From positions 54,467 through 118,466 of the forward strand of contig JAJZTH010000009.1 in NCBI GenBank assembly GCA_021849075.1: DNA of 64,000 nucleotides, read 5' to 3'. A program made the translations under genes and the position numbers. The stretch comes from Pseudomonadota bacterium (lineage in GTDB: Bacteria > Pseudomonadota > Alphaproteobacteria > Sphingomonadales > Sphingomonadaceae). Shown one piece after another: positions 1-64,000 of this stretch (within the stretch, counting starts at the first letter, position 1; every line of letters begins with the position of its first letter). The notes below the pieces were generated by a model. It searched no databases. It worked only from the letters and a program-made list of their open reading frames with translations, and was not told the origin of the DNA.

Positions 1-1
1 G

Positions 2-1486
2 CGCGAGATTCTCGATCTCGACGCCATGCTGTCCAAGGATCCTGCTCCTGAAAATATGGAGGAAGGCGCCGAGGATGATGATGGCGAGATCAGCGAAAAG
101 ACCGCCGGTCCCAGCTTCAAGGAAGAAGAAGAGCCGGAGGAGGAATCCGCCGACGGCGACGAGGATGAGGACGGCGCACCCCGCGCCCGCCGCAATGAGG
201 AAGAAGAGGAAGAGGACAACACCCTCTCCCTCGCCCAGATGGAAGAAACTCTCAAGCCGATGGCGCTTGAGAAGTTCGCGACCATCACCGAAATCTTCCG
301 GGCTTTCTCCAAGGCGCAGGAATCGCGCATGATCGCCATGGCCAATGGCGAACTGCTCAGCCAGAAGGCCGAGGATGATTATCAGGAACTGCGCGAAAGC
401 CTGACCGCAGAGGTCGAAAGCGTTCAGTTCCACCAGCAGAAGATCGAATATCTGGTCGATCAGCTCTATGCCTATAACCGGCGCCTGACCGCGCTGGGCG
501 GCCAGATGCTGCGTCTGGCCGAACGGCACAAGGTCAGCCGCAAGGATTTCCTGGATCGCTATGTCGGCAATGAATTGGACGACGCCTGGCTGGAAAAGGT
601 GCAGGGCCTCGACAAGAAATGGGCCGCCTTCGCCGCTGCCGAAGCGCGCGCGGTCGAGCGCATCCGCAACGAAGTGAGCGAAATCGCGCAGGCGACCGGC
701 ATGTCGCTTTCCGAATTCCGCCGCATCGTGAACATGGTGCAAAAGGGCGAGCGTGAAGCGCGCATCGCCAAGAAGGAAATGGTGGAGGCCAATCTGCGCC
801 TCGTCATCTCCATCGCCAAGAAGTACACGAACCGCGGCCTGCAATTCTTGGATCTCATTCAGGAAGGCAATATCGGCCTGATGAAGGCGGTCGATAAGTT
901 CGAATATCGTCGCGGCTACAAGTTCAGCACCTATGCGACCTGGTGGATCCGGCAGGCGATCACCCGTTCGATCGCGGATCAGGCGCGGACCATCCGCATC
1001 CCGGTCCACATGATCGAAACGATCAACAAGCTGGTCCGCACCAGCCGCCAGTTCCTGCATGAGCAGGGCCGTGAACCGACGCCGGAGGAAATGGCAGAAC
1101 GCCTGTCCATGCCGCTGGAGAAGGTGCGCAAGGTGATGAAGATCGCCAAGGAGCCGATCTCCCTCGAAACGCCGATCGGCGACGAGGAAGACAGCCATCT
1201 GGGCGACTTCATCGAGGACAAGAACGCCATCATCCCGGTGGACGCGGCCATTCAGGCGAACCTGAAGGAAACCGTCACGCGGGTTCTGGCGTCGCTTACT
1301 CCGCGCGAAGAGCGTGTGCTGCGCATGCGCTTTGGCATCGGCATGAACACCGACCATACGCTTGAGGAAGTGGGTCAGCAGTTCAGCGTGACCCGCGAAC
1401 GCATCCGTCAGATCGAGGCAAAGGCGCTGCGCAAGCTCAAGCACCCCTCGCGCTCGCGCAAGATGCGGTCCTTCCTCGATCAGTAA
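2..1486 (+). CDS. rpoD: RNA polymerase primary sigma factor RpoD (5' truncated by window)
   Basis: Housekeeping sigma-70 that directs RNA polymerase to most promoters. The reading frame is open to the first base (visible residues start [10 protein letters not shown]), so the true start lies upstream and about 494 C-terminal residues are seen. In order: a very acidic stretch (visible residues ~30-75, runs of Glu/Asp) in the non-conserved region typical of alphaproteobacterial RpoD; region 2 with [11 protein letters not shown] and [13 protein letters not shown] (core binding and -10 recognition/melting); region 3; region 4 with the helix-turn-helix [17 protein letters not shown] that reads the -35 box. 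It ends in SFLDQ. A strong hairpin follows the stop. Family identity is certain; only the N-terminus is missing. Confidence 0.98.
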
Positions 1487-1529
1487 ATTTTAATGGATCG
1501 GTAAAGAGTAATTAACCATCCTTGACGGA

Positions 1530-1556
1530 AAAGGGCGGCTTTCACGGCCGCCCTTT
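1530..1556 (+). terminator. Rho-independent terminator of rpoD
   Basis: A perfect 10-bp stem (1530-1539 with 1547-1556) has a 7-nt loop. The 3' arm ends in TTT, so the U-tract is short. It lies 44 bp after the rpoD stop. Confidence 0.75.
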
Positions 1557-1640
1557 CTGATTCCGTAAACCACACGTTTACTCCGCCCCCCTATGTCTTG
1601 GCCTTCACCCCGCGCGTGCGGGGCAGTACAGGGGTCAGGC

Positions 1641-2321
1641 ATGAGCGAAGCGGCACCGCGATATCAATTTGGCGATATATCCCGCGTCCTTGAAGCGTTG
1701 GTCGCCACGGACGGCACCATATCCCATGCCTATGCCAACCGCGCCAGTACCGGCGTCTCGCGCGCAACCTTGCTGTCGCTCGCCGATCTGGCCGATGCGG
1801 CCTATTATCTCTGCCTGCTCCATGGCCGCCACCCCGGCGTCGTGGATCATGCCGCCACCCGGTCGGCCGACAATGCCGCGCGCCACTGGCTGATCGAGGC
1901 GGCGGACGGCTTCGCGCGCGAACGCGCCTATCTCACCCAGGTCACGGTCGCCGTTGGCCCTGCCCCCAGCACGGCGGGCCAAGCCGATTGCGAAACCGTC
2001 GTCAGCCAGCAACGCCATGCGCTCGACATGCTGGCCCAGTCCGACCGGCGCGGCTGCGCCATGGGCGCGGCCATGGCGCTGGTGCTCGACTGGCGCGCCG
2101 TGCGCCATGTCCTCGACATGGCGGCGATCCGCGCCGGCATCGAACCGCATGCCTGCGCCCTGCCCGACCGCGCCGCCACGCTGGCTGTCGCCCGTGAAAT
2201 CGGTGGGGACGACGCCATCGACCGCGCCATCCAGTTCGGCGCGCGCCAGTTGCTCAACCAGCATCGCGGTCTGTGGGATCTGCTTGCCGCCCGCGCCGAT
2301 GTGCGCACCCGCAACGGCTGA
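1641..2321 (+). CDS. Unrecognised 226-aa protein, probably cytoplasmic and helical
   Basis: Not recognised as a known family. The protein is Ala-rich and looks mostly helical, with no signal peptide or membrane segment. It contains the segments ISRVLEALVATDGTISHAYANR near the N-terminus and a C-terminal DLLAARADV. The ATG at 1641 is preferred over an in-frame ATG at 1593 because the first 16 residues from 1593 (Pro/Arg/Cys/Gly-rich) look non-coding and an AGGGG-like ribosome site lies just before 1641. It stands alone between the rpoD terminator and moxR. The GC-rich codon bias matches its neighbours. Function unknown. Confidence 0.75.
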   Translation: MSEAAPRYQFGDISRVLEALVATDGTISHAYANRASTGVSRATLLSLADLADAAYYLCLLHGRHPGVVDHAATRSADNAARHWLIEAADGFARERAYLTQVTVAVGPAPSTAGQADCETVVSQQRHALDMLAQSDRRGCAMGAAMALVLDWRAVRHVLDMAAIRAGIEPHACALPDRAATLAVAREIGGDDAIDRAIQFGARQLLNQHRGLWDLLAARADVRTRNG

Positions 2322-2394
2322 TCGCTTCACCCATTACCGATTGCGCCGCGCCGCCGCTTTGCCTAGTCGATGATGCAGGCAGCGGAGAGACGAT

Positions 2395-3240
2395 ATGCGC
2401 TTTGAAGGCACGCAGGATTATGTCGCCACCGACGATCTGAAGGTGGCGGTCAATGCCGCCGTGCTGCTGCGCCGCCCCTTGCTGGTGAAGGGAGAGCCGG
2501 GCACCGGCAAGACCGTCCTTGCGCAGGAAATCGCCCGGGCGCTGGACGCTCCGCTGATCGAATGGAACGTCAAATCCACGACAAAGGCGCATCAGGGCCT
2601 GTATGAATATGACGCCGTCGCCCGCCTGCGCGACGGACAATTGGGCGATCCGCGCGTCCATGAGATTTCCAACTATATTCGCAAGGGCAAGCTGTGGGAG
2701 GCGTTCACTTCGCCCCGCCTGCCCGTGCTACTGATCGACGAAATCGACAAGGCCGACATCGAATTTCCCAACGATCTGTTGCAGGAACTCGATCGCATGG
2801 CTTTCCACGTCTATGAAACCGGCGAGACGGTCGCCGCGGCCGAACGCCCGGTGGTGGTCATCACCTCCAACAATGAAAAGGAACTGCCCGACGCTTTTCT
2901 GCGCCGCTGTTTCTTCCACTATATCAAATTCCCCGACCGTGAGACGATGGAGCAGATCGTCGCCGTCCATTTCCCCGGCATCCAGAAAATCCTGGTCAGC
3001 CGCGCGATGGACATTTTCTACGACATTCGCGACGTGCCGGGCCTCAAGAAAAAGCCCAGCACCAGCGAATTGCTCGACTGGCTGAAACTGCTCCTGAACG
3101 AGGATATGCCCCTCGACGTCCTTCAGAATAGCGACCCCACCAAAGCGATCCCGCCCCTCCATGGCGCGCTGCTCAAGAATGAGCAGGACATCATGATGTT
3201 CGAACGCCTCGCCTTCATGGCGCGCCGGCAAGGACGGTAG
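2395..3240 (+). CDS. MoxR-family AAA+ ATPase
   Basis: A 281-aa AAA+ ATPase of the MoxR class, whose members act as chaperones that remodel or insert cofactors into partner complexes, usually with a von Willebrand factor A (VWA) protein. Walker A GEPGTGKT is at residues 33-40 and Walker B VLLIDEIDKAD at ~111-121. Sensor-type VVVITSNNEKELPDAFLRRC follows. The length fits the family. The likely VWA partner is at 6474-7649, separated by three genes. The cellular target is not evident from the sequence. Confidence 0.93.
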   Translation: MRFEGTQDYVATDDLKVAVNAAVLLRRPLLVKGEPGTGKTVLAQEIARALDAPLIEWNVKSTTKAHQGLYEYDAVARLRDGQLGDPRVHEISNYIRKGKLWEAFTSPRLPVLLIDEIDKADIEFPNDLLQELDRMAFHVYETGETVAAAERPVVVITSNNEKELPDAFLRRCFFHYIKFPDRETMEQIVAVHFPGIQKILVSRAMDIFYDIRDVPGLKKKPSTSELLDWLKLLLNEDMPLDVLQNSDPTKAIPPLHGALLKNEQDIMMFERLAFMARRQGR

Positions 3241-3302
3241 GAACAACCATTCAACCTCCGTTCGCTTCGAATGACATTTTTTTGCCGAGGAAGCATTTTC
3301 CC

Positions 3303-3716
3303 ATGCCCCACACCGCTGGTTGCCTCTGCGGCGCCGTCCGCATCACGATCGACGCGGAGCCTCTCGCCGCCCGCATGTGCTGGTGCCGCCTGTGCCAATA
3401 TCTGGGCGGCGGATCGGCCACGGTGAATGTCTGTTTCCCGGCCGAGCATGTGACGACCACTGGCGAGGTGCGCTGGCATGACAGTATCGCCGACAGCGGC
3501 AACGCCATGAAGCGCGGCTTCTGCCCAACCTGCGGCACGCCCCTGCTCAGCAAGGCCGAATCGCGCCCGCATTTGACCTTCATCCGCGCCGGCGCACTGG
3601 ATAATCCGTCGCTCCTCGGGCCACAGGCGGTCATCTGGACCAGTGCCGCCCCCGACTGGGCGCATCATGATCCCGATTTGCCCCATTATCCCGCCCAAAT
3701 GCCGCCCGTCGCCTGA
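3303..3716 (+). CDS. GFA / CENP-V fold zinc protein
   Basis: A 137-aa protein of the GFA family (glutathione-dependent formaldehyde-activating enzyme-like / CENP-V). Zinc ligands are visible as CLCGAV (Cys7, Cys9), CWCRLC (Cys26, 28, 31) and a later FCPTCGTPL. The family binds Zn; catalysis is proven for only a few members, so no substrate is assigned. The ATG at 3303 is chosen because AGGAAG lies 9 nt upstream; a TTG seven codons earlier has no such site. A half-copy of an intergenic palindrome (ACCTCCGTTCGCTTCGA) precedes the gene. Confidence 0.9.
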   Translation: MPHTAGCLCGAVRITIDAEPLAARMCWCRLCQYLGGGSATVNVCFPAEHVTTTGEVRWHDSIADSGNAMKRGFCPTCGTPLLSKAESRPHLTFIRAGALDNPSLLGPQAVIWTSAAPDWAHHDPDLPHYPAQMPPVA

Positions 3717-3809
3717 AAAATGGGATTGCGCCGCCGCGTTTAGTCTGTAGCCTCCCTGTCATAGTTCAAGGCCGCGCAAAGACGGTCTGGATCTGGAGAG
3801 GGATGCTGA

Positions 3810-4871
3810 ATGCCAAAGCGCGCCCAAATTGTCATTTCCGCCCTTCTGGCGCCTATGAGCCTGTGCATGGCCATGCCCGTACACGCAGCCGATGTAGAAT
3901 CCGCAACCGAAGCTTGGACGCCCACGCAAAGCGCGATCCGGGCCAATGCCGCCGGGATCAGCCTGCCCCAGACCGTCGCCGGTCTCTCGCTGGCCAAGAG
4001 CGGCGAAGCCTCCAGCGGCGGCCGCGCGGTCGACAATTATGCGCAATATCTCTCTGAGGACGGCGCCATTCAGGCGACCCTCTATGTCTATATGCCGACC
4101 TATGCCGACGCTTCGCTCGCCGCCTATATGACGGACAAGGCGATCATGGAGCGTTTCGGCAGCCAGACCCGCCGCACCGCCTATGCCAGCGCCCCTGCCG
4201 CTGGTCAGGCGGGTCGCGCCATCCGCGCCGTCTATGATCATGCCGCTGACGGCGCGCTCGTGACGGCGGCGGGCTTTGTCCATGCCGGGCGCTGGATCGC
4301 CAAGATCCGCATCACCGGCCCCAGCGATCGCCGCGCCGAAGTGCTGGCCGGTCTGGACGGCATGCTGTCCGGCCTCGCCTTCGATGACGCCGCTTCCCTG
4401 CACGCCACCGCCCCGGCCGCCTTCAGCGCCTGCCCGGCGGCTGAAACAGGCGACGCCCGCCTCGAAAAAGCGGAACCGGCCACCCCGTCCGCCCCGCTCG
4501 ATGTCCGCATCCCGCGGGAGGGCAAGGATGCGCTTTGCGTGCGCGGCGCCGTCACCACCGCCGATGGGCGCTACGACATGCTGCAACAGGCCGGCCGCAG
4601 CGACGGGCCGATCATCGTGCCGGTCGACGACAGCGGCACCGTCCTCGCCTTCGATCCATCAGCCGGTCAAGGCAATGACAGGGGCGGCTACAAGCTGTCG
4701 ATCCATATGGTCGGCCAGACCGATCTTTATGGCACCTATGACAAGGTGCCCAGCCCGCGCCAGATCGCCGCGATTATCGACGGTAAGGACGCCCAGACCG
4801 CACAGGCACAGAGCGTCGCCACCTATGCCGCCAATGGCGATGTAACGATGGAGGCCGTGCAGGGGCATTAA
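3810..4871 (+). CDS. Exported protein of unknown function (353 aa)
   Basis: The N-terminus has a clear Sec signal peptide (Lys/Arg, a hydrophobic stretch to about residue 25, then PVHA-AD), so the product is periplasmic or secreted. The mature part is rich in Ala, Asp and Tyr and includes SLAAYMTDKAIMERFG and GFVHAGRWIAKIRI. A single Cys pair (in FSACPAAE and DALCVRG) could form a disulfide. No enzyme motif or known family was recognised. It is monocistronic. Confidence 0.8.
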   Translation: MPKRAQIVISALLAPMSLCMAMPVHAADVESATEAWTPTQSAIRANAAGISLPQTVAGLSLAKSGEASSGGRAVDNYAQYLSEDGAIQATLYVYMPTYADASLAAYMTDKAIMERFGSQTRRTAYASAPAAGQAGRAIRAVYDHAADGALVTAAGFVHAGRWIAKIRITGPSDRRAEVLAGLDGMLSGLAFDDAASLHATAPAAFSACPAAETGDARLEKAEPATPSAPLDVRIPREGKDALCVRGAVTTADGRYDMLQQAGRSDGPIIVPVDDSGTVLAFDPSAGQGNDRGGYKLSIHMVGQTDLYGTYDKVPSPRQIAAIIDGKDAQTAQAQSVATYAANGDVTMEAVQGH

Positions 4872-4879
4872 CACAAATT

Positions 4880-4906
4880 CCGTTCGGGCTGAGCTTGTCG
4901 AAGCCC
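4880..4906. repeat. Intergenic palindrome half-site (GTTCGGGCTGAGC...GTCGAAG type)
   Basis: This 27-bp segment matches one arm of the inverted repeat at 7706-7782 with one or two differences. It lies in the convergent gap between the exported protein and the MCP-like gene. Such palindromic units are common between genes in sphingomonads. Confidence 0.7.
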
Positions 4907-4965
4907 TGCTCTTTTCTGGGCCGCCTGCCTACAGCGGGCGCTCGGGACGGAATCAAACAGCAATA

Positions 4966-6345
4966 TCAGATCAGATAGCCGACCTCATATAACCCCCAGC
5001 GCCGTCCCGCGAAGATCAGCGGCACGAATGCGCTGCGCAGCGCGCGGTAACGGCCTTCGCCCAGATCCTGCCGGTAGGTGAAGAGGAAAAAGTCCCCCTC
5101 TTCGTCCAGCGCACGCCGGGTCTGACTGTCCATGAAAATCTGCCGGTTGCGGGCATGTTCCATATTCCAGTCGCGCATGCCCGCTTGCTGCGGCTGGCTG
5201 CGCGCGCTGATATGAGTGGGCAGATATCCGTTCATGTCGAGCAAACAACAGCCCACGATCGCGCTGTCCTGCGCGGTATGGCGATCCAGCATCGGGCGCA
5301 GCATCGCATCGGCAAAGCGGGTGAAGCCATTCAGATATTGCACCGGGTCGGACCCGGCGATCGGGCGATAATCGGTGTCGAACAGGTCGGTCAGGCTCAA
5401 TTGCCCATCCACCATCGCCTGCTCGATCATGGCCGCAACCTCCTGCGCGCCATCCTCGGCCAGCGCGATATAGGGGCTGTTGCGCGTCTTTTGCGGCCCA
5501 TGGGCGGCGGTGTTGAGCATCGCATTGGCCATGCCCTCCAGCCCTTCCAGCTGCTCGCGCGCCACATCGACCCGCGCCGCGCTCTCACTCGATGAACGGC
5601 TGAACAGCCCCAGCCCCTGGCGCAGCGCCGTCACATCGCCATCGGCCGCGTCGGTACAAGTGACGATGGCCTCAGACCGGTCGCCAAATTGCGTCACCAG
5701 CGACGCGATTTCGGCCATGCTCAGGCGCAGCCGGTCGATATGGGTGCCAACGTCGCGCCCCCGCACGATGTTTGCCTCCACCCCGCCAATCAGCGCGCGA
5801 GCATCCCGGTCCAGCTGGCCCAGCTTGTCGCCCACCGATGCGGCGGATTCGCCTGCCTGCCCCGCCAGCCGCCTAATCTCGTCCGCTACCACGGCAAAGC
5901 CTTGCGTCGCCGCGCCGCCACGCGCTGCCTCGATCGCGGCGTTCACGCCCAGCAACCGCGTCTGTCGCGCGATCGCGCCCAGTTCTTCGGAAATGTCGCC
6001 GACCGCCTCGATCACCGTCAGGAACCGGCGCAGATGGTCCTCCAGCCCGGTGACATGCTCGACCAGCCCCGCCACTTCGCCCAGCGACAGGCCGATCACC
6101 TCATGCCCGTCCGCGACGATCCGCCCCGCCCGTCGCGCCGTCAGGCTCAGTTCCTGCGCGGCGGCGACGCTCTCACCCTGGCTGGCGGCCAGCGTGTTCA
6201 TATTCCGTTGCAGGTTCGCCAGCCGCGCCGAATCGCCCTGAATGCGCAAATTCAGTTCGCTCAGGAAACCGGCGGTTTCGCTGCACTGCAATGCGATGTC
6301 GCCTGACCTTTCCCCCAGGTCAGCCAACAAGTCCCTGTTTTCCAA
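4966..6345 (-). CDS. Soluble methyl-accepting chemotaxis-type protein with C-terminal sensory region
   Basis: A 459-aa chemoreceptor-like protein with no membrane segment. The MCP signalling hairpin is clear at residues ~120-165: QTRLLGVNAAIEAARGG, then GFAVVADEIRRLA. It is flanked by long helices (~40-280). After it comes a ~165-residue C-terminal region beginning NSPYIALAEDGAQEV and ending GRRWGLYEVGYLI, which resembles a Cache/PAS-like ligand domain. The order (signalling domain first, sensor last, no transmembrane helices) differs from classic receptors. It would act in the cytoplasm on CheA/CheW. No che genes are nearby. Confidence 0.88.
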   Translation of the reverse strand: MENRDLLADLGERSGDIALQCSETAGFLSELNLRIQGDSARLANLQRNMNTLAASQGESVAAAQELSLTARRAGRIVADGHEVIGLSLGEVAGLVEHVTGLEDHLRRFLTVIEAVGDISEELGAIARQTRLLGVNAAIEAARGGAATQGFAVVADEIRRLAGQAGESAASVGDKLGQLDRDARALIGGVEANIVRGRDVGTHIDRLRLSMAEIASLVTQFGDRSEAIVTCTDAADGDVTALRQGLGLFSRSSSESAARVDVAREQLEGLEGMANAMLNTAAHGPQKTRNSPYIALAEDGAQEVAAMIEQAMVDGQLSLTDLFDTDYRPIAGSDPVQYLNGFTRFADAMLRPMLDRHTAQDSAIVGCCLLDMNGYLPTHISARSQPQQAGMRDWNMEHARNRQIFMDSQTRRALDEEGDFFLFTYRQDLGEGRYRALRSAFVPLIFAGRRWGLYEVGYLI

Positions 6346-6473
6346 GCGCGCCCCACAAATCGATCAGGTCTGGATAGTGACGGATTAACCATGCGCTGCA
6401 ACACTTAATATTCGGACAACGGCGCGGTCGCACCGCGCTTGCATCGCCGCGCGCGCTGATCGACAAAGGGACC

Positions 6474-7649
6474 ATGCTGCTCAACTTCCTCGACGCGCTG
6501 CGCGCCGCCGGCATCAACGCCAGCATCAAGGAGCATCTGCTGCTGCTCGAAGCGCTCGACCGGGACGTCATCGCCCGCACGCCGCAGGATTTCTATTATC
6601 TCGCCCGCGCGACCTATGTGAAGGATGAAGGGCTGCTCGACCGCTTCGATCAGGTCTTTGCCAAAATATTCAAGGGCGTGCTCGATCAGGACAGGGTCGA
6701 AGCGGACATACCCGAGGAATGGCTGCGCCTCGTCGCCGAAAAATATCTGAGCGCCGAAGAGATGGAGAAGATCAAGTCGATCGGCGACTGGGACGAGATC
6801 ATGAAGACGTTGAAGGAGCGGCTGGAGGAACAGAAAGGGCGGCATCAGGGCGGCAATAAATGGATCGGCACCGGCGGCACCTCTCCCTTCGGCCATGGCG
6901 GCTATAATCCCGAAGGCGTCCGCATCGGCGGGGAAAGCCGCCACAAGCGCGCGATCAAAGTCTGGGAAAAGCGCGAATTCGCCAATCTCGACAACAGCAA
7001 GGAACTGGGCACCCGCAACATCAAGGTCGCGTTGCGCCGTCTGCGCCGCTTCGCGCGGGAGGGTGCGGCGGACGAACTGGACCTGGAAGCAACCATTCGC
7101 GGCACCGCGCGGCAGGGCTGGCTCGATATCCGCATGCGGCCTGAACGCCATAATGCGGTGAAATTGCTGCTCTTCCTCGACGTCGGCGGATCGATGGACC
7201 CGTTCATTACCCTGTGCGAGGAACTCTTCTCCGCTGCGACCGGCGAATTCAAGAATCTGGAATTTTTCTACTTCCACAATTGCCTGTATGAAGGCGTGTG
7301 GAAGGATAATCGCCGCCGCTTTTCGGAGCGCACGCCAACCTGGGACATTCTCCACAAATATGGCCATGATTATAAGGTGATCTTCGTCGGCGACGCGGCG
7401 ATGAGTCCCTATGAGATCAGCCATCCGGGCGGATCGGTCGAACATATGAATGAGGAAGCCGGCGCCGTCTGGCTTCAGCGCGTCGTCCACACCTATCCCG
7501 CGGCCATCTGGCTTAACCCGGCCGCACAGGCGCATTGGGGCTATAGCCAGTCGACCAGTATGATCCGCGACCTGATGAACGACCGCATGTACCCGCTCAC
7601 CATCACAGGCATCGATGCCGCCATGCGGGAACTGACGCGCAAACGATAA
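6474..7649 (+). CDS. VWA-domain protein, CoxE-like
   Basis: A 391-aa protein of the CoxE/VWA family that normally works with a MoxR ATPase. An N-terminal helical part (LLNFLDALRAAGINASIKEHLLLL) is followed by a charged Gly-rich linker (~120-150) and a VWA domain from about residue 225. The metal site is FLDVGGSMDP, i.e. DxGxS at Asp236 instead of the textbook DxSxS, as seen in CoxE-type proteins. The partner MoxR is at 2395-3240. The ATG at 6474 gives a family-like N-terminus. Confidence 0.92.
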   Translation: MLLNFLDALRAAGINASIKEHLLLLEALDRDVIARTPQDFYYLARATYVKDEGLLDRFDQVFAKIFKGVLDQDRVEADIPEEWLRLVAEKYLSAEEMEKIKSIGDWDEIMKTLKERLEEQKGRHQGGNKWIGTGGTSPFGHGGYNPEGVRIGGESRHKRAIKVWEKREFANLDNSKELGTRNIKVALRRLRRFAREGAADELDLEATIRGTARQGWLDIRMRPERHNAVKLLLFLDVGGSMDPFITLCEELFSAATGEFKNLEFFYFHNCLYEGVWKDNRRRFSERTPTWDILHKYGHDYKVIFVGDAAMSPYEISHPGGSVEHMNEEAGAVWLQRVVHTYPAAIWLNPAAQAHWGYSQSTSMIRDLMNDRMYPLTITGIDAAMRELTRKR

Positions 7650-8012
7650 GGCAAATATATCGGACGAGAAGGCAGCGCCAAATTCAGCGAAAACGGCACT
7701 TGCACCCGTTCGCCCTGAGCGTGTCGAAGGGCCGTACGTCTTGAAGAACAAGACGGGGCTTCGACAGGCTCAGCCCGAACGGTTCTCATTGAAGGCTCAA
7801 TGCTCTGGTCCCCTCCCGTCTACGGAAGGGTCATGAAGCTTACGTGCGCAGCGCGTCAGTCGAAGGGGGGTGGGCCATTGCGACGTCCAGCCCCCGCCAG
7901 ACAATCCATCCCCCTTACATCTTGCGACAAAATCGACCCGGCTCTGGCACAATCCTGCGACAGGCGACTTCTACTCCTTGGTCCATCGAAAGAGGAAGAA
8001 GGAGAAGTCGCC
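7650..8012. other. Gene-free stretch of 363 bp
   Basis: It holds the palindromic repeat at 7706-7782 and a purine/pyrimidine-rich segment (CCCCTCCCGTC...GAAGGGGGGTGGG) that resembles other intergenic repeats. The last ~40 bp carry the ribosome site of the next gene. No confident promoter was identified. Confidence 0.6.
7706..7782. repeat. Intergenic inverted repeat (REP-like)
   Basis: Arms 7706-7731 and 7757-7782 are inverted copies (CCGTTCG..CTGAGC.TGTCGAAG) with few mismatches around a 25-bp centre. The sequence matches the half-site at 4880-4906. Confidence 0.8.
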
Positions 8013-8345
8013 ATGAACCGGATCACCACCCTGATCGCCGCTGCCGCCGCCACGCTGGCCCTCGCCACCCCCATGGCCGCCAGCGCCGCCCCCTGGCAGA
8101 CCATCAACGCACGTCAGGCGCGCATCGACGCCCGCATCGATCAGGGCGTGCGCTCGGGCGCGCTCAATCGCAACGAAGCCTATCGCCTGCGCGCCGATTT
8201 CCGCGCCCTGTCGGCCCGCGAAGCCGATTATCGCCGCTCTGGCGGCCTCAGCTATCGGGAGCGCGCCGACCTCGACCGCCGCTTCGACGCCTTGAGCGCG
8301 CGGGTGAAGGTGCAAAAGCATGATCGCCAGCATCGCGGCTGGTAA
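8013..8345 (+). CDS. Small exported helical protein (110 aa)
   Basis: Signal peptide MNRITTLIAAAAATLALATP... with cleavage after ASA. The mature ~85 residues are Arg/Asp/Ala-rich with heptad-like helices (INARQARIDARIDQGVRSG, YRERADLDRRFDALSARV) and end in KHDRQHRGW. It is probably a periplasmic helical-hairpin protein; the function is unknown. The ATG at 8013 is chosen over longer upstream readings because GAAGAAGGAGAAG sits just before it and the signal peptide begins there. It is followed by a strong terminator. Confidence 0.82.
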   Translation: MNRITTLIAAAAATLALATPMAASAAPWQTINARQARIDARIDQGVRSGALNRNEAYRLRADFRALSAREADYRRSGGLSYRERADLDRRFDALSARVKVQKHDRQHRGW

Positions 8346-8353
8346 GGTAAAAG

Positions 8354-8382
8354 GGCGGCCCGCTATCCTATAGCGGGCCGCC
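8354..8382 (+). terminator. Strong hairpin terminator
   Basis: A perfect 13-bp GC-rich stem (8354-8366 with 8370-8382) has a 3-nt loop, 8 bp after the stop codon. The T-tract is weak. Confidence 0.75.
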
Positions 8383-8526
8383 TTGCTATGATGCGCATGC
8401 CCCCTTTCCGATAGGATCAGGCCCGCGCAACAAAATGTCTGATCCGGCGGGAAATATGCGAAGTTAAAGCATTTTGAAGTCCTCTGGCACAGAGGACAGC
8501 TCGCAAAATGCGGAAACCAAAAGGCG

Positions 8527-9612
8527 TTAAGCTTGGAACAATGCTCCGCCCGTCATCGCTTCGGGCACGCCGGTCGTGCCCGGAAAGCTGATCGGCAGTT
8601 CTTTCAGATGCCGCACCGCCATATAGGCGAAACCCTGCGCCTCCAGCGCATCGCCATCCCATCCCAAAGCGTCGACGCTCAACACTTCGGCCCCTGTCCG
8701 CTCCGCCAGCATCGCCATCAGCGTCGCGTTATGCCGCCCGCCGCCCGCGACATGGATTTGCGCCGGCCGCTCCGGCAAATGCTCCACGCCGCGCGCCACC
8801 GCCGCCGCGGTGAAGGCCGTCAGCGTCGCCGCGCCATCCTCCAGGCTCAGGCCCTGCGCCGCCGCTATGCTGAATTGTTCGCGATCGATGCTCTTGGGCG
8901 GCGGCGCTGCAAACCACGGATCGGCCATCATCGCCGCCAGCCGCGCTTCATCCACCTTGCCGCGCGCCGCACACGCCCCACCCGCATCATAGGCCGCGTC
9001 GCCATGGGTCTGCATCCAGTTGTCGATCAGCCCGCTCGCCATGCCGGTGTCGAACGCGATCAGCGTGCCGTCCGACCCGATAAAGGTGATGTTCGCCACC
9101 CCGCCCAGGTTCAGCACCCCCGCCGGCTTTACCAGCCCATCGGCCAGCGCCCGGTGATAGACAGGCATCAGCGGCGCGCCCTGCCCGCCAGCGGCCACAT
9201 CCGCGCTGCGCAGGTCTGCGACGACATCGATGCCGAACGCCCCGGCCAGTCCCGCGCCATCGCCAATCTGCCAGGTCCATCCCCATTCGGGCCGGTGCGC
9301 CACGGTATGGCCGTGAAAGCCGATCACGCCCACATCCTGCGCAATATGCCCGCTGCGCCCCAGCAGGTCGGCCACCGCCTGCACATGCCGTTCGGTCAGT
9401 TCCGCCTCGACCGACGCGATCAGCGGTTCAAAACCGGGCTTCTCCATCCCCATCGCCCGCTGGCACGCTTCGGCCAACCGCAGGCGGAAACCGTCATCAT
9501 ATGCCATGGCATGGAAAGCGACCGGCGTCACCACGCCCTCGCCATCGGTTTCGATCAAGGCCGCGTCGATCCCGTCGCGCGATGTGCCGGACATCAGACC
9601 GATTGCTAGCAT
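8527..9612 (-). CDS. anmK: Anhydro-N-acetylmuramic acid kinase AnmK
   Basis: A 361-aa kinase that phosphorylates and opens 1,6-anhydro-MurNAc to MurNAc-6-P in cytoplasmic cell-wall recycling. The N-terminal phosphate-binding motif [15 protein letters not shown] is present, with [34 protein letters not shown] and [13 protein letters not shown] further on, all diagnostic of AnmK. The start is placed at MLAIGLMSG (9612) because the upstream codons have no family counterpart. It is divergent from tyrS, the usual arrangement in this group, across a 55-bp gap. Confidence 0.96.
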
Positions 9613-9667
9613 GATCGAAAACTCCACCTCTTTTACAGTCGCTGTCCCAATGCTACAGGCGCGCGCC

Positions 9668-10885
9668 ATGAGCAACTATCAGTCCGATCTCCTGCGCCTG
9701 CTCGAAGCGCGCGGCTTCATCCACCAACTGACCGATGCGGAGGGTCTCGACACTCTCGCAAAAAGCCAGGTGGTGCCGGGCTATATCGGCTTTGATCCGA
9801 CCGCGCCCTCGCTCCATGTCGGTCATCTCGTGTCGATCATGATGCTGCGCCAGTTGCAGAAGGCCGGCCACAAGCCGATCGTCCTGATGGGCGGCGGCAC
9901 CGGCAAGATTGGCGATCCCAGCTTCAAGGACGAAGCGCGCAAGCTGCTGACCCACGACCTCATTCAGGAAAATGTGAGCAGCATCAAGCGCGTGTTCGAA
10001 CGCTTCCTGACCTTCGGCGACGGCCCGTCGGATGCGATCATGCTCGATAATGCCGAATGGCTCGACCGCCTCGAATATATCCCGTTCCTGCGCGACATCG
10101 GCCAGCATTTCTCGGTCAACCGGATGCTCAGTTTCGATTCGGTCAAGCTGCGCCTGGACCGCGAACAATCGCTGTCCTTCCTCGAATTCAATTACATGAT
10201 CCTTCAGGCTTACGACTTTCTGGAACTGTCACGGCGCAGCGCCTGCCGTCTCCAGATGGGCGGGTCGGACCAGTGGGGCAATATCGTCAACGGCGTCGAA
10301 CTCGCCCGCCGGGTCGATGGCACGCAGGTTTTCGGCCTCACCACGCCTCTGCTCACCAATGCCGATGGCACGAAGATGGGCAAGACCGTGGGCGGCGCCG
10401 TCTGGCTGAACGAGGATCAACTGTCCCATTATGATTATTGGCAGTTCTGGCGGAACACGGCGGATGCCGACGTCGCCAATCGCCTGCGCCTGTTCACCGA
10501 TCTGCCGATGGACGAAGTGAACCGGCTCGCCGCGCTGGAAGGGGCGGAGATCAACGAAGCCAAGAAGATCCTCGCCAACGAAGCGACTGCGCTCTGCCGT
10601 GGCCTGGACGCGGCGCAGGCTTCGGCCGAAACTGCGCGCAAGACCTTTGAGGAAGGCGCGTCGGACGCCAATCTGCCGACCGTCAGCCTGGGCGCGGAGG
10701 GGCTGACCGTGGTGCAGGCCACCACCGGCCTCGGCTTCGCCACCTCCAACAAGGAAGTGCGCCGCAAGCTTTCCGAAGGCGCGATCAAGGTCAATGGCGA
10801 AACCGTCACCGATCCCGCTATCACCTTGAAAGCGGGCGACAAGCTGAGCTTCGGCGCAAAGAAGCACGGTCTCGTCATCGGTTGA
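9668..10885 (+). CDS. tyrS: Tyrosyl-tRNA synthetase
   Basis: A 405-aa class I aminoacyl-tRNA synthetase that charges tRNA-Tyr. The HIGH-type motif is in [12 protein letters not shown], the tyrosine-binding [11 protein letters not shown] is intact, and KMSKS appears as KMGKT. The C-terminal S4-like RNA-binding domain occupies the last ~65 residues ([16 protein letters not shown]). The ATG at 9668 gives the standard [17 protein letters not shown] start. The in-frame reading continues upstream through the anmK promoter region but lacks family similarity there. Confidence 0.97.
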
Positions 10886-10889
10886 TCGC

Positions 10890-10926
10890 AAAGAGCGGCG
10901 TTAGCCATCGGTTAACGCCGTTCTTT
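10890..10926 (+). terminator. Hairpin terminator after tyrS
   Basis: A 14-bp stem (10890-10903 with 10913-10926, one G-T pair) ends in TTCTTT. It begins 5 bp after the tyrS stop. Confidence 0.7.
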
Positions 10927-10964
10927 CATAAACCAGCCATTTTCCAGCGCCTAGGCTCGGGGGC

Positions 10965-11321
10965 ATGTCGTCCTCGATTTTCGCCAATTTGCGCCACGTT
11001 CTGCGATCGCGCGATCCCGCTATCGATCAGCGGCGGGCAAAACGCGATCTGGTTGATATGGTCAGCCACATCATGGCGAACGGACGCAGCCATAGCGTGC
11101 GCATCATCAATATTTCGATGCTTGGCCTGATGTGCCGCAGCGACAGCGTCTTCATGTCCGGCGACCGGATCAGCATCTGGCTGCCCATCCTTCAGGATTA
11201 TCCTGCGGAAGTGCGCTGGACGGAAGACGGGCGCATAGGCATGGAATTTTTCGAACCGATCACGCCCAAAATCTATGATGCGATGCTGACGCTCATTCCG
11301 CCGCGTCGGACAGCCTGGTAA
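10965..11321 (+). CDS. PilZ-domain protein
   Basis: A 118-aa single-domain protein. It shows the PilZ pattern: a basic patch RRAKRDLVDMV, then IINISMLGL (NxSxxG) and a C-terminal IGMEFFEPI strand. PilZ domains usually bind cyclic di-GMP, but the RxxxR motif is not perfectly clear here, so binding is uncertain. Sphingomonads carry several such stand-alone PilZ proteins. Its 3' end overlaps the convergent MscS gene by 29 bp. Confidence 0.8.
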   Translation: MSSSIFANLRHVLRSRDPAIDQRRAKRDLVDMVSHIMANGRSHSVRIINISMLGLMCRSDSVFMSGDRISIWLPILQDYPAEVRWTEDGRIGMEFFEPITPKIYDAMLTLIPPRRTAW

Positions 11322-12384
11322 GGCCCATACGGGCAAAATCGTCGCCCGCCTCAATCCGCTGGCGGGTGCGCACCAGCGCTTCGGGCATATCCTCCCGCAG
11401 GAAATCCATCACCGCCTCACGCACTTCACAGCGCAGGTCGAACGCGATGCCGGCATTGCGCGCCGACAGCAAACCACGCAGTTCCAGCGCTTCGGGCCGA
11501 TGTTCCGTCACCTGCAATATCGCCACGCGCCCGTCCCAACGGCTGTTGGCCTTCACCGCCTCCACGAATTTCGTGCGGATGCGGCCGATATCGGCGGCGG
11601 GATCGACATGAAAGAAGACCGTGCCCAACAGGTCCGACGTCTTCGTCGTCCAGTTCTGGAAGGGCTTTTCCAGGAAATAGGACACCGGCACCACCAGGCG
11701 GCGATCGTCCCAGATGCGCACGATGACATAGGTCAGCCTGATTTCCTCGATCCGCCCCCATTCGCCTTCGATGATGACGACGTCGTCCAGCCGGATCGGC
11801 TCGGAAAAGGCCATCTGGATGCCCGCGATCAGATTTTTGAGCGCCGGTTGCGCCGCCGCGCCGACCGCCAGCGCCGCAAGCCCCGCCGACGCCATCAGCG
11901 ACACGCCGATCGTCCGCACGCCCGGAATGGCGATCAGCATCATCGCGATCACGAAAAAGCCGACGATGCACTGACAGATGCGATAGAGGATGCTGATCTT
12001 GGTGCGCTGCCGCCGGGCTTTGAGATTATCTTCGACGCTGATGTCGGCGCGGTCCTCCAGCATGGCCTTGCCAGCCCGCATCAGGCGGAACACCAGCCAG
12101 CCGACCAGCAGCGCAAATATCATCCGCGCTCCGATCGACCAGATATCCTCGATCCGGTCGCCCATTTCGATCGATTTCAGCCCCGCGCCAAGCGACAGCA
12201 GCACCACCAGCCAGCGCGTCGGCTGAAAGATGGCGGGCAGCAGCACCGGCTCGATCTTCGAATGTTTCGCCACCCGCAGCGCGATCCAATAGAGCGCCCA
12301 GTGGATCAGGAAGGCGGCAGCCACCGAAATGGCGATCGACATCACCGCCATAGGCGTGATGTGGGTCAGGCTGATATCGGTCAT
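11293..12384 (-). CDS. MscS-family mechanosensitive ion channel
   Basis: A 363-aa inner-membrane channel. Four to five hydrophobic helices occupy residues ~15-185. The pore-lining helix and the start of the MscS beta domain are seen as LMASAGLAALAVGAAAQPALKNLIAG, followed by DDVVIIEGEWGRIEEIRLTYVIVRIWDDRRLVVPVSYF, the hallmark region. A cytoplasmic C-terminal domain completes it. The role is release of solutes on hypo-osmotic shock. It converges with the PilZ gene. Confidence 0.94.
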   Translation of the reverse strand: MTDISLTHITPMAVMSIAISVAAAFLIHWALYWIALRVAKHSKIEPVLLPAIFQPTRWLVVLLSLGAGLKSIEMGDRIEDIWSIGARMIFALLVGWLVFRLMRAGKAMLEDRADISVEDNLKARRQRTKISILYRICQCIVGFFVIAMMLIAIPGVRTIGVSLMASAGLAALAVGAAAQPALKNLIAGIQMAFSEPIRLDDVVIIEGEWGRIEEIRLTYVIVRIWDDRRLVVPVSYFLEKPFQNWTTKTSDLLGTVFFHVDPAADIGRIRTKFVEAVKANSRWDGRVAILQVTEHRPEALELRGLLSARNAGIAFDLRCEVREAVMDFLREDMPEALVRTRQRIEAGDDFARMGLTRLSDAAE

Positions 12385-12441
12385 GGAAGGGGCAACGCCA
12401 CCACGCCCAATTTTGTTTCGCAGGTGCGAAGGCTTTTACGT

Positions 12442-14505
12442 TTACCCGCCGCGCAACAACCCCACAGCCGCATCCTTCTCGAACAGATACAGGCAGATCC
12501 GCGCTGCCTGCCCGCGCGCGCTGTCCAGCCCGCCGTCGCGCTCGATCAGCAGGTTCGCGTCGTCCCGCGCCGCATCCACCAGCGCCGCCACATGTTCGGG
12601 GGTTGCGACCTTCAACTCCGCCTCGCCCGACTGGCGCGTGCCCAGCACTTCGCCCGCGCCGCGCAGCTTCAGATCCTCTTCCGCGATCCGAAAGCCGTCA
12701 TTCGTCTCGCGCATCAGCGCCAGACGCGCGCGCGACGTTTCGCCCAGCGCATTGCCGCGCAGCAGCAGGCAAACCGACGGCTTGTCGCCGCGCCCCACCC
12801 GCCCGCGCAACTGATGCAACTGCGCCAAGCCGAACCGCTCGGCCCCTTCGATGATGATCAGACTGGAGTTGGGCACGTCCACGCCGACCTCGATCACCGT
12901 GGTCGCAACCAATATCTGCGTGCGGTTGGCGGCGAACGCCTCCATCGCCGCATCCTTCTCCACCCCCTTCATGCGCCCATGGACCAGCCCTACCCGGTCG
13001 CCGAACCGCAATTTCAGTGCCTCCGCCCGCGCCTCGGCCGCGGCCTGATCGCTGGTTTCGCTTTCCTCCACCAGCGGGCACACCCAATAGGCTTGGCCCC
13101 CGCCCTCGACATGACGGGCCAGCGCATCGACCACTTCGTCCAGCCGACTGGCGGCCATCACCACCGTCTGGATCGGCTGTCGCCCAGGCGGCATCTCATC
13201 CAGCCGGGAAACGTCCATCTCGCCATAATAGGTCAGCGTCAGCGTGCGCGGGATCGGCGTCGCGGTCATCACCAGCAGATGCGGCGATCGCTCAGCCTTG
13301 CTCGCCAGCATCATCCGCTGCGCCACGCCGAAACGATGCTGCTCATCGATTACGGCCAGACCCAGCGCCTTATACTGCACCGCTTCCTGAAAAATGGCGT
13401 GGGTGCCGACAAGGATGTTGATGCTGCCATCCGCCAGCCCCATCAAAGTCGCCTCACGCACCTTGCCCTTCTCGCGCCCGGTCAGGATTGCGATCTCGAT
13501 CGGCAGACCCGACGCCATTTTGCGCAGCGTCTCATAATGTTGCCGCGCCAATATTTCGGTCGGCGCCAGCATTGCGCCCTGCATCCCGGCCTCAACCGCG
13601 TTCAGCAGCGCCATCAGCGCGACCAATGTCTTGCCCGACCCCACATCGCCCTGCAGCAGCCGCAGCATCGGCGTCGCCTGCGCCATGTCGCCTTCGATTT
13701 CGCCGATCGCACGCCGTTGTGCGCCGGTGGGCGCAAAGGGCAGCTTCAGCATCGCGCGCAACCGCCCGTCGCCCTGTATCGACACGCCCCGTCGCCGCCG
13801 CGATGATTGCCGCACCAGCATCAGCGCCAATTGCCCTGCAAAAATCTCGTCATAGGCCAGCCGCTCGCGCGCCTTGGCGTCCGAAGGATCGGCATGGACC
13901 CGGGCCAGCGCTTCCTTCCACGCCGGCCACTGCTTGCGCGCCAGCAAACTTGGCTCGATCCATTCAGGCAATTCCGGCGCGCGGGCCAGTGCCTGCGCCG
14001 CAATGTCGCGCATCCGATTGTTGGTCAGCCCTTCAGACAATCCATAGACCGATTCGCGCGCCGGCACCGTCGCCGCCTCCTCGGGCGGCAGCACATAGTC
14101 GGGGTGCACCATCTGAAGCGCATCGCCATAGGCTTCCAGCTTGCCCGACACGAATTTGGGTTCGTTCAGCGGCAACAGCTTGCGCGGCCAGGCGCTGTTC
14201 TTCCCGAAATAGACGAGGGTTACGACATTGGCGCGCTTGTCGATCGCCTGCACGCGAAAGGGCGCGCGCGGACTGCTGCTGGCGCGATAGTCGACCGGGG
14301 TCAGCATCGTGCCGATCACCCGCCCGGCGTCGGCCATGTCCAGCTCATCGGTCAGATGCCGGTCCACCCAACTGACGGGAATATGAAAGGCCACGTCGAC
14401 CGCGCGCGCCAGCCCCAGCCGCTCCAGCGGACGGGCAAGTGCGGGGCCGATCCCCTTGAACAGGGATATTTCGGCAAAGAGCGGATTGAGAATATCGGGT
14501 CGCAT
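12442..14505 (-). CDS. recG: ATP-dependent DNA helicase RecG
   Basis: A 687-aa superfamily 2 helicase that remodels stalled forks and Holliday junctions. The N-terminal wedge/OB domain includes FHIPVSWVDRHL. The Walker A motif is LLQGDVGSGKTLVALMAL, DEQH is in VIDEQHRFGVAQR, and motif III LVMTATPIPRTL and motif VI LHQLRGRVGRG follow. The ATG at 14505 (MRPDILNPLFAEISLFKGIG) matches the family start; the 33 codons upstream do not. It is divergent from sdhE. Confidence 0.97.
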   Translation of the reverse strand: MRPDILNPLFAEISLFKGIGPALARPLERLGLARAVDVAFHIPVSWVDRHLTDELDMADAGRVIGTMLTPVDYRASSSPRAPFRVQAIDKRANVVTLVYFGKNSAWPRKLLPLNEPKFVSGKLEAYGDALQMVHPDYVLPPEEAATVPARESVYGLSEGLTNNRMRDIAAQALARAPELPEWIEPSLLARKQWPAWKEALARVHADPSDAKARERLAYDEIFAGQLALMLVRQSSRRRRGVSIQGDGRLRAMLKLPFAPTGAQRRAIGEIEGDMAQATPMLRLLQGDVGSGKTLVALMALLNAVEAGMQGAMLAPTEILARQHYETLRKMASGLPIEIAILTGREKGKVREATLMGLADGSINILVGTHAIFQEAVQYKALGLAVIDEQHRFGVAQRMMLASKAERSPHLLVMTATPIPRTLTLTYYGEMDVSRLDEMPPGRQPIQTVVMAASRLDEVVDALARHVEGGGQAYWVCPLVEESETSDQAAAEARAEALKLRFGDRVGLVHGRMKGVEKDAAMEAFAANRTQILVATTVIEVGVDVPNSSLIIIEGAERFGLAQLHQLRGRVGRGDKPSVCLLLRGNALGETSRARLALMRETNDGFRIAEEDLKLRGAGEVLGTRQSGEAELKVATPEHVAALVDAARDDANLLIERDGGLDSARGQAARICLYLFEKDAAVGLLRGG

Positions 14506-14526
14506 GGCTATCTGACGCGCTCTAGA

Positions 14527-14574
14527 GCATTTTCGAGACGGCCGGAACGGCCGGCGGCCTGGAAAATGCGACAA
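14527..14574. repeat. Short inverted repeat upstream of recG
   Basis: GCATTTTC and GAAAATGC arms enclose a GC-rich centre with GGCCGG...CCGGCC symmetry. A related GAAAATGCGC motif occurs in the element at 60169-60343, and AGCATTTTG / CAAAATGCG arms lie near 8466-8510. Confidence 0.5.
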
Positions 14575-14649
14575 ATGAAAATGCCAGCCGGGACGGTCGT
14601 TCAAACACCCGATCGGCGGGTTGCGCCATGCCCGTTAAAGGAACAAATT

Positions 14650-14916
14650 GTGAACGACAATCCCCAGATGCGCCGCATACAATTCCGGGCCTGGCATCGC
14701 GGCACGCGCGAAGCGGACTATACCGTCGGCGGCTTCTTCGACCAGTATCACGCGACATGGACCGCCCAAGAGATCGACTGGTTCGAACGCTTCATGGAAG
14801 AACAGGATGCCGATATCATCGGCTGGGCGCTCGGCACCATCCCCGTGCCGGAAGAATGGAAAGGCCCGATGATGGACAAGTTCCTGAAACTCGATTTCGT
14901 GAAGATCGAGAATTAA
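14650..14916 (+). CDS. sdhE: Succinate dehydrogenase assembly factor SdhE
   Basis: An 88-aa factor that promotes covalent FAD attachment to SdhA. The family signature RGxxE is present as RGTREAD, followed by DIIGWALGTIPVPEEW, which fits SdhE/Sdh5. The GTG start at 14650 is chosen because AAAGGA lies 8 nt upstream; the ATG six codons later (14668) has no ribosome site. It lies between recG and mfd, an arrangement familiar in sphingomonads. Confidence 0.92.
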   Translation: MNDNPQMRRIQFRAWHRGTREADYTVGGFFDQYHATWTAQEIDWFERFMEEQDADIIGWALGTIPVPEEWKGPMMDKFLKLDFVKIEN

Positions 14917-14924
14917 CCAAGTCC

Positions 14925-15038
14925 CCCCTCCCGCAGGCGGGAGGGGTTGATGGGAGGCACGTGACTCCCATCAAGGGGTGGGCCTGCGCCACCTCTGTTG
15001 ATTTGCCCACCCCTAGCCCCTCCCGCTTGCGGGAGGGG
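14925..15038. repeat. Composite hairpin array between sdhE and mfd
   Basis: Four nested or adjacent perfect palindromes are present: 14925-14934/14937-14946 (CCCCTCCCGC), 14947-14955/14966-14974 (TTGATGGGA), 14975-14983/15005-15013 (GGGGTGGGC) and 15017-15026/15029-15038 (CCCCTCCCGC again). The last arm ends in GGGAGGGGGA, 13 bp before the mfd start, and may supply its ribosome site. It probably acts as a sdhE terminator and/or a mobile palindromic unit. Confidence 0.75.
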
Positions 15039-15051
15039 GACAGAGACGACA

Positions 15052-18000
15052 ATGACCGATCTCCAGAAAATCCTGAAGGCGAAGGCGCCGCTGACCCTCT
15101 CCGGCGTACCCGCCGGTTTCCAGCCCTGGCTGCTGGCCGACATCGCCCGCGCCGCAGGTGCAGCGGGTGGCCGCGCCGTCTTCATCGCGTCGGACGAGCA
15201 GTTGATGCGCGCCGTCGCGGATACGGCGCATTATTTCGCGCCGGAGATTGAGATCATTGAAATCCCGGCATGGGATTGCCTGCCCTATGACCGGGCCAGC
15301 CCCTCGCTGCGCGCCGCCTCCGCCCGCCTCGCCGGCCTCTACGCGCTTCAGGCCAAGCCCAAAGGCCCGCAACTGGTCGTCACCACGCTGGCGGCGATGA
15401 CCCAGCGCACCCTTACCCCCTTCCGCGTGCGCCAGCTGGTCGCCAAACTCGCGCCCAAGGAACGGATCGCCATTCAGAAGCTGGCGGACATGCTCCAGGC
15501 CAACGGCTATGTCCGCACCGACACAGTGCATGACCGGGGCGAATTCGCCATTCGCGGCGGCATTGTCGATCTCTTCCCCGGCGGCGAGGAACAGCCGCTG
15601 CGCCTCGACTTCTTCGGCGACGAGATCGAAACCGTCCGCCGCTTCGACCCGGCCGACCAGCGCACGACCGGCAGCGTCGATGGCTTCACCCTGCTCCCCG
15701 CGTCCGAAGCCCTTCTGGACGAGGACACGATCAAGCGCTTCCGCAGCCGTTATCGCGAAACCTTCGGCGCGACCGCGACCGGCGACCCACTCTATCAGGC
15801 GGTCAGCGACGGCCGCCGCCTTGCCGGCATGGAACATTGGCTGCCCCTGTTCGAGGAACGGCTCGTTCCCCTGACGGAGCATCTGGGCGAAGACGCCGTC
15901 CTGATCCGCGATCCTGGCGTCGCAGGCGCAGCGGAATCCCGGTTCGAGGCGATCCGTGATTATCACGCCAACCGCATACAGGCGAAATCGTCCGACCCCG
16001 GCTCCTATCGCCCCCTGAAACCCGACGCCCTCTATCTCGATGCCGCCGAATGGGACGCCGCCGTCGCTACCCTGCCGATGCACGGCACCACGCCTTTCCA
16101 TGAACCGGAAAGCGCGACCGTCCTCGACTTCAGCGTGGACGGCCCGCGCGATTTCGCGCCCGAACGCGCGCAGAACACGAACATTTACGAAGCCGTCGGC
16201 AAACACATCGCCGCGCTCCGCCGCGAAAAGAAAAAGATCGTCATCGCCAGCTACTCCGGCGGCGCGCGCGAGCGCCTCTCCGGCCTGCTCGCCGACCATG
16301 GCGTGTCCCGTCTCGCCGCCGCCGATAATTGGCAGGAAGCGCTGGGCATCGCGGCCGGCGGCAGCGTCACCCTCATGGTCCTCGGCCTTGACCATGGCTT
16401 CACCGCGCCCGACGTCGCCGTCCTCACCGAACAGGACATGCTGGGCGACCGCCTCGTCCGCCGCGCCAAGCGCAAGAAGAGCGCCGACGCCTTCCTTCAG
16501 GAACTCGCCACCCTCTCGCCCGGCGACCTCGTCGTCCATATGGATCATGGCATCGGCCGCTATGAAGGGCTGATGCAGATCCCGGTGGCCAAAGCCCCGC
16601 ATGACTGCGTCGCCCTCTCTTATGCCAGCGGCGACAAGCTCTATGTTCCGGTCGAAAATCTCGAAGTCCTCTCCCGCTATGGCAGCGACAGCGACGGCGT
16701 AAGCCTCGACAGACTGGGCGGCGAAGCCTGGCAGCGGCGTAAGGCAAAGATGAAGGAGCGCATCCGCGAAATCGCGGGTGAACTGCTCAAGACCGCCGCC
16801 GAACGCGCCCTGCGCCCCGCCACCGTCGCGGAACCCGATGCCGCCGGCTATCCCGCCTTCGTCGACCGCTTCCCCTATCAGGAAACAGACGATCAGGACC
16901 GCGCCATCAGCGACGTGGTCGAGGATCTGGGTGCCGGCCGCCCGATGGACCGCCTCGTCTGCGGCGATGTCGGCTTCGGCAAGACAGAGGTCGCCCTGCG
17001 CGCCGCCTTCGTCGCGGCGATGGCTGGCATGCAGGTGGTGGTCATTTGCCCCACCACGCTCCTTGCCCGCCAGCATCACATGAATTTCGAGGATCGCTTC
17101 CGCGGCTTCCCCGTCAATATCGGCCGCCTGTCCCGCCTCGTCCCCGACAAGGAGGCGAAGGCGACCAAGGCGGGCCTGGCCGACGGCACGATCGACATCG
17201 TCGTCGGCACCCACGCCCTGCTGGCCAAGGGGCTGGAGTTCAAACGCCTCGGCCTCGTCATCGTGGATGAGGAACAGCGTTTCGGCGTCACCCACAAGGA
17301 ACGGCTGAAGTCCTTGAAGACCGACGTCCATGTCCTGACGCTCACCGCCACGCCCATCCCGCGCACCTTGCAAATGGCCATGTCGGGCCTGCGGGAACTG
17401 TCGGTCATCCAGACCCCGCCCGTCGATCGTCTGGCGGTCCGTACCTACATCATGCCGTGGGACGGCGTAGTGATCCGCGAAGCCCTGCTGCGCGAGCATT
17501 ATCGCGGCGGACAGAGCTTCTTCGTGGTCCCGCGCATCTCCGACCTTACCGAGGTCGAGGAGTTCCTCCGCACCGAAGTCCCCGAAATCAAACCCATCGT
17601 CGCCCATGGCCAGATGTCTGCCACCGACGTCGAAGAACGCATGTCCGCCTTCTACGACAAGCGCTATGATGTGCTGCTCTCCACCACCATCGTGGAATCC
17701 GGCCTCGACATCCCCAGCGCCAACACGCTGATCATCCACCGCGCCGACCGGTTCGGCCTTGCCCAGCTCTACCAGCTGCGCGGCCGCGTGGGTCGCTCCA
17801 AGACCCGCGCCTATGCCTATTTCACCACCCCCGCCAACCGCATCATCACGGAGACAGCGGAAAAGCGGCTCAAAGTCTTGTCGGACCTCGACACGCTGGG
17901 CGCAGGCTTCCAGCTCGCCAGCCACGATCTCGACATTCGCGGCGCGGGCAATCTCGTCGGCGACGAACAGTCGGGCCATATCAAGGAAGTCGGCTTCGAA

Positions 18001-18525
18001 CTCTACCAGTCGATGCTGGAAGACGCGATCATGGACGCCAAGGCCGGCGGCGTCGGTATCGAGCGGCGCAGCGACAGCTTCTCGCCCCAGATCACCGTCG
18101 ACGCGCCCATCCTCATCCCCGACGATTATGTGCCCGACCTTGATCTGCGCATGGGCCTTTACCGCCGCATCAACGAACTGGAGGATCGCAACGGTCTGGA
18201 GGCGTTCGCCGCCGAATTGATCGACCGTTTCGGCAAGCTGCCGTTGCCGACACAAAATCTGCTCAAGATCATCGAGATCAAGCAGAATTGCCTGGTCGCC
18301 AACATTTCCAAAATCGACGTCGGGCCAAAGGGCGCGCTGGTCAGCTTCTTCGAGGATCGCTTCCCCAAGCCCGCCGGCCTCATCGCCTATGTTCAGAAAT
18401 TGAACGGCGTCGCCCGCCTGCGCCCCGACAGCAAGATCGTCGTCGAACGCGCCTGGCCCGATCCGCAAGCCCGCCTCAACGGCGCTTTGCAATTGTCGAA
18501 GGGGCTGATGAAAGCCGCTGGGTGA
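15052..18525 (+). CDS. mfd: Transcription-repair coupling factor Mfd
   Basis: A 1157-aa DNA translocase that removes stalled RNA polymerase and recruits UvrA. The N-terminal UvrB-like part includes PAWDCLPYDRASPS and the strand-separation segment GGIVDLFPGGEEQPLRLDFFGDE. A CarD-like RNA polymerase-binding domain (LSPGDLVVHMDHGIGRYEGL) starts near residue 495. RecG-like helicase motifs follow: CGDVGFGKTEVALRA, VDEEQRFGVTHKE, LTATPIPRTLQMA and LYQLRGRVGRS. A C-terminal TRCF domain follows. Length is normal. The ATG at 15052 matches the family start. Confidence 0.97.
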   Translation: MTDLQKILKAKAPLTLSGVPAGFQPWLLADIARAAGAAGGRAVFIASDEQLMRAVADTAHYFAPEIEIIEIPAWDCLPYDRASPSLRAASARLAGLYALQAKPKGPQLVVTTLAAMTQRTLTPFRVRQLVAKLAPKERIAIQKLADMLQANGYVRTDTVHDRGEFAIRGGIVDLFPGGEEQPLRLDFFGDEIETVRRFDPADQRTTGSVDGFTLLPASEALLDEDTIKRFRSRYRETFGATATGDPLYQAVSDGRRLAGMEHWLPLFEERLVPLTEHLGEDAVLIRDPGVAGAAESRFEAIRDYHANRIQAKSSDPGSYRPLKPDALYLDAAEWDAAVATLPMHGTTPFHEPESATVLDFSVDGPRDFAPERAQNTNIYEAVGKHIAALRREKKKIVIASYSGGARERLSGLLADHGVSRLAAADNWQEALGIAAGGSVTLMVLGLDHGFTAPDVAVLTEQDMLGDRLVRRAKRKKSADAFLQELATLSPGDLVVHMDHGIGRYEGLMQIPVAKAPHDCVALSYASGDKLYVPVENLEVLSRYGSDSDGVSLDRLGGEAWQRRKAKMKERIREIAGELLKTAAERALRPATVAEPDAAGYPAFVDRFPYQETDDQDRAISDVVEDLGAGRPMDRLVCGDVGFGKTEVALRAAFVAAMAGMQVVVICPTTLLARQHHMNFEDRFRGFPVNIGRLSRLVPDKEAKATKAGLADGTIDIVVGTHALLAKGLEFKRLGLVIVDEEQRFGVTHKERLKSLKTDVHVLTLTATPIPRTLQMAMSGLRELSVIQTPPVDRLAVRTYIMPWDGVVIREALLREHYRGGQSFFVVPRISDLTEVEEFLRTEVPEIKPIVAHGQMSATDVEERMSAFYDKRYDVLLSTTIVESGLDIPSANTLIIHRADRFGLAQLYQLRGRVGRSKTRAYAYFTTPANRIITETAEKRLKVLSDLDTLGAGFQLASHDLDIRGAGNLVGDEQSGHIKEVGFELYQSMLEDAIMDAKAGGVGIERRSDSFSPQITVDAPILIPDDYVPDLDLRMGLYRRINELEDRNGLEAFAAELIDRFGKLPLPTQNLLKIIEIKQNCLVANISKIDVGPKGALVSFFEDRFPKPAGLIAYVQKLNGVARLRPDSKIVVERAWPDPQARLNGALQLSKGLMKAAG

Positions 18526-18884
18526 GTTCGCCTGTCCTACTCGCCCCCGCTCTGCCTATTTTGGCGGATGACCAACGCCACGTCTCTCTACGTCGCCTCG
18601 CCGTCGCCTTTCCGTCGCGCGAATGCCGCGCCAGTGGCGCACACTTGTCGCGTCAGTGGCGCACTCATGTCGCTTTACTGGCGCGTCGCTGTCGACTTAG
18701 GGGCCTATTCGGCGCAAATCACCCCGCGATGGTGTGAACTTCGCCTGTCGCGCCAAAGTCGCCGGAATCTGACCTTCATGTCGCCATTCATCATCATCTG
18801 GAAACGCATCAGCAACAGTGGAAATCTAAATCCGGCGAGGACGACCGGGCACCAAAGTCCGGCGTCGCAAGCAGGAGAATAGAT
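18526..18884. other. Gene-free, repeat-bearing stretch of 359 bp
   Basis: No convincing gene is present. It contains the tandem repeats at 18633-18696 and several further GTCGC-containing segments up to ~18790 (for example CTTCATGTCGCC). The last ~15 bp hold AGGAG for the next gene. It may be the worn end of an insertion sequence. Confidence 0.55.
18633..18696. repeat. Three imperfect direct repeats, 22-bp period
   Basis: Copies are at 18633-18651 (AGTGGCGCACACTTGTCGC), 18655-18673 (AGTGGCGCACTCATGTCGC) and 18677-18696 (more diverged, ACTGGCGCGTCGCTGTCGAC). They could be protein-binding iterons or internal terminal repeats of an IS21-like element. Confidence 0.75.
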
Positions 18885-19292
18885 ATGAGTTTGATCATCG
18901 CTCTCGCGGCTGCCGTCGCGACCCACAGCGTCACCGTTGAGCATCATGGCCAACAGCTCGGCGCGACCTACACCGCCCGCACGGAAATGCGCACGAAGAC
19001 CATCGGCGCCAAGACCCCCAACCGCATGGACGCCCAGCGCTGCCAGTGGACCGCGACCGTCGTGGTCGATCGCAAGCTGGATCATGGTCCGGCGCTGGCC
19101 CGCACCATCGCCACCGACAAGACATTTTCGGGCAGCGAAGCCGGCGCCTGCACGCCCGGTCGCAATTCGGGCGCACGCAACCTTGCCCAGCATCAGGAAA
19201 AGATCGAGGCGCATCTGGTCGCGATCGCACAGGCTGATCGCGCACCCCTTCTGGCTGAACTGGACTCGGTACGTAATCTTGCATCCAACTGA
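18885..19292 (+). CDS. Small exported protein of unknown function (135 aa)
   Basis: A short hydrophobic N-terminus (MSLIIALAAAVATHS) suggests a signal peptide or anchor. The rest contains one Cys pair (QRCQWTA and GACTPG), which fits a periplasmic disulfide, and ends with a helical AHLVAIAQADRAPLLAEL. AGGAG sits 8 nt before the ATG. Its 3' end overlaps the proposed start of the next gene by 14 bp, so the two may be co-translated. The family was not recognised. Confidence 0.72.
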   Translation: MSLIIALAAAVATHSVTVEHHGQQLGATYTARTEMRTKTIGAKTPNRMDAQRCQWTATVVVDRKLDHGPALARTIATDKTFSGSEAGACTPGRNSGARNLAQHQEKIEAHLVAIAQADRAPLLAELDSVRNLASN

Positions 19293-20028
19293 TCGACTGC
19301 GCCGGGCGGCATGGCTGGGAGCATTGCTGCTCGCCGGCCATGCCCATGCCGGCACCGCCCAAAGCCCGTCCGCTATCACCGCCACGGTTGAAACCGCCAG
19401 TGACGAACGACGTCGCGGCCTCAGCTGGAGCGACGGCGACCCGGTGCTGCGCGGCACGCTCTCCGTGCCCGTCGCCGATGGCCTCAGCCTGGATGGCACC
19501 GCCACCACCCTCTGGGGCAGCGACCGTCATGGCGGCGCAGACGCCGTGCTCGATGTGGGCGCCACCTATGCCAGGCAACTGGGCGGGTTCCGCCTCAGCG
19601 CCGAAGGCCGCTATCATCTCTTCCCCGGCGCCGATCACGCTTTTGGCCATTGGGGTTATGGCGAAGTCGGCGCAATCGCCGGCTTCCTGCTCGGCCCCGC
19701 CAGCGTCGATCTGGCAGCCCGCTACGCGCCGCGCCAGTCATCCATCGGCGGCGACAATCTTTACGTCTCGGCCAGTTCCGCCATTGCCATCCCCGGCACG
19801 CCCTTGACCTTGTCCGGTCATGTCGGCCGGTCGTCAGGCGATGTGCGCGATCCCCTGCGCGCCACGCGGCTGCGTCCCGATGGCAATTACTGGGATCATG
19901 GCGTCGCGCTCGACTGGTACAGGGGTCGCTGGTCCGCCGGCCTGCGTTATGCCGACACCGACATCGACGCCCCCAACAGCGCTCATGCCGGGGCCAGCCT
20001 GATCGCACGGATCGGTTTCACCCTTTGA
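19279..20028 (+). CDS. TorF-like putative outer-membrane porin
   Basis: A 249-aa protein with an N-terminal signal peptide (RRAAWLGALLLAGHAHA-G). The mature part has the alternating pattern of a beta-barrel and the opening of TorF-type proteins: VETASDERRRGLSWSDGDPVLRG, later LRYADTDIDAPNSAHAG and a final aromatic-ended strand IARIGFTL. The role is a presumed outer-membrane channel, substrate unknown. The start is uncertain: no ATG fits, and the TTG at 19279 gives the shortest reading with the full signal peptide, overlapping the upstream gene by 14 bp. Confidence 0.68.
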   Translation: MHPTDRLRRAAWLGALLLAGHAHAGTAQSPSAITATVETASDERRRGLSWSDGDPVLRGTLSVPVADGLSLDGTATTLWGSDRHGGADAVLDVGATYARQLGGFRLSAEGRYHLFPGADHAFGHWGYGEVGAIAGFLLGPASVDLAARYAPRQSSIGGDNLYVSASSAIAIPGTPLTLSGHVGRSSGDVRDPLRATRLRPDGNYWDHGVALDWYRGRWSAGLRYADTDIDAPNSAHAGASLIARIGFTL

Positions 20029-20083
20029 CGCCCTGTCCTATCCCCTCCCGCTTTGGTACGATCGCAGCGGGAGGATTTGCATC

Positions 20084-20479
20084 ATGCCGGTAGAAATCAC
20101 GATTCTCGCCTGGGGCATGATCCTGCTCCTCGTCCACATCTTCGCCGCCGCCCATGTGAAGACCAAACAATATGGCGCGAAATGGAATATGGGCGCGCGC
20201 GACGAACATCTGCCGCCCATGAACCCGCTGGCCGGCCGCCTCGCCCGTGCGGAGGCCAATTACAAGGAAACCCTGCCCATCGCCATCGTCGCCCTGATTG
20301 GCGTGGTGCTGGCAGACAAGACCAGCGAATGGACGGCGATGGGCGGCTGGATCTGGCTTGGCGCGCGGATCGTCTATCTGCCGCTCTATGCGGTTGGCGT
20401 TCCGGTCATCCGCACGATCATCTTCATGGCCGGGCTGGCCGGCATCCTCATCACCCTTTGGCCGTTGCTAAGCATTTGA
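20084..20479 (+). CDS. MAPEG-family membrane protein
   Basis: A 131-aa protein with four predicted transmembrane helices. Its MAPEG (membrane-associated, eicosanoid/glutathione) fold is indicated by GRLARAEANYKETLPIAIVAL and a following helix ARIVYLPLYAVGVPVIRT, the conserved parts of this family. Bacterial members are usually of unknown substrate. A GGGAGG ribosome site precedes the ATG. It converges with glcB. Confidence 0.9.
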   Translation: MPVEITILAWGMILLLVHIFAAAHVKTKQYGAKWNMGARDEHLPPMNPLAGRLARAEANYKETLPIAIVALIGVVLADKTSEWTAMGGWIWLGARIVYLPLYAVGVPVIRTIIFMAGLAGILITLWPLLSI

Positions 20480-20520
20480 CCTCCGTTCGCTTCGAACAAA
20501 GTCGAGAAACGAACGGAGGT
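20479..20520. terminator. Palindrome between the MAPEG gene and glcB, probable two-way terminator
   Basis: A perfect 11-bp stem (ACCTCCGTTCG, 20479-20489; CGAACGGAGGT, 20510-20520) starts at the MAPEG stop codon and is followed by TTTGG. The same arm sequence occurs at 3254-3270 and a close relative at 60356-60425, so it is also a member of a repeat family. Confidence 0.6.
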
Positions 20521-20531
20521 TTGGACCAGGC

Positions 20532-22643
20532 TTATGCGTCCTCCAGCGCTTCCGCCTTCTGTTCCGCGCGGAAGGCATGGAGCAAAGGTTCGGTATAGCC
20601 GCTGGGCTGTTCGACGCCTTCGAACACCAGCGCCCGCGCCGCCTGATAGGCCAGGCTCTCCGCCTCCCGACCGCTCATCGGCTGATACAGCGGATCGCCG
20701 GCATTTTGCGCATCGACCTTGGCGGCCATGCGGCTCAGCGCGGCATCGACCTGATCGCCCGTGCAGACGCCATGCAACAGCCAGTTGGCCATATGCTGCG
20801 ATGAAATGCGCAGCGTCGCCCGGTCCTCCATCAGGCCGATATCGTGGATATCGGGAACCTTGGAGCAGCCGACGCCCTGATCGACCCAACGAACGACATA
20901 GCCAAGGATGCCCTGCGCATTATTGTCCAGTTCCTGCGCGATCTCCTCATCCGAGAAGTTGCGGCCAACCGCGACGGGGATGGTCAGCAACTTCTCCAGC
21001 GGCGCGATGCCTTCGGCCTTGCGCTCGTCCTGCCGGGCGAAGACGTCGATACGATGATAATGGGTCGCGTGCAGCGTGGCGGCCGTGGGCGAAGGAACCC
21101 AGGCGGTGTTGGCGCCGCTCCTGGAATGACCGACCTTCTGCTCCAGCATGTCGGCCATGCGATCAGGCGCGGCCCACATGCCCTTGCCGATCTGCGCCCG
21201 CCCCGACAGGCCACAGGCCAGGCCGATCTGGACGTTGCGATCCTCATAGGCCGCGATCCAGTCGCTGGTCTTCATCTCCCCCTTGGGGATCATCGGCCCG
21301 GCCTGCATCGATGTGTGCATCTCGTCCCCGGTGCGATCGAGGAAGCCGGTGTTGATGAAGACGATGCGGTCGCGAACCGCCTCGATACAGGCGGCCAGGT
21401 TTGCCGAGGTCCGCCGCTCCTCATCCATGACGCCGACCTTGATCGTGTGGCGCGCCAGGCCCAGCAAATCCTCGATCGCATCGAACAGGCGGTTGGTGAA
21501 TGCAGCTTCCTCCGGCCCATGCATCTTGGGCTTGACGATGTAGACGCTGCCGGTCCGACTATTGCCGCCCTGCTTTTGCAGGTCGTGGATCGCGATCAAA
21601 CTGGTGACGATGCCGTCCAATATACCCTCCGGCGCCTCCTCCCCATTGGGCAGGCGGATGGCCGGATTGGTCATCAAATGGCCGACATTGCGGACGAACA
21701 GCAGGCTGCGCCCCGGCAGGGTGAAGGCGCTGCCATCCGGCGCGGTGTAAGCCCGATCGGGATTGAGCGCGCGGGTCATCATCGCGCCATTCTTCTCGAA
21801 CGTATCGGTCAGGTCGCCCTGCATCAGGCCCAGCCAATTGGCATAGGCGGCAACCTTGTCCTCCGCATCGACGGCGGCGACGGAGTCTTCAAGATCGCAA
21901 ATCGCGGTCAACGCCGATTCCAGGATGACGTCGGCGATGCCAGCCAGATCGGTCGCGCCGATCGGATGCGCCTTGTCAAAAACAACCTCGATATGAAGAC
22001 CGTTGTGGCGGAACAGCTTTCCCTTCTCGCTCGTGCCGATGTACCGCGCCGGATCGGCCAAAACGATCTCGTCGCTCGCCAGATCGGCCCAGCTGCCACT
22101 GGCCAGCGGGATGGCGTCGTCCAGAAACGCCTTGGCCCATGCAATGACCTGTGCGCCGCGCGCAGCGTCATAGCCTTTCCCCGCCGCTGCCCCGGAAATG
22201 GCGTCGGTGCCATAGAGCGCGTCATACAGGCTGCCCCAGCGCGCATTGGCGGCGTTCAGCAGGAAGCGGGCGTTGAGGATGGGAACAACCAGCTGCGGCC
22301 CAGCCATCCGAGCAACTTCATCATCGACTTTCTCGCTACCGATGGTGAAGGGCGCAGGTTCGGGCACCAGATAACCGATGTCATGCAAGAAGCTTTGGTA
22401 GGCGGCGGCGTCATGCGGCTGGCCCCGGCGCTGTTCATGCCAGCTGTCAATCTGCGCCTGCAACGTATCGCGCTTGCGCAACAGGGCGGCGTTTTCCGGG
22501 GCAAAGCGCGCAAAAATGGCGGCCGCGCCGTTCCAGAAGGTGTCGGGCGCAATACCGGTGCCGGGCAGCGCGCGGGTTTCGATGAAATTGGCCAGTTGCT
22601 CGGCGACCTGAAGGCCGGCCTTGTCGATCATGCGGTCGGTCAT
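20532..22643 (-). CDS. glcB: Malate synthase G
   Basis: A 703-aa enzyme condensing glyoxylate with acetyl-CoA to malate, the second step of the glyoxylate bypass. Diagnostic segments include [58 protein letters not shown] and [18 protein letters not shown]. The length matches the G isoform. The ATG at 22643 is chosen because GGAG lies 8 nt upstream; an ATG ten codons earlier is also possible. It is divergent from a LysR regulator that may control it. No isocitrate lyase gene is in the window. Confidence 0.96.
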
Positions 22644-22705
22644 GCTATCCACTCCATTGGTTGCGTCCTTCATAGACTGTTCGCATTATGCGGTGTAGAC
22701 GCTAT

Positions 22706-22740
22706 TATTCGAAGACAGTCATTCCTGTGGTGAACGAATA
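22706..22740. promoter_or_regulatory. Possible LysR operator in the glcB/lysR gap
   Basis: TATTCG (22706-22711) and CGAATA (22735-22740) form an inverted pair 23 bp apart. The right half overlaps the regulator's start codon, which would fit autoregulation. Weak evidence. Confidence 0.25.
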
Positions 22741-23645
22741 TGATGGACCCTGACCATGAACTGTTCGTGGCAGTAGTAGACGAAGGCGGACTGGCGGCGG
22801 CCGGGCGGCGGCTGCATATCTCGCCCGCGATGATGTCCAAACGGCTTGCCCGACTGGAGGAAAGGCTAGGCGCAAAGCTGGTCCATCGCACCACGCGGCG
22901 GCTGGCACTGACCTCGACGGGCGAACAATTGCACGCTGACCTGCGGGGCATATTGGCGGCGCTGGACGAAGCGGAACGGCGCGTATCGGGCGCATCGGCA
23001 GTTGCCAGCGGGGCGCTGCGCGTCACCGCGCCGACATCCTTCGGCCGCATGCATCTGGCGCCCTATCTTCAGCGTTTTTTGGATGCGCACCCCAAGGTGG
23101 AACTCAGCATCGACCTGTCGGACGATTTCGCCGACCTGATCGAAAGCCGGGCGGACCTGGCCATCCGCATCACCGCCGATCCGGGCGCGGGGTTGACGGC
23201 GCAAAGGCTGGCCACCAATCGGCGCATCCTGTGCGCGTCGCCCGCCTATCTGGTGCAGCATGGCACTCCCAGGACGATTGCGGACCTCGGCCATCATCGC
23301 CTGCTCGCCGCCGACGGCCAGATGCCCTGGCGACTGATCGGGCCAAAGGGACCAACGAAGGTGGAAGGCCATAGCCATGTCCGCACTAACAGCAGCGAAC
23401 TGGTGCGCGAGCTGACGCTGGCGGGCGGCGGCGTGGCGCTGCGGTCATTGTGGGACATCAGCACAGCTTTGCTGCGCGGCGAAGTGCAGCAAATTTTACC
23501 CGCCTATGAAGGGTCCAGCGACGTCGGCCTGTTCGCGGTGCAACTGCCACAGGCCAATCCGCCGCGCGCGATCAGTGCCTTTGTCGATTTTCTTGTTACA
23601 CTTTATGTCCCGACGCCCCCTTGGGAACGGACCGTCTTGCCCTAG
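22740..23645 (+). CDS. LysR-family transcriptional regulator
   Basis: A 301-aa regulator. The N-terminal winged helix-turn-helix is clear (LAAAGRRLHISPAMMSKRLARLEERLGAKLVHRTTRRLALTSTG, residues ~17-60, here only summarised), with a type 2 periplasmic-binding-like effector domain after it. It faces glcB across a 96-bp gap, the classical layout for a LysR protein and its target, so glcB control is a reasonable guess. Two adjacent ATG codons (22740, 22743) could serve as start. Confidence 0.93.
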   Translation: MMDPDHELFVAVVDEGGLAAAGRRLHISPAMMSKRLARLEERLGAKLVHRTTRRLALTSTGEQLHADLRGILAALDEAERRVSGASAVASGALRVTAPTSFGRMHLAPYLQRFLDAHPKVELSIDLSDDFADLIESRADLAIRITADPGAGLTAQRLATNRRILCASPAYLVQHGTPRTIADLGHHRLLAADGQMPWRLIGPKGPTKVEGHSHVRTNSSELVRELTLAGGGVALRSLWDISTALLRGEVQQILPAYEGSSDVGLFAVQLPQANPPRAISAFVDFLVTLYVPTPPWERTVLP

Positions 23646-23672
23646 CGGAACGCAGTCACTAAGGCCCATCGC

Positions 23673-25940
23673 ATGGACGATAACACACGCCGCGCCGCCC
23701 TCGACTATCACCGCTATCCCCAGCCCGGTAAGCTCCGCATCGAGCCGACCAAGCGCATGGTGAACCAGCGCGACCTTGCCCTGGCCTATTCGCCGGGCGT
23801 CGCCGCGCCCTGCGTCGAGATCGCCGCCGATCCCGACAAGGCGATGGATTATACCGCGCGCGGCAATCTGGTCGCCGTCATCTCCAACGGCACCGCCGTT
23901 CTGGGCCTGGGCGCGATCGGCGCGCTGGCGTCCAAGCCGGTGATGGAAGGCAAGGCCGTCCTCTTCAAGAAATTCGCCGACATCGATGTGTTCGACATTG
24001 AAGTCGACACCACCGACCCGGACAAGTTTGTCGAAGCCGTCGCCCTGCTGGAGCCGACCTTTGGCGGCATCAATCTGGAAGACATCAAGGCGCCCGAATG
24101 CTTTGAGATCGAAGCGCGGCTGAAGGCCCGGATGAACATTCCGGTCTTCCATGACGATCAGCATGGCACCGCCATCGTCGTCGCCGCCGCAGTGCGCAAT
24201 GCGCTGGTGCTGCAGGGCAAGACTCTGGCCGACGCAAAGCTGGTGACGTCGGGCGCGGGCGCCGCCGCGCTGGCCTGCGTCGACCTGCTCGTGTCGATGG
24301 GCCTGCCGATTGAAAATGTGACGATGACCGACAAGGACGGCGTCATCCATTCGGGTCGCGAAGGCATGCTGCCCAACATGGCGCGCTATGCCCGCAACAC
24401 CAACGCGCGCACCCTGCCCGATGTGCTGCCGGGCGCAAACCTGTTCCTCGGCCTGTCTGCCCCAGGCGTGCTGAAGCCGGAATGGCTGCCGCTGATGGCG
24501 CCCAATCCGCTGATCTTCGCGCTCGCCAACCCGGAACCGGAAATCCGCCCGGAGGCCGCGCGCGAAGTCCGCCCGGATGCGATCATCGCCACCGGCCGCT
24601 CGGACTATCCGAACCAGGTCAACAATGTCCTGTGCTTCCCCTACATCTTCCGCGGCGCGCTCGACGTGGGCGCTACGCAGATCAACGAAGCGATGAAGGT
24701 CGCCGCTGCCGACGCTATAGCCGCGCTGGCCCGCATGCCTGCGCATGACAGCGTGGCGCAGGCTTATGGCGGTCGCAAGCTGGTGTTCGGTGCGGACTAT
24801 ATCATCCCCACGCCGTTCGACCCGCGCCTGATCGGCGAGATCGCCGTCGCCGTCGCCAAAGCCGCAATGGACAGCGGCGTCGCCAAGAAGACCCTGAACC
24901 TGGACGATTACAAGCGCAGCCTGACCCATCAGAGCACCCGCTCGGGCCAGTTGATGCTGCCGGTGTTCGAAGCCGCGCGCGGCAGCGCCTGTCGCATCGT
25001 CTATGGCGAGGGTGAGGATGATCGCGTGCTGCGCGCCATTCGCGATGCGCTGGACGAAGGGATCGTGCAGCCGACCATTATTGCGCGTCGCCGCATCCTG
25101 GAACAGAAGCTGCCCGAACTCGGCCTCAATCTCGACCTCGACAAGGATGTCGTGGTGATCGATCCGGAAACCGACCATCTGGTGATGGGCGAACTGGTCG
25201 AAGCCTATCGCGCCATCGCGTCGCGCCGGGGCGTGCCCGCCGATGAAATATTGCGCCATGTCTATCGCCGCCCCACCATCACCGCCGCCATGCTGCTGCG
25301 CACCGGCCGCGTCGACGCCGCTCTGGTCGGCGGCCGCTCCGAATATTGGGGGCAGGTGGAACATGTGCTGCGCATCATCGATCGCGTGCCGGGCCATAGT
25401 CGCGTCTATGCGCTGGCCGGCCTGATCCTGGACGCTGGCGCACTGTTCATCACCGACACCCATATGGTGCCCGACCCCACGCCCGAACAGATTGCGGAAA
25501 TGACGCTGGCGGCTTCGGCCGAATTGCAGCATTTCGGCCTGGCCCCGCGCGTGGCGTTGCTGTCTCACTCCAATTTCGGCGCGTCGCACACCGACAGCGC
25601 GCGCAAAATGCGCGCCGCGCTCAAGCTGGTCCGCGCAGCAGCTCCGGAACTGGCCGTCGATGGCGAAATGCACGCCGACGCCGCGCTCAGTCAGTCGCTG
25701 CGCGAACGCCTGATCCCCGATTCACGGTTCGAAGGGCCGGCCAACCTCTTGGTCATGCCCAACCTGGATGCGGCCAACATCACGCTAACCGCCCTGTCCG
25801 CGTCTTCCAGTTCGCCGACAGTCGGGCCAATGCTGATGGGCCTATCCAAGCCGATCCATGTGCTGACGCCTGGCGTGACATCGCGCGGCATCCTGAACCT
25901 GACTGCGATCGCAGCGGCGGAAGTGGCGCGGGAAGGCTGA
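23673..25940 (+). CDS. maeB: NADP-dependent malic enzyme with C-terminal phosphotransacetylase-like domain
   Basis: A 755-aa fusion that decarboxylates malate to pyruvate. The malic-enzyme domain (~1-430) has [32 protein letters not shown] and the NAD(P)-binding [16 protein letters not shown]. The second half (~440-755) resembles phosphate acetyltransferase ([23 protein letters not shown]), which in MaeB proteins is regulatory and usually inactive. It probably supplies pyruvate and NADPH. The ATG at 23673 gives the normal start. Confidence 0.96.
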
Positions 25941-25980
25941 GCTTAACCTTTCCGCCCTATGCTGCGCCGCGAAGGAAGGC

Positions 25981-26688
25981 ATGAGGGCAAAGATGGCGGG
26001 TTTCCCGAAAGACGTTGGGCCAAAGCTGGCGATCGGCGGCGTGGTGGCCGTGACCGCATTGGTCGTGGGCGTCTCGATCGACCGGCAAGCATTCGAGGGT
26101 AAGGCTGCGCCGGAAGCGCCGGTGGCCGCGCAGAAAGCAGATGGTTCGCCTGCTGCGCCCCAACCCGCAGCAAAGCCCGCCGAACTCCGCAGCGATCAAG
26201 GCATGGCGGTAGATCCCAACGCGCTGCGCGTGAAGCGGGTGCTGAAGATCGACGGACCATTCCGCCACGGCGATTATGCCTGGGACGAAAATGGCGCGCC
26301 CAAGACCGGGCGCATCATCATCACCGTCGATCTGCGCGCGCAGACGCTGTCGGTCTTTCGCGACGGTTATGAAATTGGCGCGGCGGTCATCCTTTATGGC
26401 GCGACCGACAAACCAAGCCCCAAAGGCGCCTTCCCAATCAGTCAGAAGGTCGCGGACTATTATTCGCGCACCTATAATAATGCGCCCATGCCCTACGCCC
26501 AGCGCCTGACCAGCGACGGCGTGTTCATCCATGGCAGCGATGTGCAATGGGGCCGCGGCACCCATGGTTGCATCGGCGTGCCCACGGCTTTCGCGCAGAA
26601 ATTGTTCGGTGTGACCAAGCTGGGCGACCTGGTCGTCATCACCGATGGCAAGATGCTGGACGTCAGTCAGGCCAAGGTGAGCGGCTGA
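25981..26688 (+). CDS. L,D-transpeptidase (YkuD family)
   Basis: A 235-aa protein with an N-terminal membrane anchor or uncleaved signal (LAIGGVVAVTALVVGVSI). The YkuD catalytic domain occupies about residues 110-225. The active-site motif is HGSDVQWGRGTHGCIGVP, with the conserved His and catalytic Cys of L,D-transpeptidases, which cross-link peptidoglycan or attach proteins to it in the periplasm. Two starts are possible: 25981 and 25993 (MAGFPK), the latter with GAGGG 5 nt upstream. It converges with the EamA gene, 7 bp apart. Confidence 0.92.
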   Translation: MRAKMAGFPKDVGPKLAIGGVVAVTALVVGVSIDRQAFEGKAAPEAPVAAQKADGSPAAPQPAAKPAELRSDQGMAVDPNALRVKRVLKIDGPFRHGDYAWDENGAPKTGRIIITVDLRAQTLSVFRDGYEIGAAVILYGATDKPSPKGAFPISQKVADYYSRTYNNAPMPYAQRLTSDGVFIHGSDVQWGRGTHGCIGVPTAFAQKLFGVTKLGDLVVITDGKMLDVSQAKVSG

Positions 26689-26695
26689 CCCATCG

Positions 26696-27583
26696 CTATT
26701 GCGGCGCTTCCTCGATCGCCGGCTTGCGCCCGGCCGTCAGCGCGCTGCCGCCCGATGCCGCCATGATGCACAGAATGGCGACCCACTGCAGCGGCGTGAG
26801 CCACTCACCCAGCAGCAGGAAGCCAATTACCGCTCCCACCGCCGGCGCGGAACTGACCATCAGGCCGAACACAGGCGCCGGCAATCGCCGCATCGCCTCC
26901 ATATCCAGCGAATAGGGCAAGGCGCTGGACAAGATGGCAATGGCGATGCCCAACAGCAGCACATGGGGGCTGAACAGCGCGGCATTTTGCTCGGCGAGCC
27001 CGACGGGCAATATCAGGATTGCCGCAATCAGCATGCCCCATGCGACCGCATCGCCGCCCAAAGCGCCCGAAACGCGCTTGCCTGTCAATATATAGGTCGC
27101 CCAGCACGCCGCCGCCGCCAGCGCAAAGCCGACCCCCGCCGGATCGAGCGCAGCATCGGCACGCAGCGGCAACAGCAGCAGCAATCCCGCGACGGCCGCC
27201 GTCAGCCACAGAAAATCCTTCGGCCGGCGCGATCCGAACAGGACGACGGCCAGCGGCCCGATCACTTCGATCGCAATGGCAATGCCGATCGGGATGCGCG
27301 CGAACGCCTGATAGATCAGGATGTTCATCAGCCCCAGCACCGCGCCATAGGCCAGCAGTGGCCACCGCAGCCCTACTGGAATCGCGCGCCGCCAAGGCCG
27401 ACGGAACAATAGCAACAGGATAGCGCCCAGGCCGACTCGCAAGCTGGTGATGCCATAGGCGCCAACCAGCGGGAAAAGAGTCTTGGCGATGGCCGCACCC
27501 AGCGTCACCGATGTCAGCGACGCCAATACCGCGCCAGCCCCGACGATCACGGCGCGCCCATCCTGCCTGTTTTTCTCTGTCAT
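26696..27583 (-). CDS. EamA-family transporter (RhtA-like exporter)
   Basis: A 295-aa inner-membrane protein with about ten predicted transmembrane helices in two EamA repeats. Segments such as LVGAYGITSLRVGLGAILLLLF and GMLIAAILILPVGLAEQ match RhtA/YddG-type exporters of amino acids and metabolites; the substrate cannot be read from the sequence. The gene has a normal length and lies alone on the minus strand. Confidence 0.9.
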   Translation of the reverse strand: MTEKNRQDGRAVIVGAGAVLASLTSVTLGAAIAKTLFPLVGAYGITSLRVGLGAILLLLFRRPWRRAIPVGLRWPLLAYGAVLGLMNILIYQAFARIPIGIAIAIEVIGPLAVVLFGSRRPKDFLWLTAAVAGLLLLLPLRADAALDPAGVGFALAAAACWATYILTGKRVSGALGGDAVAWGMLIAAILILPVGLAEQNAALFSPHVLLLGIAIAILSSALPYSLDMEAMRRLPAPVFGLMVSSAPAVGAVIGFLLLGEWLTPLQWVAILCIMAASGGSALTAGRKPAIEEAPQ

Positions 27584-27757
27584 GGCGGGCGCTATAGCCG
27601 ATTATGCGGCAGGTGCGACCCATTCCTGTCGGGCGGCGCTTGCACAATTTGTCGTCGCGACTGCAAAAAACTCATACGAATGCAGGGTTGACCAACGCTG
27701 GCAGCAAGCCCATTTGCGGGACTTCCATATATTTTGCATTGCAGCATGGAGCTTGCC

Positions 27758-28951
27758 ATGGGCGCCCAGCCTCATAAAGCGCATCCCGCGCTCGTCCTGT
27801 TCGCGCTCTCGGTCGGCGCATTTGCGATCGGCACCACCGAATTTGCGTCGATGAGCCTGCTGCCCTTCTTCGCGCGTGATCTACATATCGACGCGCCGAC
27901 CGCCGGTCATGCGATCAGCGCCTATGCGCTGGGGGTGGTGGCGGGCGCGCCCGTGATCGCCGCCTTTGCCGCCCGCCTGCCGCGTCGCACGCTGCTGATC
28001 GGGCTGATGGCGATGTTCGCGATCGGCAACGCCCTGTCGGCACTATCGCCCAGCTATCACTGGATGCTGCTGTTCCGCTTCCTGTCGGGCGTGCCGCACG
28101 GCGCCTATTTCGGCGTCGCCGCGCTGGTCGCCGCCAGTCTGGTGCCGATCGAAAAGCGGACCTTGGCGATCGCCAAGGTGATGTCGGGTCTGACCATCGC
28201 CACCGTGCTGGGTGTGCCCGTCGCCAACTGGATGGGCCAAATCCTAGGCTGGCGGTCGGGCTTCTTCGTTGTTTCAGCGCTGGCGGTGCTGACCATGACG
28301 CTTGTCGCATTCTATGCCCCGCGCGACGCCGGCGATCCCAAGGCTAGTCCGATGCGGGAACTTGGGGCGCTCGGCAAGTCGCAGGTCTGGTTGACGCTGC
28401 TGACCGGCGCAATCGGCTTTGGCGGTCTGTTTGCGGTTTATACCTATGTCGCGTCGACCATGATCGAAGTGACCCATGTGTCGGAAGCCTATGTACCGCT
28501 GGTCCTGATCGCCTTCGGGTTGGGCATGACTCTCGGCAATCTGGCTATCGCCTGGCTGGCCGATCGCGCGCTCAACCGCACGGTCATCGGCGTGCTGCTG
28601 TGGAGCGCGGCGGCACTTGCCCTCTTCCCGTTCATGGCGGGCAATATCTGGAGCCTCAGCCTCATCGTCTTCCTGATCGGCGTTGGCGGCGGCATGGGCA
28701 CGCCATTGCAGGCGCGGCTGATGGACGTTGCGGGCGATGCGCAGACGCTGGCGGCCGCGCTGCATCACAGCGCGTTCAACATCGCCAATGCGATTGGCCC
28801 TTGGCTGGGCGGCCTGTCGATCGCGGCGGGCTATGGTCTGGTGTCGACCGGCTGGATCGGCTGCGCGCTATCGCTGGGTGGCCTCGCCATCTTCGTGATC
28901 GCCATCACGCTGGACCGCCGGTTAGACCTGATCCCGGCAGCCGCCGAATAA
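27758..28951 (+). CDS. MFS transporter, DHA1 / AraJ type
   Basis: A 397-aa major facilitator with 12 predicted transmembrane helices. GTTEFASMSLLPFFARDL and RFLSGVPHGAYFGVAALVAASLVP (motif region between helices 4 and 5) are typical of the YdhP/AraJ arabinose-efflux-like group. Substrates are unknown and may be drugs or sugars. The ATG at 27758 is chosen because GGAG lies 6 nt upstream; the ATG at 27746 is also in frame. It is divergent from the EamA transporter across 174 bp. Confidence 0.92.
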   Translation: MGAQPHKAHPALVLFALSVGAFAIGTTEFASMSLLPFFARDLHIDAPTAGHAISAYALGVVAGAPVIAAFAARLPRRTLLIGLMAMFAIGNALSALSPSYHWMLLFRFLSGVPHGAYFGVAALVAASLVPIEKRTLAIAKVMSGLTIATVLGVPVANWMGQILGWRSGFFVVSALAVLTMTLVAFYAPRDAGDPKASPMRELGALGKSQVWLTLLTGAIGFGGLFAVYTYVASTMIEVTHVSEAYVPLVLIAFGLGMTLGNLAIAWLADRALNRTVIGVLLWSAAALALFPFMAGNIWSLSLIVFLIGVGGGMGTPLQARLMDVAGDAQTLAAALHHSAFNIANAIGPWLGGLSIAAGYGLVSTGWIGCALSLGGLAIFVIAITLDRRLDLIPAAAE

Positions 28952-28962
28952 GCGGCTTTCTT

Positions 28963-28988
28963 CCCGCCTCTTCGCCCGATAAGGCGGG
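28963..28988 (+). terminator. Weak hairpin after the MFS gene
   Basis: CCCGCCT (28963-28969) pairs with AGGCGGG (28982-28988), about 12 bp after the stop. No T-tract is present, so termination is uncertain. Confidence 0.35.
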
Positions 28989-28992
28989 GTGC

Positions 28993-29133
28993 ATGATCGA
29001 TCAGACAAGAGAAAAGGCGCTGACCGTTTGGCGCAGATCGACACGGGTGGTTGAATCAGAGATCACATCTGAGGACTTTGCAGGTCGCCGCAAGTTTGTT
29101 ATTGGCAAGCGCAATAAAATAACAGGAGGATGA
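28993..29133 (+). CDS. Possible small basic protein (46 aa)
   Basis: A short open frame starts at an ATG 42 bp after the MFS gene, with GGCGGGG about 5 nt upstream. The product is rich in Arg/Lys (ALTVWRRSTRVVESEI, RRKFVIGKRNKITGG), with no membrane segment. No family is recognised and codon use is not informative over this length. It may be a chance frame. Confidence 0.3.
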   Translation: MIDQTREKALTVWRRSTRVVESEITSEDFAGRRKFVIGKRNKITGG

Positions 29134-29164
29134 CCGGGGCGCTCCCGCTTTACGGACTTCGCCC

Positions 29165-29791
29165 ATGCCGCCTGTCATCCCGTCACAGCCTCACTCTGCC
29201 CGTCCCCACAGCCTTGCCGAAGATGGCTATGCCATCGCCATCGGCTGCGCCTTCATCGCCATGGGGATCATGCTGCTGAAACAGGCCAGTTTGGTGACGG
29301 GCGGCATGGCGGGCATTGCGCTGCTGCTCTCCTATTTCATCCCCTGGTCGCCCGCCGCGCTGTTCATTCTGATCAATATCCCTTTCTTCCTGTTTGCCGG
29401 CAAGGCGATGGGACCGGCTTTCGGTTTCAAGACTTTGTTCGCCAATGTCGCAATCATGGCGCTGGGCCTGACGATGCCCTGGGCGATGCAGATCGCAAAG
29501 ATCAGTCCGCTTTTCGCCGCCCTGTTCGGTGGATCGATCATCGGCTTCGGCATCCTGGCCATCGCCCGCCATGGCGCGGGCGTAGGCGGGGTGGGCGTAG
29601 TGGCGCTGATCCTGCAAAAATCGCGCGGCTGGAACGCCGGCCGCACCCAGATGATCTGCGACATCATGATCCTGCTGCTGTCATTGCCAGTGCTCAGCCT
29701 AGACCGCTTCGGCCTGTCGATCCTGTCCGCCGCCGCGATGAATGCCGTATTGGTCGTAAACCATCGACCGGGGCGCTATATCGGCTATTAA
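29165..29791 (+). CDS. YitT-family membrane protein
   Basis: A 208-aa protein with five to six predicted transmembrane helices. GCAFIAMGIMLLKQASLVTGGMAGIALLLSY matches the DUF161/YitT N-terminal repeat. Function in Proteobacteria is unknown. The ATG at 29165 has no strong ribosome site, so a start slightly downstream is possible. The stop overlaps that of the convergent lipoprotein gene. Confidence 0.85.
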   Translation: MPPVIPSQPHSARPHSLAEDGYAIAIGCAFIAMGIMLLKQASLVTGGMAGIALLLSYFIPWSPAALFILINIPFFLFAGKAMGPAFGFKTLFANVAIMALGLTMPWAMQIAKISPLFAALFGGSIIGFGILAIARHGAGVGGVGVVALILQKSRGWNAGRTQMICDIMILLLSLPVLSLDRFGLSILSAAAMNAVLVVNHRPGRYIGY

Positions 29792-30318
29792 GCGTCGCAC
29801 AGTGGCGCGTTGCCACGATCGCGCGCGCGCAGAGCCGTTGCCGCATCGCTGGCGATGCGCGGAAAGCTGACCCCTTCCAACGATCCGCGCCCCTCGCACA
29901 GATCGGCGCAGGCCATATCGACCACGCCGGGCAGGGAAATCTGGTCGCCATCATATTGGGCTACGATGATGCAGCGATCCCCGCCTTTGAAACTGAGGAT
30001 CAGCTTGTCGCCTGCCCGACGCGCGGCGCCATGGCCGCGGCAATTTGGTTCCTCGCCGAACACCGCCTCCAGGCCGAAGCGATATTGCCCGTTCTTGCCC
30101 GGAATGACGCACAGCGCGTCGCGCCCGGCCTCATGGCTATGCTGATACAGGCCGACCGGCGAAATCTTGCTGGCGTCGGCGATGGCGCCGCTTTCGATCG
30201 CCGCGCGCTCCAGCCCGGATGCCGATGCGGCACCTCCATCAGGCGCGGCTATCTCGCCCGCCGGCATGCGCTGGCAGGCGGCGAGCAGGATCAGGAATGC
30301 AGAGCTAATCCGCCGCAT
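29788..30318 (-). CDS. Predicted lipoprotein of unknown function (176 aa)
   Basis: The N-terminus ends in a lipobox ([12 protein letters not shown]), so Cys15 would be lipidated. The mature part has two pairs of Cys ([33 protein letters not shown]) that could form disulfides. No known family. The start overlaps the upstream hisI stop by 14 bp, indicating co-transcription. Confidence 0.78.
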
Positions 30319-30676
30319 CGACGCTGCTAAGACCCTCCGACCCGACCCGGCGGAAGAAGCAGGAACGCGCGCCGGTGTGGCAAGTGGGACCGGCAGGCAC
30401 CGCCTTCACCCAGACCGCATCCTGATCGCAATCGATGCGCAGGTCGCGCACCTGCAACATGTGGCCGGACGTCTCGCCTTTCTTCCATAACGACTGGCGG
30501 CTACGCGACCAGAAATGAGCGAGACCGGTTTCGATCGTCAGGTCCAACGCCTGCGCATTCATATGCGCGACCATCAGCACATCGCCGCTGACATGGTCGG
30601 TGACGACCGCCGTGATCAGGCCATCCCGGTCAAATTTCGGATTGAGGGTCAGCCCCTTGTCGCGCATATCGTCCAT
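30305..30676 (-). CDS. hisI: Phosphoribosyl-AMP cyclohydrolase
   Basis: A 123-aa enzyme for step 3 of histidine synthesis. The hallmarks are [34 protein letters not shown] (metal and substrate site), DCDQDAV with the zinc-binding [10 protein letters not shown] at the end. It is a stand-alone HisI without the HisE domain, as in other alphaproteobacteria. No other his genes are nearby. The ATG at 30676 or 30667 could be the start. Confidence 0.95.
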
Positions 30677-30909
30677 CGCCGCGATATAGAGCCGTGCGCG
30701 CCCGCTGCGAAGCCCTTTTCAAGCGACGATGCAGAACGGCAGAGCGACCAACCGCCTGTCGCTTTTTGGCAAGACCGTTGCAGAATGGCGACAAATTCGC
30801 GTCAGCATTTCTTGCCCCCGACGACAAGCGCGCATAGCGTCCCGCGCGACAATCAGAAGCGGAATGCCGCCGGGAGCGGATGCAGGGCCAGGGAATAAAG
30901 GGTCTTATC

Positions 30910-33183
30910 ATGTCATCACTACCGATTTTCACGATGATTTCGCGTGGCGCTCTCGCCATCTCGCTCGCCGCCGCGCTGGCGCCCGTCTCCGCCCAAGCGC
31001 AGACCGATCCCGCAGCGACAGCCGGTGAAGGGCTTGGCGAAATCGTCGTCACCGCATCGCGCCGCGCCGAAAATGCGAAGGATGTGCCCGTCGCCGTCAC
31101 CGCAATAGGCGGGGAAAAGCTGGACGCGCTCAACAGCAGCGGCCTCGACATTCGCTTCCTCGCCGCGCGCACGCCCAGCCTTCAGGTCGAAAGCTCCTTC
31201 GGCCGCACCTTCCCCCGCTTCTATATCCGCGGCCTTGGCAATACCGATTTCGATCCCAACGCGGCCCAGCCCGTTTCTGTCGTGCTGGACGATGTCGCGC
31301 TCGAAAATCCGATGCTCAAGAGCTTCCCCGTGTTCGACCTTGCCAGCGTCGAAGTGCTGCGCGGGCCGCAGGGCACGCTGTTCGGCCGCAACACGCCCGC
31401 AGGCGTGGTCAAGCTGACCTCCGCCGCGCCAACCGACCATTATACCGGCTATGTCAGCGCCTCCTGGGCGACCTATAACACCGTGAACGCCGAAGGCGCG
31501 ATCAGCGGCCCGATTGCCGATGGTCTCAGCTTCCGCCTGTCGGGCATGCTCCAGCGGCGCGACGATTGGGTGAAGAACGACAATCAGGGCGGCAATGCCG
31601 CCAGCGAACTGGAGGGGTATCGCGACCTCGCCGGCCGCCTCCAGATCGCCTATGAATCGGGTGATTTCAAGGCAGTGCTGAGCGGCCATTATCGCGATCT
31701 GGACGCCAGCCCCCGCGTGTTCCGCGCCAATATCTTCCGTCAGGGCAGCAATCATTTCGTCGACGGGTTCGACAAGAACCGCGTCAATCTGGATGGCTAT
31801 ACCAGCCAGTCGATGAAGCAGGGCGGCGGCAATCTGCGCATGCAGGTGCATCTGGACGGCCTGGGCACTTTCTTCTCGACCACTGGCTATGAAAAGGCGA
31901 GCGTCGAAAGCACCGGCGATGTCGATGGCGGCGGCTGCTATCCTTATACCGGCTGCACCGCTGGTACGCTGGGCGTGGGCAGCTTCGATTCCAACACCGG
32001 CGGCGTGACGAAACCGGAAGAATTCAGCCAGGAATTCCGTTTCGCGACCGACGACATGAACGGCATCCGCCTTCAGGCCGGCACCTATTTCTTCCATCAG
32101 CGGCTGAACTACAACGAATATGCCTATGATCTTGCGGGCAACCGGGTCAGCGCGATCTTGCACGACAACACCAACGAGAATATCGGCCTGTTCGCATCGG
32201 GCGAAGCCAAGGTGACGCCAGCCCTGACGCTGCGCGCAGGCGTGCGTTACTCGCATGACAACAAGCGCGATACGATCACGCTGGACCCGGCGCTGGCCGC
32301 CAGCAGCATTTCTTCGCAGTTGATCGCAGTCGACCTGCCGCTCAGCAACACCGCCAAGGGCGACAATCTGTCCTGGGACGTCAGCGCCACCTATGCGCTC
32401 AGCGCCGACGTCAACCTCTATGGCCGCATAGCCACCGGTTATCAGGGTCCGGCGATCCAGGACCGCGTGACCTTCTTCAGCACGCCTTCGGTGGCGAAGA
32501 AGCAGACGACCATTTCTTATGAAGGCGGCATCAAGGGCGCCATCGCCAACATGGTCCGCTTCGACCTGTCGGCCTATTATTGGAACACCGACGACTTGCA
32601 GCTGACCGCCGTAGGTGGTGTGGGCAACTCTGCCCGCCTCATCAACGTCGACAAGGCTGTCGGCTATGGTCTGGAAGGCAATCTGGAAGCCCAGCCGATC
32701 CCCAACCTGACGCTGACCGTCGGCGGCAGCTACAACTTCACCGAAATCCGCGACAATAACGCCTTCGTGGCGGTCTGCGGTTCGGGGATGTGCACGCCAA
32801 CCGGCAACACCTTCGTCGATGGCGGCACCACCTACAGCTATCTGGACGGCAACGACCTGCCCCAGGCGCCGCGCTACATCGGCAATGCGACGCTGCGCTA
32901 TGGCATCCCCGTCGGTTCGGGCGAAGTGTTCGCCTATACCGACTGGGCCTATCGCAGCAGCATCAACTATTTCCTCTATTCGGCGGCCGAATTCCGCGGC
33001 CGTTCGTCGCTGGAGGGTGGCCTGAAGCTCGGCTACAAGTCGGATCATGGTTATGAGATCGCGGCCTTCGCCCGCAACATCACCAACCAGATCCGCGCCG
33101 TCAGCGCGATCGACTTCAACAATCTGACCGGCATGATCAATGAACCGCGCATCATTGGCGGCATGATCAAGGCCAGCTTCTGA
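30910..33183 (+). CDS. TonB-dependent outer-membrane receptor
   Basis: A 757-aa receptor that uses TonB-ExbBD energy to import a ligand. The signal peptide ends in SAQAQ. A TonB-box-like EIVVTASRR follows, then the plug domain (GLDIRFLAARTPSLQV, FYIRGLG, VSVVLDDVAL, VEVLRGPQGTLFGRNTPAG) and a beta-barrel to the C-terminus, which ends in an aromatic residue (GGMIKASF). The plug features are typical of the sphingomonad receptors for plant-derived or other carbon substrates. The ligand is not known. The ATG at 30910 gives the clean signal peptide. Confidence 0.94.
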   Translation: MSSLPIFTMISRGALAISLAAALAPVSAQAQTDPAATAGEGLGEIVVTASRRAENAKDVPVAVTAIGGEKLDALNSSGLDIRFLAARTPSLQVESSFGRTFPRFYIRGLGNTDFDPNAAQPVSVVLDDVALENPMLKSFPVFDLASVEVLRGPQGTLFGRNTPAGVVKLTSAAPTDHYTGYVSASWATYNTVNAEGAISGPIADGLSFRLSGMLQRRDDWVKNDNQGGNAASELEGYRDLAGRLQIAYESGDFKAVLSGHYRDLDASPRVFRANIFRQGSNHFVDGFDKNRVNLDGYTSQSMKQGGGNLRMQVHLDGLGTFFSTTGYEKASVESTGDVDGGGCYPYTGCTAGTLGVGSFDSNTGGVTKPEEFSQEFRFATDDMNGIRLQAGTYFFHQRLNYNEYAYDLAGNRVSAILHDNTNENIGLFASGEAKVTPALTLRAGVRYSHDNKRDTITLDPALAASSISSQLIAVDLPLSNTAKGDNLSWDVSATYALSADVNLYGRIATGYQGPAIQDRVTFFSTPSVAKKQTTISYEGGIKGAIANMVRFDLSAYYWNTDDLQLTAVGGVGNSARLINVDKAVGYGLEGNLEAQPIPNLTLTVGGSYNFTEIRDNNAFVAVCGSGMCTPTGNTFVDGGTTYSYLDGNDLPQAPRYIGNATLRYGIPVGSGEVFAYTDWAYRSSINYFLYSAAEFRGRSSLEGGLKLGYKSDHGYEIAAFARNITNQIRAVSAIDFNNLTGMINEPRIIGGMIKASF

Positions 33184-33211
33184 TCCCGTCGAAAGCCAGC
33201 TGAAACAGGAA

Positions 33212-33241
33212 AGGGCGCCCCGGCAAAGGGCGCCCTTTTTT
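33212..33241 (+). terminator. Rho-independent terminator after the TonB receptor
   Basis: An 8-bp GC-rich stem (33212-33219 with 33229-33236) is followed by six T's (33236-33241). Confidence 0.88.
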
Positions 33242-33339
33242 CTTGCCTGTGATAGCGCAGCGCACCAACCGGACGCGCGCGGACATGCCGATCCGGCCGG
33301 GGGCCGCATAGCGGCTAATATAATGATTTCAGGGAAAAA

Positions 33340-33417
33340 TGGGGCGATCGACGGGATCCGAACCCGCGACCTCTGGTACCACAAACCAGCGCTCTAACCA
33401 ACTGAGCTACGATCGCC
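33340..33417 (-). tRNA. tRNA-His (anticodon GUG)
   Basis: Cloverleaf read on the minus strand: 7-bp acceptor stem GCGATCG/CGATCGC, D arm GCTC...GAGC, anticodon stem CTGGT/ACCAG with loop TTGTGGT (anticodon GTG), and T arm with TTCGGAT loop. The extra 5' G (G-1 at 33417) faces C73 (33343), as histidyl-tRNA synthetase expects. The CCA end is genome-encoded (33340-33342). T's directly follow, as in a terminator. Confidence 0.96.
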
Positions 33418-33491
33418 ACAAGGGCGCTTGGCCCTGCGAGAAGGGCCACATATGCGGCCCATCCGCCCCCGTCAAGCGAACAATTGCGACT

Positions 33492-34100
33492 TTATGACGC
33501 GGCCCCATTTTCAGGCGCATAACGCACCGCCTGATCCCAGGGCAGGATGACAAGATCGGGCCAGTGAAGCGCCCAGCGTCCGGCCTTCACCTCATAATAG
33601 GCCCGGTCGATCTGCGTCGCATTGGCCCGCACCACGGGCTGCATCAGATCATCCAGGCCAAAGGGCGCGGAAAGGGCAACGGGCGTGATCGCTACCGCTG
33701 ACGCGGTTGTCGGGAAAGTGGTCGTCGCCTGGATCGCCGATCGATAGGGCGCGATAGGCATGCCGAAATGATCGGGATACCAGATATGCACCCGCGCCTC
33801 ATTTTTGACGTCCAGCCGTATCGGCAGATCGGGATAAAGCGCCTGCACTCTTTCCGCGACGGCCTGTTCCCCCGCTTCGGACAGATCATTGGCATCGAAA
33901 TAGATGATATCGGCGTCCGCTATGCCATGGATTGGCGGAAAGCCGAAATATTCGTTCCAGCGCGCCTGCGCCAGCAAACTGCCCGACAACCATGCGTCGG
34001 GCAGCGCAACACGGTCCCAGCGCGACAGGATCGTGGCGACAACGGGATGGCCGGCGGCCAGACGGCGCACCGCTTGCTCCGTGGCCACCGCCTCGCTCAC
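33492..34100 (-). CDS. Nucleotidyltransferase-like protein (NTP_transf_6 / DUF925)
   Basis: A 202-aa protein. The segment LPDAWLSGSLLAQARWNEYFG followed by ADADIIYFD (paired Asp in a DxD-type site) and RLDVKNEARVHIWYP fits the DUF925 nucleotidyltransferase-like family, whose substrates are unknown. The start at 34100 overlaps the rlpA stop by 4 bp, so it is probably in the same transcript as rlpA. A short Ala-rich N-terminus is normal. Confidence 0.82.
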   Translation of the reverse strand: MSEAVATEQAVRRLAAGHPVVATILSRWDRVALPDAWLSGSLLAQARWNEYFGFPPIHGIADADIIYFDANDLSEAGEQAVAERVQALYPDLPIRLDVKNEARVHIWYPDHFGMPIAPYRSAIQATTTFPTTASAVAITPVALSAPFGLDDLMQPVVRANATQIDRAYYEVKAGRWALHWPDLVILPWDQAVRYAPENGAAS

Positions 34101-34660
34101 TGCCCGGCCGCCTGCAATTGCGCACGCAAATTGGCCAGCGCCGTCTCCGACACTCGCGCCCGCTGCCGCGCCGGCTTGCCATGGCGCAGCCGCTCTTTGT
34201 CCTTTTCCGGCGGATCGACGATGCGCACCCGCACCGCGACATGGCCCTGCGCCCGCACGCCCAGTTCCTCGGCCGCGCCACGCGACAGGTCTATGATGCG
34301 CCCGCGCCCGGAAAAGGGACCTCGGTCGTTGATGCGAACCAGGATCGTCCGCCCGCTGTCCAGCGCCGTCACCTCTACATAGCTGGGCAGGGGTAGGCTA
34401 GTATGGGCGGCCGTCACCCACTTGGCGCGAAACCGCTCGCCATTGGCCGTGCGACTGCCCGATTCCGAACCATACCAGCTGGCATAGCCCAGCATGTCAT
34501 AACTGGGGTCGGCCGCCGGCACATACGTAACGCCGCGCACGGCATAAGGCCGGCCGATCCTGACCGGCGTATCGCTCACCGGCCAATAATTGCCGCCGCC
34601 ACAGGCGGACAGGGCCAGCAGTCCCGTGACTATCGATCCCAATCGTATCGCGCTGTGCAT
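34097..34660 (-). CDS. rlpA: RlpA-family septal ring lytic transglycosylase/lipoprotein
   Basis: A 187-aa lipoprotein with lipobox LLALSAC. The double-psi beta-barrel (DPBB) core is clear: GYASWYGSESGSRTANGE, TAAHTSLPLPSYVEV and VRINDRGPFSGRGRIIDLSRGAAEELG. RlpA enzymes cleave peptidoglycan lacking stem peptides at division sites. The C-terminal SPOR domain seen in E. coli is missing, leaving a charged tail. The ATG at 34660 (MHSAIRLGS) starts the signal peptide. Confidence 0.9.
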   Translation of the reverse strand: MHSAIRLGSIVTGLLALSACGGGNYWPVSDTPVRIGRPYAVRGVTYVPAADPSYDMLGYASWYGSESGSRTANGERFRAKWVTAAHTSLPLPSYVEVTALDSGRTILVRINDRGPFSGRGRIIDLSRGAAEELGVRAQGHVAVRVRIVDPPEKDKERLRHGKPARQRARVSETALANLRAQLQAAGQ

Positions 34661-34712
34661 AACGCTCCCAAATCGCCGTTGCCGGCTTTCAATGCGTCCA
34701 ATGAGCCAAAAA

Positions 34713-34750
34713 GAAAGGGACGAAGGGCCAGATGCGCCTTCGTCCCTTTC
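34713..34750 (-). terminator. Strong orphan hairpin terminator (minus strand)
   Basis: A perfect 14-bp stem (34713-34726 with 34737-34750) is followed on the minus strand by TTTTT. It lies between the hupB terminator and rlpA, where no protein gene is seen, so it may end a short RNA. Confidence 0.82.
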
Positions 34751-34850
34751 CACCTCTGGCATTCATGCGCGTTTTGGAGCTGTGCTCCCGATCCGCGCTA
34801 CTCTCCTGAAAAACTTTCCGACCGCGACGCCGGCTGAAGGTCAAAACGGC

Positions 34851-34875
34851 GGGCGCCCGATTGTCACGGGCGCCC
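34851..34875 (-). terminator. Terminator of hupB
   Basis: A perfect 9-bp stem (34851-34859 with 34867-34875) lies 6 bp past the hupB stop on the minus strand. It is followed by GCCGTTTT. Confidence 0.8.
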
Positions 34876-34881
34876 GGTCCG

Positions 34882-35154
34882 TCAGTTGACCGAATCCTTC
34901 AGGCCCTTGCCGGCCTTGAACTTCGGCTGAGCCGAAGCCTTGATGGTCATGGTCTCGCCGGTGCGCGGGTTGCGGCCAGTCGAAGCCTTGCGCTGCGAAA
35001 CAGAAAAAGTGCCGAAACCGACGAGGCGGACTTCGTCGCCCTTCTTCAGCGCGCCGGTGATGGCGTCAAACACGCCCTCGACAGCCTTCGTCGCGTCATT
35101 CTTGGTGAGGCCGCTGCTTTCAGCGACCGCGCTGATCAGATCCTGCTTATTCAT
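34882..35154 (-). CDS. hupB: HU family DNA-binding protein
   Basis: A 90-aa nucleoid protein that bends DNA. It has the whole HU pattern: MNKQDLISAVAESSGLTKNDA, VRLVGFGTFSVSQRKASTGRNPRTG (the DNA-grasping beta arm) and a final KFKAGKGLKDSVN. It lies directly after lon, as in many Proteobacteria, with its own terminator. Confidence 0.97.
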   Translation of the reverse strand: MNKQDLISAVAESSGLTKNDATKAVEGVFDAITGALKKGDEVRLVGFGTFSVSQRKASTGRNPRTGETMTIKASAQPKFKAGKGLKDSVN

Positions 35155-35332
35155 GCCTTGGGAACCCCCTTGTGCTGTTTGTTCGTTAGGAATCGCGGCG
35201 TAGGGCCGGCAATAAGGCCCGGTTTGCCGCGCCTGTCAAAGGGAAAGCGACAAAGTCCCCGGCCTCCCCCCAATTTTGCGCCCTGTGGCCCAAATCGGTT
35301 GAAAGCCGGGCATTTACGGCAATTGACTGTCC

Positions 35333-37729
35333 TTAATGGCGCAGCGCAGGATCACCGTCACGCGCCGCCGTTGTGGACGGCTGCGCAGCCAGATCATCTT
35401 CCTCCGTCCAGGCGATCGCCTCGGGCTTCGACACCAGCGCGCGGGCCAGCACTTCGTCGACATGGCTCACCGGAATAATCTCCAGCCCCTCGCGAATGTT
35501 GGATGGAATTTCCGCTAGGTCTTTCTCATTTTCCTGCGGGATCAGCACCGTCTTGATGCCACCGCGCAGCGCCGCCAGCAGCTTCTCCTTCAAGCCGCCA
35601 ATCGGCAGCACGCGGCCGCGCAAAGTCACCTCGCCAGTCATCGCCACATCCTTGTGGACGGGAATGCCGGTCAGCGTCGACACGATCGTCGTGACCATGC
35701 CGATGCCTGCCGACGGGCCGTCCTTGGGCACCGCGCCTTCGGGCAGGTGGATATGGATGTCCTTGCGGTTGAACAGGCTGGGCTTGATGCCATAGCCGGG
35801 CGAGCGCGCCTTCACATAGGAGAAGGCGGCCTGCACCGATTCGTTCATCACTTCGCCCAGCTTGCCGGTCGTCTTGATCAACCCCTTGCCGGGCACGGTC
35901 ACAGCCTCGATCGTCAGCAATTCGCCGCCCACCTCGGTCCAGGCCAGACCCGTCACCGCACCGATCTGATTTTCTTCCTCACCCACGCCATGGCGGAATT
36001 TGCGCACCCCGGCATAGTCGGCCAGATTGTCGGGCGTGATGACGATCTTGTCATATTCGCCTTCCAAAATCTTGCGCAGCGCTTTGCGGGCCAGACGCGC
36101 CATCTCGCGCTCCAGCGTGCGAACGCCGGCTTCACGGGTGTAATAGCGGATGAGGTCGCGGATCGCCGGCTCGGTCACTTCGACCTCGCCGTCCTTTAGG
36201 CCATGGGCGTCGATCTGCTTGGGCAGCAAATGCCGCTCGGCAATCTCGACCTTCTCATCCTCGGTATAGCCTTCCAGCCGGATGATCTCCATACGGTCAA
36301 GCAAAGGCTGCGGTAAATTCAGGGAGTTGGCCGTCGTCACGAACATGATGTCTGAAAGATCGACGTCGATCTCCAGATAATGATCCTGGAACTTGCTATT
36401 CTGTTCCGGGTCCAGCACTTCCAGCAGCGCCGACGCCGGATCGCCCCGGAAATCCTGGCCCAGCTTGTCGATCTCGTCGAGCAGGAAGAGCGGGTTCATC
36501 GTTCCCGCCTTTTTCAGGTTCGACACGACCTTGCCCGGCAGCGAGCCGATATAGGTGCGACGATGACCGCGAATTTCGGCTTCATCCCGCACGCCGCCCA
36601 GCGACTGGCGCACGAACTCGCGCCCGGTCGCCTTGGCGATCGAACGGCCAAGCGATGTCTTGCCCACGCCCGGCGGGCCGACGAGGCACAGGATCGGCCC
36701 CTTCAGCTTGTTGGTGCGCGCCTGCACCGCCAGATATTCGATGATCCGGTCCTTGACCTTCTCCAGCGCGAAATGATCCTCGTCCAGGATCGCCTGCGCC
36801 TTCTTGAGGTCGGTCTTGACCTTGCCCTTCTTGCCCCAGGGCAGGCCCAGCAGCACGTCCAGATAGTTGCGCACCACCGTCGCTTCGGCTGACATGGGCT
36901 GCATGCCCTTCAGCTTCTTCAACTCGGCGGTCGCCTTGGCGCGCGCTTCCTTGCTCAGCTTGGTCTTGGCGATCTTCTCGGTCAGTTCGGCAAGCTCGTC
37001 GCCCTCCTCACCCTCGCCATTGCCCAGTTCGCGCTGGATCGCCTTCAACTGCTCGTTCAGATAATATTCGCGCTGGGTCTTTTCCATCTGGCGCTTCACG
37101 CGGCCACGGATCTTCTTTTCGACCTGCAGCACGCCCAGTTCGCCTTCCATGAAGGCGAAGACCATTTCGAGGCGCTTGACCGGATCGGCCTCCACCAGCA
37201 GCGATTGCTTGTCGGACACCTTGACGTTGATGTTCGCCGACACCGCGTCGGCCAGGCGCCCGGCGTCTTCAATCTCGCGCAGTTGCACCGGCGTTTCGGC
37301 CGGCAGCTTCTTGTTGAGCTTGGCGTAATTTTCAAACTGCTCGGCAACCGACCGCATCAGCGCAGCGGCTTCCGGCCCTTCGGCGGGAATATCCTCGACC
37401 GGCACGACATGGGCGATCAGGTGCGTGTCGCCAGCTTCCATGCTGTCCAGCTGGGCGCGATGCTTGCCCTCTACCAGCACGCGCACCGTGCCGTCGGGCA
37501 GTTTGAGCAACTGAAGCACCACCGCAACGACGCCGGTGTCGTACAGGGAATCGCGGCCCGGATCATCTTCCGCCGGGTCCAGCTGCGACACCAGGAAGAT
37601 TTCCTTATTGCCTTCCATCGCCGCTTCAAGCGCAGCAACGCTTTTGTCGCGGCCAACGAACAGCGGAACAATCATCTGCGGAAAGACGACGATATCGCGC
37701 AGGGGAAGAAGAGGGAAACGTTCGGTCAA
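35333..37729 (-). CDS. lon: ATP-dependent protease Lon
   Basis: A 798-aa cytoplasmic protease that degrades misfolded and regulatory proteins. It has the substrate-binding N-domain (~1-200), AAA+ module with Walker [16 protein letters not shown] and Walker [12 protein letters not shown], and the C-terminal Ser-Lys proteolytic domain with [12 protein letters not shown] (catalytic Ser) and a Lys in [13 protein letters not shown]. The length is standard. Typically heat-inducible; no sigma-32 promoter was recognised. Confidence 0.97.
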
Positions 37730-37994
37730 AAGAAATTCTCCACCGGCCGCACAGGGCGGTCCATTCGCCCTAATATGGCGCAGCCCTCCCCACTATCAAT
37801 GACCGATTGCGGAGGAAATCCCAAATATGGCCGGATCGAGGCTGCTGACATGCCGCAAAACAAGCATATCGGCCATGAGCGCAGCATGAACATCGCCTGG
37901 CCATTCTTTCCCGACCTGTTCCAAGTCGGGATCAATCGCTTTCGAAAAAGGCGACGGCGGCCGGCACCAGCCGCCCCGCCGCCCGAACCCGATC
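37730..37994. other. Gap between lon and ybaB
   Basis: 265 bp with no convincing gene. It should contain the lon promoter (minus strand), and the terminator of the dnaX-ybaB transcript, but neither could be pinned down. Confidence 0.5.
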
Positions 37995-38318
37995 TCAAAA
38001 CGGCAGCTTGAAGCCCGGGGGCAGCGGCAGGCCGGCAGTCATCTTGCCCATTTCGGCGTTGCTGACCTCATCCGCCTTCTTGCGCGCATCGTTGAATGCA
38101 GCGGTGATCAGATCTTCCAGCATTTGCTTTTCCGAAGGGGCCAGCAGGCTGCCGTCGATTGACACGCCCAGGATGCGCCCCTTGGCAGATGCCTTCACCT
38201 TGACCAGCCCACCGCCGGCCGCACCCTCGACCTCCAGCTTGTCCAAATTATCCTGCGCCCGCTGCAATTCTTCCTGAACACGGCTCGCCATGCCCAGGAT
38301 TTCATTCAAATCCTTCAT
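37995..38318 (-). CDS. ybaB: YbaB/EbfC nucleoid-associated protein
   Basis: A 107-aa DNA-binding dimer. The sequence starts MKDLNEILGMASRVQEELQ and contains VEGAAGGGLVKVKASAKGRILGVSIDGSLL, the conserved core, with an acidic/basic helix after it. It directly follows dnaX by 3 bp, as in most bacteria, so it is in one operon. Confidence 0.96.
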   Translation of the reverse strand: MKDLNEILGMASRVQEELQRAQDNLDKLEVEGAAGGGLVKVKASAKGRILGVSIDGSLLAPSEKQMLEDLITAAFNDARKKADEVSNAEMGKMTAGLPLPPGFKLPF

Positions 38319-38321
38319 CTC

Positions 38322-39938
38322 TCATGCACTCCATTGTTCGAGCCGGTCGTCCAGCTCGGCGTCGGGGAAGGCCGCCATCGCCGCCTTGACCACCGGGGTT
38401 TCCAAAATCTGGGCGCGGGCATCCGCCGCCTTGCTCTGCTCTTGCTCCAGCAGGGTCGGTTCGCCGCCATCAGCCTGCGCCACCTGCCAGACCGTTCCGG
38501 TAATTTCGCGCAGCGCCGGCAGGAGGCGCGCGGTGAAATCGGCTGGCAATTGCGGCGTCGGGCGATAGTCGAACTGCGGCGGCGCAAAGCGCACGACGCC
38601 TACGCAATCATGCAGTTCCTGCGCCAATTGCCCCTTGCCCTTCTGCCAGAAGCTTTCGATCAGATCGGCAAAGCTGGCGGGCAACCGCGCGACAGGGGCG
38701 GAGGATGCCCCCGATGCGCCATTGCCAGCAGCCGGCGCGGCCATCGGCGCACCGCCCTCGCGCAATATCCGCGCCAGTTCGCCTGGATCGGGCATGGTCG
38801 CCGCATGCATGACGCGCAGCAGGGCCATTTCGCAGCTTTCGATCGGCAGGACGGCGTTCGCCACCTCCTCATGCCCTTTGACCAGCAATTGCCACAGTCT
38901 ATGCAACGGCGCGAAGCCCAGTTGCGACGCCCATTCGGCCAGCGCCTCGCGCTCCTCGGCCGACTGGCCAGGGCTGGCGATATCGCGCCCGGCCTTCACC
39001 AGCGTCACTGCATGGGTCAGTTCCATCAGGCCGCGCATCAGCGACAGCGGCTCGACGCCCAGCGCATATTGATCGCGCACCGCGCCCAGCAACGCGCCGG
39101 TATCGCCCTCCAGCAACAGACCGAGCAAACGGCGGGTAGAGCCGCGATCAGACAAGCCCAGCATATCGCGCACCTGCGCCGCCGTGACGATCGGCGCAGC
39201 GTCGTCGCTACCCGGCCCCATCTCCGCATGGGCGATCGCCTGATCGAGGATGGACAGGCCATCGCGCGCCGATCCTTCGGCCGCCTGTGCGATCAGCGCC
39301 AGCGCATCGGGTTCGGCCGCCACGCTCTCCGCCTCGACCACATGAGCGAAGTGCGTTGCGAGCAGTCCGGCGGGGATGCGGCGCAGGTCGAACCGCTGAC
39401 AGCGCGACAAAACCGTGACCGGCACCTTGTTCACCTCGGTCGTGGCGAACAGGAATTTCACATGCGCCGGCGGCTCCTCCAGCGTCTTCAACAGCGCGTT
39501 GAAGGCGTTTTTGGAGAGCATATGGACTTCGTCGATGATGTAGATTTTGTAGCGCGCCGACACGGCGGCATAGCGCACCGCCTCGATAATCTCGCGCACA
39601 TCGTCCACGCCGGTATGGCTGGCGGCGTCCATTTCGACCACATCGATATGGCGGCCTTCGGCAATCGCCAGACAGGGTTCGCACACACCGCACGGATCGA
39701 TCGTAGGGCCGCCCTGCCCGTCCGGTCCGATGCAGTTCAGCGCCTTGGCGATCAGCCGCGCGGTGGAGGTTTTCCCCACCCCGCGCACGCCGGTCATCAA
39801 AAAGGCATGGGCCAGCCGCCCTCGCTTGATCGCATTGCCCAGCGTCTGGACCATCGCGTCCTGACCGATCAGCTCGCGAAAATTGCGCGGTCGGTATTTG
39901 CGCGCAAGAACGCGGTAAGGCTGGGGTGAATCGGACAT
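38322..39938 (-). CDS. dnaX: DNA polymerase III subunits gamma/tau
   Basis: A 538-aa clamp-loader ATPase. Walker A is GVRGVGKTSTARLIAKAL; the zinc-binding Cys cluster lies in CIGPDGQ...CGVCEPC; Walker B-like YIIDEVHMLS and sensor LFATTEVNKVP follow. The N-terminal ~370 residues are the AAA+ and collar domains and the last ~170 are the tau-specific tail. No obvious slippery frameshift site (A-rich) was seen, so tau may be the sole product. The SRP RNA gene sits just upstream. Confidence 0.96.
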   Translation of the reverse strand: MSDSPQPYRVLARKYRPRNFRELIGQDAMVQTLGNAIKRGRLAHAFLMTGVRGVGKTSTARLIAKALNCIGPDGQGGPTIDPCGVCEPCLAIAEGRHIDVVEMDAASHTGVDDVREIIEAVRYAAVSARYKIYIIDEVHMLSKNAFNALLKTLEEPPAHVKFLFATTEVNKVPVTVLSRCQRFDLRRIPAGLLATHFAHVVEAESVAAEPDALALIAQAAEGSARDGLSILDQAIAHAEMGPGSDDAAPIVTAAQVRDMLGLSDRGSTRRLLGLLLEGDTGALLGAVRDQYALGVEPLSLMRGLMELTHAVTLVKAGRDIASPGQSAEEREALAEWASQLGFAPLHRLWQLLVKGHEEVANAVLPIESCEMALLRVMHAATMPDPGELARILREGGAPMAAPAAGNGASGASSAPVARLPASFADLIESFWQKGKGQLAQELHDCVGVVRFAPPQFDYRPTPQLPADFTARLLPALREITGTVWQVAQADGGEPTLLEQEQSKAADARAQILETPVVKAAMAAFPDAELDDRLEQWSA

Positions 39939-40010
39939 GGCCCTGTCCTAGCCGCTCATGCGGCCATTGTCGAAGCCGGAAGGTTCCGGGCTGAAGGATG
40001 GCTGGAAAGT

Positions 40011-40107
40011 AGGAGCCGGAACGACCCGTGACGAAATCACTGTGGCTGCTTCCGTCAGGACCTGACCCGGTTCGCGACGATCACGTCCGCCCGACTCCCG
40101 GCGCGGC
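40011..40107 (-). ncRNA. ffs: Signal recognition particle RNA (4.5S, small type)
   Basis: The minus strand has the invariant SRP loop: GGTCAGGTCCTGACGGAAGC followed by AGCCAC, i.e. the GGAA tetraloop and asymmetric loops that bind Ffh. Flanking arms pair (GCCGGGA/TTCCGGC, CGTGA/TCACG), giving a hairpin of about 97 nt. The ends are approximate. It sits just upstream of dnaX, a known alphaproteobacterial position. Confidence 0.9.
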
Positions 40108-40184
40108 ATATGGCGAAGTCGTGACAGCTTGGCAAGGGGGATCGGATTTCATGCTGCGATCAAGGCGTTAGTCAGGCAGAAAGC

Positions 40185-40206
40185 GGGCGGCATGGTCTCG
40201 CCGCCC
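40185..40206 (-). terminator. Probable terminator of the beta-lactamase gene
   Basis: A 7-bp GC stem (40185-40191 with 40200-40206) lies about 50 bp beyond the minus-strand stop, followed by GCTTTCTG, a weak T-tract. Confidence 0.5.
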
Positions 40207-40254
40207 CTCTCCCGCACGCACGCGCGACGGCCTGTCCTGCCTTCGGCCGACGCC

Positions 40255-41235
40255 TTACTCCAGCCCACTTTTCTGCGCCTTCGCGACGAAGGCGAGCGCA
40301 GCCTGCGCGGTTTCGGCGATGGCGGCTTCGGCCTTCTTTGCGTCCACCGTCGGCCGGTCGATATAGATAGCCAATATATATTCGTCGCCCGCCGGCGATT
40401 TCACCAGCGCAACGTCATTATAGGCGTTGCCGCAGGTGCCGGTCTTGCTGCCGGAGGTCCAGCCTTCGGGCAGGCCCGCCTTGATGCGATGGTCGCCTGT
40501 GCTGCTGGCGTTGAACCAGGCGCGCAGCGTGTCGGCGCTCTGCCCTTTCATGTCGCGGAAGAACAGCCGCCCCATTAGCCCGGCCATGGCGGCAGGCGTC
40601 GTGGTGTCGCGTTCATCCCCTTCCGCATTTTCGTTGAGCTTTGGTTCGTTGCGATCTAGCCGGGTCACGCTGTCGCCATGCGCCCGCATGAAGGATGTCA
40701 GCCCTTCCGGCCCGCCCAGCATCGGCAGCAGCAGATTGGCGGCGCTGTTGTCGCTCACCTCCACCGCCGCGCGCGCCAGTTCGCCCATGCTCATCCGGCC
40801 GCGCTTCTTGTTCTTCTTCACCACCGGGGCGTAATCGAGGATATCGTCGCCGCTGAAGGGGATTTCGCCCTCCAGCCCGAACTTGCCCGCCTCCGCGCCG
40901 ATCAGCACCGCAGCGGCCAGCGGCGCCTTGAAGGTCGAACACATGGCAAAACGCTCGTCCCGGTTGAAGCCCAGGATCAGGGCGCCGTTGCGGTCCACCA
41001 GCGCGACGCCCAGCCGCCCGCCCGTTTCCTTTTCGATCTCGGCCGGATTGCGCACCTGCGCCAGCACCGATTGCGGCACCAGATAGCGCGGCGCGGCCGG
41101 CATCAGCGAATCGAGCCGCCCGGTCGGCACCGGCTCTTTGACCGGCGCTTTCTTCTTGTCGGCCGCAATTGACGGCGCAGCCAGCAGCGCCAGCGTTGCG
41201 AAGACAGACAGGGCCTTGGTGGTCAACTTCGTCAT
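40255..41235 (-). CDS. Class A serine beta-lactamase with carbapenemase-type disulfide Cys pair
   Basis: A 326-aa exported beta-lactamase. The signal peptide ends in SIAA-DK. All class A motifs are intact: CSTFK (Ser100, Lys103; Ser70/Lys73 in standard numbering), SDN (161-163), EPKLN (Glu197 = Glu166, Asn201 = Asn170) and KTG (264-266). Cys99 next to Ser70 and Cys268 in KTGTCG correspond to Cys69 and Cys238, and Thr267 to Thr237, the trio seen in KPC/SME/NMC-type carbapenemases. Substrate range is not provable by sequence. The ATG at 41235 (or 41247, overlapping the ferredoxin stop) is in the same direction as fdx. Confidence 0.93.
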   Translation of the reverse strand: MTKLTTKALSVFATLALLAAPSIAADKKKAPVKEPVPTGRLDSLMPAAPRYLVPQSVLAQVRNPAEIEKETGGRLGVALVDRNGALILGFNRDERFAMCSTFKAPLAAAVLIGAEAGKFGLEGEIPFSGDDILDYAPVVKKNKKRGRMSMGELARAAVEVSDNSAANLLLPMLGGPEGLTSFMRAHGDSVTRLDRNEPKLNENAEGDERDTTTPAAMAGLMGRLFFRDMKGQSADTLRAWFNASSTGDHRIKAGLPEGWTSGSKTGTCGNAYNDVALVKSPAGDEYILAIYIDRPTVDAKKAEAAIAETAQAALAFVAKAQKSGLE

Positions 41236-41243
41236 CGGATCAA

Positions 41244-41579
41244 TCACATGCCCTGCATATTATAGGCTTCGCTCGGGATACGGACGGTCAGTTGCTCCAG
41301 CTTGCCGTCCAGCACGATCTGGCAGGCGAGCCGGCTGGTCCGGGTGGCGGCGGCGGCGAGATCGAGCATGTCTTCCTCATCTTCGCTCGCGCGCGGCAGG
41401 CAGCCGAAATCGCCGGCGTCCACGATGACATGGCAGGTGGAGCAGGCCATCTGTCCTTCGCATGTCCCCTCCAGCGGCTGACCGGCGGCCTGCGCAATGT
41501 CCAGCAGCACTGATCCAGCCGGCGCGTCGACCTCCTGCCGCCGCTCGCCATCAGCGCTGATGAAGGTGACTTTGGTCAT
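41244..41579 (-). CDS. fdx: 2Fe-2S ferredoxin, adrenodoxin/Isc type
   Basis: A 111-aa ferredoxin that passes electrons, often to cysteine-desulfurase Fe-S assembly. Cluster ligands fit the CX5CX2C...C pattern: GTCEGQMACSTC and a later LACQ. The start ATG at 41579 (MTKVTFISADGER) fits the family. It follows two cysteine desulfurase genes at 19 bp, suggesting one operon for sulfur transfer. Confidence 0.92.
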   Translation of the reverse strand: MTKVTFISADGERRQEVDAPAGSVLLDIAQAAGQPLEGTCEGQMACSTCHVIVDAGDFGCLPRASEDEEDMLDLAAAATRTSRLACQIVLDGKLEQLTVRIPSEAYNMQGM

Positions 41580-41598
41580 GACTGCGTGCGCTCCCTTG

Positions 41599-42687
41599 TC
41601 ACGGCGCCGCTTGTGCGGCTGCCGCTTCCTGCAATGCTTCGGCTGCCCTCTCCATATCCTGCCGGTCCGTATAGCGGCCAAAGCCGATCCGCACCGATCC
41701 GCGCGCCTGCCCATCCGTCAAACCCAGCGCACGCAGTACATGGCTAGGCCGCCCGGACCCGCTTGCGCAAGCACTTCCCAACGAAAAAGCAACAGTGCGG
41801 CAATGGGACAACAGCCGCGCGCCGTCTATCCCCTCGCGCCGCAGGTTGAGATTGCCCGGATAACGGACAGTGCCGCTGCCATTGAGCGTCCAGTCAGCAA
41901 ACAGGGTGCGGGCCATCGCGGCAAGGCTTTCGACATGCGCGCGATCGGTCTCCGCCCGTTCGCGCATCAATCGGGCGGCGACGCCGAACCCGGCGCAGAG
42001 AGCCGGCGACAGCGTTCCAGACCTTAGTCCGCCTTCCTGCCCGCCGCCATGGATCAACGGCGCGGGCTTCACCCCGTCGCGCAGCCACAGCGCGCCGATT
42101 CCCTTGGGGCCGTGGATTTTGTGCGCGCTGATCGCCACCATGTCGCATTGCTGCGGGATCGGCACGCGGCCATAGCCCTGCACCGCATCGCACAGGAACA
42201 GCGCGCCGGCCTCATGCGCCAGCGCCGCCAGCGCCTCGACCGGTTGGATCACGCCGATTTCGTTATTCACCAGCATTGCGACAACGATAGAGACACCAGG
42301 AACGATCGCCTTCCGCGCCGCCTCCAGATCGACCAGACCGTCCGCCTCGACCGGCAATATGGTGACGGCACGCCCTGTCCTGCCCATCGCCTCCACCGTA
42401 TCCAGTACGGCCGCATGTTCGGTCGCGATGGTGACGATGCCACCTGCTGGCGCACCCTGAATGGCGATGTTCAGCGCCTCGGTCGCGCCGGAGGTGAACA
42501 GCGTCCTGCCTCCAGAAGGCAACAGCTTGCTTACTTCGTCCCGCGCCAGTTCCACCTGCGCGGCAGCGGCGCGGCCCAGACGGTGCGCGCTATGCGGATT
42601 GGCGAACTGATCGCGCAACAATGGGACCATCGCTTCAAAGGCTTCGGGCGCCAGCGGCGTCGTCGCCTGATAGTCGAGATAGATCAT
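41599..42687 (-). CDS. Cysteine desulfurase (NifS/IscS family), first paralogue
   Basis: A 362-aa PLP enzyme that releases sulfur from cysteine. The PLP lysine is in VAISAHKIHGPKGIGALWL, the persulfide Cys in GSACASGSGRPSHVLRALG, and the PLP-contact HxxxxxT is in TEHAAVLDTVEAMG. The start at 42687 (MIYLDYQATTPLAPE) overlaps the upstream paralogue's stop by 4 bp, so they are co-translated. Confidence 0.94.
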   Translation of the reverse strand: MIYLDYQATTPLAPEAFEAMVPLLRDQFANPHSAHRLGRAAAAQVELARDEVSKLLPSGGRTLFTSGATEALNIAIQGAPAGGIVTIATEHAAVLDTVEAMGRTGRAVTILPVEADGLVDLEAARKAIVPGVSIVVAMLVNNEIGVIQPVEALAALAHEAGALFLCDAVQGYGRVPIPQQCDMVAISAHKIHGPKGIGALWLRDGVKPAPLIHGGGQEGGLRSGTLSPALCAGFGVAARLMRERAETDRAHVESLAAMARTLFADWTLNGSGTVRYPGNLNLRREGIDGARLLSHCRTVAFSLGSACASGSGRPSHVLRALGLTDGQARGSVRIGFGRYTDRQDMERAAEALQEAAAAQAAP

Positions 42688-43745
42688 GGCCGCGCCTTTT
42701 CTGCCATGGCGGTCCACACCGACAGAAACCTGTCTACATCGTTGTCGCAGGTCTGAGGACCAAAGCTAACCCGCACCACCTGCGCCGCCGCATCATCATC
42801 CCACCCCATCGCGCCCAGCACATGGCTGGTCTTGAGCGAGCCTGACGAACAGGCGCTGCCCGCCGACACCGATATGCCTTTAAGGTCGAACTGGATCAGC
42901 TGCGCACGGGCGGATAGACCCGGCATGCGATAGCTGGCGATGACGGGCAGGCGCGGCGCATCGCGCGCAACGATGATGCCGCCGGCCGCCTCTATCCCTG
43001 CATCCAGACGCGCGCGCATCTCCGCTGCCCGGCCCAACCAGTCCTCCCGCGCCTCCAGCGCGGCGGCCATGGAGAGGATGGCGGGCAGATTTTCGGTGCC
43101 GGCGCGATAGCCCTGTTCCTGTCCGCCGCTCGGTTCGATCAGCGCCAGATCGCGAAGCAACAGTGCGCCGATGCCGGGCGGACCACCGAATTTATGCGCG
43201 CTGATCGCGATCATGTCCGCATCGGGCAGCACCAGCTTCCCCGCGCTCTGGGCGCAGTCGGCAAACAGGATCGCGCCGTTGCGGTCCATCCGGTCGAGCG
43301 GCTGGATCACGCCGGTTTCATTGTTCACATGCTGGATGGCGAGTATGACGTCATCCCAGCGCAGGCTGGAATCTCGCGAACCTTGAACAATGCCATCCCC
43401 ATCCACCGCCAGCCGGTCAGCGCCCTTCGTCACCCGCAGCACCGCGTCATGCTCCACCGGCGATGTGACGATCCGCCCCGCCTTGGCCCGGGTGAGGCCG
43501 ATGGCGATCGCCTCGCTCGCGCCGGAGGTGAAAATGACATGCCCGTCCCAGCCCAGCGCCGCCGCGATGCGCCTGCGCGCATCCTCCAGCGTGGCGCGGG
43601 CGGCGCGGCCATCGGCATGGGGGCTGGAGGGGTTGGCCCAGCCGGCCATCGCCCCCACCATTGCCGCCTGTGCGGCGGACGACATCGGGGTGGTTGCGGC
43701 ATGATCCAGATAAAGACGGTCGGCGGCCAAGCGGGTGTTACTCAT
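42684..43745 (-). CDS. Cysteine desulfurase (NifS/IscS family), second paralogue
   Basis: A 353-aa paralogue of the downstream gene. The persulfide Cys is in GSACSSGSLKTSHVLGAMG and the PLP lysine in ISAHKFGGPPGIGALLL; DHAATTPMSSAAQAAM is the N-terminal marker. Two neighbouring desulfurases plus a ferredoxin resemble alphaproteobacterial Fe-S (Suf/Isc) clusters, but sufBCD are not in the window. Confidence 0.93.
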   Translation of the reverse strand: MSNTRLAADRLYLDHAATTPMSSAAQAAMVGAMAGWANPSSPHADGRAARATLEDARRRIAAALGWDGHVIFTSGASEAIAIGLTRAKAGRIVTSPVEHDAVLRVTKGADRLAVDGDGIVQGSRDSSLRWDDVILAIQHVNNETGVIQPLDRMDRNGAILFADCAQSAGKLVLPDADMIAISAHKFGGPPGIGALLLRDLALIEPSGGQEQGYRAGTENLPAILSMAAALEAREDWLGRAAEMRARLDAGIEAAGGIIVARDAPRLPVIASYRMPGLSARAQLIQFDLKGISVSAGSACSSGSLKTSHVLGAMGWDDDAAAQVVRVSFGPQTCDNDVDRFLSVWTAMAEKARP

Positions 43746-43883
43746 TGATTGCGGAAATGGCGGCGACTTCTATATAGGCGGTCTGCCGCGCAGCGCCAGC
43801 GTGAAGCCCCTGTGCCTAGCGTCGGCGCGCGCATCGATCCTATCCCCGCCGCATTCCCGCGGCCCAGAACGATAACAGGTGCC

Positions 43884-44540
43884 ATGCCCGACGTCATTTT
43901 CACCGGACCCGAAGGCCGCCTCGAAGGCCGCTTCAGCCCCCCGCCCCGCCCGCGTGCGCCGGTCGCCATGATCCTGCACCCGCATCCGCAGGGCGGCGGC
44001 ACGATGAACGACCGCATCACCCAGGCGATGTACAAGACCTTCGTGAAGCGCGGCTTTGCCGTTCTGCGCTTCAATTTCCGGGGCGTCGGCCGCAGCCAGG
44101 GCACGTTCGACAATGGCATTGGCGAACTCTCTGATGCCGCAGCGGCGCTTGACTGGGTGCAGAGCTTCCACCCCGAGGCCCAGACCACCTGGATCGCCGG
44201 CTTCTCCTTCGGCGCATGGATCGGCATGCAGTTGCTGATGCGCCGCCCGGAAATCCGCGGCTTCATCTCGGTTGCGCCGCCCGCGAACATGTATGATTTC
44301 TCGTTCCTGGCCCCCTGCCCCTCTTCGGGCATCATCGTGCAGGGCACGTCGGACGAAGTGGTGACGGCCAGCGCCGTGCAGAAGCTTGTCGACAAGCTGC
44401 GCACGCAGAAGGGCATCACCATCCATCATGACGAGATCAAGGGTGCAAACCACTTCTTCGAGCATGAACTCGACCAACTGATGAAGTCGGTCGACAATTA
44501 TCTCGACATGCGCCTGTCGCCGGATTCGCCGATCCGCTGA
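43884..44540 (+). CDS. Alpha/beta hydrolase (COG2945-like)
   Basis: A 218-aa hydrolase. The nucleophile elbow is GFSFGAW (Ser), Asp lies in GTSDEVV and the His in GANHFF. HPHPQGGGTMNDRITQAMY is the conserved oxyanion region of this compact family. Substrate unknown. The ATG at 43884 is chosen because the family start matches it; upstream codons do not. It is divergent from the desulfurase operon. Confidence 0.92.
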   Translation: MPDVIFTGPEGRLEGRFSPPPRPRAPVAMILHPHPQGGGTMNDRITQAMYKTFVKRGFAVLRFNFRGVGRSQGTFDNGIGELSDAAAALDWVQSFHPEAQTTWIAGFSFGAWIGMQLLMRRPEIRGFISVAPPANMYDFSFLAPCPSSGIIVQGTSDEVVTASAVQKLVDKLRTQKGITIHHDEIKGANHFFEHELDQLMKSVDNYLDMRLSPDSPIR

Positions 44541-44563
44541 TCGCTGGTTGCAATGGAAGAAGG

Positions 44564-44591
44564 GGCTGCCTGAAAAGGCGGCCCTTTTTTG
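44564..44591 (+). terminator. Rho-independent terminator of the hydrolase gene
   Basis: A 9-bp stem (44564-44572 with 44577-44585, one G-T pair) has a GAAA loop and six following T's. Confidence 0.9.
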
Positions 44592-44595
44592 TCCG

Positions 44596-45975
44596 TCAGT
44601 CAGATACCGGCAGCGACAATATGAAGCGCGCGCCCTCGCCCGGCGCGCCGCCGATGACGATGTCGCCGCCCATGGCGCGGGCCAACCGCCGCGAGATATA
44701 GAGGCCAAGGCCGCTGCCCCCGGCATCGTCCCGGCCCAGTCGCTCGAACTTTTCGAAAATGCGTTCGCGATCCGCCGGATCGACGCCGCCGCCCTGATCG
44801 ATCACGGCGATGCGCGCCTGTCCGCTTTCCCATTCGGTGGCGATCCGCACTTCGCTGCCTTCGGGCGAATAGCGGACCGCATTGCCCACCAGATTGACCA
44901 GAATCTGAAGCACCCGGCGAAATTCGCCGGTCGCCATCAGCACAGATTCGGGTGGCGGCGCAACGATGCCGATCCGCCGGTCAAGCGCCTTGACCGACAA
45001 CAGCCCCGCCGTCCGCCGGCCCAGATCGGCCAAGTCGACCGGCTCGGCCACGACGCTGAAATCCGGTCGGTCGATCGCCTGAAGATCCGCCAGATCATCG
45101 ACCAGCGCCATCAGGTGCCGGCCCGCCGCCGCAATATCGCTGGCATAGCCGGCATAATCGGCGCGCAACGGCCCTTCTAACTGCGCGCTGATCGTGTCGG
45201 CATTGGCGATTATCCGGCCGAGCGGCTGGCGCAGCGATCGGTCCAGCCGCTTGCCAAATTCGGCGGGATAGAGCGTCAGCGGCGGTTCCTGCGCCATCGG
45301 CGCCATGACCGCGCGCACCATGGGAAAGGCGGTGCCGCGATAGCCCTTCAACTGCCCCGCCTGATCGAACATGGGAAAGGCCGACAGGCTGAAGCGACTG
45401 GCGGCATCCTTCGCCAGCACCGCCTGCTGATCGCGAAAGGCGCGGCGCAGGGCAAAGCCGCGCAGCATCGCCATGTCGCCATCGGCATCGGCCTGAAGCT
45501 GAAAATAGCTGGAAAATCGGCTGCCTGGCACAGGCGGCTCCGGCGGCAGCGCGCCATCCTGCCCCGCCCCCTCCAGCACCATTTCGAACCGCAATTGCGT
45601 GTCGATCTGCCAGGTCCATCCTTCTGACAGAGCGGCAATATCGGCGTCGCGCTGGCCATTGTCGGCCGGCATGGACAGTGGCGGCCGTTCGCGCCAGTCG
45701 ACCACGGACAGGCTGACGCCGTTCGCGTCGGGCCTGGCGCGCACCCACATGTCGATGTCGCCGCGCTCGGCCGCCGCGACCACCGGACGCGACAAAGTGA
45801 TGTTGAGCCGCGCCGCCAGCCGCGCGATGGCGGCCAGTTGCGGCACGGCGATCACCATGCCCAGATCCGCCCCCGCTTCCCGCTGCAACGCCAGCAATGG
45901 CGCGTCCGCGCTCAGCAGCCGGCCGTCGGCTGCCAGCGTGGCGCGGACCACAGCGGGGTGGGCAGGACTGTTCAT
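44596..45975 (-). CDS. Histidine-kinase-like protein with altered H-box (pseudo-kinase candidate)
   Basis: A 459-aa protein. Two PAS-like regions (~1-110 and ~115-225) precede a HisKA-type dimerisation helix pair (240-300) and a HATPase domain. The H-box, normally HELRTPL, reads RSLRQPL, so the phosphorylated His is Arg246. The ATP-binding N-box (NLVGNAVRY, Asn365), G1 (DQGGGVD), F-box (FEKFERL) and G2 (SGLGLYI) are intact. There is no membrane segment, so it is cytoplasmic. It may bind ATP but cannot autophosphorylate at the usual residue; DivL of Caulobacter is a precedent of altered H-box kinases. Its start overlaps the DUF2336-like gene by 4 bp. Confidence 0.87.
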   Translation of the reverse strand: MNSPAHPAVVRATLAADGRLLSADAPLLALQREAGADLGMVIAVPQLAAIARLAARLNITLSRPVVAAAERGDIDMWVRARPDANGVSLSVVDWRERPPLSMPADNGQRDADIAALSEGWTWQIDTQLRFEMVLEGAGQDGALPPEPPVPGSRFSSYFQLQADADGDMAMLRGFALRRAFRDQQAVLAKDAASRFSLSAFPMFDQAGQLKGYRGTAFPMVRAVMAPMAQEPPLTLYPAEFGKRLDRSLRQPLGRIIANADTISAQLEGPLRADYAGYASDIAAAGRHLMALVDDLADLQAIDRPDFSVVAEPVDLADLGRRTAGLLSVKALDRRIGIVAPPPESVLMATGEFRRVLQILVNLVGNAVRYSPEGSEVRIATEWESGQARIAVIDQGGGVDPADRERIFEKFERLGRDDAGGSGLGLYISRRLARAMGGDIVIGGAPGEGARFILSLPVSD

Positions 45976-47057
45976 GCCGGGCAGACCGCGCGCAGATGAT
46001 CCAGCTTCGCGCGGAAGGCCGCCGGCGTGCGCAACGCCCCGATCGCCAGATCGACGTCCCCGTCGCTCAGTTCGTGATAGCGTTCGGCCTCGGCAACGAT
46101 CGCGATGTCGGACAAAGCGGGCCGCACCGGCCGCAGCGCGATCAGCAGATGGCGATAGTCGCTATCCGATCCCCCCAGCGCCCGGCACAGCAATGCGACA
46201 TCGGACAAAGGCCCCAACACCAGCATGTCCGTCACCTGCACGCTGTCCAGCCGCAGCCGACGCGCCGCCAGCGCCGTGAACAACAGGAACCGCCGCTGGT
46301 CCAGCGCTGCGCCGACCAGCTCCAGCGAATCGGCGCGATCGCCCATCCGCCGCACCAGCCGGTCTGCCTGCGCAATCGGCCCGGCCGCTTCGTCATGATC
46401 GGTCAGCAACGCCCAGCCCGATCGTTCGAACGCGCCCAGCAAAGCGTCGCCAGCATCGGGCATGGTGCGCTGCGCCACTGCCGCGAGACAGGCGGCCACC
46501 GTCCATACCAGTTCGGCATAATGTTCGGCCGGCAGATCGGGCCGCATCGGCCGATCTTCCCCGCCCAGCATCAGCCAGCGTCCTTCCGCCAGCGCCAGCG
46601 CCGACACCGCTTCGCCCAGATCCGGATCGTCGGCGCTCGGCAGACCGCCATCCGCCTCGCCCGGCCGCTCCAGATCCGCCTCGCCAAATTGCCGCAACAT
46701 CAGCGTGACGCCCGCACGCATCTGCATATGCGCCAGTAACCCCGGCCCCAACAGGGTCGGCTGCGCCCGCACCGTGGGCCAGACCAGAGGTTCGGGCCAG
46801 CGATCGAGCGCAGCGGCAATGTCGGGCGCATGATCGAACGACAGGCGCATCGCCATTTCCACCGCGGCGATGCATCCGCCCAGATGCCGCCGCGTTTCCG
46901 CAATCAGCGCATCGTGCCGCGCTGAAGCATTATCGGGAAAGAAAAAGGCCAGATCGATCGCGTGGGCAACAGGCACGACGGACATGCCCGCCATGACCCG
47001 CGCCATTGGCCAGCTGCCCGCCATGGCCGTGCCGGTGAAGGACGAAAGGGCGCTCAT
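45972..47057 (-). CDS. DUF2336-like helical-repeat protein (361 aa)
   Basis: An Ala/Leu-rich helical protein with no signal or membrane segment. The layout (RHDALIAETRRHLGG, LPAEHYAELVWTVAACL, DQRRFLLFTALAARRLRLDSVQV, then short helical repeats) matches DUF2336 proteins I know from sphingomonads, whose function is unknown. Identity with DUF2336 is a judgement from pattern. Its stop overlaps the kinase-like start by 4 bp, giving translational coupling. The start could be 47057 or 47069. Confidence 0.68.
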   Translation of the reverse strand: MSALSSFTGTAMAGSWPMARVMAGMSVVPVAHAIDLAFFFPDNASARHDALIAETRRHLGGCIAAVEMAMRLSFDHAPDIAAALDRWPEPLVWPTVRAQPTLLGPGLLAHMQMRAGVTLMLRQFGEADLERPGEADGGLPSADDPDLGEAVSALALAEGRWLMLGGEDRPMRPDLPAEHYAELVWTVAACLAAVAQRTMPDAGDALLGAFERSGWALLTDHDEAAGPIAQADRLVRRMGDRADSLELVGAALDQRRFLLFTALAARRLRLDSVQVTDMLVLGPLSDVALLCRALGGSDSDYRHLLIALRPVRPALSDIAIVAEAERYHELSDGDVDLAIGALRTPAAFRAKLDHLRAVCPA

Positions 47058-47147
47058 GCAATGCAGCATAAATGCACGTCGTTAAAATGCACTAAACCCT
47101 GATCGCGAAAAAACGGCGCCCGAAACAAATTTCGAACGGGCGATCCG

Positions 47148-48314
47148 TCAGTCCGGCTTACGCAGGATTATGGCTCCGACCGAGGCGATCGCCGCCGCCA
47201 TCGCCACATCATATCCGCTTTCCGCTACACCGATCAGGCCGGCGATCAACAACAGGATCAGCGCCGTGCCCGGCGTGGCGATCATCCATGGCCGGGCCGC
47301 GCCCGTCCGCCGCCAGCGATCCGCGACCAAAATCACCGCCAGCAACAACGCCAGATAGGCGGCGATCGCACTTGCCCCCGCCAGCGCCATGCCGATCAGG
47401 GCGAAGCCCGGCGTCACGAAGGCCACCCACCCCAATGGCGGCGGCCGCAACGCCAGTTCGTCCAGCCGATCGGCCGTTTCCGCCAGCAACAGCGCCCCGA
47501 TCAGAACGCCAAAGCCCGTCAGCATCCATTGCAGTTCGATCGGCACCAGCGCGATCGCGCCCAGCGCCATGGCGGCGATGCGCACCTGCACCGCAGGCAC
47601 CTGCAGCCGCATGAGCGCCGGGCCGATCCGGCGCGCCAGCGGCGCCAGCAGATAATGCTCGATCCCGCCGCGACCGCGCACCGACGAAGCGCCGGCCGCC
47701 GTCACCGCCTGCGCAACCAGATCGGCCTGCTCCTGGTTTTCCACCAGCGCGACGCGCCCTTCCAACAGGTCATCCTGTGGCACGGTGACGCGGCGAGCGC
47801 CCTTCTGCACCGCCGCCCGCACCAGCGTCAGCGCCAGATCCCAGTCGCCGATCATGTCCAGCGTGCCGAACAGCAGGTCGGGGCCGACCCGCGCCAGCCC
47901 GGCCCAGCGCTGCCCGGCGTCGATCCGCTCCAGCGGGCCGCTCGCCCGGCTGTCGTCCGCCACCAGCAGCGCATTGCCCTCGCCAGCGCCGATATTGTCG
48001 AAATGCGCCTGCGCCACGACCGCGCCGTCCGCCACCAGCAGAACGTCGCTGTCCCGGGGCGCATCGCGCACCATCGACACCATGTCCCGCACCAGCGCGA
48101 CCACAATGCCGTCGGCGCTTAGCCGATCGACGGCCTGCGACAGGGCGGGCGTGATAACGCTGACCAATATGAGAATGCGATCCGCGCCGGCCTGAACCGC
48201 CTGACGCGCCTGATATTCGACCAGTGTCTGCCCGGCGAAATGCAGGCTCGCCCGCAGGCCGGACGGCGAATCGGCCGATGGCCTGCTGGCGCTGAGAATT
48301 GCGGCGAAACTCAT
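47148..48314 (-). CDS. Membrane protein resembling a degenerate nucleotidyltransferase/CDP-alcohol transferase
   Basis: A 388-aa protein. The N-terminal ~210 residues look like a sugar/inositol-phosphate nucleotidyltransferase fold (FAGQTLVEYQARQAVQAGADRILILVS) but lack the AAGxGxR loop. The C-terminal half (PLARRIGPALMRLQVPAVQVRI then six hydrophobic helices) is laid out like a CDP-alcohol phosphatidyltransferase, but the DGxxAR...GxxxD motif is reduced to ETADRLDELAL. The enzyme activity is therefore doubtful. The start at 48314 (MSFAAILSASR) is used. It lies between the DUF2336-like and Hpt-like genes. Confidence 0.65.
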   Translation of the reverse strand: MSFAAILSASRPSADSPSGLRASLHFAGQTLVEYQARQAVQAGADRILILVSVITPALSQAVDRLSADGIVVALVRDMVSMVRDAPRDSDVLLVADGAVVAQAHFDNIGAGEGNALLVADDSRASGPLERIDAGQRWAGLARVGPDLLFGTLDMIGDWDLALTLVRAAVQKGARRVTVPQDDLLEGRVALVENQEQADLVAQAVTAAGASSVRGRGGIEHYLLAPLARRIGPALMRLQVPAVQVRIAAMALGAIALVPIELQWMLTGFGVLIGALLLAETADRLDELALRPPPLGWVAFVTPGFALIGMALAGASAIAAYLALLLAVILVADRWRRTGAARPWMIATPGTALILLLIAGLIGVAESGYDVAMAAAIASVGAIILRKPD

Positions 48315-48405
48315 GTCGTTACGCTTGTGACCCGATTGTTGTACGGGCGACCTTTTCGCAAGGCGGACGGCTTCGCGCAAGCAGCGCCGGCCCCGTCAGT
48401 GCGAA

Positions 48406-48708
48406 TCAATCCTGACGCAGGCTTTCCAGTACAGCGCGCAATTGCCGCACGATGCGCGGATCGCCCGGGGCCGACTGCGCCGCTTCGTCCGCCATCGCCA
48501 TCAATGCCGTCAGGCCGAAACTGGCCGCCAGCCCCTTCAGCCGCCAGGCGGCCAATTCCCAATTGGCGTCGCACCGCGCCCGGCTGAGCAGGTCGACATG
48601 GTGCGTGGCGCTTTCCATGAAGGCGATGCGCAGATCGGCGATCAGCGCCTGATCTTCGCCAACGGCTGCCGCCAGGGCAGCGTGAAGGGCGCCGGAATCA
48701 TAAGACAT
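48406..48708 (-). CDS. Hpt-like protein lacking the phosphorylated histidine
   Basis: A 100-aa all-helical protein. The Hpt signature AHxLKG aligns with AAWRLKGLAASFGL, so Trp55 replaces the His that accepts phosphate; Lys58 and Gly59 are kept. The segment MESATHHVDLLSRA before it and MADEAAQSAPGDP after it fit an Hpt four-helix bundle. It cannot relay phosphate in the usual way but may still bind partner proteins. It is divergent from the 892-aa coiled-coil gene (80 bp apart). Confidence 0.75.
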   Translation of the reverse strand: MSYDSGALHAALAAAVGEDQALIADLRIAFMESATHHVDLLSRARCDANWELAAWRLKGLAASFGLTALMAMADEAAQSAPGDPRIVRQLRAVLESLRQD

Positions 48709-48788
48709 GGCGACGGACGCTATCTGGCGTGCGTTAAGTTTTGGTAACAGGGCATTTGCGCGGACGGAAAAACTGCTAGGATGCGGGC

Positions 48789-51467
48789 ATGACAGGGGGC
48801 AGCAGCACAATCGTCGAATTTTGGCGAGACGAACCGGGCGCGACCGTGAACGAGTCGCAGGCGGATGATATTTTACTTTTGAAACAGGCTGTTCTGGAAA
48901 TCGACGATCAGGATGATCCGGCCAATGGCGCCGGCGAAACGATGGTGCGGCGCGTGCGCATCGGCCTGTCGCTGCTGGGCGTGGCGTGGACCGGCTTCGC
49001 CATCTGGGCGATGGTCGCATCGGGCGACCTGCTGGCCGGGCCTTCCGCCTGGGCCAGCGCGGTCGCCACGCTGACCGCGCCGCTCATTTTGCTGGCGCTC
49101 GCCTATCTGCTGCTGGTGCGCAACAGCCGCACCGAATCGCGCCGCTATCTCGACACCGCCCGCGCGCTGCGCACCGAAGCCGATCTGCTGGAACTGCGCC
49201 TTGGCCGCATCAGCGCCCAGCTGGAAAATGCGCGGCAGACGATGCAGGACAAGGCCGAGCTGCTCGACAGCTATGGCGCGGCCGCCAGCAGCAATATGGA
49301 GGCGTCCGCCGAACTGATCGCCGCGCGCGCCCAGTCCACCACCGAACGGGCCGAAATCGCGGAGCGCGCCGGCATGGCGCTGGTCCAGCGGATGGAAACG
49401 CTGATCGGCTCCATTCCCGAACTGGAGGAACGCGCCGGCCGCATGAGCGCGCGCATCATGGACGATGGCCATGCGCTGGCCGAACGGATCGACATGCTGG
49501 AGGCGCGTCTGCACGCGCTCACCGAACTGTCCGATGAAGCGCGCGCGCGCACCCTGGCCGCGACCAAGAGCCTGTCGAGCCAGTTGACCCAGCTGCAGGA
49601 AAGCACCCGCGCCGCCACGCAGGAAGTCACCGGCATGGCCGACATCGCGTCGGGCCGGATCGAGGCCACGGCGCAGGGCGCGCGACAGGCGATGGACCGC
49701 AGCCGACAGGATATGGAGGCCCATGCCGTCGCGCTGACGACCGCGATTGAAGCCGCCCAGGCCGGTGTCGCCAGCACCAGCGATCAGGTGCGCGCCACGC
49801 TGGCTGACGATCTCGATGCGATCGGCGGCGCGCTGCGTGGTCGGATCGACAGCCTCCTGCATGCGGTACGTGACAGCTTCGCCACCACCGATCAGGGTCT
49901 GTCCCGCCGCGCGGAAGCGCTCGAAACGCTGCTGGCCGGCGCGCAAAAGGGCATTGATGCAACCAGCCAGAGCGCCATTACGGCCCTGTCGCGCGACATG
50001 GAAGCGATCGACAGCGATCTGCGCCGCCGCCTGGAGGCGGCACTGGATCGGGCGCAGGAAAATCTTGCCATCACCAGCGGCGGCCTCGCCACCCAGGCCG
50101 ACGCGCTTGACGCGCTGATCGCCCGGTCGCGCGAAAGCCTGGACGCGATCGGCAGCGAAACGGTCGCCAGCCTCAGCGACATGATCGGCGACATTGAAAA
50201 TCGCCTGCATCAGCTCGACACCATGGTCGAGGGTCAGCGCAGTCTGATGTCCGGCCTGCATGCCGGCCTGAATGATACGATTGCCTCGACGGAAGGTCGC
50301 TTCGCCGCCCTGGAGGACAATGCGCTCGCCCGCAGTGAACGATTGACCGCAGCCCTTGCCCGCATGACGGAGGAAACGCAGCGGATCGACAGCGCGCTCA
50401 CGGCCGGCGGATTGACCGCCGAAAGACTGATCGGTGCCGCCGAGACGCTGATGGTCGCGCTCGACTCCAGCGTGCGCGAACTGGACGAAACCTATCCCGG
50501 CGCGCTGACCCGTTTCGATAACCGGATGGAGCAGAGCCGCGCCCTGCTGGGCAGCACGACGCCCGAAATGGAGCGGCTGGAGGCGATTTCCGAAGCGCTG
50601 GTCGGCCGGGCCGAAGAGGCCGAATCGCTGCTGCGCGGCCAAGGCAGCCGTCTGACCGAGTGGCTGGAAAGCACGCAGGGCGGCCTTACCGCCAATCGCG
50701 AACTCGTCGATCGGCTGCGCACGGCGCTGGACGCCGCCGATCAGGATGCCCGCCGCATTACCGAAGGCGCAGGGCCGCTGCTGGTCACTGCTCTATTGCG
50801 CGTCAAGGACACGGCCGATCAGGCGGCGGAACGCGCGCGACAGGCGCTGGGCCGCGCCATTCCAGAAGCAGCTCAGCAACTGGCGCAGGCCAGCGACGCC
50901 GCGCTGGAGGGCGTGATTGGCGAGAAGGTGACGGCGCAGATCGAACAGGTCGCCCGCGTCGCCGAAGAAGCGGTCAAGGCCGCCCATCAGGCGTCCGAGC
51001 GGCTGACCCGCCAATTGCTGACCATCGCCGACACCAGCGCCACGGTCGAACAGCGCATCGTCGAAGCGCAGCAGGCGTCGGAAGATCGTGATCGGGACCA
51101 TTTCGCCCGCCGTTCCGCTCTGTTGATCGACTCGCTCAACAGTACGGCGATCGATGTCGCGAAAATCCTGTCCAACGATGTGACCGATTCGGCATGGTCG
51201 GCCTATCTGAAAGGCGACCGGGGCGTGTTCACCCGCCGCGCGGTGAAATTGCTGGATGCCGGCGAGTCGCGGGAAATTGCGCTTCATTATGACAATGACG
51301 CCGACTTCCGCGATCATGTGAACCGCTATATCCATGATTTTGAAGCGATGTTGCGGATCATCCTGTCGGCGCGCGACGGCAATGCTCTGGGCGTCGCCAT
51401 TCTCTCGTCCGACATGGGCAAGCTCTATGTCGCGTTGGCCCAGGCGATTGAACGACTGCGGCAATGA
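48789..51467 (+). CDS. 892-aa membrane coiled-coil protein with internal repeats
   Basis: The first ~50 residues are cytoplasmic and acidic, then two hydrophobic helices (~55-75 and ~85-108) form a membrane hairpin. From ~115 to ~780 the protein is almost entirely coiled-coil. Three imperfect repeats of ~62 residues are at about 327-390, 391-452 and 452-500 (pattern ...LSRRAEALETLLAGAQKGID / ...LATQADALDALIARSRESLD). The C-terminal ~115 residues are a separate compact domain (ILSNDVTDSAWSAYLKGDRGVF; SSDMGKLYVALAQAIERL), similar in shape to the ends of large 'kinesin-like' coiled-coil proteins of Rhizobiales. The function is unknown; a scaffold or polarity role is a guess. Confidence 0.8.
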   Translation: MTGGSSTIVEFWRDEPGATVNESQADDILLLKQAVLEIDDQDDPANGAGETMVRRVRIGLSLLGVAWTGFAIWAMVASGDLLAGPSAWASAVATLTAPLILLALAYLLLVRNSRTESRRYLDTARALRTEADLLELRLGRISAQLENARQTMQDKAELLDSYGAAASSNMEASAELIAARAQSTTERAEIAERAGMALVQRMETLIGSIPELEERAGRMSARIMDDGHALAERIDMLEARLHALTELSDEARARTLAATKSLSSQLTQLQESTRAATQEVTGMADIASGRIEATAQGARQAMDRSRQDMEAHAVALTTAIEAAQAGVASTSDQVRATLADDLDAIGGALRGRIDSLLHAVRDSFATTDQGLSRRAEALETLLAGAQKGIDATSQSAITALSRDMEAIDSDLRRRLEAALDRAQENLAITSGGLATQADALDALIARSRESLDAIGSETVASLSDMIGDIENRLHQLDTMVEGQRSLMSGLHAGLNDTIASTEGRFAALEDNALARSERLTAALARMTEETQRIDSALTAGGLTAERLIGAAETLMVALDSSVRELDETYPGALTRFDNRMEQSRALLGSTTPEMERLEAISEALVGRAEEAESLLRGQGSRLTEWLESTQGGLTANRELVDRLRTALDAADQDARRITEGAGPLLVTALLRVKDTADQAAERARQALGRAIPEAAQQLAQASDAALEGVIGEKVTAQIEQVARVAEEAVKAAHQASERLTRQLLTIADTSATVEQRIVEAQQASEDRDRDHFARRSALLIDSLNSTAIDVAKILSNDVTDSAWSAYLKGDRGVFTRRAVKLLDAGESREIALHYDNDADFRDHVNRYIHDFEAMLRIILSARDGNALGVAILSSDMGKLYVALAQAIERLRQ

Positions 51468-51515
51468 GGCGCTGACGAGCCAATGATGCCGGGCCGGCGA
51501 CATGCCGGCAAACGC

Positions 51516-51544
51516 TTGACTAATCCCGATGTGTTTCCTATGCG
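51516..51544 (+). promoter_or_regulatory. lexA promoter
   Basis: The -35 box is TTGACT (51516-51521), followed by a 17-bp spacer and -10 box TATGCG (51539-51544). It lies 31 bp before the lexA start and directly abuts the SOS box. Confidence 0.75.
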
Positions 51545-51558
51545 TTCCTCATACGTTC
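51544..51558 (+). promoter_or_regulatory. SOS box (LexA operator)
   Basis: GTTC (51544-51547), 7 bp, GTTC (51555-51558) is the exact alphaproteobacterial LexA consensus. It overlaps the -10 edge and start region of lexA transcription, so LexA represses its own gene. Confidence 0.93.
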
Positions 51559-51575
51559 CACGGAGGACCGCAGCG

Positions 51576-52262
51576 ATGTTGACGCCCAAGCAGCAGGAAT
51601 TGCTGAGCTTCATTCAGACCCGACTGGAAGAGGGCGGCGTATCGCCCTCGTTCGAGGAAATGAAGGACGCGCTCGACCTGCGCTCCAAATCGGGCATTCA
51701 TCGCCTGATCAACGCGCTGGAGGAGCGCGGCTTCATCCGCCGCCTGCCCAACCGCGCCCGTGCGCTCGAAGTTCTCAAGCTGCCCGACGCCATGCACCGT
51801 GCGCCCGCGCCCGTCATCGCGCCCCAGCCCAAGGTCGTCTCGCCGGTTCAGCCGCCCATGCTGCCGACCGCCGCCAATGACGTGATCGAAATTCCGCTGC
51901 ATGGCCGCATCGCGGCCGGCGTGCCGATCGAGGCGATGGAGGGGCACGCCATGCTCTCCGTGCCCGCTGCCTTGCTGGGCGCGGGCGATCATTATGCGCT
52001 GGAAGTGTCGGGCGATTCGATGATGGAGGCCGGCATCCTCGACGGCGACTTCGCCCTCATTCAGCGCACCGAAACTGCGCGCGAAGGCCAGATCGTCGTC
52101 GCGCTGATCGACGAGGCGGAAGCCACGCTCAAATATTTCCGCCGCGAAGGCGCGAAGGTTCGGCTCGATCCGGCCAATGCCGCCTATGAACCGCAAATCT
52201 ATGATCCGCGTCAGGTACGCATTCAGGGCAAGCTGGCCGGGCTGCTGCGCCGCTATAATTAA
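51576..52262 (+). CDS. lexA: SOS repressor LexA
   Basis: A 228-aa repressor that cleaves itself when RecA is active. The N-terminal winged HTH includes [32 protein letters not shown]. The cleavage site Ala-Gly is in [11 protein letters not shown], the catalytic Ser in [11 protein letters not shown] and the Lys in [11 protein letters not shown]. The ATG at 51576 ([10 protein letters not shown]) is the family start; a longer frame upstream includes the promoter and is not coding. Its end overlaps the convergent comEC gene by 4 bp. Confidence 0.97.
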
Positions 52263-54403
52263 GGTATGCGAGACGGGCGGCGCGCGATCCAGGGATGCGC
52301 GTCGCCTGGCCTGAAGACGGTGTGAACTTCGCCCTTTTCCAGAGTGATGGACAGGCCGCCGGTGCGTGACAGCAGCCGGCGGTCGATCTTCATCCAGCGC
52401 GGTCGGCACCAGCGGGGCAGCCCGCGGTCGCTGACCACGATGTCGGCCGCCGCGCAATCGCGCGCAAAGTCGCGCCGCGCGATCAGCACATCGCTGCGCG
52501 TAAATAGCAATCGCCAGTTGCGTCCTGCCCGGTCCTTCAAACGCACGGCGCACAGATCGGTTGAGCAGCGCGCTTCCGGCAAATCGGCGATCGCCGTCAA
52601 TTCCCCGTCATAACCGGCGCTTTCCGACAGGACATCGCGCACATACTCCCCCGCCCGGTCGCGCAATATGGCCATGCCCCTGTCCGTGCGCACCGCCACA
52701 TGCCGCCCGTCGCCAGTGATCAGCAAGTCGGGCGGTGGCGCAAGCAGCGTCAACGCCACGCCCGTCACCACCGGCGCCAGCCCCCACCATCGCACCCGCG
52801 TCCGCCACAGCAGGCACCACAGCAGCCCCGCCGCCGTGACGCTGAACACGCCCACACTCATTGTCGGCGCGAGCAGCGTCGCCATCGGGCTGGCTGCCAC
52901 GCCATGGGCAAGTCCCAGCAACAGGTTGAGCGCCTGCGCCGTCAGCCACCAGCAGGGCGCGCCCAGCCCAATGATATCCAGCAACAACGCCAACGCCTCC
53001 AGCGGCATGACGATGAAGGTCGTCAGCGGGATCGCGATCAGATTGGCGAATGCGCCCAGCAATCCCGCCTTGTGAAAATGGAACAGCGCAATCGGCATTA
53101 GCACCAGTTCGACCGCAACGCCGGTCGCCAGCATGACCGCCAGCATCCTCCCGCCCTTGCGAATCGCCCCTTCCTCGCGCGCCGCGGCAAAGGCGCGGAA
53201 ACGGGGATGCTCGGCCAGCGCCACCAGCGCCGTCACGGCGGCAAAGCTCATCTGAAAACTCGGCCCGGCGAGCGCTTCGGGCCACAACAGCAACACCACC
53301 AGCGCGCCCGTTGCCACCAGCCGCAGCGTTACCGCGTCCCGCCCCATCGCCAGACCTCCCAGCACCAGCAACGCCGCGACGCAGGACCGCACCGTCGGCA
53401 CCTCCGCCCCTGTCAGCAATGTGTAACCAATGCCGGCCAGCGCCCCGCCCGCCGCTGCAATCAGCATCAACGGCCAGTCGAGCGCCGCCCGCTGGCTGAG
53501 CGCCATCAGCCGCATCAGCAGGAAGATGACCGCCCCGATCAAGGCCGTGACATGCAACCCGCTGATCGACAGAAGATGCGCCAGCCCGCTGCGCCGCATC
53601 GCCTCCGCATCATTTTCCGGGATCGCCCCCTGATCGCCGGTCGCCAGCGCCGCCGCAATACCTTCGGCCGGCCCATCGAACCGTTCCATGATATGGCTGA
53701 ACAATCGCGCCCGCAGCGATGGCCCGGCGGTGGACGGTCGAAGCATATCGATCGGTTTCAGCGCCTTGCCGGTCGCGCCGATCCCCTGAAAATAGGCGCG
53801 CGCAGCAAAATCATAACCGCCCGGCACGCTTGGCGGCGCCGGCGGCATCAGCCGCACCCGAAACCGGATGCGCGCCCCCTCCCCCAATCCCGCAGGCAGA
53901 TCGGCATCGGCGATGTTCACCCGAACCACGCCAGGCAGAGCCAGCGCCTCGACCGGCCGCAACATCACACGCACCATCTTCTGCGCCGGCACTGGCCGCA
54001 CGCCAATGACGTCGCCCGTCAATTGAATGAAGGTCGCTCGCGCCAGCGGCGGCTGCCCCAGCAGCGCGGCCTTCCCCCACACCAGCAGACAGCCCAAGCA
54101 AAGCAATATTGCGCCCGTGACAATCATGTGTCGCACCCGCCCACCGACAGGCAGCATCGCCCCGGCACAGGCCAAGCCAAGCGCCACGCAGCAAAAGGCC
54201 AGCCAGGCCATGGCATGCGGCAGCAAGAACCATCCGGAGATCCCGCCGCCCAGCGCAACCGGCGCCCACAGCCAGATCTGTTCCCGCTCGCATTCCAGCC
54301 AGCTTTCAACCGCTTCCATCCCCGTCTGGAACAACAGCGCCCCCCTTGCACCAAGGGAGGTTTGTCGTGGCTCAAAAGCCGTGCTAGGGGGCGGCGCATC
54401 CAT
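52259..54403 (-). CDS. comEC: ComEC/Rec2-type DNA uptake channel protein
   Basis: A 714-aa inner-membrane protein. It has an N-terminal ComEC DUF4131 domain, the Competence core with several transmembrane helices ([21 protein letters not shown], the hallmark, and [22 protein letters not shown]) and a C-terminal lactamase-like domain that lacks the metal-binding HxHxD. It would carry single-stranded DNA into the cytoplasm; whether this strain is competent is unknown. It converges with lexA and is divergent from gltX. Confidence 0.93.
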
Positions 54404-54419
54404 GGGTCAGCAAAGGCGA

Positions 54420-55874
54420 ATGTCAGAGAATATGACGGCAAGTGCAACGGGAATGAACAAGCAGGTGGTGACCCGTTTCGCCCCGTCCCCCACGGGGTTC
54501 CTCCACATTGGCGGCGCCCGCACGGCGCTCTTCAACTGGCTTTATGCCCGCCACCATGGCGGCAAGTTCCTGCTTCGCGTCGAGGATACCGATCGCGCCC
54601 GCTCCACTGAGGAAGCCGTGGCGGCTATCTTCGACGGCCTGGAATGGCTGGGTCTGGGCGGCGACGAGCCGGCGGTGTTCCAGTTCGAACGCACTCCGCG
54701 CCACGCCGAAGTCGCCAACCAGCTTCTGGAAGCCGGTCACGCCTATCGCTGCTATGCGACGCCCGAAGAACTGGCCGAACTGCGTGAGCAGCAGCGCGCC
54801 GCCAAGCAGCCGATGCGCTATGACGGCCGCTGGCGCGACCGTTCACCCGAAGAAGCGCCCGAAGGCGCCCCCTTCGTCATCCGCATCAAGGCGCCGCGCG
54901 ACGGCGAAACCGTGATCGAGGATGCGGTGCAAGGCCGCGTGGTCGTGCAGAATGCCGAACTGGACGACATGATCCTGCTCCGGTCCGATGGCACGCCTAC
55001 CTATATGCTGGCGGTTGTGGTCGACGATCATGACATGGGCGTCACCCATGTCATCCGTGGCGACGATCATCTCAACAACGCCTTCCGTCAGCTTAGCATC
55101 ATTAAAGCGATGGGCTGGGAAGAACCGACCTACGCCCATATCCCGCTGATCCACGGATCGGATGGCGCGAAATTGTCCAAGCGCCATGGCGCGCTGGGCG
55201 TCGACGCCTATCGTGACGAGATGGGGATGCTGCCCGAAGCGGTGCTGAACTATCTGCTGCGTCTGGGCTGGGGCCATGGCGATGAGGAGTTCATCCCGCT
55301 GGCGCGCGCGATCGAACTGTTCGACATCAGCGGCGTGGGGCGCTCCCCGTCCCGTTTCGATATCAAGAAGCTGGAAAATCTGAACGGCCATTATCTGCGT
55401 GAAGCCGACGACTCGCGACTGGCCGAACTGGTCGCGCCGCGTATCGCGCAGCGGCTTGGAAAAGTTTTTCCTGAAAACGGACTTGGCATTTTGACCCAGG
55501 CGATGGCGTCGCTGAAGCCGCGCGCCAAAACCCTTAACGAAATTGCCGAGGGCGCCGAATTTTTGTTCAAAAATTGCCCGCTCGATTTTGACGAGAAGGC
55601 ATCCGCTCTGCTAGACGACTCCGCGCGCGCGCTGCTGATCAAGACAGCCGACGTTCTCCAGCCCGTTCAGTCCTGGACGGTAGAAGCGATCGAAGACGTT
55701 ATACGCCGCGTGGCAGAGGATGCGGGCCTGGGCCTTGGCAAGGTGGCGCAACCGCTGCGTGCGGCGCTCACCGGCCGAACGACCTCGCCGGGCATTTTTG
55801 ACGTCCTCTTCCTGCTTGGGAAAGAGGCGAGCTTGGAACGACTGACCGCTGCAGGGCACGCAACGGCCGGTTGA
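54420..55874 (+). CDS. gltX: Glutamate-tRNA ligase
   Basis: A 484-aa class I synthetase. The HIGH motif is in [21 protein letters not shown], and KMSKS appears as [12 protein letters not shown]. The tRNA-binding C-terminal domain is full length. Starts at 54420, 54432 and 54453 are in frame; the 54420 ATG has AAAGG close upstream. Alphaproteobacteria often carry two GltX enzymes, one of which can also charge tRNA-Gln; this cannot be decided here. gltA follows 20 bp later. Confidence 0.96.
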
Positions 55875-55894
55875 TGGCATACAAGGAGAAAAAC

Positions 55895-57181
55895 ATGTCG
55901 GATAACAAAGCCAGTTTGACCGTTGGGGGAGAGGCGAAAGACTACGCCATCATGGATGGTTCGGTCGGTCCCCAGGTCATCGACGTTCGAAAGCTCTACG
56001 CCAACACCGGCATGTTCACCTACGATCCGGGTTTCACCTCGACCGCCAGTTGTGAATCGGGCCTCACCTATATCGACGGCGACGCCGGCGTACTGCTGCA
56101 TCGCGGCTATCCGATCGGCCAGTTGGCCGAACAGTCCAGCTTCATGGAAGTCTGCTACCTGCTGCTGAACGGCGAACTGCCTTCGAAGAGCGAACTGGCG
56201 GACTTCACCAACACCATTACCCGCCACACGATGATCCACGAACAGCTGACGGCGTTCTTCCGCGGCTTCCGTCGTGACGCGCACCCGATGGCGATCATGG
56301 TCGGCGTGGTCGGCGCTCTGTCGGCCTTCTATCACGATTCGACCGACATCAACGATCCCGAACAGCGCCGCATCGCCAGCCATCGCCTGATCGCCAAGAT
56401 GCCGACGATTGCCGCGATGGCGCATAAATATTCGGTGGGTCAGCCCTTCGTCTATCCGCGCAACGACCTGTCCTACACCGCCAACTTCCTGCGCATGACT
56501 TTCTCGGTTCCCGCGGAAGACTATATCCCCGATCCGGTGATCGTGGACGCGATGGACAAGATTTTCATCCTGCATGCCGATCATGAACAGAATGCGTCGA
56601 CCTCGACCGTGCGTCTTGCCGGTTCGTCGGGCGCCAATCCGTTCGCCTGCATCGCGGCCGGCATCGCCTGCCTGTGGGGTCCCGCGCATGGCGGCGCAAA
56701 CGAAGCCGCGCTCAACATGCTGCGCGAAATCGGCACCGTCGATCGCATTCCTGAATATATCGCCCGCGCCAAGAACAAGGACGATCCGTTCCGCCTGATG
56801 GGCTTTGGCCATCGCGTCTACAAAAATTACGATCCGCGCGCGACCGTGATGCAGAAGACCGCGAAGGATGTTCTGGAAAAGCTGGGCGTCAACGACCCCA
56901 TCTTCGACGTTGCCAAGGAACTGGAGCAGATCGCGCTCAACGATCCGTACTTCGTCGAAAAGAAGCTCTATCCCAATGTGGACTTCTATTCGGGCGTGAT
57001 CCTGTCGGCCATCGGCTTCCCGACCGAAATGTTCACCGTGCTCTTCGCTCTGGCCCGCACCGTCGGCTGGGTGGCGCAGTGGAACGAAATGATTTCGGAC
57101 CCAGCGCAGAAGATCGGCCGTCCGCGCCAGCTCTACACCGGCCCGACCGAGCGCGACTATGTTCCGGTTGACGCGCGCTAA
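55895..57181 (+). CDS. gltA: Citrate synthase
   Basis: A 428-aa type II (hexameric) citrate synthase that starts the TCA cycle. Catalytic residues are visible as His in [10 protein letters not shown], His in [14 protein letters not shown] and Asp in PNVDFYSGV. The ribosome site AAGGAGA is 6 nt before the ATG. It follows gltX closely and is ended by a strong terminator. It acts with sdhE, glcB and maeB in this window. Confidence 0.98.
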
Positions 57182-57208
57182 GCGACGGCACCACGGATAA
57201 GGAAGAAG

Positions 57209-57237
57209 CGGCGCCCCTGACCGGGCGCCGTTTTTTT
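57209..57237 (+). terminator. Rho-independent terminator of gltA
   Basis: A perfect 8-bp GC stem (57209-57216 with 57223-57230) is followed by seven T's (57231-57237). Confidence 0.95.
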
Positions 57238-57324
57238 GTGTCCCTGCGCGGCCTAACCGACCGCTTTGATCCATCCCGATTTTTTTGGGATTGCCTCCGC
57301 CGCCCGGCATGACAGGATCGCCAC

Positions 57325-58158
57325 ATGCAGGATGACATGACCGACCTGTCGGCCCTCAACACGGCCGAACGCGAAATATTACGCCTTCTGGCACAGGGGC
57401 ACACCGCAAAGAGCGTGGCGGACCTGACCGGCCGGTCAGTCGGATCAGTCAATGAACGGCTGCGCGACGCCCGGCGCAAGACCGGCGTCAGCAGCAGCCG
57501 CGCCCTATCCCGCGCCCTTTCCGCCCAAGAAAATCGGGACGATTTAATCGGGGTCGACCCGGTCGAACCGGTCGCGCCAGAACTGCCCGAAGCGGGCGGA
57601 CCATCCCGGTCCGCGCTGTTTCGAGGAGTTGCCATGACCATCGTCGCCGCCATCGCCCTGACCGCAGGCGCCTATCTGCTCCAAAGTGCGCCTTCCGTGC
57701 CGAGAGCGCCGATTGAGGAACAGTTTGTTAGCCCGGCAAAGGACGATCCTCTGCTCGCCGGCTCTCTCTTTGGCCCCACTCCATCGGAACGCTATGTCAT
57801 CGTGCGCGCGGAAAAGCGCGACGGGCCATGGGCGGACAAAACGGAAAAGGCGCTAATAGCCCGCTACGCCGTTCTGCTAAGCAAATATGGCGTGCATCAA
57901 CCTGTTCGCGCACTTTGCGGCGATGCGAGTTGCGAAATCGCGATGAAGCTTAATTTGTCATCGGATCAGGTGAGGAAACTGATGAATGAACTGCAGAATA
58001 AGGAGCTGGCGGACTCGCTGGCCAAAATCGGACTGACGGGCGCGACAGCCAGTTTCGGCGGACCGGACAAGAGCTTTGTCCATTCCTCCTACTGGTTGCG
58101 CAAATCCGCAGTTAGCGCCGCTCCAGCATCGGCAGGTCAGGCCCCGGGATCGCCGTGA
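57325..58158 (+). CDS. Membrane-anchored LuxR-type regulator with periplasmic C-terminal domain
   Basis: A 277-aa protein. A LuxR/GerE helix-turn-helix lies at residues ~8-66 (LNTAEREILRLLAQGHTAKSVADLTGRSVGSVNERLRDARRKTG). A single transmembrane helix (~102-120, FRGVAMTIVAAIALTAGAYLL) separates it from a ~150-residue periplasmic part with one Cys pair (LCGDASCE). The design is DNA-binding inside, possible sensor outside, with no receiver domain. Target genes are unknown. Its 3' end overlaps a convergent small gene. Confidence 0.85.
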   Translation: MQDDMTDLSALNTAEREILRLLAQGHTAKSVADLTGRSVGSVNERLRDARRKTGVSSSRALSRALSAQENRDDLIGVDPVEPVAPELPEAGGPSRSALFRGVAMTIVAAIALTAGAYLLQSAPSVPRAPIEEQFVSPAKDDPLLAGSLFGPTPSERYVIVRAEKRDGPWADKTEKALIARYAVLLSKYGVHQPVRALCGDASCEIAMKLNLSSDQVRKLMNELQNKELADSLAKIGLTGATASFGGPDKSFVHSSYWLRKSAVSAAPASAGQAPGSP

Positions 58159-58315
58159 TCGCTACATTGGCGAACATCACCAGTCCCGCCAGGATCATCA
58201 GCAAGCCCCGCTTGCGGTCGCCCTTCTTCGCGATCGTGTAAACGCCGCCCCCGGTGAGCAGCGCGCCCGCCAGCATCAAAATGGATAAAATCGTTCCAAC
58301 CATACCGCTTGGCAT
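58112..58315 (-). CDS. Small membrane protein of unknown function (67 aa)
   Basis: The product has two predicted transmembrane helices (ILSILMLAGALLTGGGVYTIA and GLLMILAGLVMFANVAITAI) joined by a basic loop KKGDRKR, so the N- and C-terminus probably face the periplasm. GGAG lies 9 nt before the ATG at 58315. It overlaps the end of the regulator gene by 47 bp on the other strand. Confidence 0.65.
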   Translation of the reverse strand: MPSGMVGTILSILMLAGALLTGGGVYTIAKKGDRKRGLLMILAGLVMFANVAITAIPGPDLPMLERR

Positions 58316-58405
58316 AGAGCGCGCGCTCCATGGTGGCAATTGCGCGCCGCTCCCACTATGAGGCGCGCAGAAACGAATCACCCCATGGACGCAGGGGCCG
58401 CACCT

Positions 58406-58843
58406 ATGAAAATCGCCATCGCTTCCGATCATGCCGCCGTCGACCTGAAGGCGGAACTTGTCCAATGGCTGCGCGACGAAGGGCATGAGGTCAACGACCT
58501 TGGCCCGGCGACCGCCGACCGGGTCGATTATCCCGATTATGGTTACAAGCTTGCGACGGCGGTCGCCTCGGGCGCTGCCGAACGCGGCATTGCGCTGTGC
58601 GGATCCGGCATTGGCATCTCGATCGCGGTCAATCGCAACCCGGCCTGTCGCTGCGCGCTGGTGGGCGAACCGCTGTCGGCTGCGCTGTCGCGCGAACATA
58701 ATGACGCCAATGTCCTGGCCATGGGCGCGCGCCTGACCGGCGTGGACATGGCCAAGGCGTGCGTGACCGCTTTTCTCTCCACCGAATTCGGCGGCGGCCG
58801 CCATGCCGGCCGCGTCGAAAAACTCTCCCAACCCGCAATCTGA
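58406..58843 (+). CDS. rpiB: Ribose-5-phosphate isomerase B
   Basis: A 145-aa sugar-phosphate isomerase. It shows [17 protein letters not shown], the anion-hole [13 protein letters not shown] and [18 protein letters not shown], all diagnostic of RpiB/LacAB. It interconverts ribose-5-P and ribulose-5-P. The ATG at 58406 gives the family start. glyA follows by 23 bp. Confidence 0.95.
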
Positions 58844-58866
58844 CCCGCGCTCTGAAAGGAACCCAG

Positions 58867-60168
58867 ATGAGCACTGACACCCTCGCCCCCGCCATCCGTC
58901 AGGACGGCTTCTTCAGCGAATCGCTCGCCAGCGCGGACCCGGAAATTTTCGGCGCGATCGGCAAGGAACTGAAGCGCCAGCAGGACAAGATCGAACTGAT
59001 CGCGTCGGAAAACATCGTGTCGAAGGCCGTGCTGGAAGCGGCCGGATCGATCTTCACGAACAAATATGCCGAAGGCTATCCGGGCAAGCGCTATTATGGC
59101 GGCTGCGAATATGCCGATGTCGTCGAAACGCTGGCGATCGAGCGCGCCAAGCAGTTGTTCGGCGCCCAGTTCGCCAACGTCCAGCCCAATAGCGGCAGCC
59201 AGATGAACCAGGCCGTGTTCCTGGCGCTGCTCCAGCCGGGCGATGTCTTCATGGGCCTGGACCTGTCGTCGGGCGGCCACCTGACCCACGGATCGCCGGT
59301 CAACATGAGCGGCAAGTGGTTCAAGCCGGTCGCTTACGGCGTGCGCCCCGACGACCATCTGATCGACATGGACGAAGTCGCCCGCATCGCGCGCGAAAAC
59401 AAGCCCAAGCTGATCATATGCGGCGGCACGGCCTACTCGCGCGTGTGGGATTTCAAGCGCTTTCGTGAAATCGCCGACGAAGTGGGCGCTTATCTGCTGG
59501 CCGACATGTCGCACTTCTCGGGCCTCGTCGCCGGCGGCGCGCACCCTTCGCCGGTGCCCTACGCCCATGTCACCACCACCACTACCCACAAGTCGCTGCG
59601 CGGTCCGCGTTCGGGCATCATCCTGTCCAATGACGAAGCGATCGCCAAGAAGTTGAACAGCGCCATCTTCCCGGGCCTTCAGGGCGGTCCCCTAATGCAC
59701 ATCATCGCCGCCAAGGCTGTCGCCTTCAAGGAAGCGCTGACCCCCGAGTTCAAGGCTTATGCGCATCAGATCGTCGCCAACGCCCGCGCGCTGGCCGAAA
59801 CGCTGAGCGACGCCGGCCTGTCGATCGTGTCGGGCGGCACCGACAATCACCTGATGCTGGTCGACCTGCGCGCCAAGAACACCACCGGCAAGGCGGCGGA
59901 AAAGGCGCTCGATCGCGCCTACATCACCTGCAACAAGAATAACGTCCCGTTCGACACGGCCAGCCCGTTCGTCACTTCGGGCGTGCGCCTGGGCACCCCC
60001 GCCGGCACCACCCGCGGCTTCCGCGAGGAAGAATTCCGCGAAATCGGTCGCCTGATCGCAGAGGTGGTCGAGGGTCTGAAGCGCAATGGCGACGAAGGCG
60101 ATGGCCAGATCGAACAGCATGTCCGTGAAAAGGTGCTGGGCCTGACCGCCCGCTTCCCTATCTACTAA
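58867..60168 (+). CDS. glyA: Serine hydroxymethyltransferase
   Basis: A 433-aa PLP enzyme making glycine and methylene-THF from serine. It has [19 protein letters not shown], the PLP-lysine motif [16 protein letters not shown] and [21 protein letters not shown] lies 6 nt before the ATG at 58867. The stop codon TAA (60166-60168) is also the left target-site copy of the element that follows. It forms an rpiB-glyA-(element)-nrdR line. Confidence 0.97.
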
Positions 60169-60343
60169 GAGCCTGTTTGGAAATGCGCCTCCGGCGCATC
60201 CGCACCGGCCCACACACCCACCCGACCACCCATCAGGATACCATGTCTGGGCGGTCGGGTGGGGTTCAAACGAGTCACGTGCCTCGTTTGAAGGCCGGTG
60301 CCGCTACGAAAATGCGCCTTTCGCGCATTTTCCAAACAGACTC
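60169..60343. mobile_element. 175-bp MITE-like palindromic element
   Basis: Terminal inverted repeats GAGCCTGTTTGGAAATGCGC (60169-60188) and its near-complement (60323-60343) are flanked by TAA on both sides (60166-60168, 60344-60346). Inside are nested palindromes: 60183-60189/60193-60199, 60202-60210/60293-60301, 60216-60231/60249-60264 (14 of 16), 60267-60274/60283-60290 and 60308-60317/60323-60332. It encodes no protein. The TIR and 3-bp TNA duplication would suit an IS5-group (IS1031-like) transposase, which is inference. Confidence 0.75.
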
Positions 60344-60355
60344 TAACACCAAGAG

Positions 60356-60425
60356 CCGTTCGTTTCGAGCTTGTCGAGAAACGGGTTCCACGACATCGTT
60401 TCCCGACCCGGCTCGAAACGAACGG
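60356..60425. repeat. Inverted repeat before nrdR
   Basis: Perfect 15-bp arms (CCGTTCGTTTCGAGC, 60356-60370; GCTCGAAACGAACGG, 60411-60425) are 40 bp apart. It belongs to the same family as 20479-20520 and 3254-3270. The right arm ends in CGGAG, which is the nrdR ribosome site. Confidence 0.75.
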
Positions 60426-60436
60426 AGATATTATAG

Positions 60437-60898
60437 ATGCGCTGCCCCTTCTGTTCCCATGAAGACAGCCAGGTGAAGGACAGCCGGCCGACGGAAGATG
60501 GCAACGCCATCCGCCGTCGCCGCCAGTGCGAAGCGTGCGGCGCGCGCTTCACCACCTTCGAACGCATCCAGCTTCGCGACATCTGGGTGGTGAAGAGCGA
60601 AGGCCGCAAGGAAGCGTTCGAACGCGACAAGTTGGCCCGCTCCATCGGCATCGCCTGCCGCAAACGGCCGATCGATCCCAGCCGCATCGAAAAGCTGATC
60701 TCCGGCATTCAGCGCCAGTTGGAAACCAGCGGCGACGGCGAAGTGCCCGCCCGGGCGATCGGCGAAATGGTGATGGAAGGGCTGAAACGTCTCGATAGCG
60801 TCGCCTACATCCGCTTCGCCAGCGTCTATAAGGATTTCACCGACGCCAAGGCGTTTGAGGAGTTCGCCAGCACGGTGAAGGAAGTCGGTCGTGAATAA
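60437..60898 (+). CDS. nrdR: Transcriptional repressor NrdR
   Basis: A 153-aa regulator of ribonucleotide reductase genes. The N-terminal zinc ribbon is CPFC...CEAC, followed by [19 protein letters not shown] and an ATP-cone domain ([23 protein letters not shown]). It binds NrdR boxes when dATP is high. The next gene overlaps its stop. Confidence 0.97.
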
Positions 60899-61613
60899 CC
60901 CCCTCCCCCCCGTCATCGTTCTGGTCCGCCCGCAACTGGGCGAGAATATCGGCAAGGCCGCGCGCGCCATGCTGAATTTCGGGCTGACCGAAATGCGCCT
61001 CGTCACTCCGCGCGACGGCTGGCCGAACCCCGATGCGGGTCCGGCGGCCGCCGGCGCGGACTTCATCCTCGACAAGGCGGAGGTGTATGAAACGCTGGCC
61101 GATGCGGTGGCCGACTGCGCCCATGTCTACGCCACCACCGTCCGCAAGCGCGGCGTCACCAAGCCGGTTGTCACGCCAGAAGAGGCTGCGCGCGAAATCC
61201 ACACTGCGCCGGGCCGCAGCGCCTATGTCTTCGGCCCTGAGCGATCGGGGCTGGAAACCGAAGATGTGGCACTGGCCCGCAAGATCCTGACCGTGCCGAT
61301 CAACCCGGAATTTGGATCACTCAATCTGGCGCAGGCGGTCATCCTGTGCGCCTATGAATGGTCGAAGCAGGCCGGGCTGGAACAGCCCACCGTTACCGAT
61401 CTGCTCGAACCCGCGCCGCAGTTGGAACTGGAAGGCATGATCGACCAGCTTAACACGCTGCTGGAGAAGGTCGGCTATTTCTTCCCGCCCGACCGTGCGC
61501 CAGCGACCAAGCTGACGCTGCGCAACCTGCTGACCAAGCCGGGCTGGAACCATCTGGAGGTGCGCACGCTGCGCGGCGTGCTGTCCCACCTCAACCGCCC
61601 GCGCGAGCGTTGA
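60891..61613 (+). CDS. TrmH/TrmJ-family RNA methyltransferase
   Basis: A 240-aa SPOUT methyltransferase. Conserved segments are [39 protein letters not shown] and [14 protein letters not shown], which fit TrmJ (2'-O-methylation of tRNA position 32) or a related family member. The start is GTG at 60891, overlapping the nrdR stop by 8 bp, with GAAGGA 8 nt upstream. Confidence 0.92.
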
Positions 61614-61919
61614 CAAACGCCGTCGTTGAGATAGCCTGGATGGGAATATAGAGTAATATCTAGCGCCTTATGCGCTTTCGACTCATTCTATTGTGGTTTG
61701 GGACGATTTATATTTTGCCAGCGCATCGACACCCGAAATGACGGGCTGTTTCGCTCGGCTCATTTATGGATGGCTGTTGGCCTTCATCATCTCGTCAGAA
61801 GCGCAAAGGGTAGAGTTTGGGACTGATTGGCGGACGATTGCGATAGAGAAATTTGGGCAATCGCCAGTTGTTCCAATCAAGATTGGAATGCCTGTCAGCA
61901 AATAAGCGGGAGAATATCG
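61614..61919. other. Low-GC gap of 306 bp
   Basis: Visibly more AT-rich than the surroundings (for example GGAATATAGAGTAATATC). A short open frame (GTG 61693 to 61905, 70 aa, ending IPIKIGMPVSK-like) is possible but unsupported. A weak hairpin AGCGC/GCGCT at 61662-61676 follows the methyltransferase. Confidence 0.5.
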
Positions 61920-62189
61920 ATGAGATATGCCATTATTGCACTCCTCCTCATTCCAGGCGCAACCAACGCAAATGCCGCCGATCAGGCGTTCGCGGTGAGC
62001 GAAGATGCAACTGAGTCCGCAACTGTCATTTGTCGTGATACACGCAAAACCGGATCGCGCATTCCACGCAGCCGGAGATGCCTTACCAAGCAACAATGGG
62101 CGGAGCGGGATCAACGCGCATGGCAAAAAGGTGCAGCCATGAGCAGTAGCCCATCGATGATCGGTTCGCTTCCTACTCCAGTCCGCTGA
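61920..62189 (+). CDS. Small exported Cys-pair protein (89 aa)
   Basis: A signal peptide (MRYAIIALLLIPGATNANA) is followed by the pattern TVICRDTRKTGSRIPRSRRC and QQWAERDQRA: two Cys flanking a TGSR...R motif, then W. This matches the short exported proteins seen in sphingomonads and xanthomonads with unknown function. GGGAGA precedes the ATG. Codon use is less GC-biased than in the core genes. Confidence 0.72.
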   Translation: MRYAIIALLLIPGATNANAADQAFAVSEDATESATVICRDTRKTGSRIPRSRRCLTKQQWAERDQRAWQKGAAMSSSPSMIGSLPTPVR

Positions 62190-62269
62190 GCTTTCGAGTT
62201 GCCATGTGAGCATTGACAACTGCTTGCGCATGTTTGACCTTTCAAAGGTCAGGGACCGAATGGAGAAAT

Positions 62270-62536
62270 ATGATGTCGATAGGCATATTGTTTGCTTCCC
62301 TCGCACTGGCGAGTTCCACTCAGCTTGCCACCTCTGAAACCAGCGCCAACGATGGCAATCAGGTCGAACAGATGACCTGTCGCTACATCGCAACGCCCCA
62401 TAGTTTTCGCACATTTCGCGTCAAAACATGCGGGACAGACGTCCAATGGCAAGCTTATGACAAGATGAAGCGTGAGCAAGATCGCTTACGAATGGTTTCG
62501 CGAGCCGGCAATTTGACCGGTAATTTAGGTCGTTAA
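62270..62536 (+). CDS. Small exported Cys-pair protein, diverged copy (88 aa)
   Basis: Signal peptide MSIGILFASLALASSTQLA. The mature part keeps the two-Cys spacing of the upstream protein (MTCRYIATPHSFRTFRVKTCG, then VQWQAYDKMK) but has lost the TGSR core, so it may be a tandem duplicate. GGAG is 6 nt before the ATG pair (62270, 62273). Confidence 0.68.
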   Translation: MMSIGILFASLALASSTQLATSETSANDGNQVEQMTCRYIATPHSFRTFRVKTCGTDVQWQAYDKMKREQDRLRMVSRAGNLTGNLGR

Positions 62537-62619
62537 CTGCCTTTCCCGACGCAATCCGCCGTACCAGTATTGGCTAACAGAGTCGGGAACCAGCCGACAT
62601 TTCTAGAGTGGACGCAGGG

Positions 62620-62916
62620 TTAACCCCGCGTCCGATCATATTCCGCCATTTCATAGGCGATGGAGGCTTCGACCAGTTGCTCCCAAAGATCGGCGATCAC
62701 GTCTCCGGGCGCGCCGATCCGTTCGGCCTCTACGCGCGCCTGATCGATCACCTGGGTCTTGCGCGCTTCGTCGCGCACAGCGCTGCGGTCGGGCTTGATC
62801 CGGGCGGCGGCGCGCATATGGGCGAAGCGCTGGCCGAGCAGGGCAACGATCTGGCGATCCAGTTCGTCGACGCCCGCCCGCACTTGCATCATGCTGGTAT
62901 AGCTGTCTGGGTTCAT
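62620..62916 (-). CDS. Chorismate mutase, AroQ type
   Basis: A 98-aa enzyme converting chorismate to prephenate. The all-helical AroQ fold has RAGVDELDRQIVALLGQRFAHMRAAARIK (active-site Arg/Lys), then KTQVIDQARVEAERIG and the C-terminal EQLVEASIAYEMAEYDRTRG. It is a stand-alone mutase. The start at 62916 gives the typical N-terminus; upstream in-frame codons look non-coding. Confidence 0.9.
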   Translation of the reverse strand: MNPDSYTSMMQVRAGVDELDRQIVALLGQRFAHMRAAARIKPDRSAVRDEARKTQVIDQARVEAERIGAPGDVIADLWEQLVEASIAYEMAEYDRTRG

Positions 62917-62967
62917 AGCCGCAGGATTTAAGCATCCGCGCCATCCCTGTCGAGGCCCAGTCCGCGC

Positions 62968-62996
62968 TTGACATATCCCCGTCACATGGCCATAGG
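62968..62996 (+). promoter_or_regulatory. Candidate rpsD promoter
   Basis: TTGACA (62968-62973), 17 bp, then CATAGG (62991-62996). Transcription from here would give a 5' leader of about 155 nt before rpsD. Confidence 0.45.
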
Positions 62997-63081
62997 CGCG
63001 CCTTCGCGATTGGCCCCGCATCCCGGTGAAGCGGTGGCCCTGTCCCTGAAATATGGAAACAGGCGATGACCGGGAAGCCTT

Positions 63082-63126
63082 CGCCCTCCGCATTTGCGGA
63101 CCCCCGGTTTTCGGATCAGGAGGGCG
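63082..63126 (+). promoter_or_regulatory. Structured leader hairpin upstream of rpsD
   Basis: CGCCCTCC (63082-63089) pairs with GGAGGGCG (63119-63126), with smaller pairs inside (GCATTTGC, CCGG...TCGG-type). It ends 32 nt before the start codon. It could be an S4 autoregulatory site, by analogy with other ribosomal-protein leaders. Confidence 0.4.
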
Positions 63127-63158
63127 GATAACGTAGTAGCAGTTGTAAGGAATTACTT

Positions 63159-63773
63159 ATGTCGAAGCGCTCCAGCGCCAAGTATAAAATCGACCGTCGC
63201 ATGGGCGAGAATATTTGGGGTCGCCCCAAGTCGCCCGTCAACAAGCGTGAATATGGTCCCGGTCAGCACGGCCAGCGCCGCAAGGGCAAGATGTCGGACT
63301 ATGGCATTCAGCTGCGCGCCAAGCAGAAGCTGAAGGGCTATTATGGCGACATCACCGAAAAGCAGTTCAAGAAGAACTATTTCGAAGCCAGCCGCATGAA
63401 GGGCGACACCGGCCAGAACCTGATCGGTCTGCTGGAACGCCGCCTGGACGCCGTCGTGTACCGCGCCAAGTTCGCGCCGACCATCTTCTCGGCCCGTCAG
63501 ATCGTTTCGCACGGCCACATCTATGTGAACGGCGTGAAGTGCAACATCGCGTCGCGTCTGGTGAAGCCGGGCGACGAAATCACCCTGGGCAAGAAAGCGC
63601 AGGAAATGGCGCTGGTTCTGGAAGCACAGAGCCTGCCCGAGCGTGACATCCCCGACTATGTGTCGCCCGATGGCGCCGCCAAGATCACCTATGTCCGCGT
63701 TCCGACGCTGGACGAAGTGCCTTACCCGGTGAAGATGGAACCGAATCTGGTCGTCGAATTCTATTCGCGCTAA
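63159..63773 (+). CDS. rpsD: 30S ribosomal protein S4
   Basis: A 204-aa primary 16S rRNA-binding protein. [20 protein letters not shown] and the S4 RNA-binding loop [33 protein letters not shown] are present, as in other alphaproteobacteria. AAGGA lies 7 nt before the ATG. It is monocistronic here and followed by a terminator. Confidence 0.98.
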
Positions 63774-63800
63774 TCGGTTTTCCGATCACAGTTACAGGAA

Positions 63801-63830
63801 AGGGCGGCCCCGCAAGGGACCGCCCTTTTT
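63801..63830 (+). terminator. Rho-independent terminator of rpsD
   Basis: A 7-bp stem (63801-63807 with 63820-63826), extended by three pairs around one mismatch, has a GCAA loop and five T's. Confidence 0.85.
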
Positions 63831-63874
63831 CTATGGCTATTGCTTCAGCGTTTTTGCCAGCAAATCAGCGCTTT

Positions 63875-64000
63875 GGGACTGTCAGGATTTCCGTGTGTGG
63901 CCGGGCGGTTGATCATCAGGCCGCCATGGCTCTGATGAAACGTTCGCCGAAGATCACGGCAAATTGCGCCTTCGCCATGGTCCACTCACGTGGTGGCATC
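63875..64000 (-). mobile_element. IS256-family insertion sequence, right end only
   Basis: The inverted-repeat end is GGGACTGTCAGGATTTCCGTGTGTGG (starting 63875), the usual style of IS256-family termini. The transposase reading frame runs in from the right edge. The rest of the element lies outside the window. Confidence 0.8.
63916..64000 (-). CDS. IS256-family transposase, C-terminal 27 residues (cut by window edge)
   Basis: On the minus strand the frame reads MPPREWTMAKAQFAVIFGERFIRAMAA-stop. PPREW...A...QFA...FG(D/E)RF is the conserved end of IS256-type (DDE) transposases. Most of the gene is beyond position 64000, so integrity cannot be judged. Confidence 0.82.
   Translation of the reverse strand, partial: MPPREWTMAKAQFAVIFGERFIRAMAA

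Follow-up and report, generated by a model that had tools for sequence, protein, structure and literature searches.

A conserved sphingomonad scaffold operon whose kinase and Hpt protein lack the acceptor histidine: a candidate polar, binding-based switch

The polar scaffolds TipN of Caulobacter and GPR/RgsE of Agrobacterium and Sinorhizobium combine two N-terminal hydrophobic segments with a long helical or coiled part (PMC4460556, PMC8262873, PMC7327166 and PMC13170164). An 892-aa protein encoded in the sphingomonad locus described here resembles them in these features. However, its C-terminal match to the Caulobacter protein is short, and its gene is adjoined by a divergent Hpt operon, none being seen beside the Caulobacter gene. 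For the kinase of the locus, the nearest precedent is DivL, which binds ATP poorly (PMC4211667). Both keep the HATPase_c domain, lack the acceptor His and are predicted to act by binding. Unlike DivL, the pseudo-kinase does not have Tyr at the site, its ATP-site residues are invariant, and its gene is clustered with those of a DUF2336 protein and the scaffold. A further protein resembles the bifunctional membrane enzyme IPCT-DIPPS (4mnd) and the CDP-alcohol phosphotransferase AF2299, but differs in being without the CDP-alcohol motif. Finally, a small protein is like the Hpt phosphotransfer domain by profile (2ooc, PF01627) but unlike it in having the His replaced. No description of the five-gene cluster was found in the open-licence literature searched.

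The locus lies in a window of 64,000 nucleotides, the whole stretch of DNA that was analysed. The earlier note on this DNA had described five neighbouring genes, four on the minus strand and one divergent, and an ORF check of 44596-51467 confirmed all five frames and their strands, the divergent gene being on the plus strand. The acceptor histidines of the kinase and Hpt are lost but the ATP site is kept, and this conserved scaffold operon is therefore likely to encode a polar switch based on binding rather than a phosphorelay, a reading to which we give a probability of about one half. That the five genes function jointly would be part of the same inference.

The pseudo-histidine kinase (44596..45975, minus strand; 459 aa) was recognized in a profile search by HATPase_c (E = 6e-26), HisKA being weak. 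Its N, G1 and G2 motifs are intact, and seven ATP-site residues are invariant in all 66 aligned rows. ATP gating is proposed from this residue conservation, and the poor ATP binding of DivL speaks against it. No hydrophobic segment was found in the protein. Arg246, in DRSLRQPL, occupies the position of the phospho-acceptor His. In the alignment this His is absent from 77 of 95 rows (L117 and L293, both included, are the same protein), its place being taken by R, P, A, E, Q, K and others. The H-box has changed beyond the acceptor position also, with Pro in many rows. Rows L123 and L130 are exceptions, carrying His outside the usual motif.

The pseudo-Hpt (48406..48708, minus strand) is 100 aa long from its likely start, the ORF list having given 204 aa. 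It scores exactly at the cut-off of PF01627 (24.6 bits, E = 3e-5), and its alignment profile matches the solved histidine phosphotransferase 2ooc (E = 3e-9); a single-sequence fold was too poor for use (pLDDT 60). The phospho-acceptor position is held by Trp55, in AWRLKG. Replacement of the His is seen in 52 of the 54 family rows that have a letter there, the residues being W, L, M, F and Y. In the family rows L097 and L116 the His is present and a second Hpt was not found at the locus. Both Arg246 and Trp55 had been pointed out in the earlier note, along with a possibly new grouping in which three of five proteins miss key residues. This holds for the window, and the grouping proved to be conserved, but neither Arg246 nor Trp55 is itself conserved: both positions vary among rows, and a conserved function for either residue was rejected for this reason.

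The DUF2336-like gene (45972..47069, minus strand) overlaps the kinase gene at an ATGA; its true start may be further in. The window protein falls just below the PF10098 cut-off (31.2 bits vs 34.6; E = 2e-7), and 28 of 30 aligned members match that family at E <= 0.01, the best at 3.6e-72. It is the sole PF10098 match found in the genome. Comparison with solved structures gave weak matches to repeat proteins (E = 0.02 or worse) and nothing stronger. The next gene (47148..48314, minus strand), which probably starts at 48314 to give 388 aa, was left unnamed by single-protein searches of Pfam and NCBIfam. A profile built from the alignment, together with a fold model, assigned its product as IPCT-DIPPS-like, with a two-domain fold comprising a nucleotidyltransferase-like and a membrane domain. 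The CDP-alcohol catalytic motif is absent from the window protein, as had been noticed earlier; a near-complete motif occurs in one of 47 relatives, and PF01066 matches one of 47. The "transferase" is thus a degenerate IPCT-DIPPS-like membrane protein.

The coiled-coil scaffold (48789..51467, plus strand; 892 aa) is predicted to be anchored in the membrane by N-terminal hydrophobic segments at 58-78 and 86-113, found by a hydropathy scan only. An apolipoprotein-like PF01442 signal is below cut-off. Its conserved C-terminal domain is common to an 882-aa frame of C. vibrioides (E = 6.6e-9 for the genome), is found in very long GPR-like proteins, and has matches in 58 of the 142 genomes that were sampled from the class. 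In comparisons with named Caulobacter records, the match to the 882-aa frame is a short C-terminal one of 33 bits (E = 0.001 in one-against-one BLASTP). From this match and its length (PMC13170164), the 882-aa protein is likely TipN, and the 892-aa protein is likely a relative of that pole marker. The name TipN did not appear among the best 120 matches listed in each scaffold protein search. The protein groups by sequence with polar scaffolds, so it could organize the module, the role suggested for it in the earlier note.

The pseudo-Hpt and scaffold genes are separated by a divergent intergenic region of 80 bp (48709..48788, no strand assigned). At 48734-48748 it contains TTAAGTTTTGGTAAC, whose form, TTAA-N6-GTAA, is also found in 17 of 18 congeners. 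CtrA-type sites follow the pattern TTAA-N7-TTAA. This pattern, with one mismatch allowed, has no match in the divergent region, and CtrA regulation is therefore not claimed. Promoter-like sites are at chance level (1 observed vs 0.9 expected) and terminator-like sites are weak (8 vs 5.0 expected, sd 2.1).

The block recurs in Sphingobium and in many of its relatives. Gene order and orientation are kept in 17 of the 18 congeneric loci, and of the 60 loci fetched from the family as a whole, 28 have the complete five-gene set. The counts exclude L061 (a further part of G016), L292 (the locus of the window itself) and L325 (a second, weaker match of G025). Purifying selection acts on each of the five genes, with median NG86 dN/dS of 0.16-0.24. 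The preserved order and the dN/dS values together indicate that the cluster is more than chance. The five-gene set is not obligatory: ten family genomes whose locus is without the kinase gene were searched whole, and seven gave no match elsewhere at E <= 1e-55.

The kinase is present with its His intact in all 12 outer-family genomes and in four genera that are basal within the family. Wherever an outer or basal locus could be read that far, this kinase adjoins DUF2336. In the outer loci the coiled-coil gene lies beside genes for a His-bearing Hpt and a REC protein, and a second Hpt is encoded there too. Among the basal loci that were read, the Hpt likewise retains its His, and the REC protein, which was sought beside the loci, and a second Hpt lie nearby. 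The DUF2336-kinase pair stands apart from the Hpt-scaffold pair in the outer families; in this family the two are joined. The kinase tree has one fully supported branch across which the kinase His disappears. In family genomes sampled beyond it, the second Hpt is mostly absent and a large hydrophobic residue stands at the Hpt His position. Nearly all the remaining family genomes sampled have the histidines replaced, with the second Hpt not found; it was found in 4 of 99 family genomes overall. Intact histidines in close relatives were to speak against the module according to the earlier note. They occur, as just described, and the objection applies in part; such relatives reveal the origin of the module without undoing it.

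If the operon is a binding-based switch, the scaffold would mark a pole or the site of division in the manner of TipN and GPR, and the pseudo-kinase would change shape upon ATP binding. DUF2336 could serve as the adaptor. The pseudo-Hpt would dock through its former phospho-face, now with a large hydrophobic residue, and the IPCT-DIPPS-like protein, which may sense a nucleotide or a CDP-lipid but not turn it over, would tether the complex to the membrane. More tentatively, and at somewhat less than even odds, a whole phosphorelay at a pole scaffold may have been converted early in sphingomonads into a phosphate-free, ATP-gated binding machine. The kinase, Hpt and lipid-nucleotide enzyme would have lost their chemistry together, and most of the family would have retained them as a single polar complex.

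Alternatively, the kinase might still be active in trans: having lost only the local acceptor, it would use its intact ATP domain to phosphorylate a residue of DUF2336, of the scaffold or of some unlinked protein. The invariance of the seven ATP-site residues goes beyond what a purely structural role would demand, and an unlinked acceptor is compatible with all results here. However, the linked Hpt is also without His, the second Hpt is rare in the family, and the changes reach the rest of the H-box, which makes this alternative unlikely. Much less probable still is a reading in which the pseudo-kinase would be the DivL of sphingomonads and act on the CckA-ChpT-CtrA pathway. The shared lack of the acceptor His and the presence of the DivL structure 4q20 among the PDB matches would fit, but DivL is outscored by other kinases in the PDB, none of the pseudo-kinase's non-His rows has Tyr, and the genome of the window encodes, as a separate frame, an 801-aa kinase in which Tyr occupies the site (MSYELRTPL, L301). 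The DivL identity was rejected.

The genes might also be mere neighbours, two independently useful divergent units kept by a convenient divergent promoter and operon. In 32 of 60 family loci at least one part is missing or not found, or the locus ends too early, which weighs against the switch as well; the DUF2336-kinase pair is sited elsewhere in three genomes of the family. A terminator-like hairpin between the transferase-like and DUF2336 genes would also favour this reading, the terminator count being near chance. Against it, the block recurs over many genera, although the sides on which gltX and comEC lie differ among congeners, and it unites two pairs that are apart in the outer families. 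We regard the absence of joint function as doubtful, marginally more so than a kinase acting in trans.

Pseudo-kinases of the DivL kind are known as single proteins. In the proposed switch the kinase and its linked Hpt are both without His, and the losses fall just where in the family the second Hpt is hardly found. With the His-bearing versions of the basal genera they form a before-and-after series from relay to binding switch which, if true, would show how a signalling chain can become a structural switch. Sphingomonads would thereby gain a candidate polarity system of the TipN/GPR type, and attention is drawn to a C-terminal domain that recurs in the class. DUF2336, on which no paper, alone or with a histidine kinase, was found in the open-licence literature, becomes tied to kinases and a polar scaffold; its tree was made from a subsample of 45 rows. 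The link of DUF2336 to kinases is looser in the rest of the class than within the order. Of the 30 loci read in the class beyond the order, 10 have DUF2336 together with a kinase-like frame in a short locus, and four of these are weak.

Four of the five genes at 44596-51467 lie on the minus strand and are transcribed in the order 100-aa Hpt-like protein, 388-aa membrane protein (transferase-like), DUF2336 protein and 459-aa kinase-like protein. The gene for the 892-aa membrane coiled-coil protein, the scaffold, is divergent from them, with a spacing of 80 bp. The DUF2336 stop and the kinase start share an ATGA overlap. Arg246 of the kinase-like and Trp55 of the Hpt-like protein occupy phospho-acceptor histidine positions. 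The grouping of genes with lost acceptor residues, as first observed in the window, is confirmed. All five genes stand in this order in 17 of 18 same-genus (congeneric) loci and in 28 of 60 loci from the family. The 60 were drawn from the 111 genomes with a transferase-like match, so that this sample is conditioned on that gene. In the remaining 32, at least one part was not found or a contig end was reached. One congener, G003, lacks DUF2336, the gene being cleanly gone from between its neighbors (L053 12019-12054).

Conservation differs from part to part. All 31 genomes searched, including that of the window, have a scaffold match, and 20 of them have a match to the transferase-like gene (19 in the genus plus one weak match); across the family the latter is found in 111/149 genomes and 78/96 genera. 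When ten family genomes with incomplete loci were searched whole, the DUF2336-kinase pair was elsewhere in three, and seven gave no kinase match at E <= 1e-55. In 15 additional family genomes (12 without a transferase-like match and three with a second Hpt), the kinase was found in 12, with DUF2336 adjoining it in 12/12. In the window, lexA, comEC and gltX are all on the scaffold side of the block (41599-55874), whereas most congeners have gltX and comEC on the kinase side. The block is therefore kept while its flanks change, which on the sequence amounts to local rearrangement around an intact block. Median NG86 dN/dS values (97-117 congeneric pairs, dS below 1.5) are 0.16 for Hpt, 0.19 for the kinase, 0.24 for DUF2336, 0.23 for the transferase-like gene and 0.20 for the scaffold; such low values indicate that the five genes are not decaying.

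The acceptor positions are less uniform. The Hpt position is occupied by a letter in 54 family rows, with W in 30, L in 11, M in 8, H in 2, and F, Y and A in one each; one extra row has a gap. Among 95 kinase rows, R occurs in 27, P in 26, H in 18, A in 5, E in 4, Q and K in 3 each, T and D in 2 each, and L, N, G, S and V once each. The varied replacements at both sites indicate that neither Arg246 nor Trp55 is a fixed functional residue. The earlier note suggested a binding-based pathway, perhaps organized by the membrane coiled-coil protein; this reading is partly supported, by the conserved grouping with its lost residues and by a scaffold that could organize it, but not by the two residues themselves. 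The family Hpt site nearly always has a large hydrophobic residue, which, if surface-exposed, would be well suited to docking. Unlike the acceptor position, the ATP site of the kinase has seven residues that never vary (66/66 rows).

Homologues with intact histidines, which the earlier note had counted against its reading, are present in relatives. In 12/12 genomes from other families of Sphingomonadales (outer genomes), the H-box of the nearest kinase is intact, and DUF2336 adjoins this kinase in ten, the other two loci being cut. At the 12 outer scaffold loci, three of them cut by contig ends, REC and a second Hpt are both close by in eight, and the first Hpt, counterpart of the pseudo-Hpt, is found by profile in six, with His in 6/6. 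In the family, the second Hpt was found in 4/99 genomes and adjoins the transferase-like gene in three (G037, G082, G086). The kinase His is intact in 4/4 of these, and the first-Hpt proteins read there keep His in 3/3, one (L327) in a poorly reading frame. In the kinase tree, whose bootstrap is not fully settled and where the row of outer genome G020 is a very long branch, one 100/100 branch splits 16 His kinases (12 outer, four from basal family genomes) from 79 rows; two of the 79 have a His that is not in the usual motif, and both are nested among the others. A quick DUF2336 tree has two types, scaffold-side and kinase-side; the former is near the scaffold in 8/12 outer loci and in G082, and the family's DUF2336 is placed outside it. 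These loci and trees indicate that the present cluster was preceded by a kinase-DUF2336 pair with intact His and, next to the scaffold, by a relay that also carried His. The resulting before-and-after series, from His-bearing relatives to the present cluster, is new. A small conserved protein (GGKLPLFD...), possibly, at a guess, a winged helix, lies between scaffold and Hpt in six outer-family loci (L032-L036 and L039; e.g., L036 7032-7451); in two class loci it is found close to the scaffold.

Also new is the link of the cluster to TipN/GPR-type scaffolds. The scaffold C-terminal domain is matched in 58/142 class genomes, in frames that reach about 2,400 aa where the match is strong. Searched with the profile, C. 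vibrioides DSM 9893 has a single match, a 900-aa frame with 882 aa from the first Met. This frame is taken as TipN because 882 aa is the length stated for TipN (PMC13170164); the matching stretch is short (residues 806-878; 33 bits). Published accounts of TipN and GPR depict polar, membrane-anchored proteins with long coiled or helical parts (PMC4460556, PMC8262873, PMC7327166), and distant homologues of RgsE are reported from Emcibacterales and Rhodospirillales (PMC7327166). Among distant members of the class, a Rhizomicrobium-like genome has an Hpt with intact His divergent from the scaffold gene (L194 6986-7375), and another such Hpt is divergent from a 1,985-aa frame (L196 3772-4308), which argues that the Hpt-scaffold pair is old. 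At the C. vibrioides locus, however, no Hpt is seen beside the scaffold-type gene, whereas the window scaffold has its divergent Hpt-like gene; the Caulobacter neighbor presumably resembles CysD.

The mechanism we propose is based on the replacement of both histidines, the rarity of the second Hpt, and the retention of the ATP-site residues and the block. The scaffold would localize the complex, with DUF2336 as the adaptor; the pseudo-kinase may be gated by its ATP state, the pseudo-Hpt would dock through its former phospho-face, and the degenerate transferase-like enzyme might anchor or sense. The nearest precedent for the pseudo-kinase is DivL, which has no kinase activity, binds DivK~P and binds ATP weakly (PMC4211667); the weak ATP binding counts against a simple analogy. 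The pseudo-kinase is not DivL itself, since the same genome has a separate Tyr-type kinase.

Several smaller features adjoin the block or its relatives. Scaffold residues 560-892 share 99% identity with a protein of Sphingobium rhizovicinum, the best among the matches listed; judged by its sequence, the window DNA is Sphingobium-like. Next to the degenerate transferase-like gene, two genera have a distinct gene for a CDP-alcohol phosphotransferase in which the motif is complete (L117 7872-8717, L128 8234-9442). A putative class A beta-lactamase-like gene is at 40255-41247, a resemblance we presume from its STFK, SDN and KTG motifs. Two adjacent, overlapping cysteine-desulfurase-like genes are at 41599-43745, the second matching PF00266 and the first a candidate. 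The divergent promoter region contains TTAAGTTTTGGTAAC at 48734-48748, a possible regulator binding site, whose TTAA-N6-GTAA form is found in 17/18 congeners and 20/53 loci overall; in other genera a looser GTTAA...GGTTT form is visible in this region.
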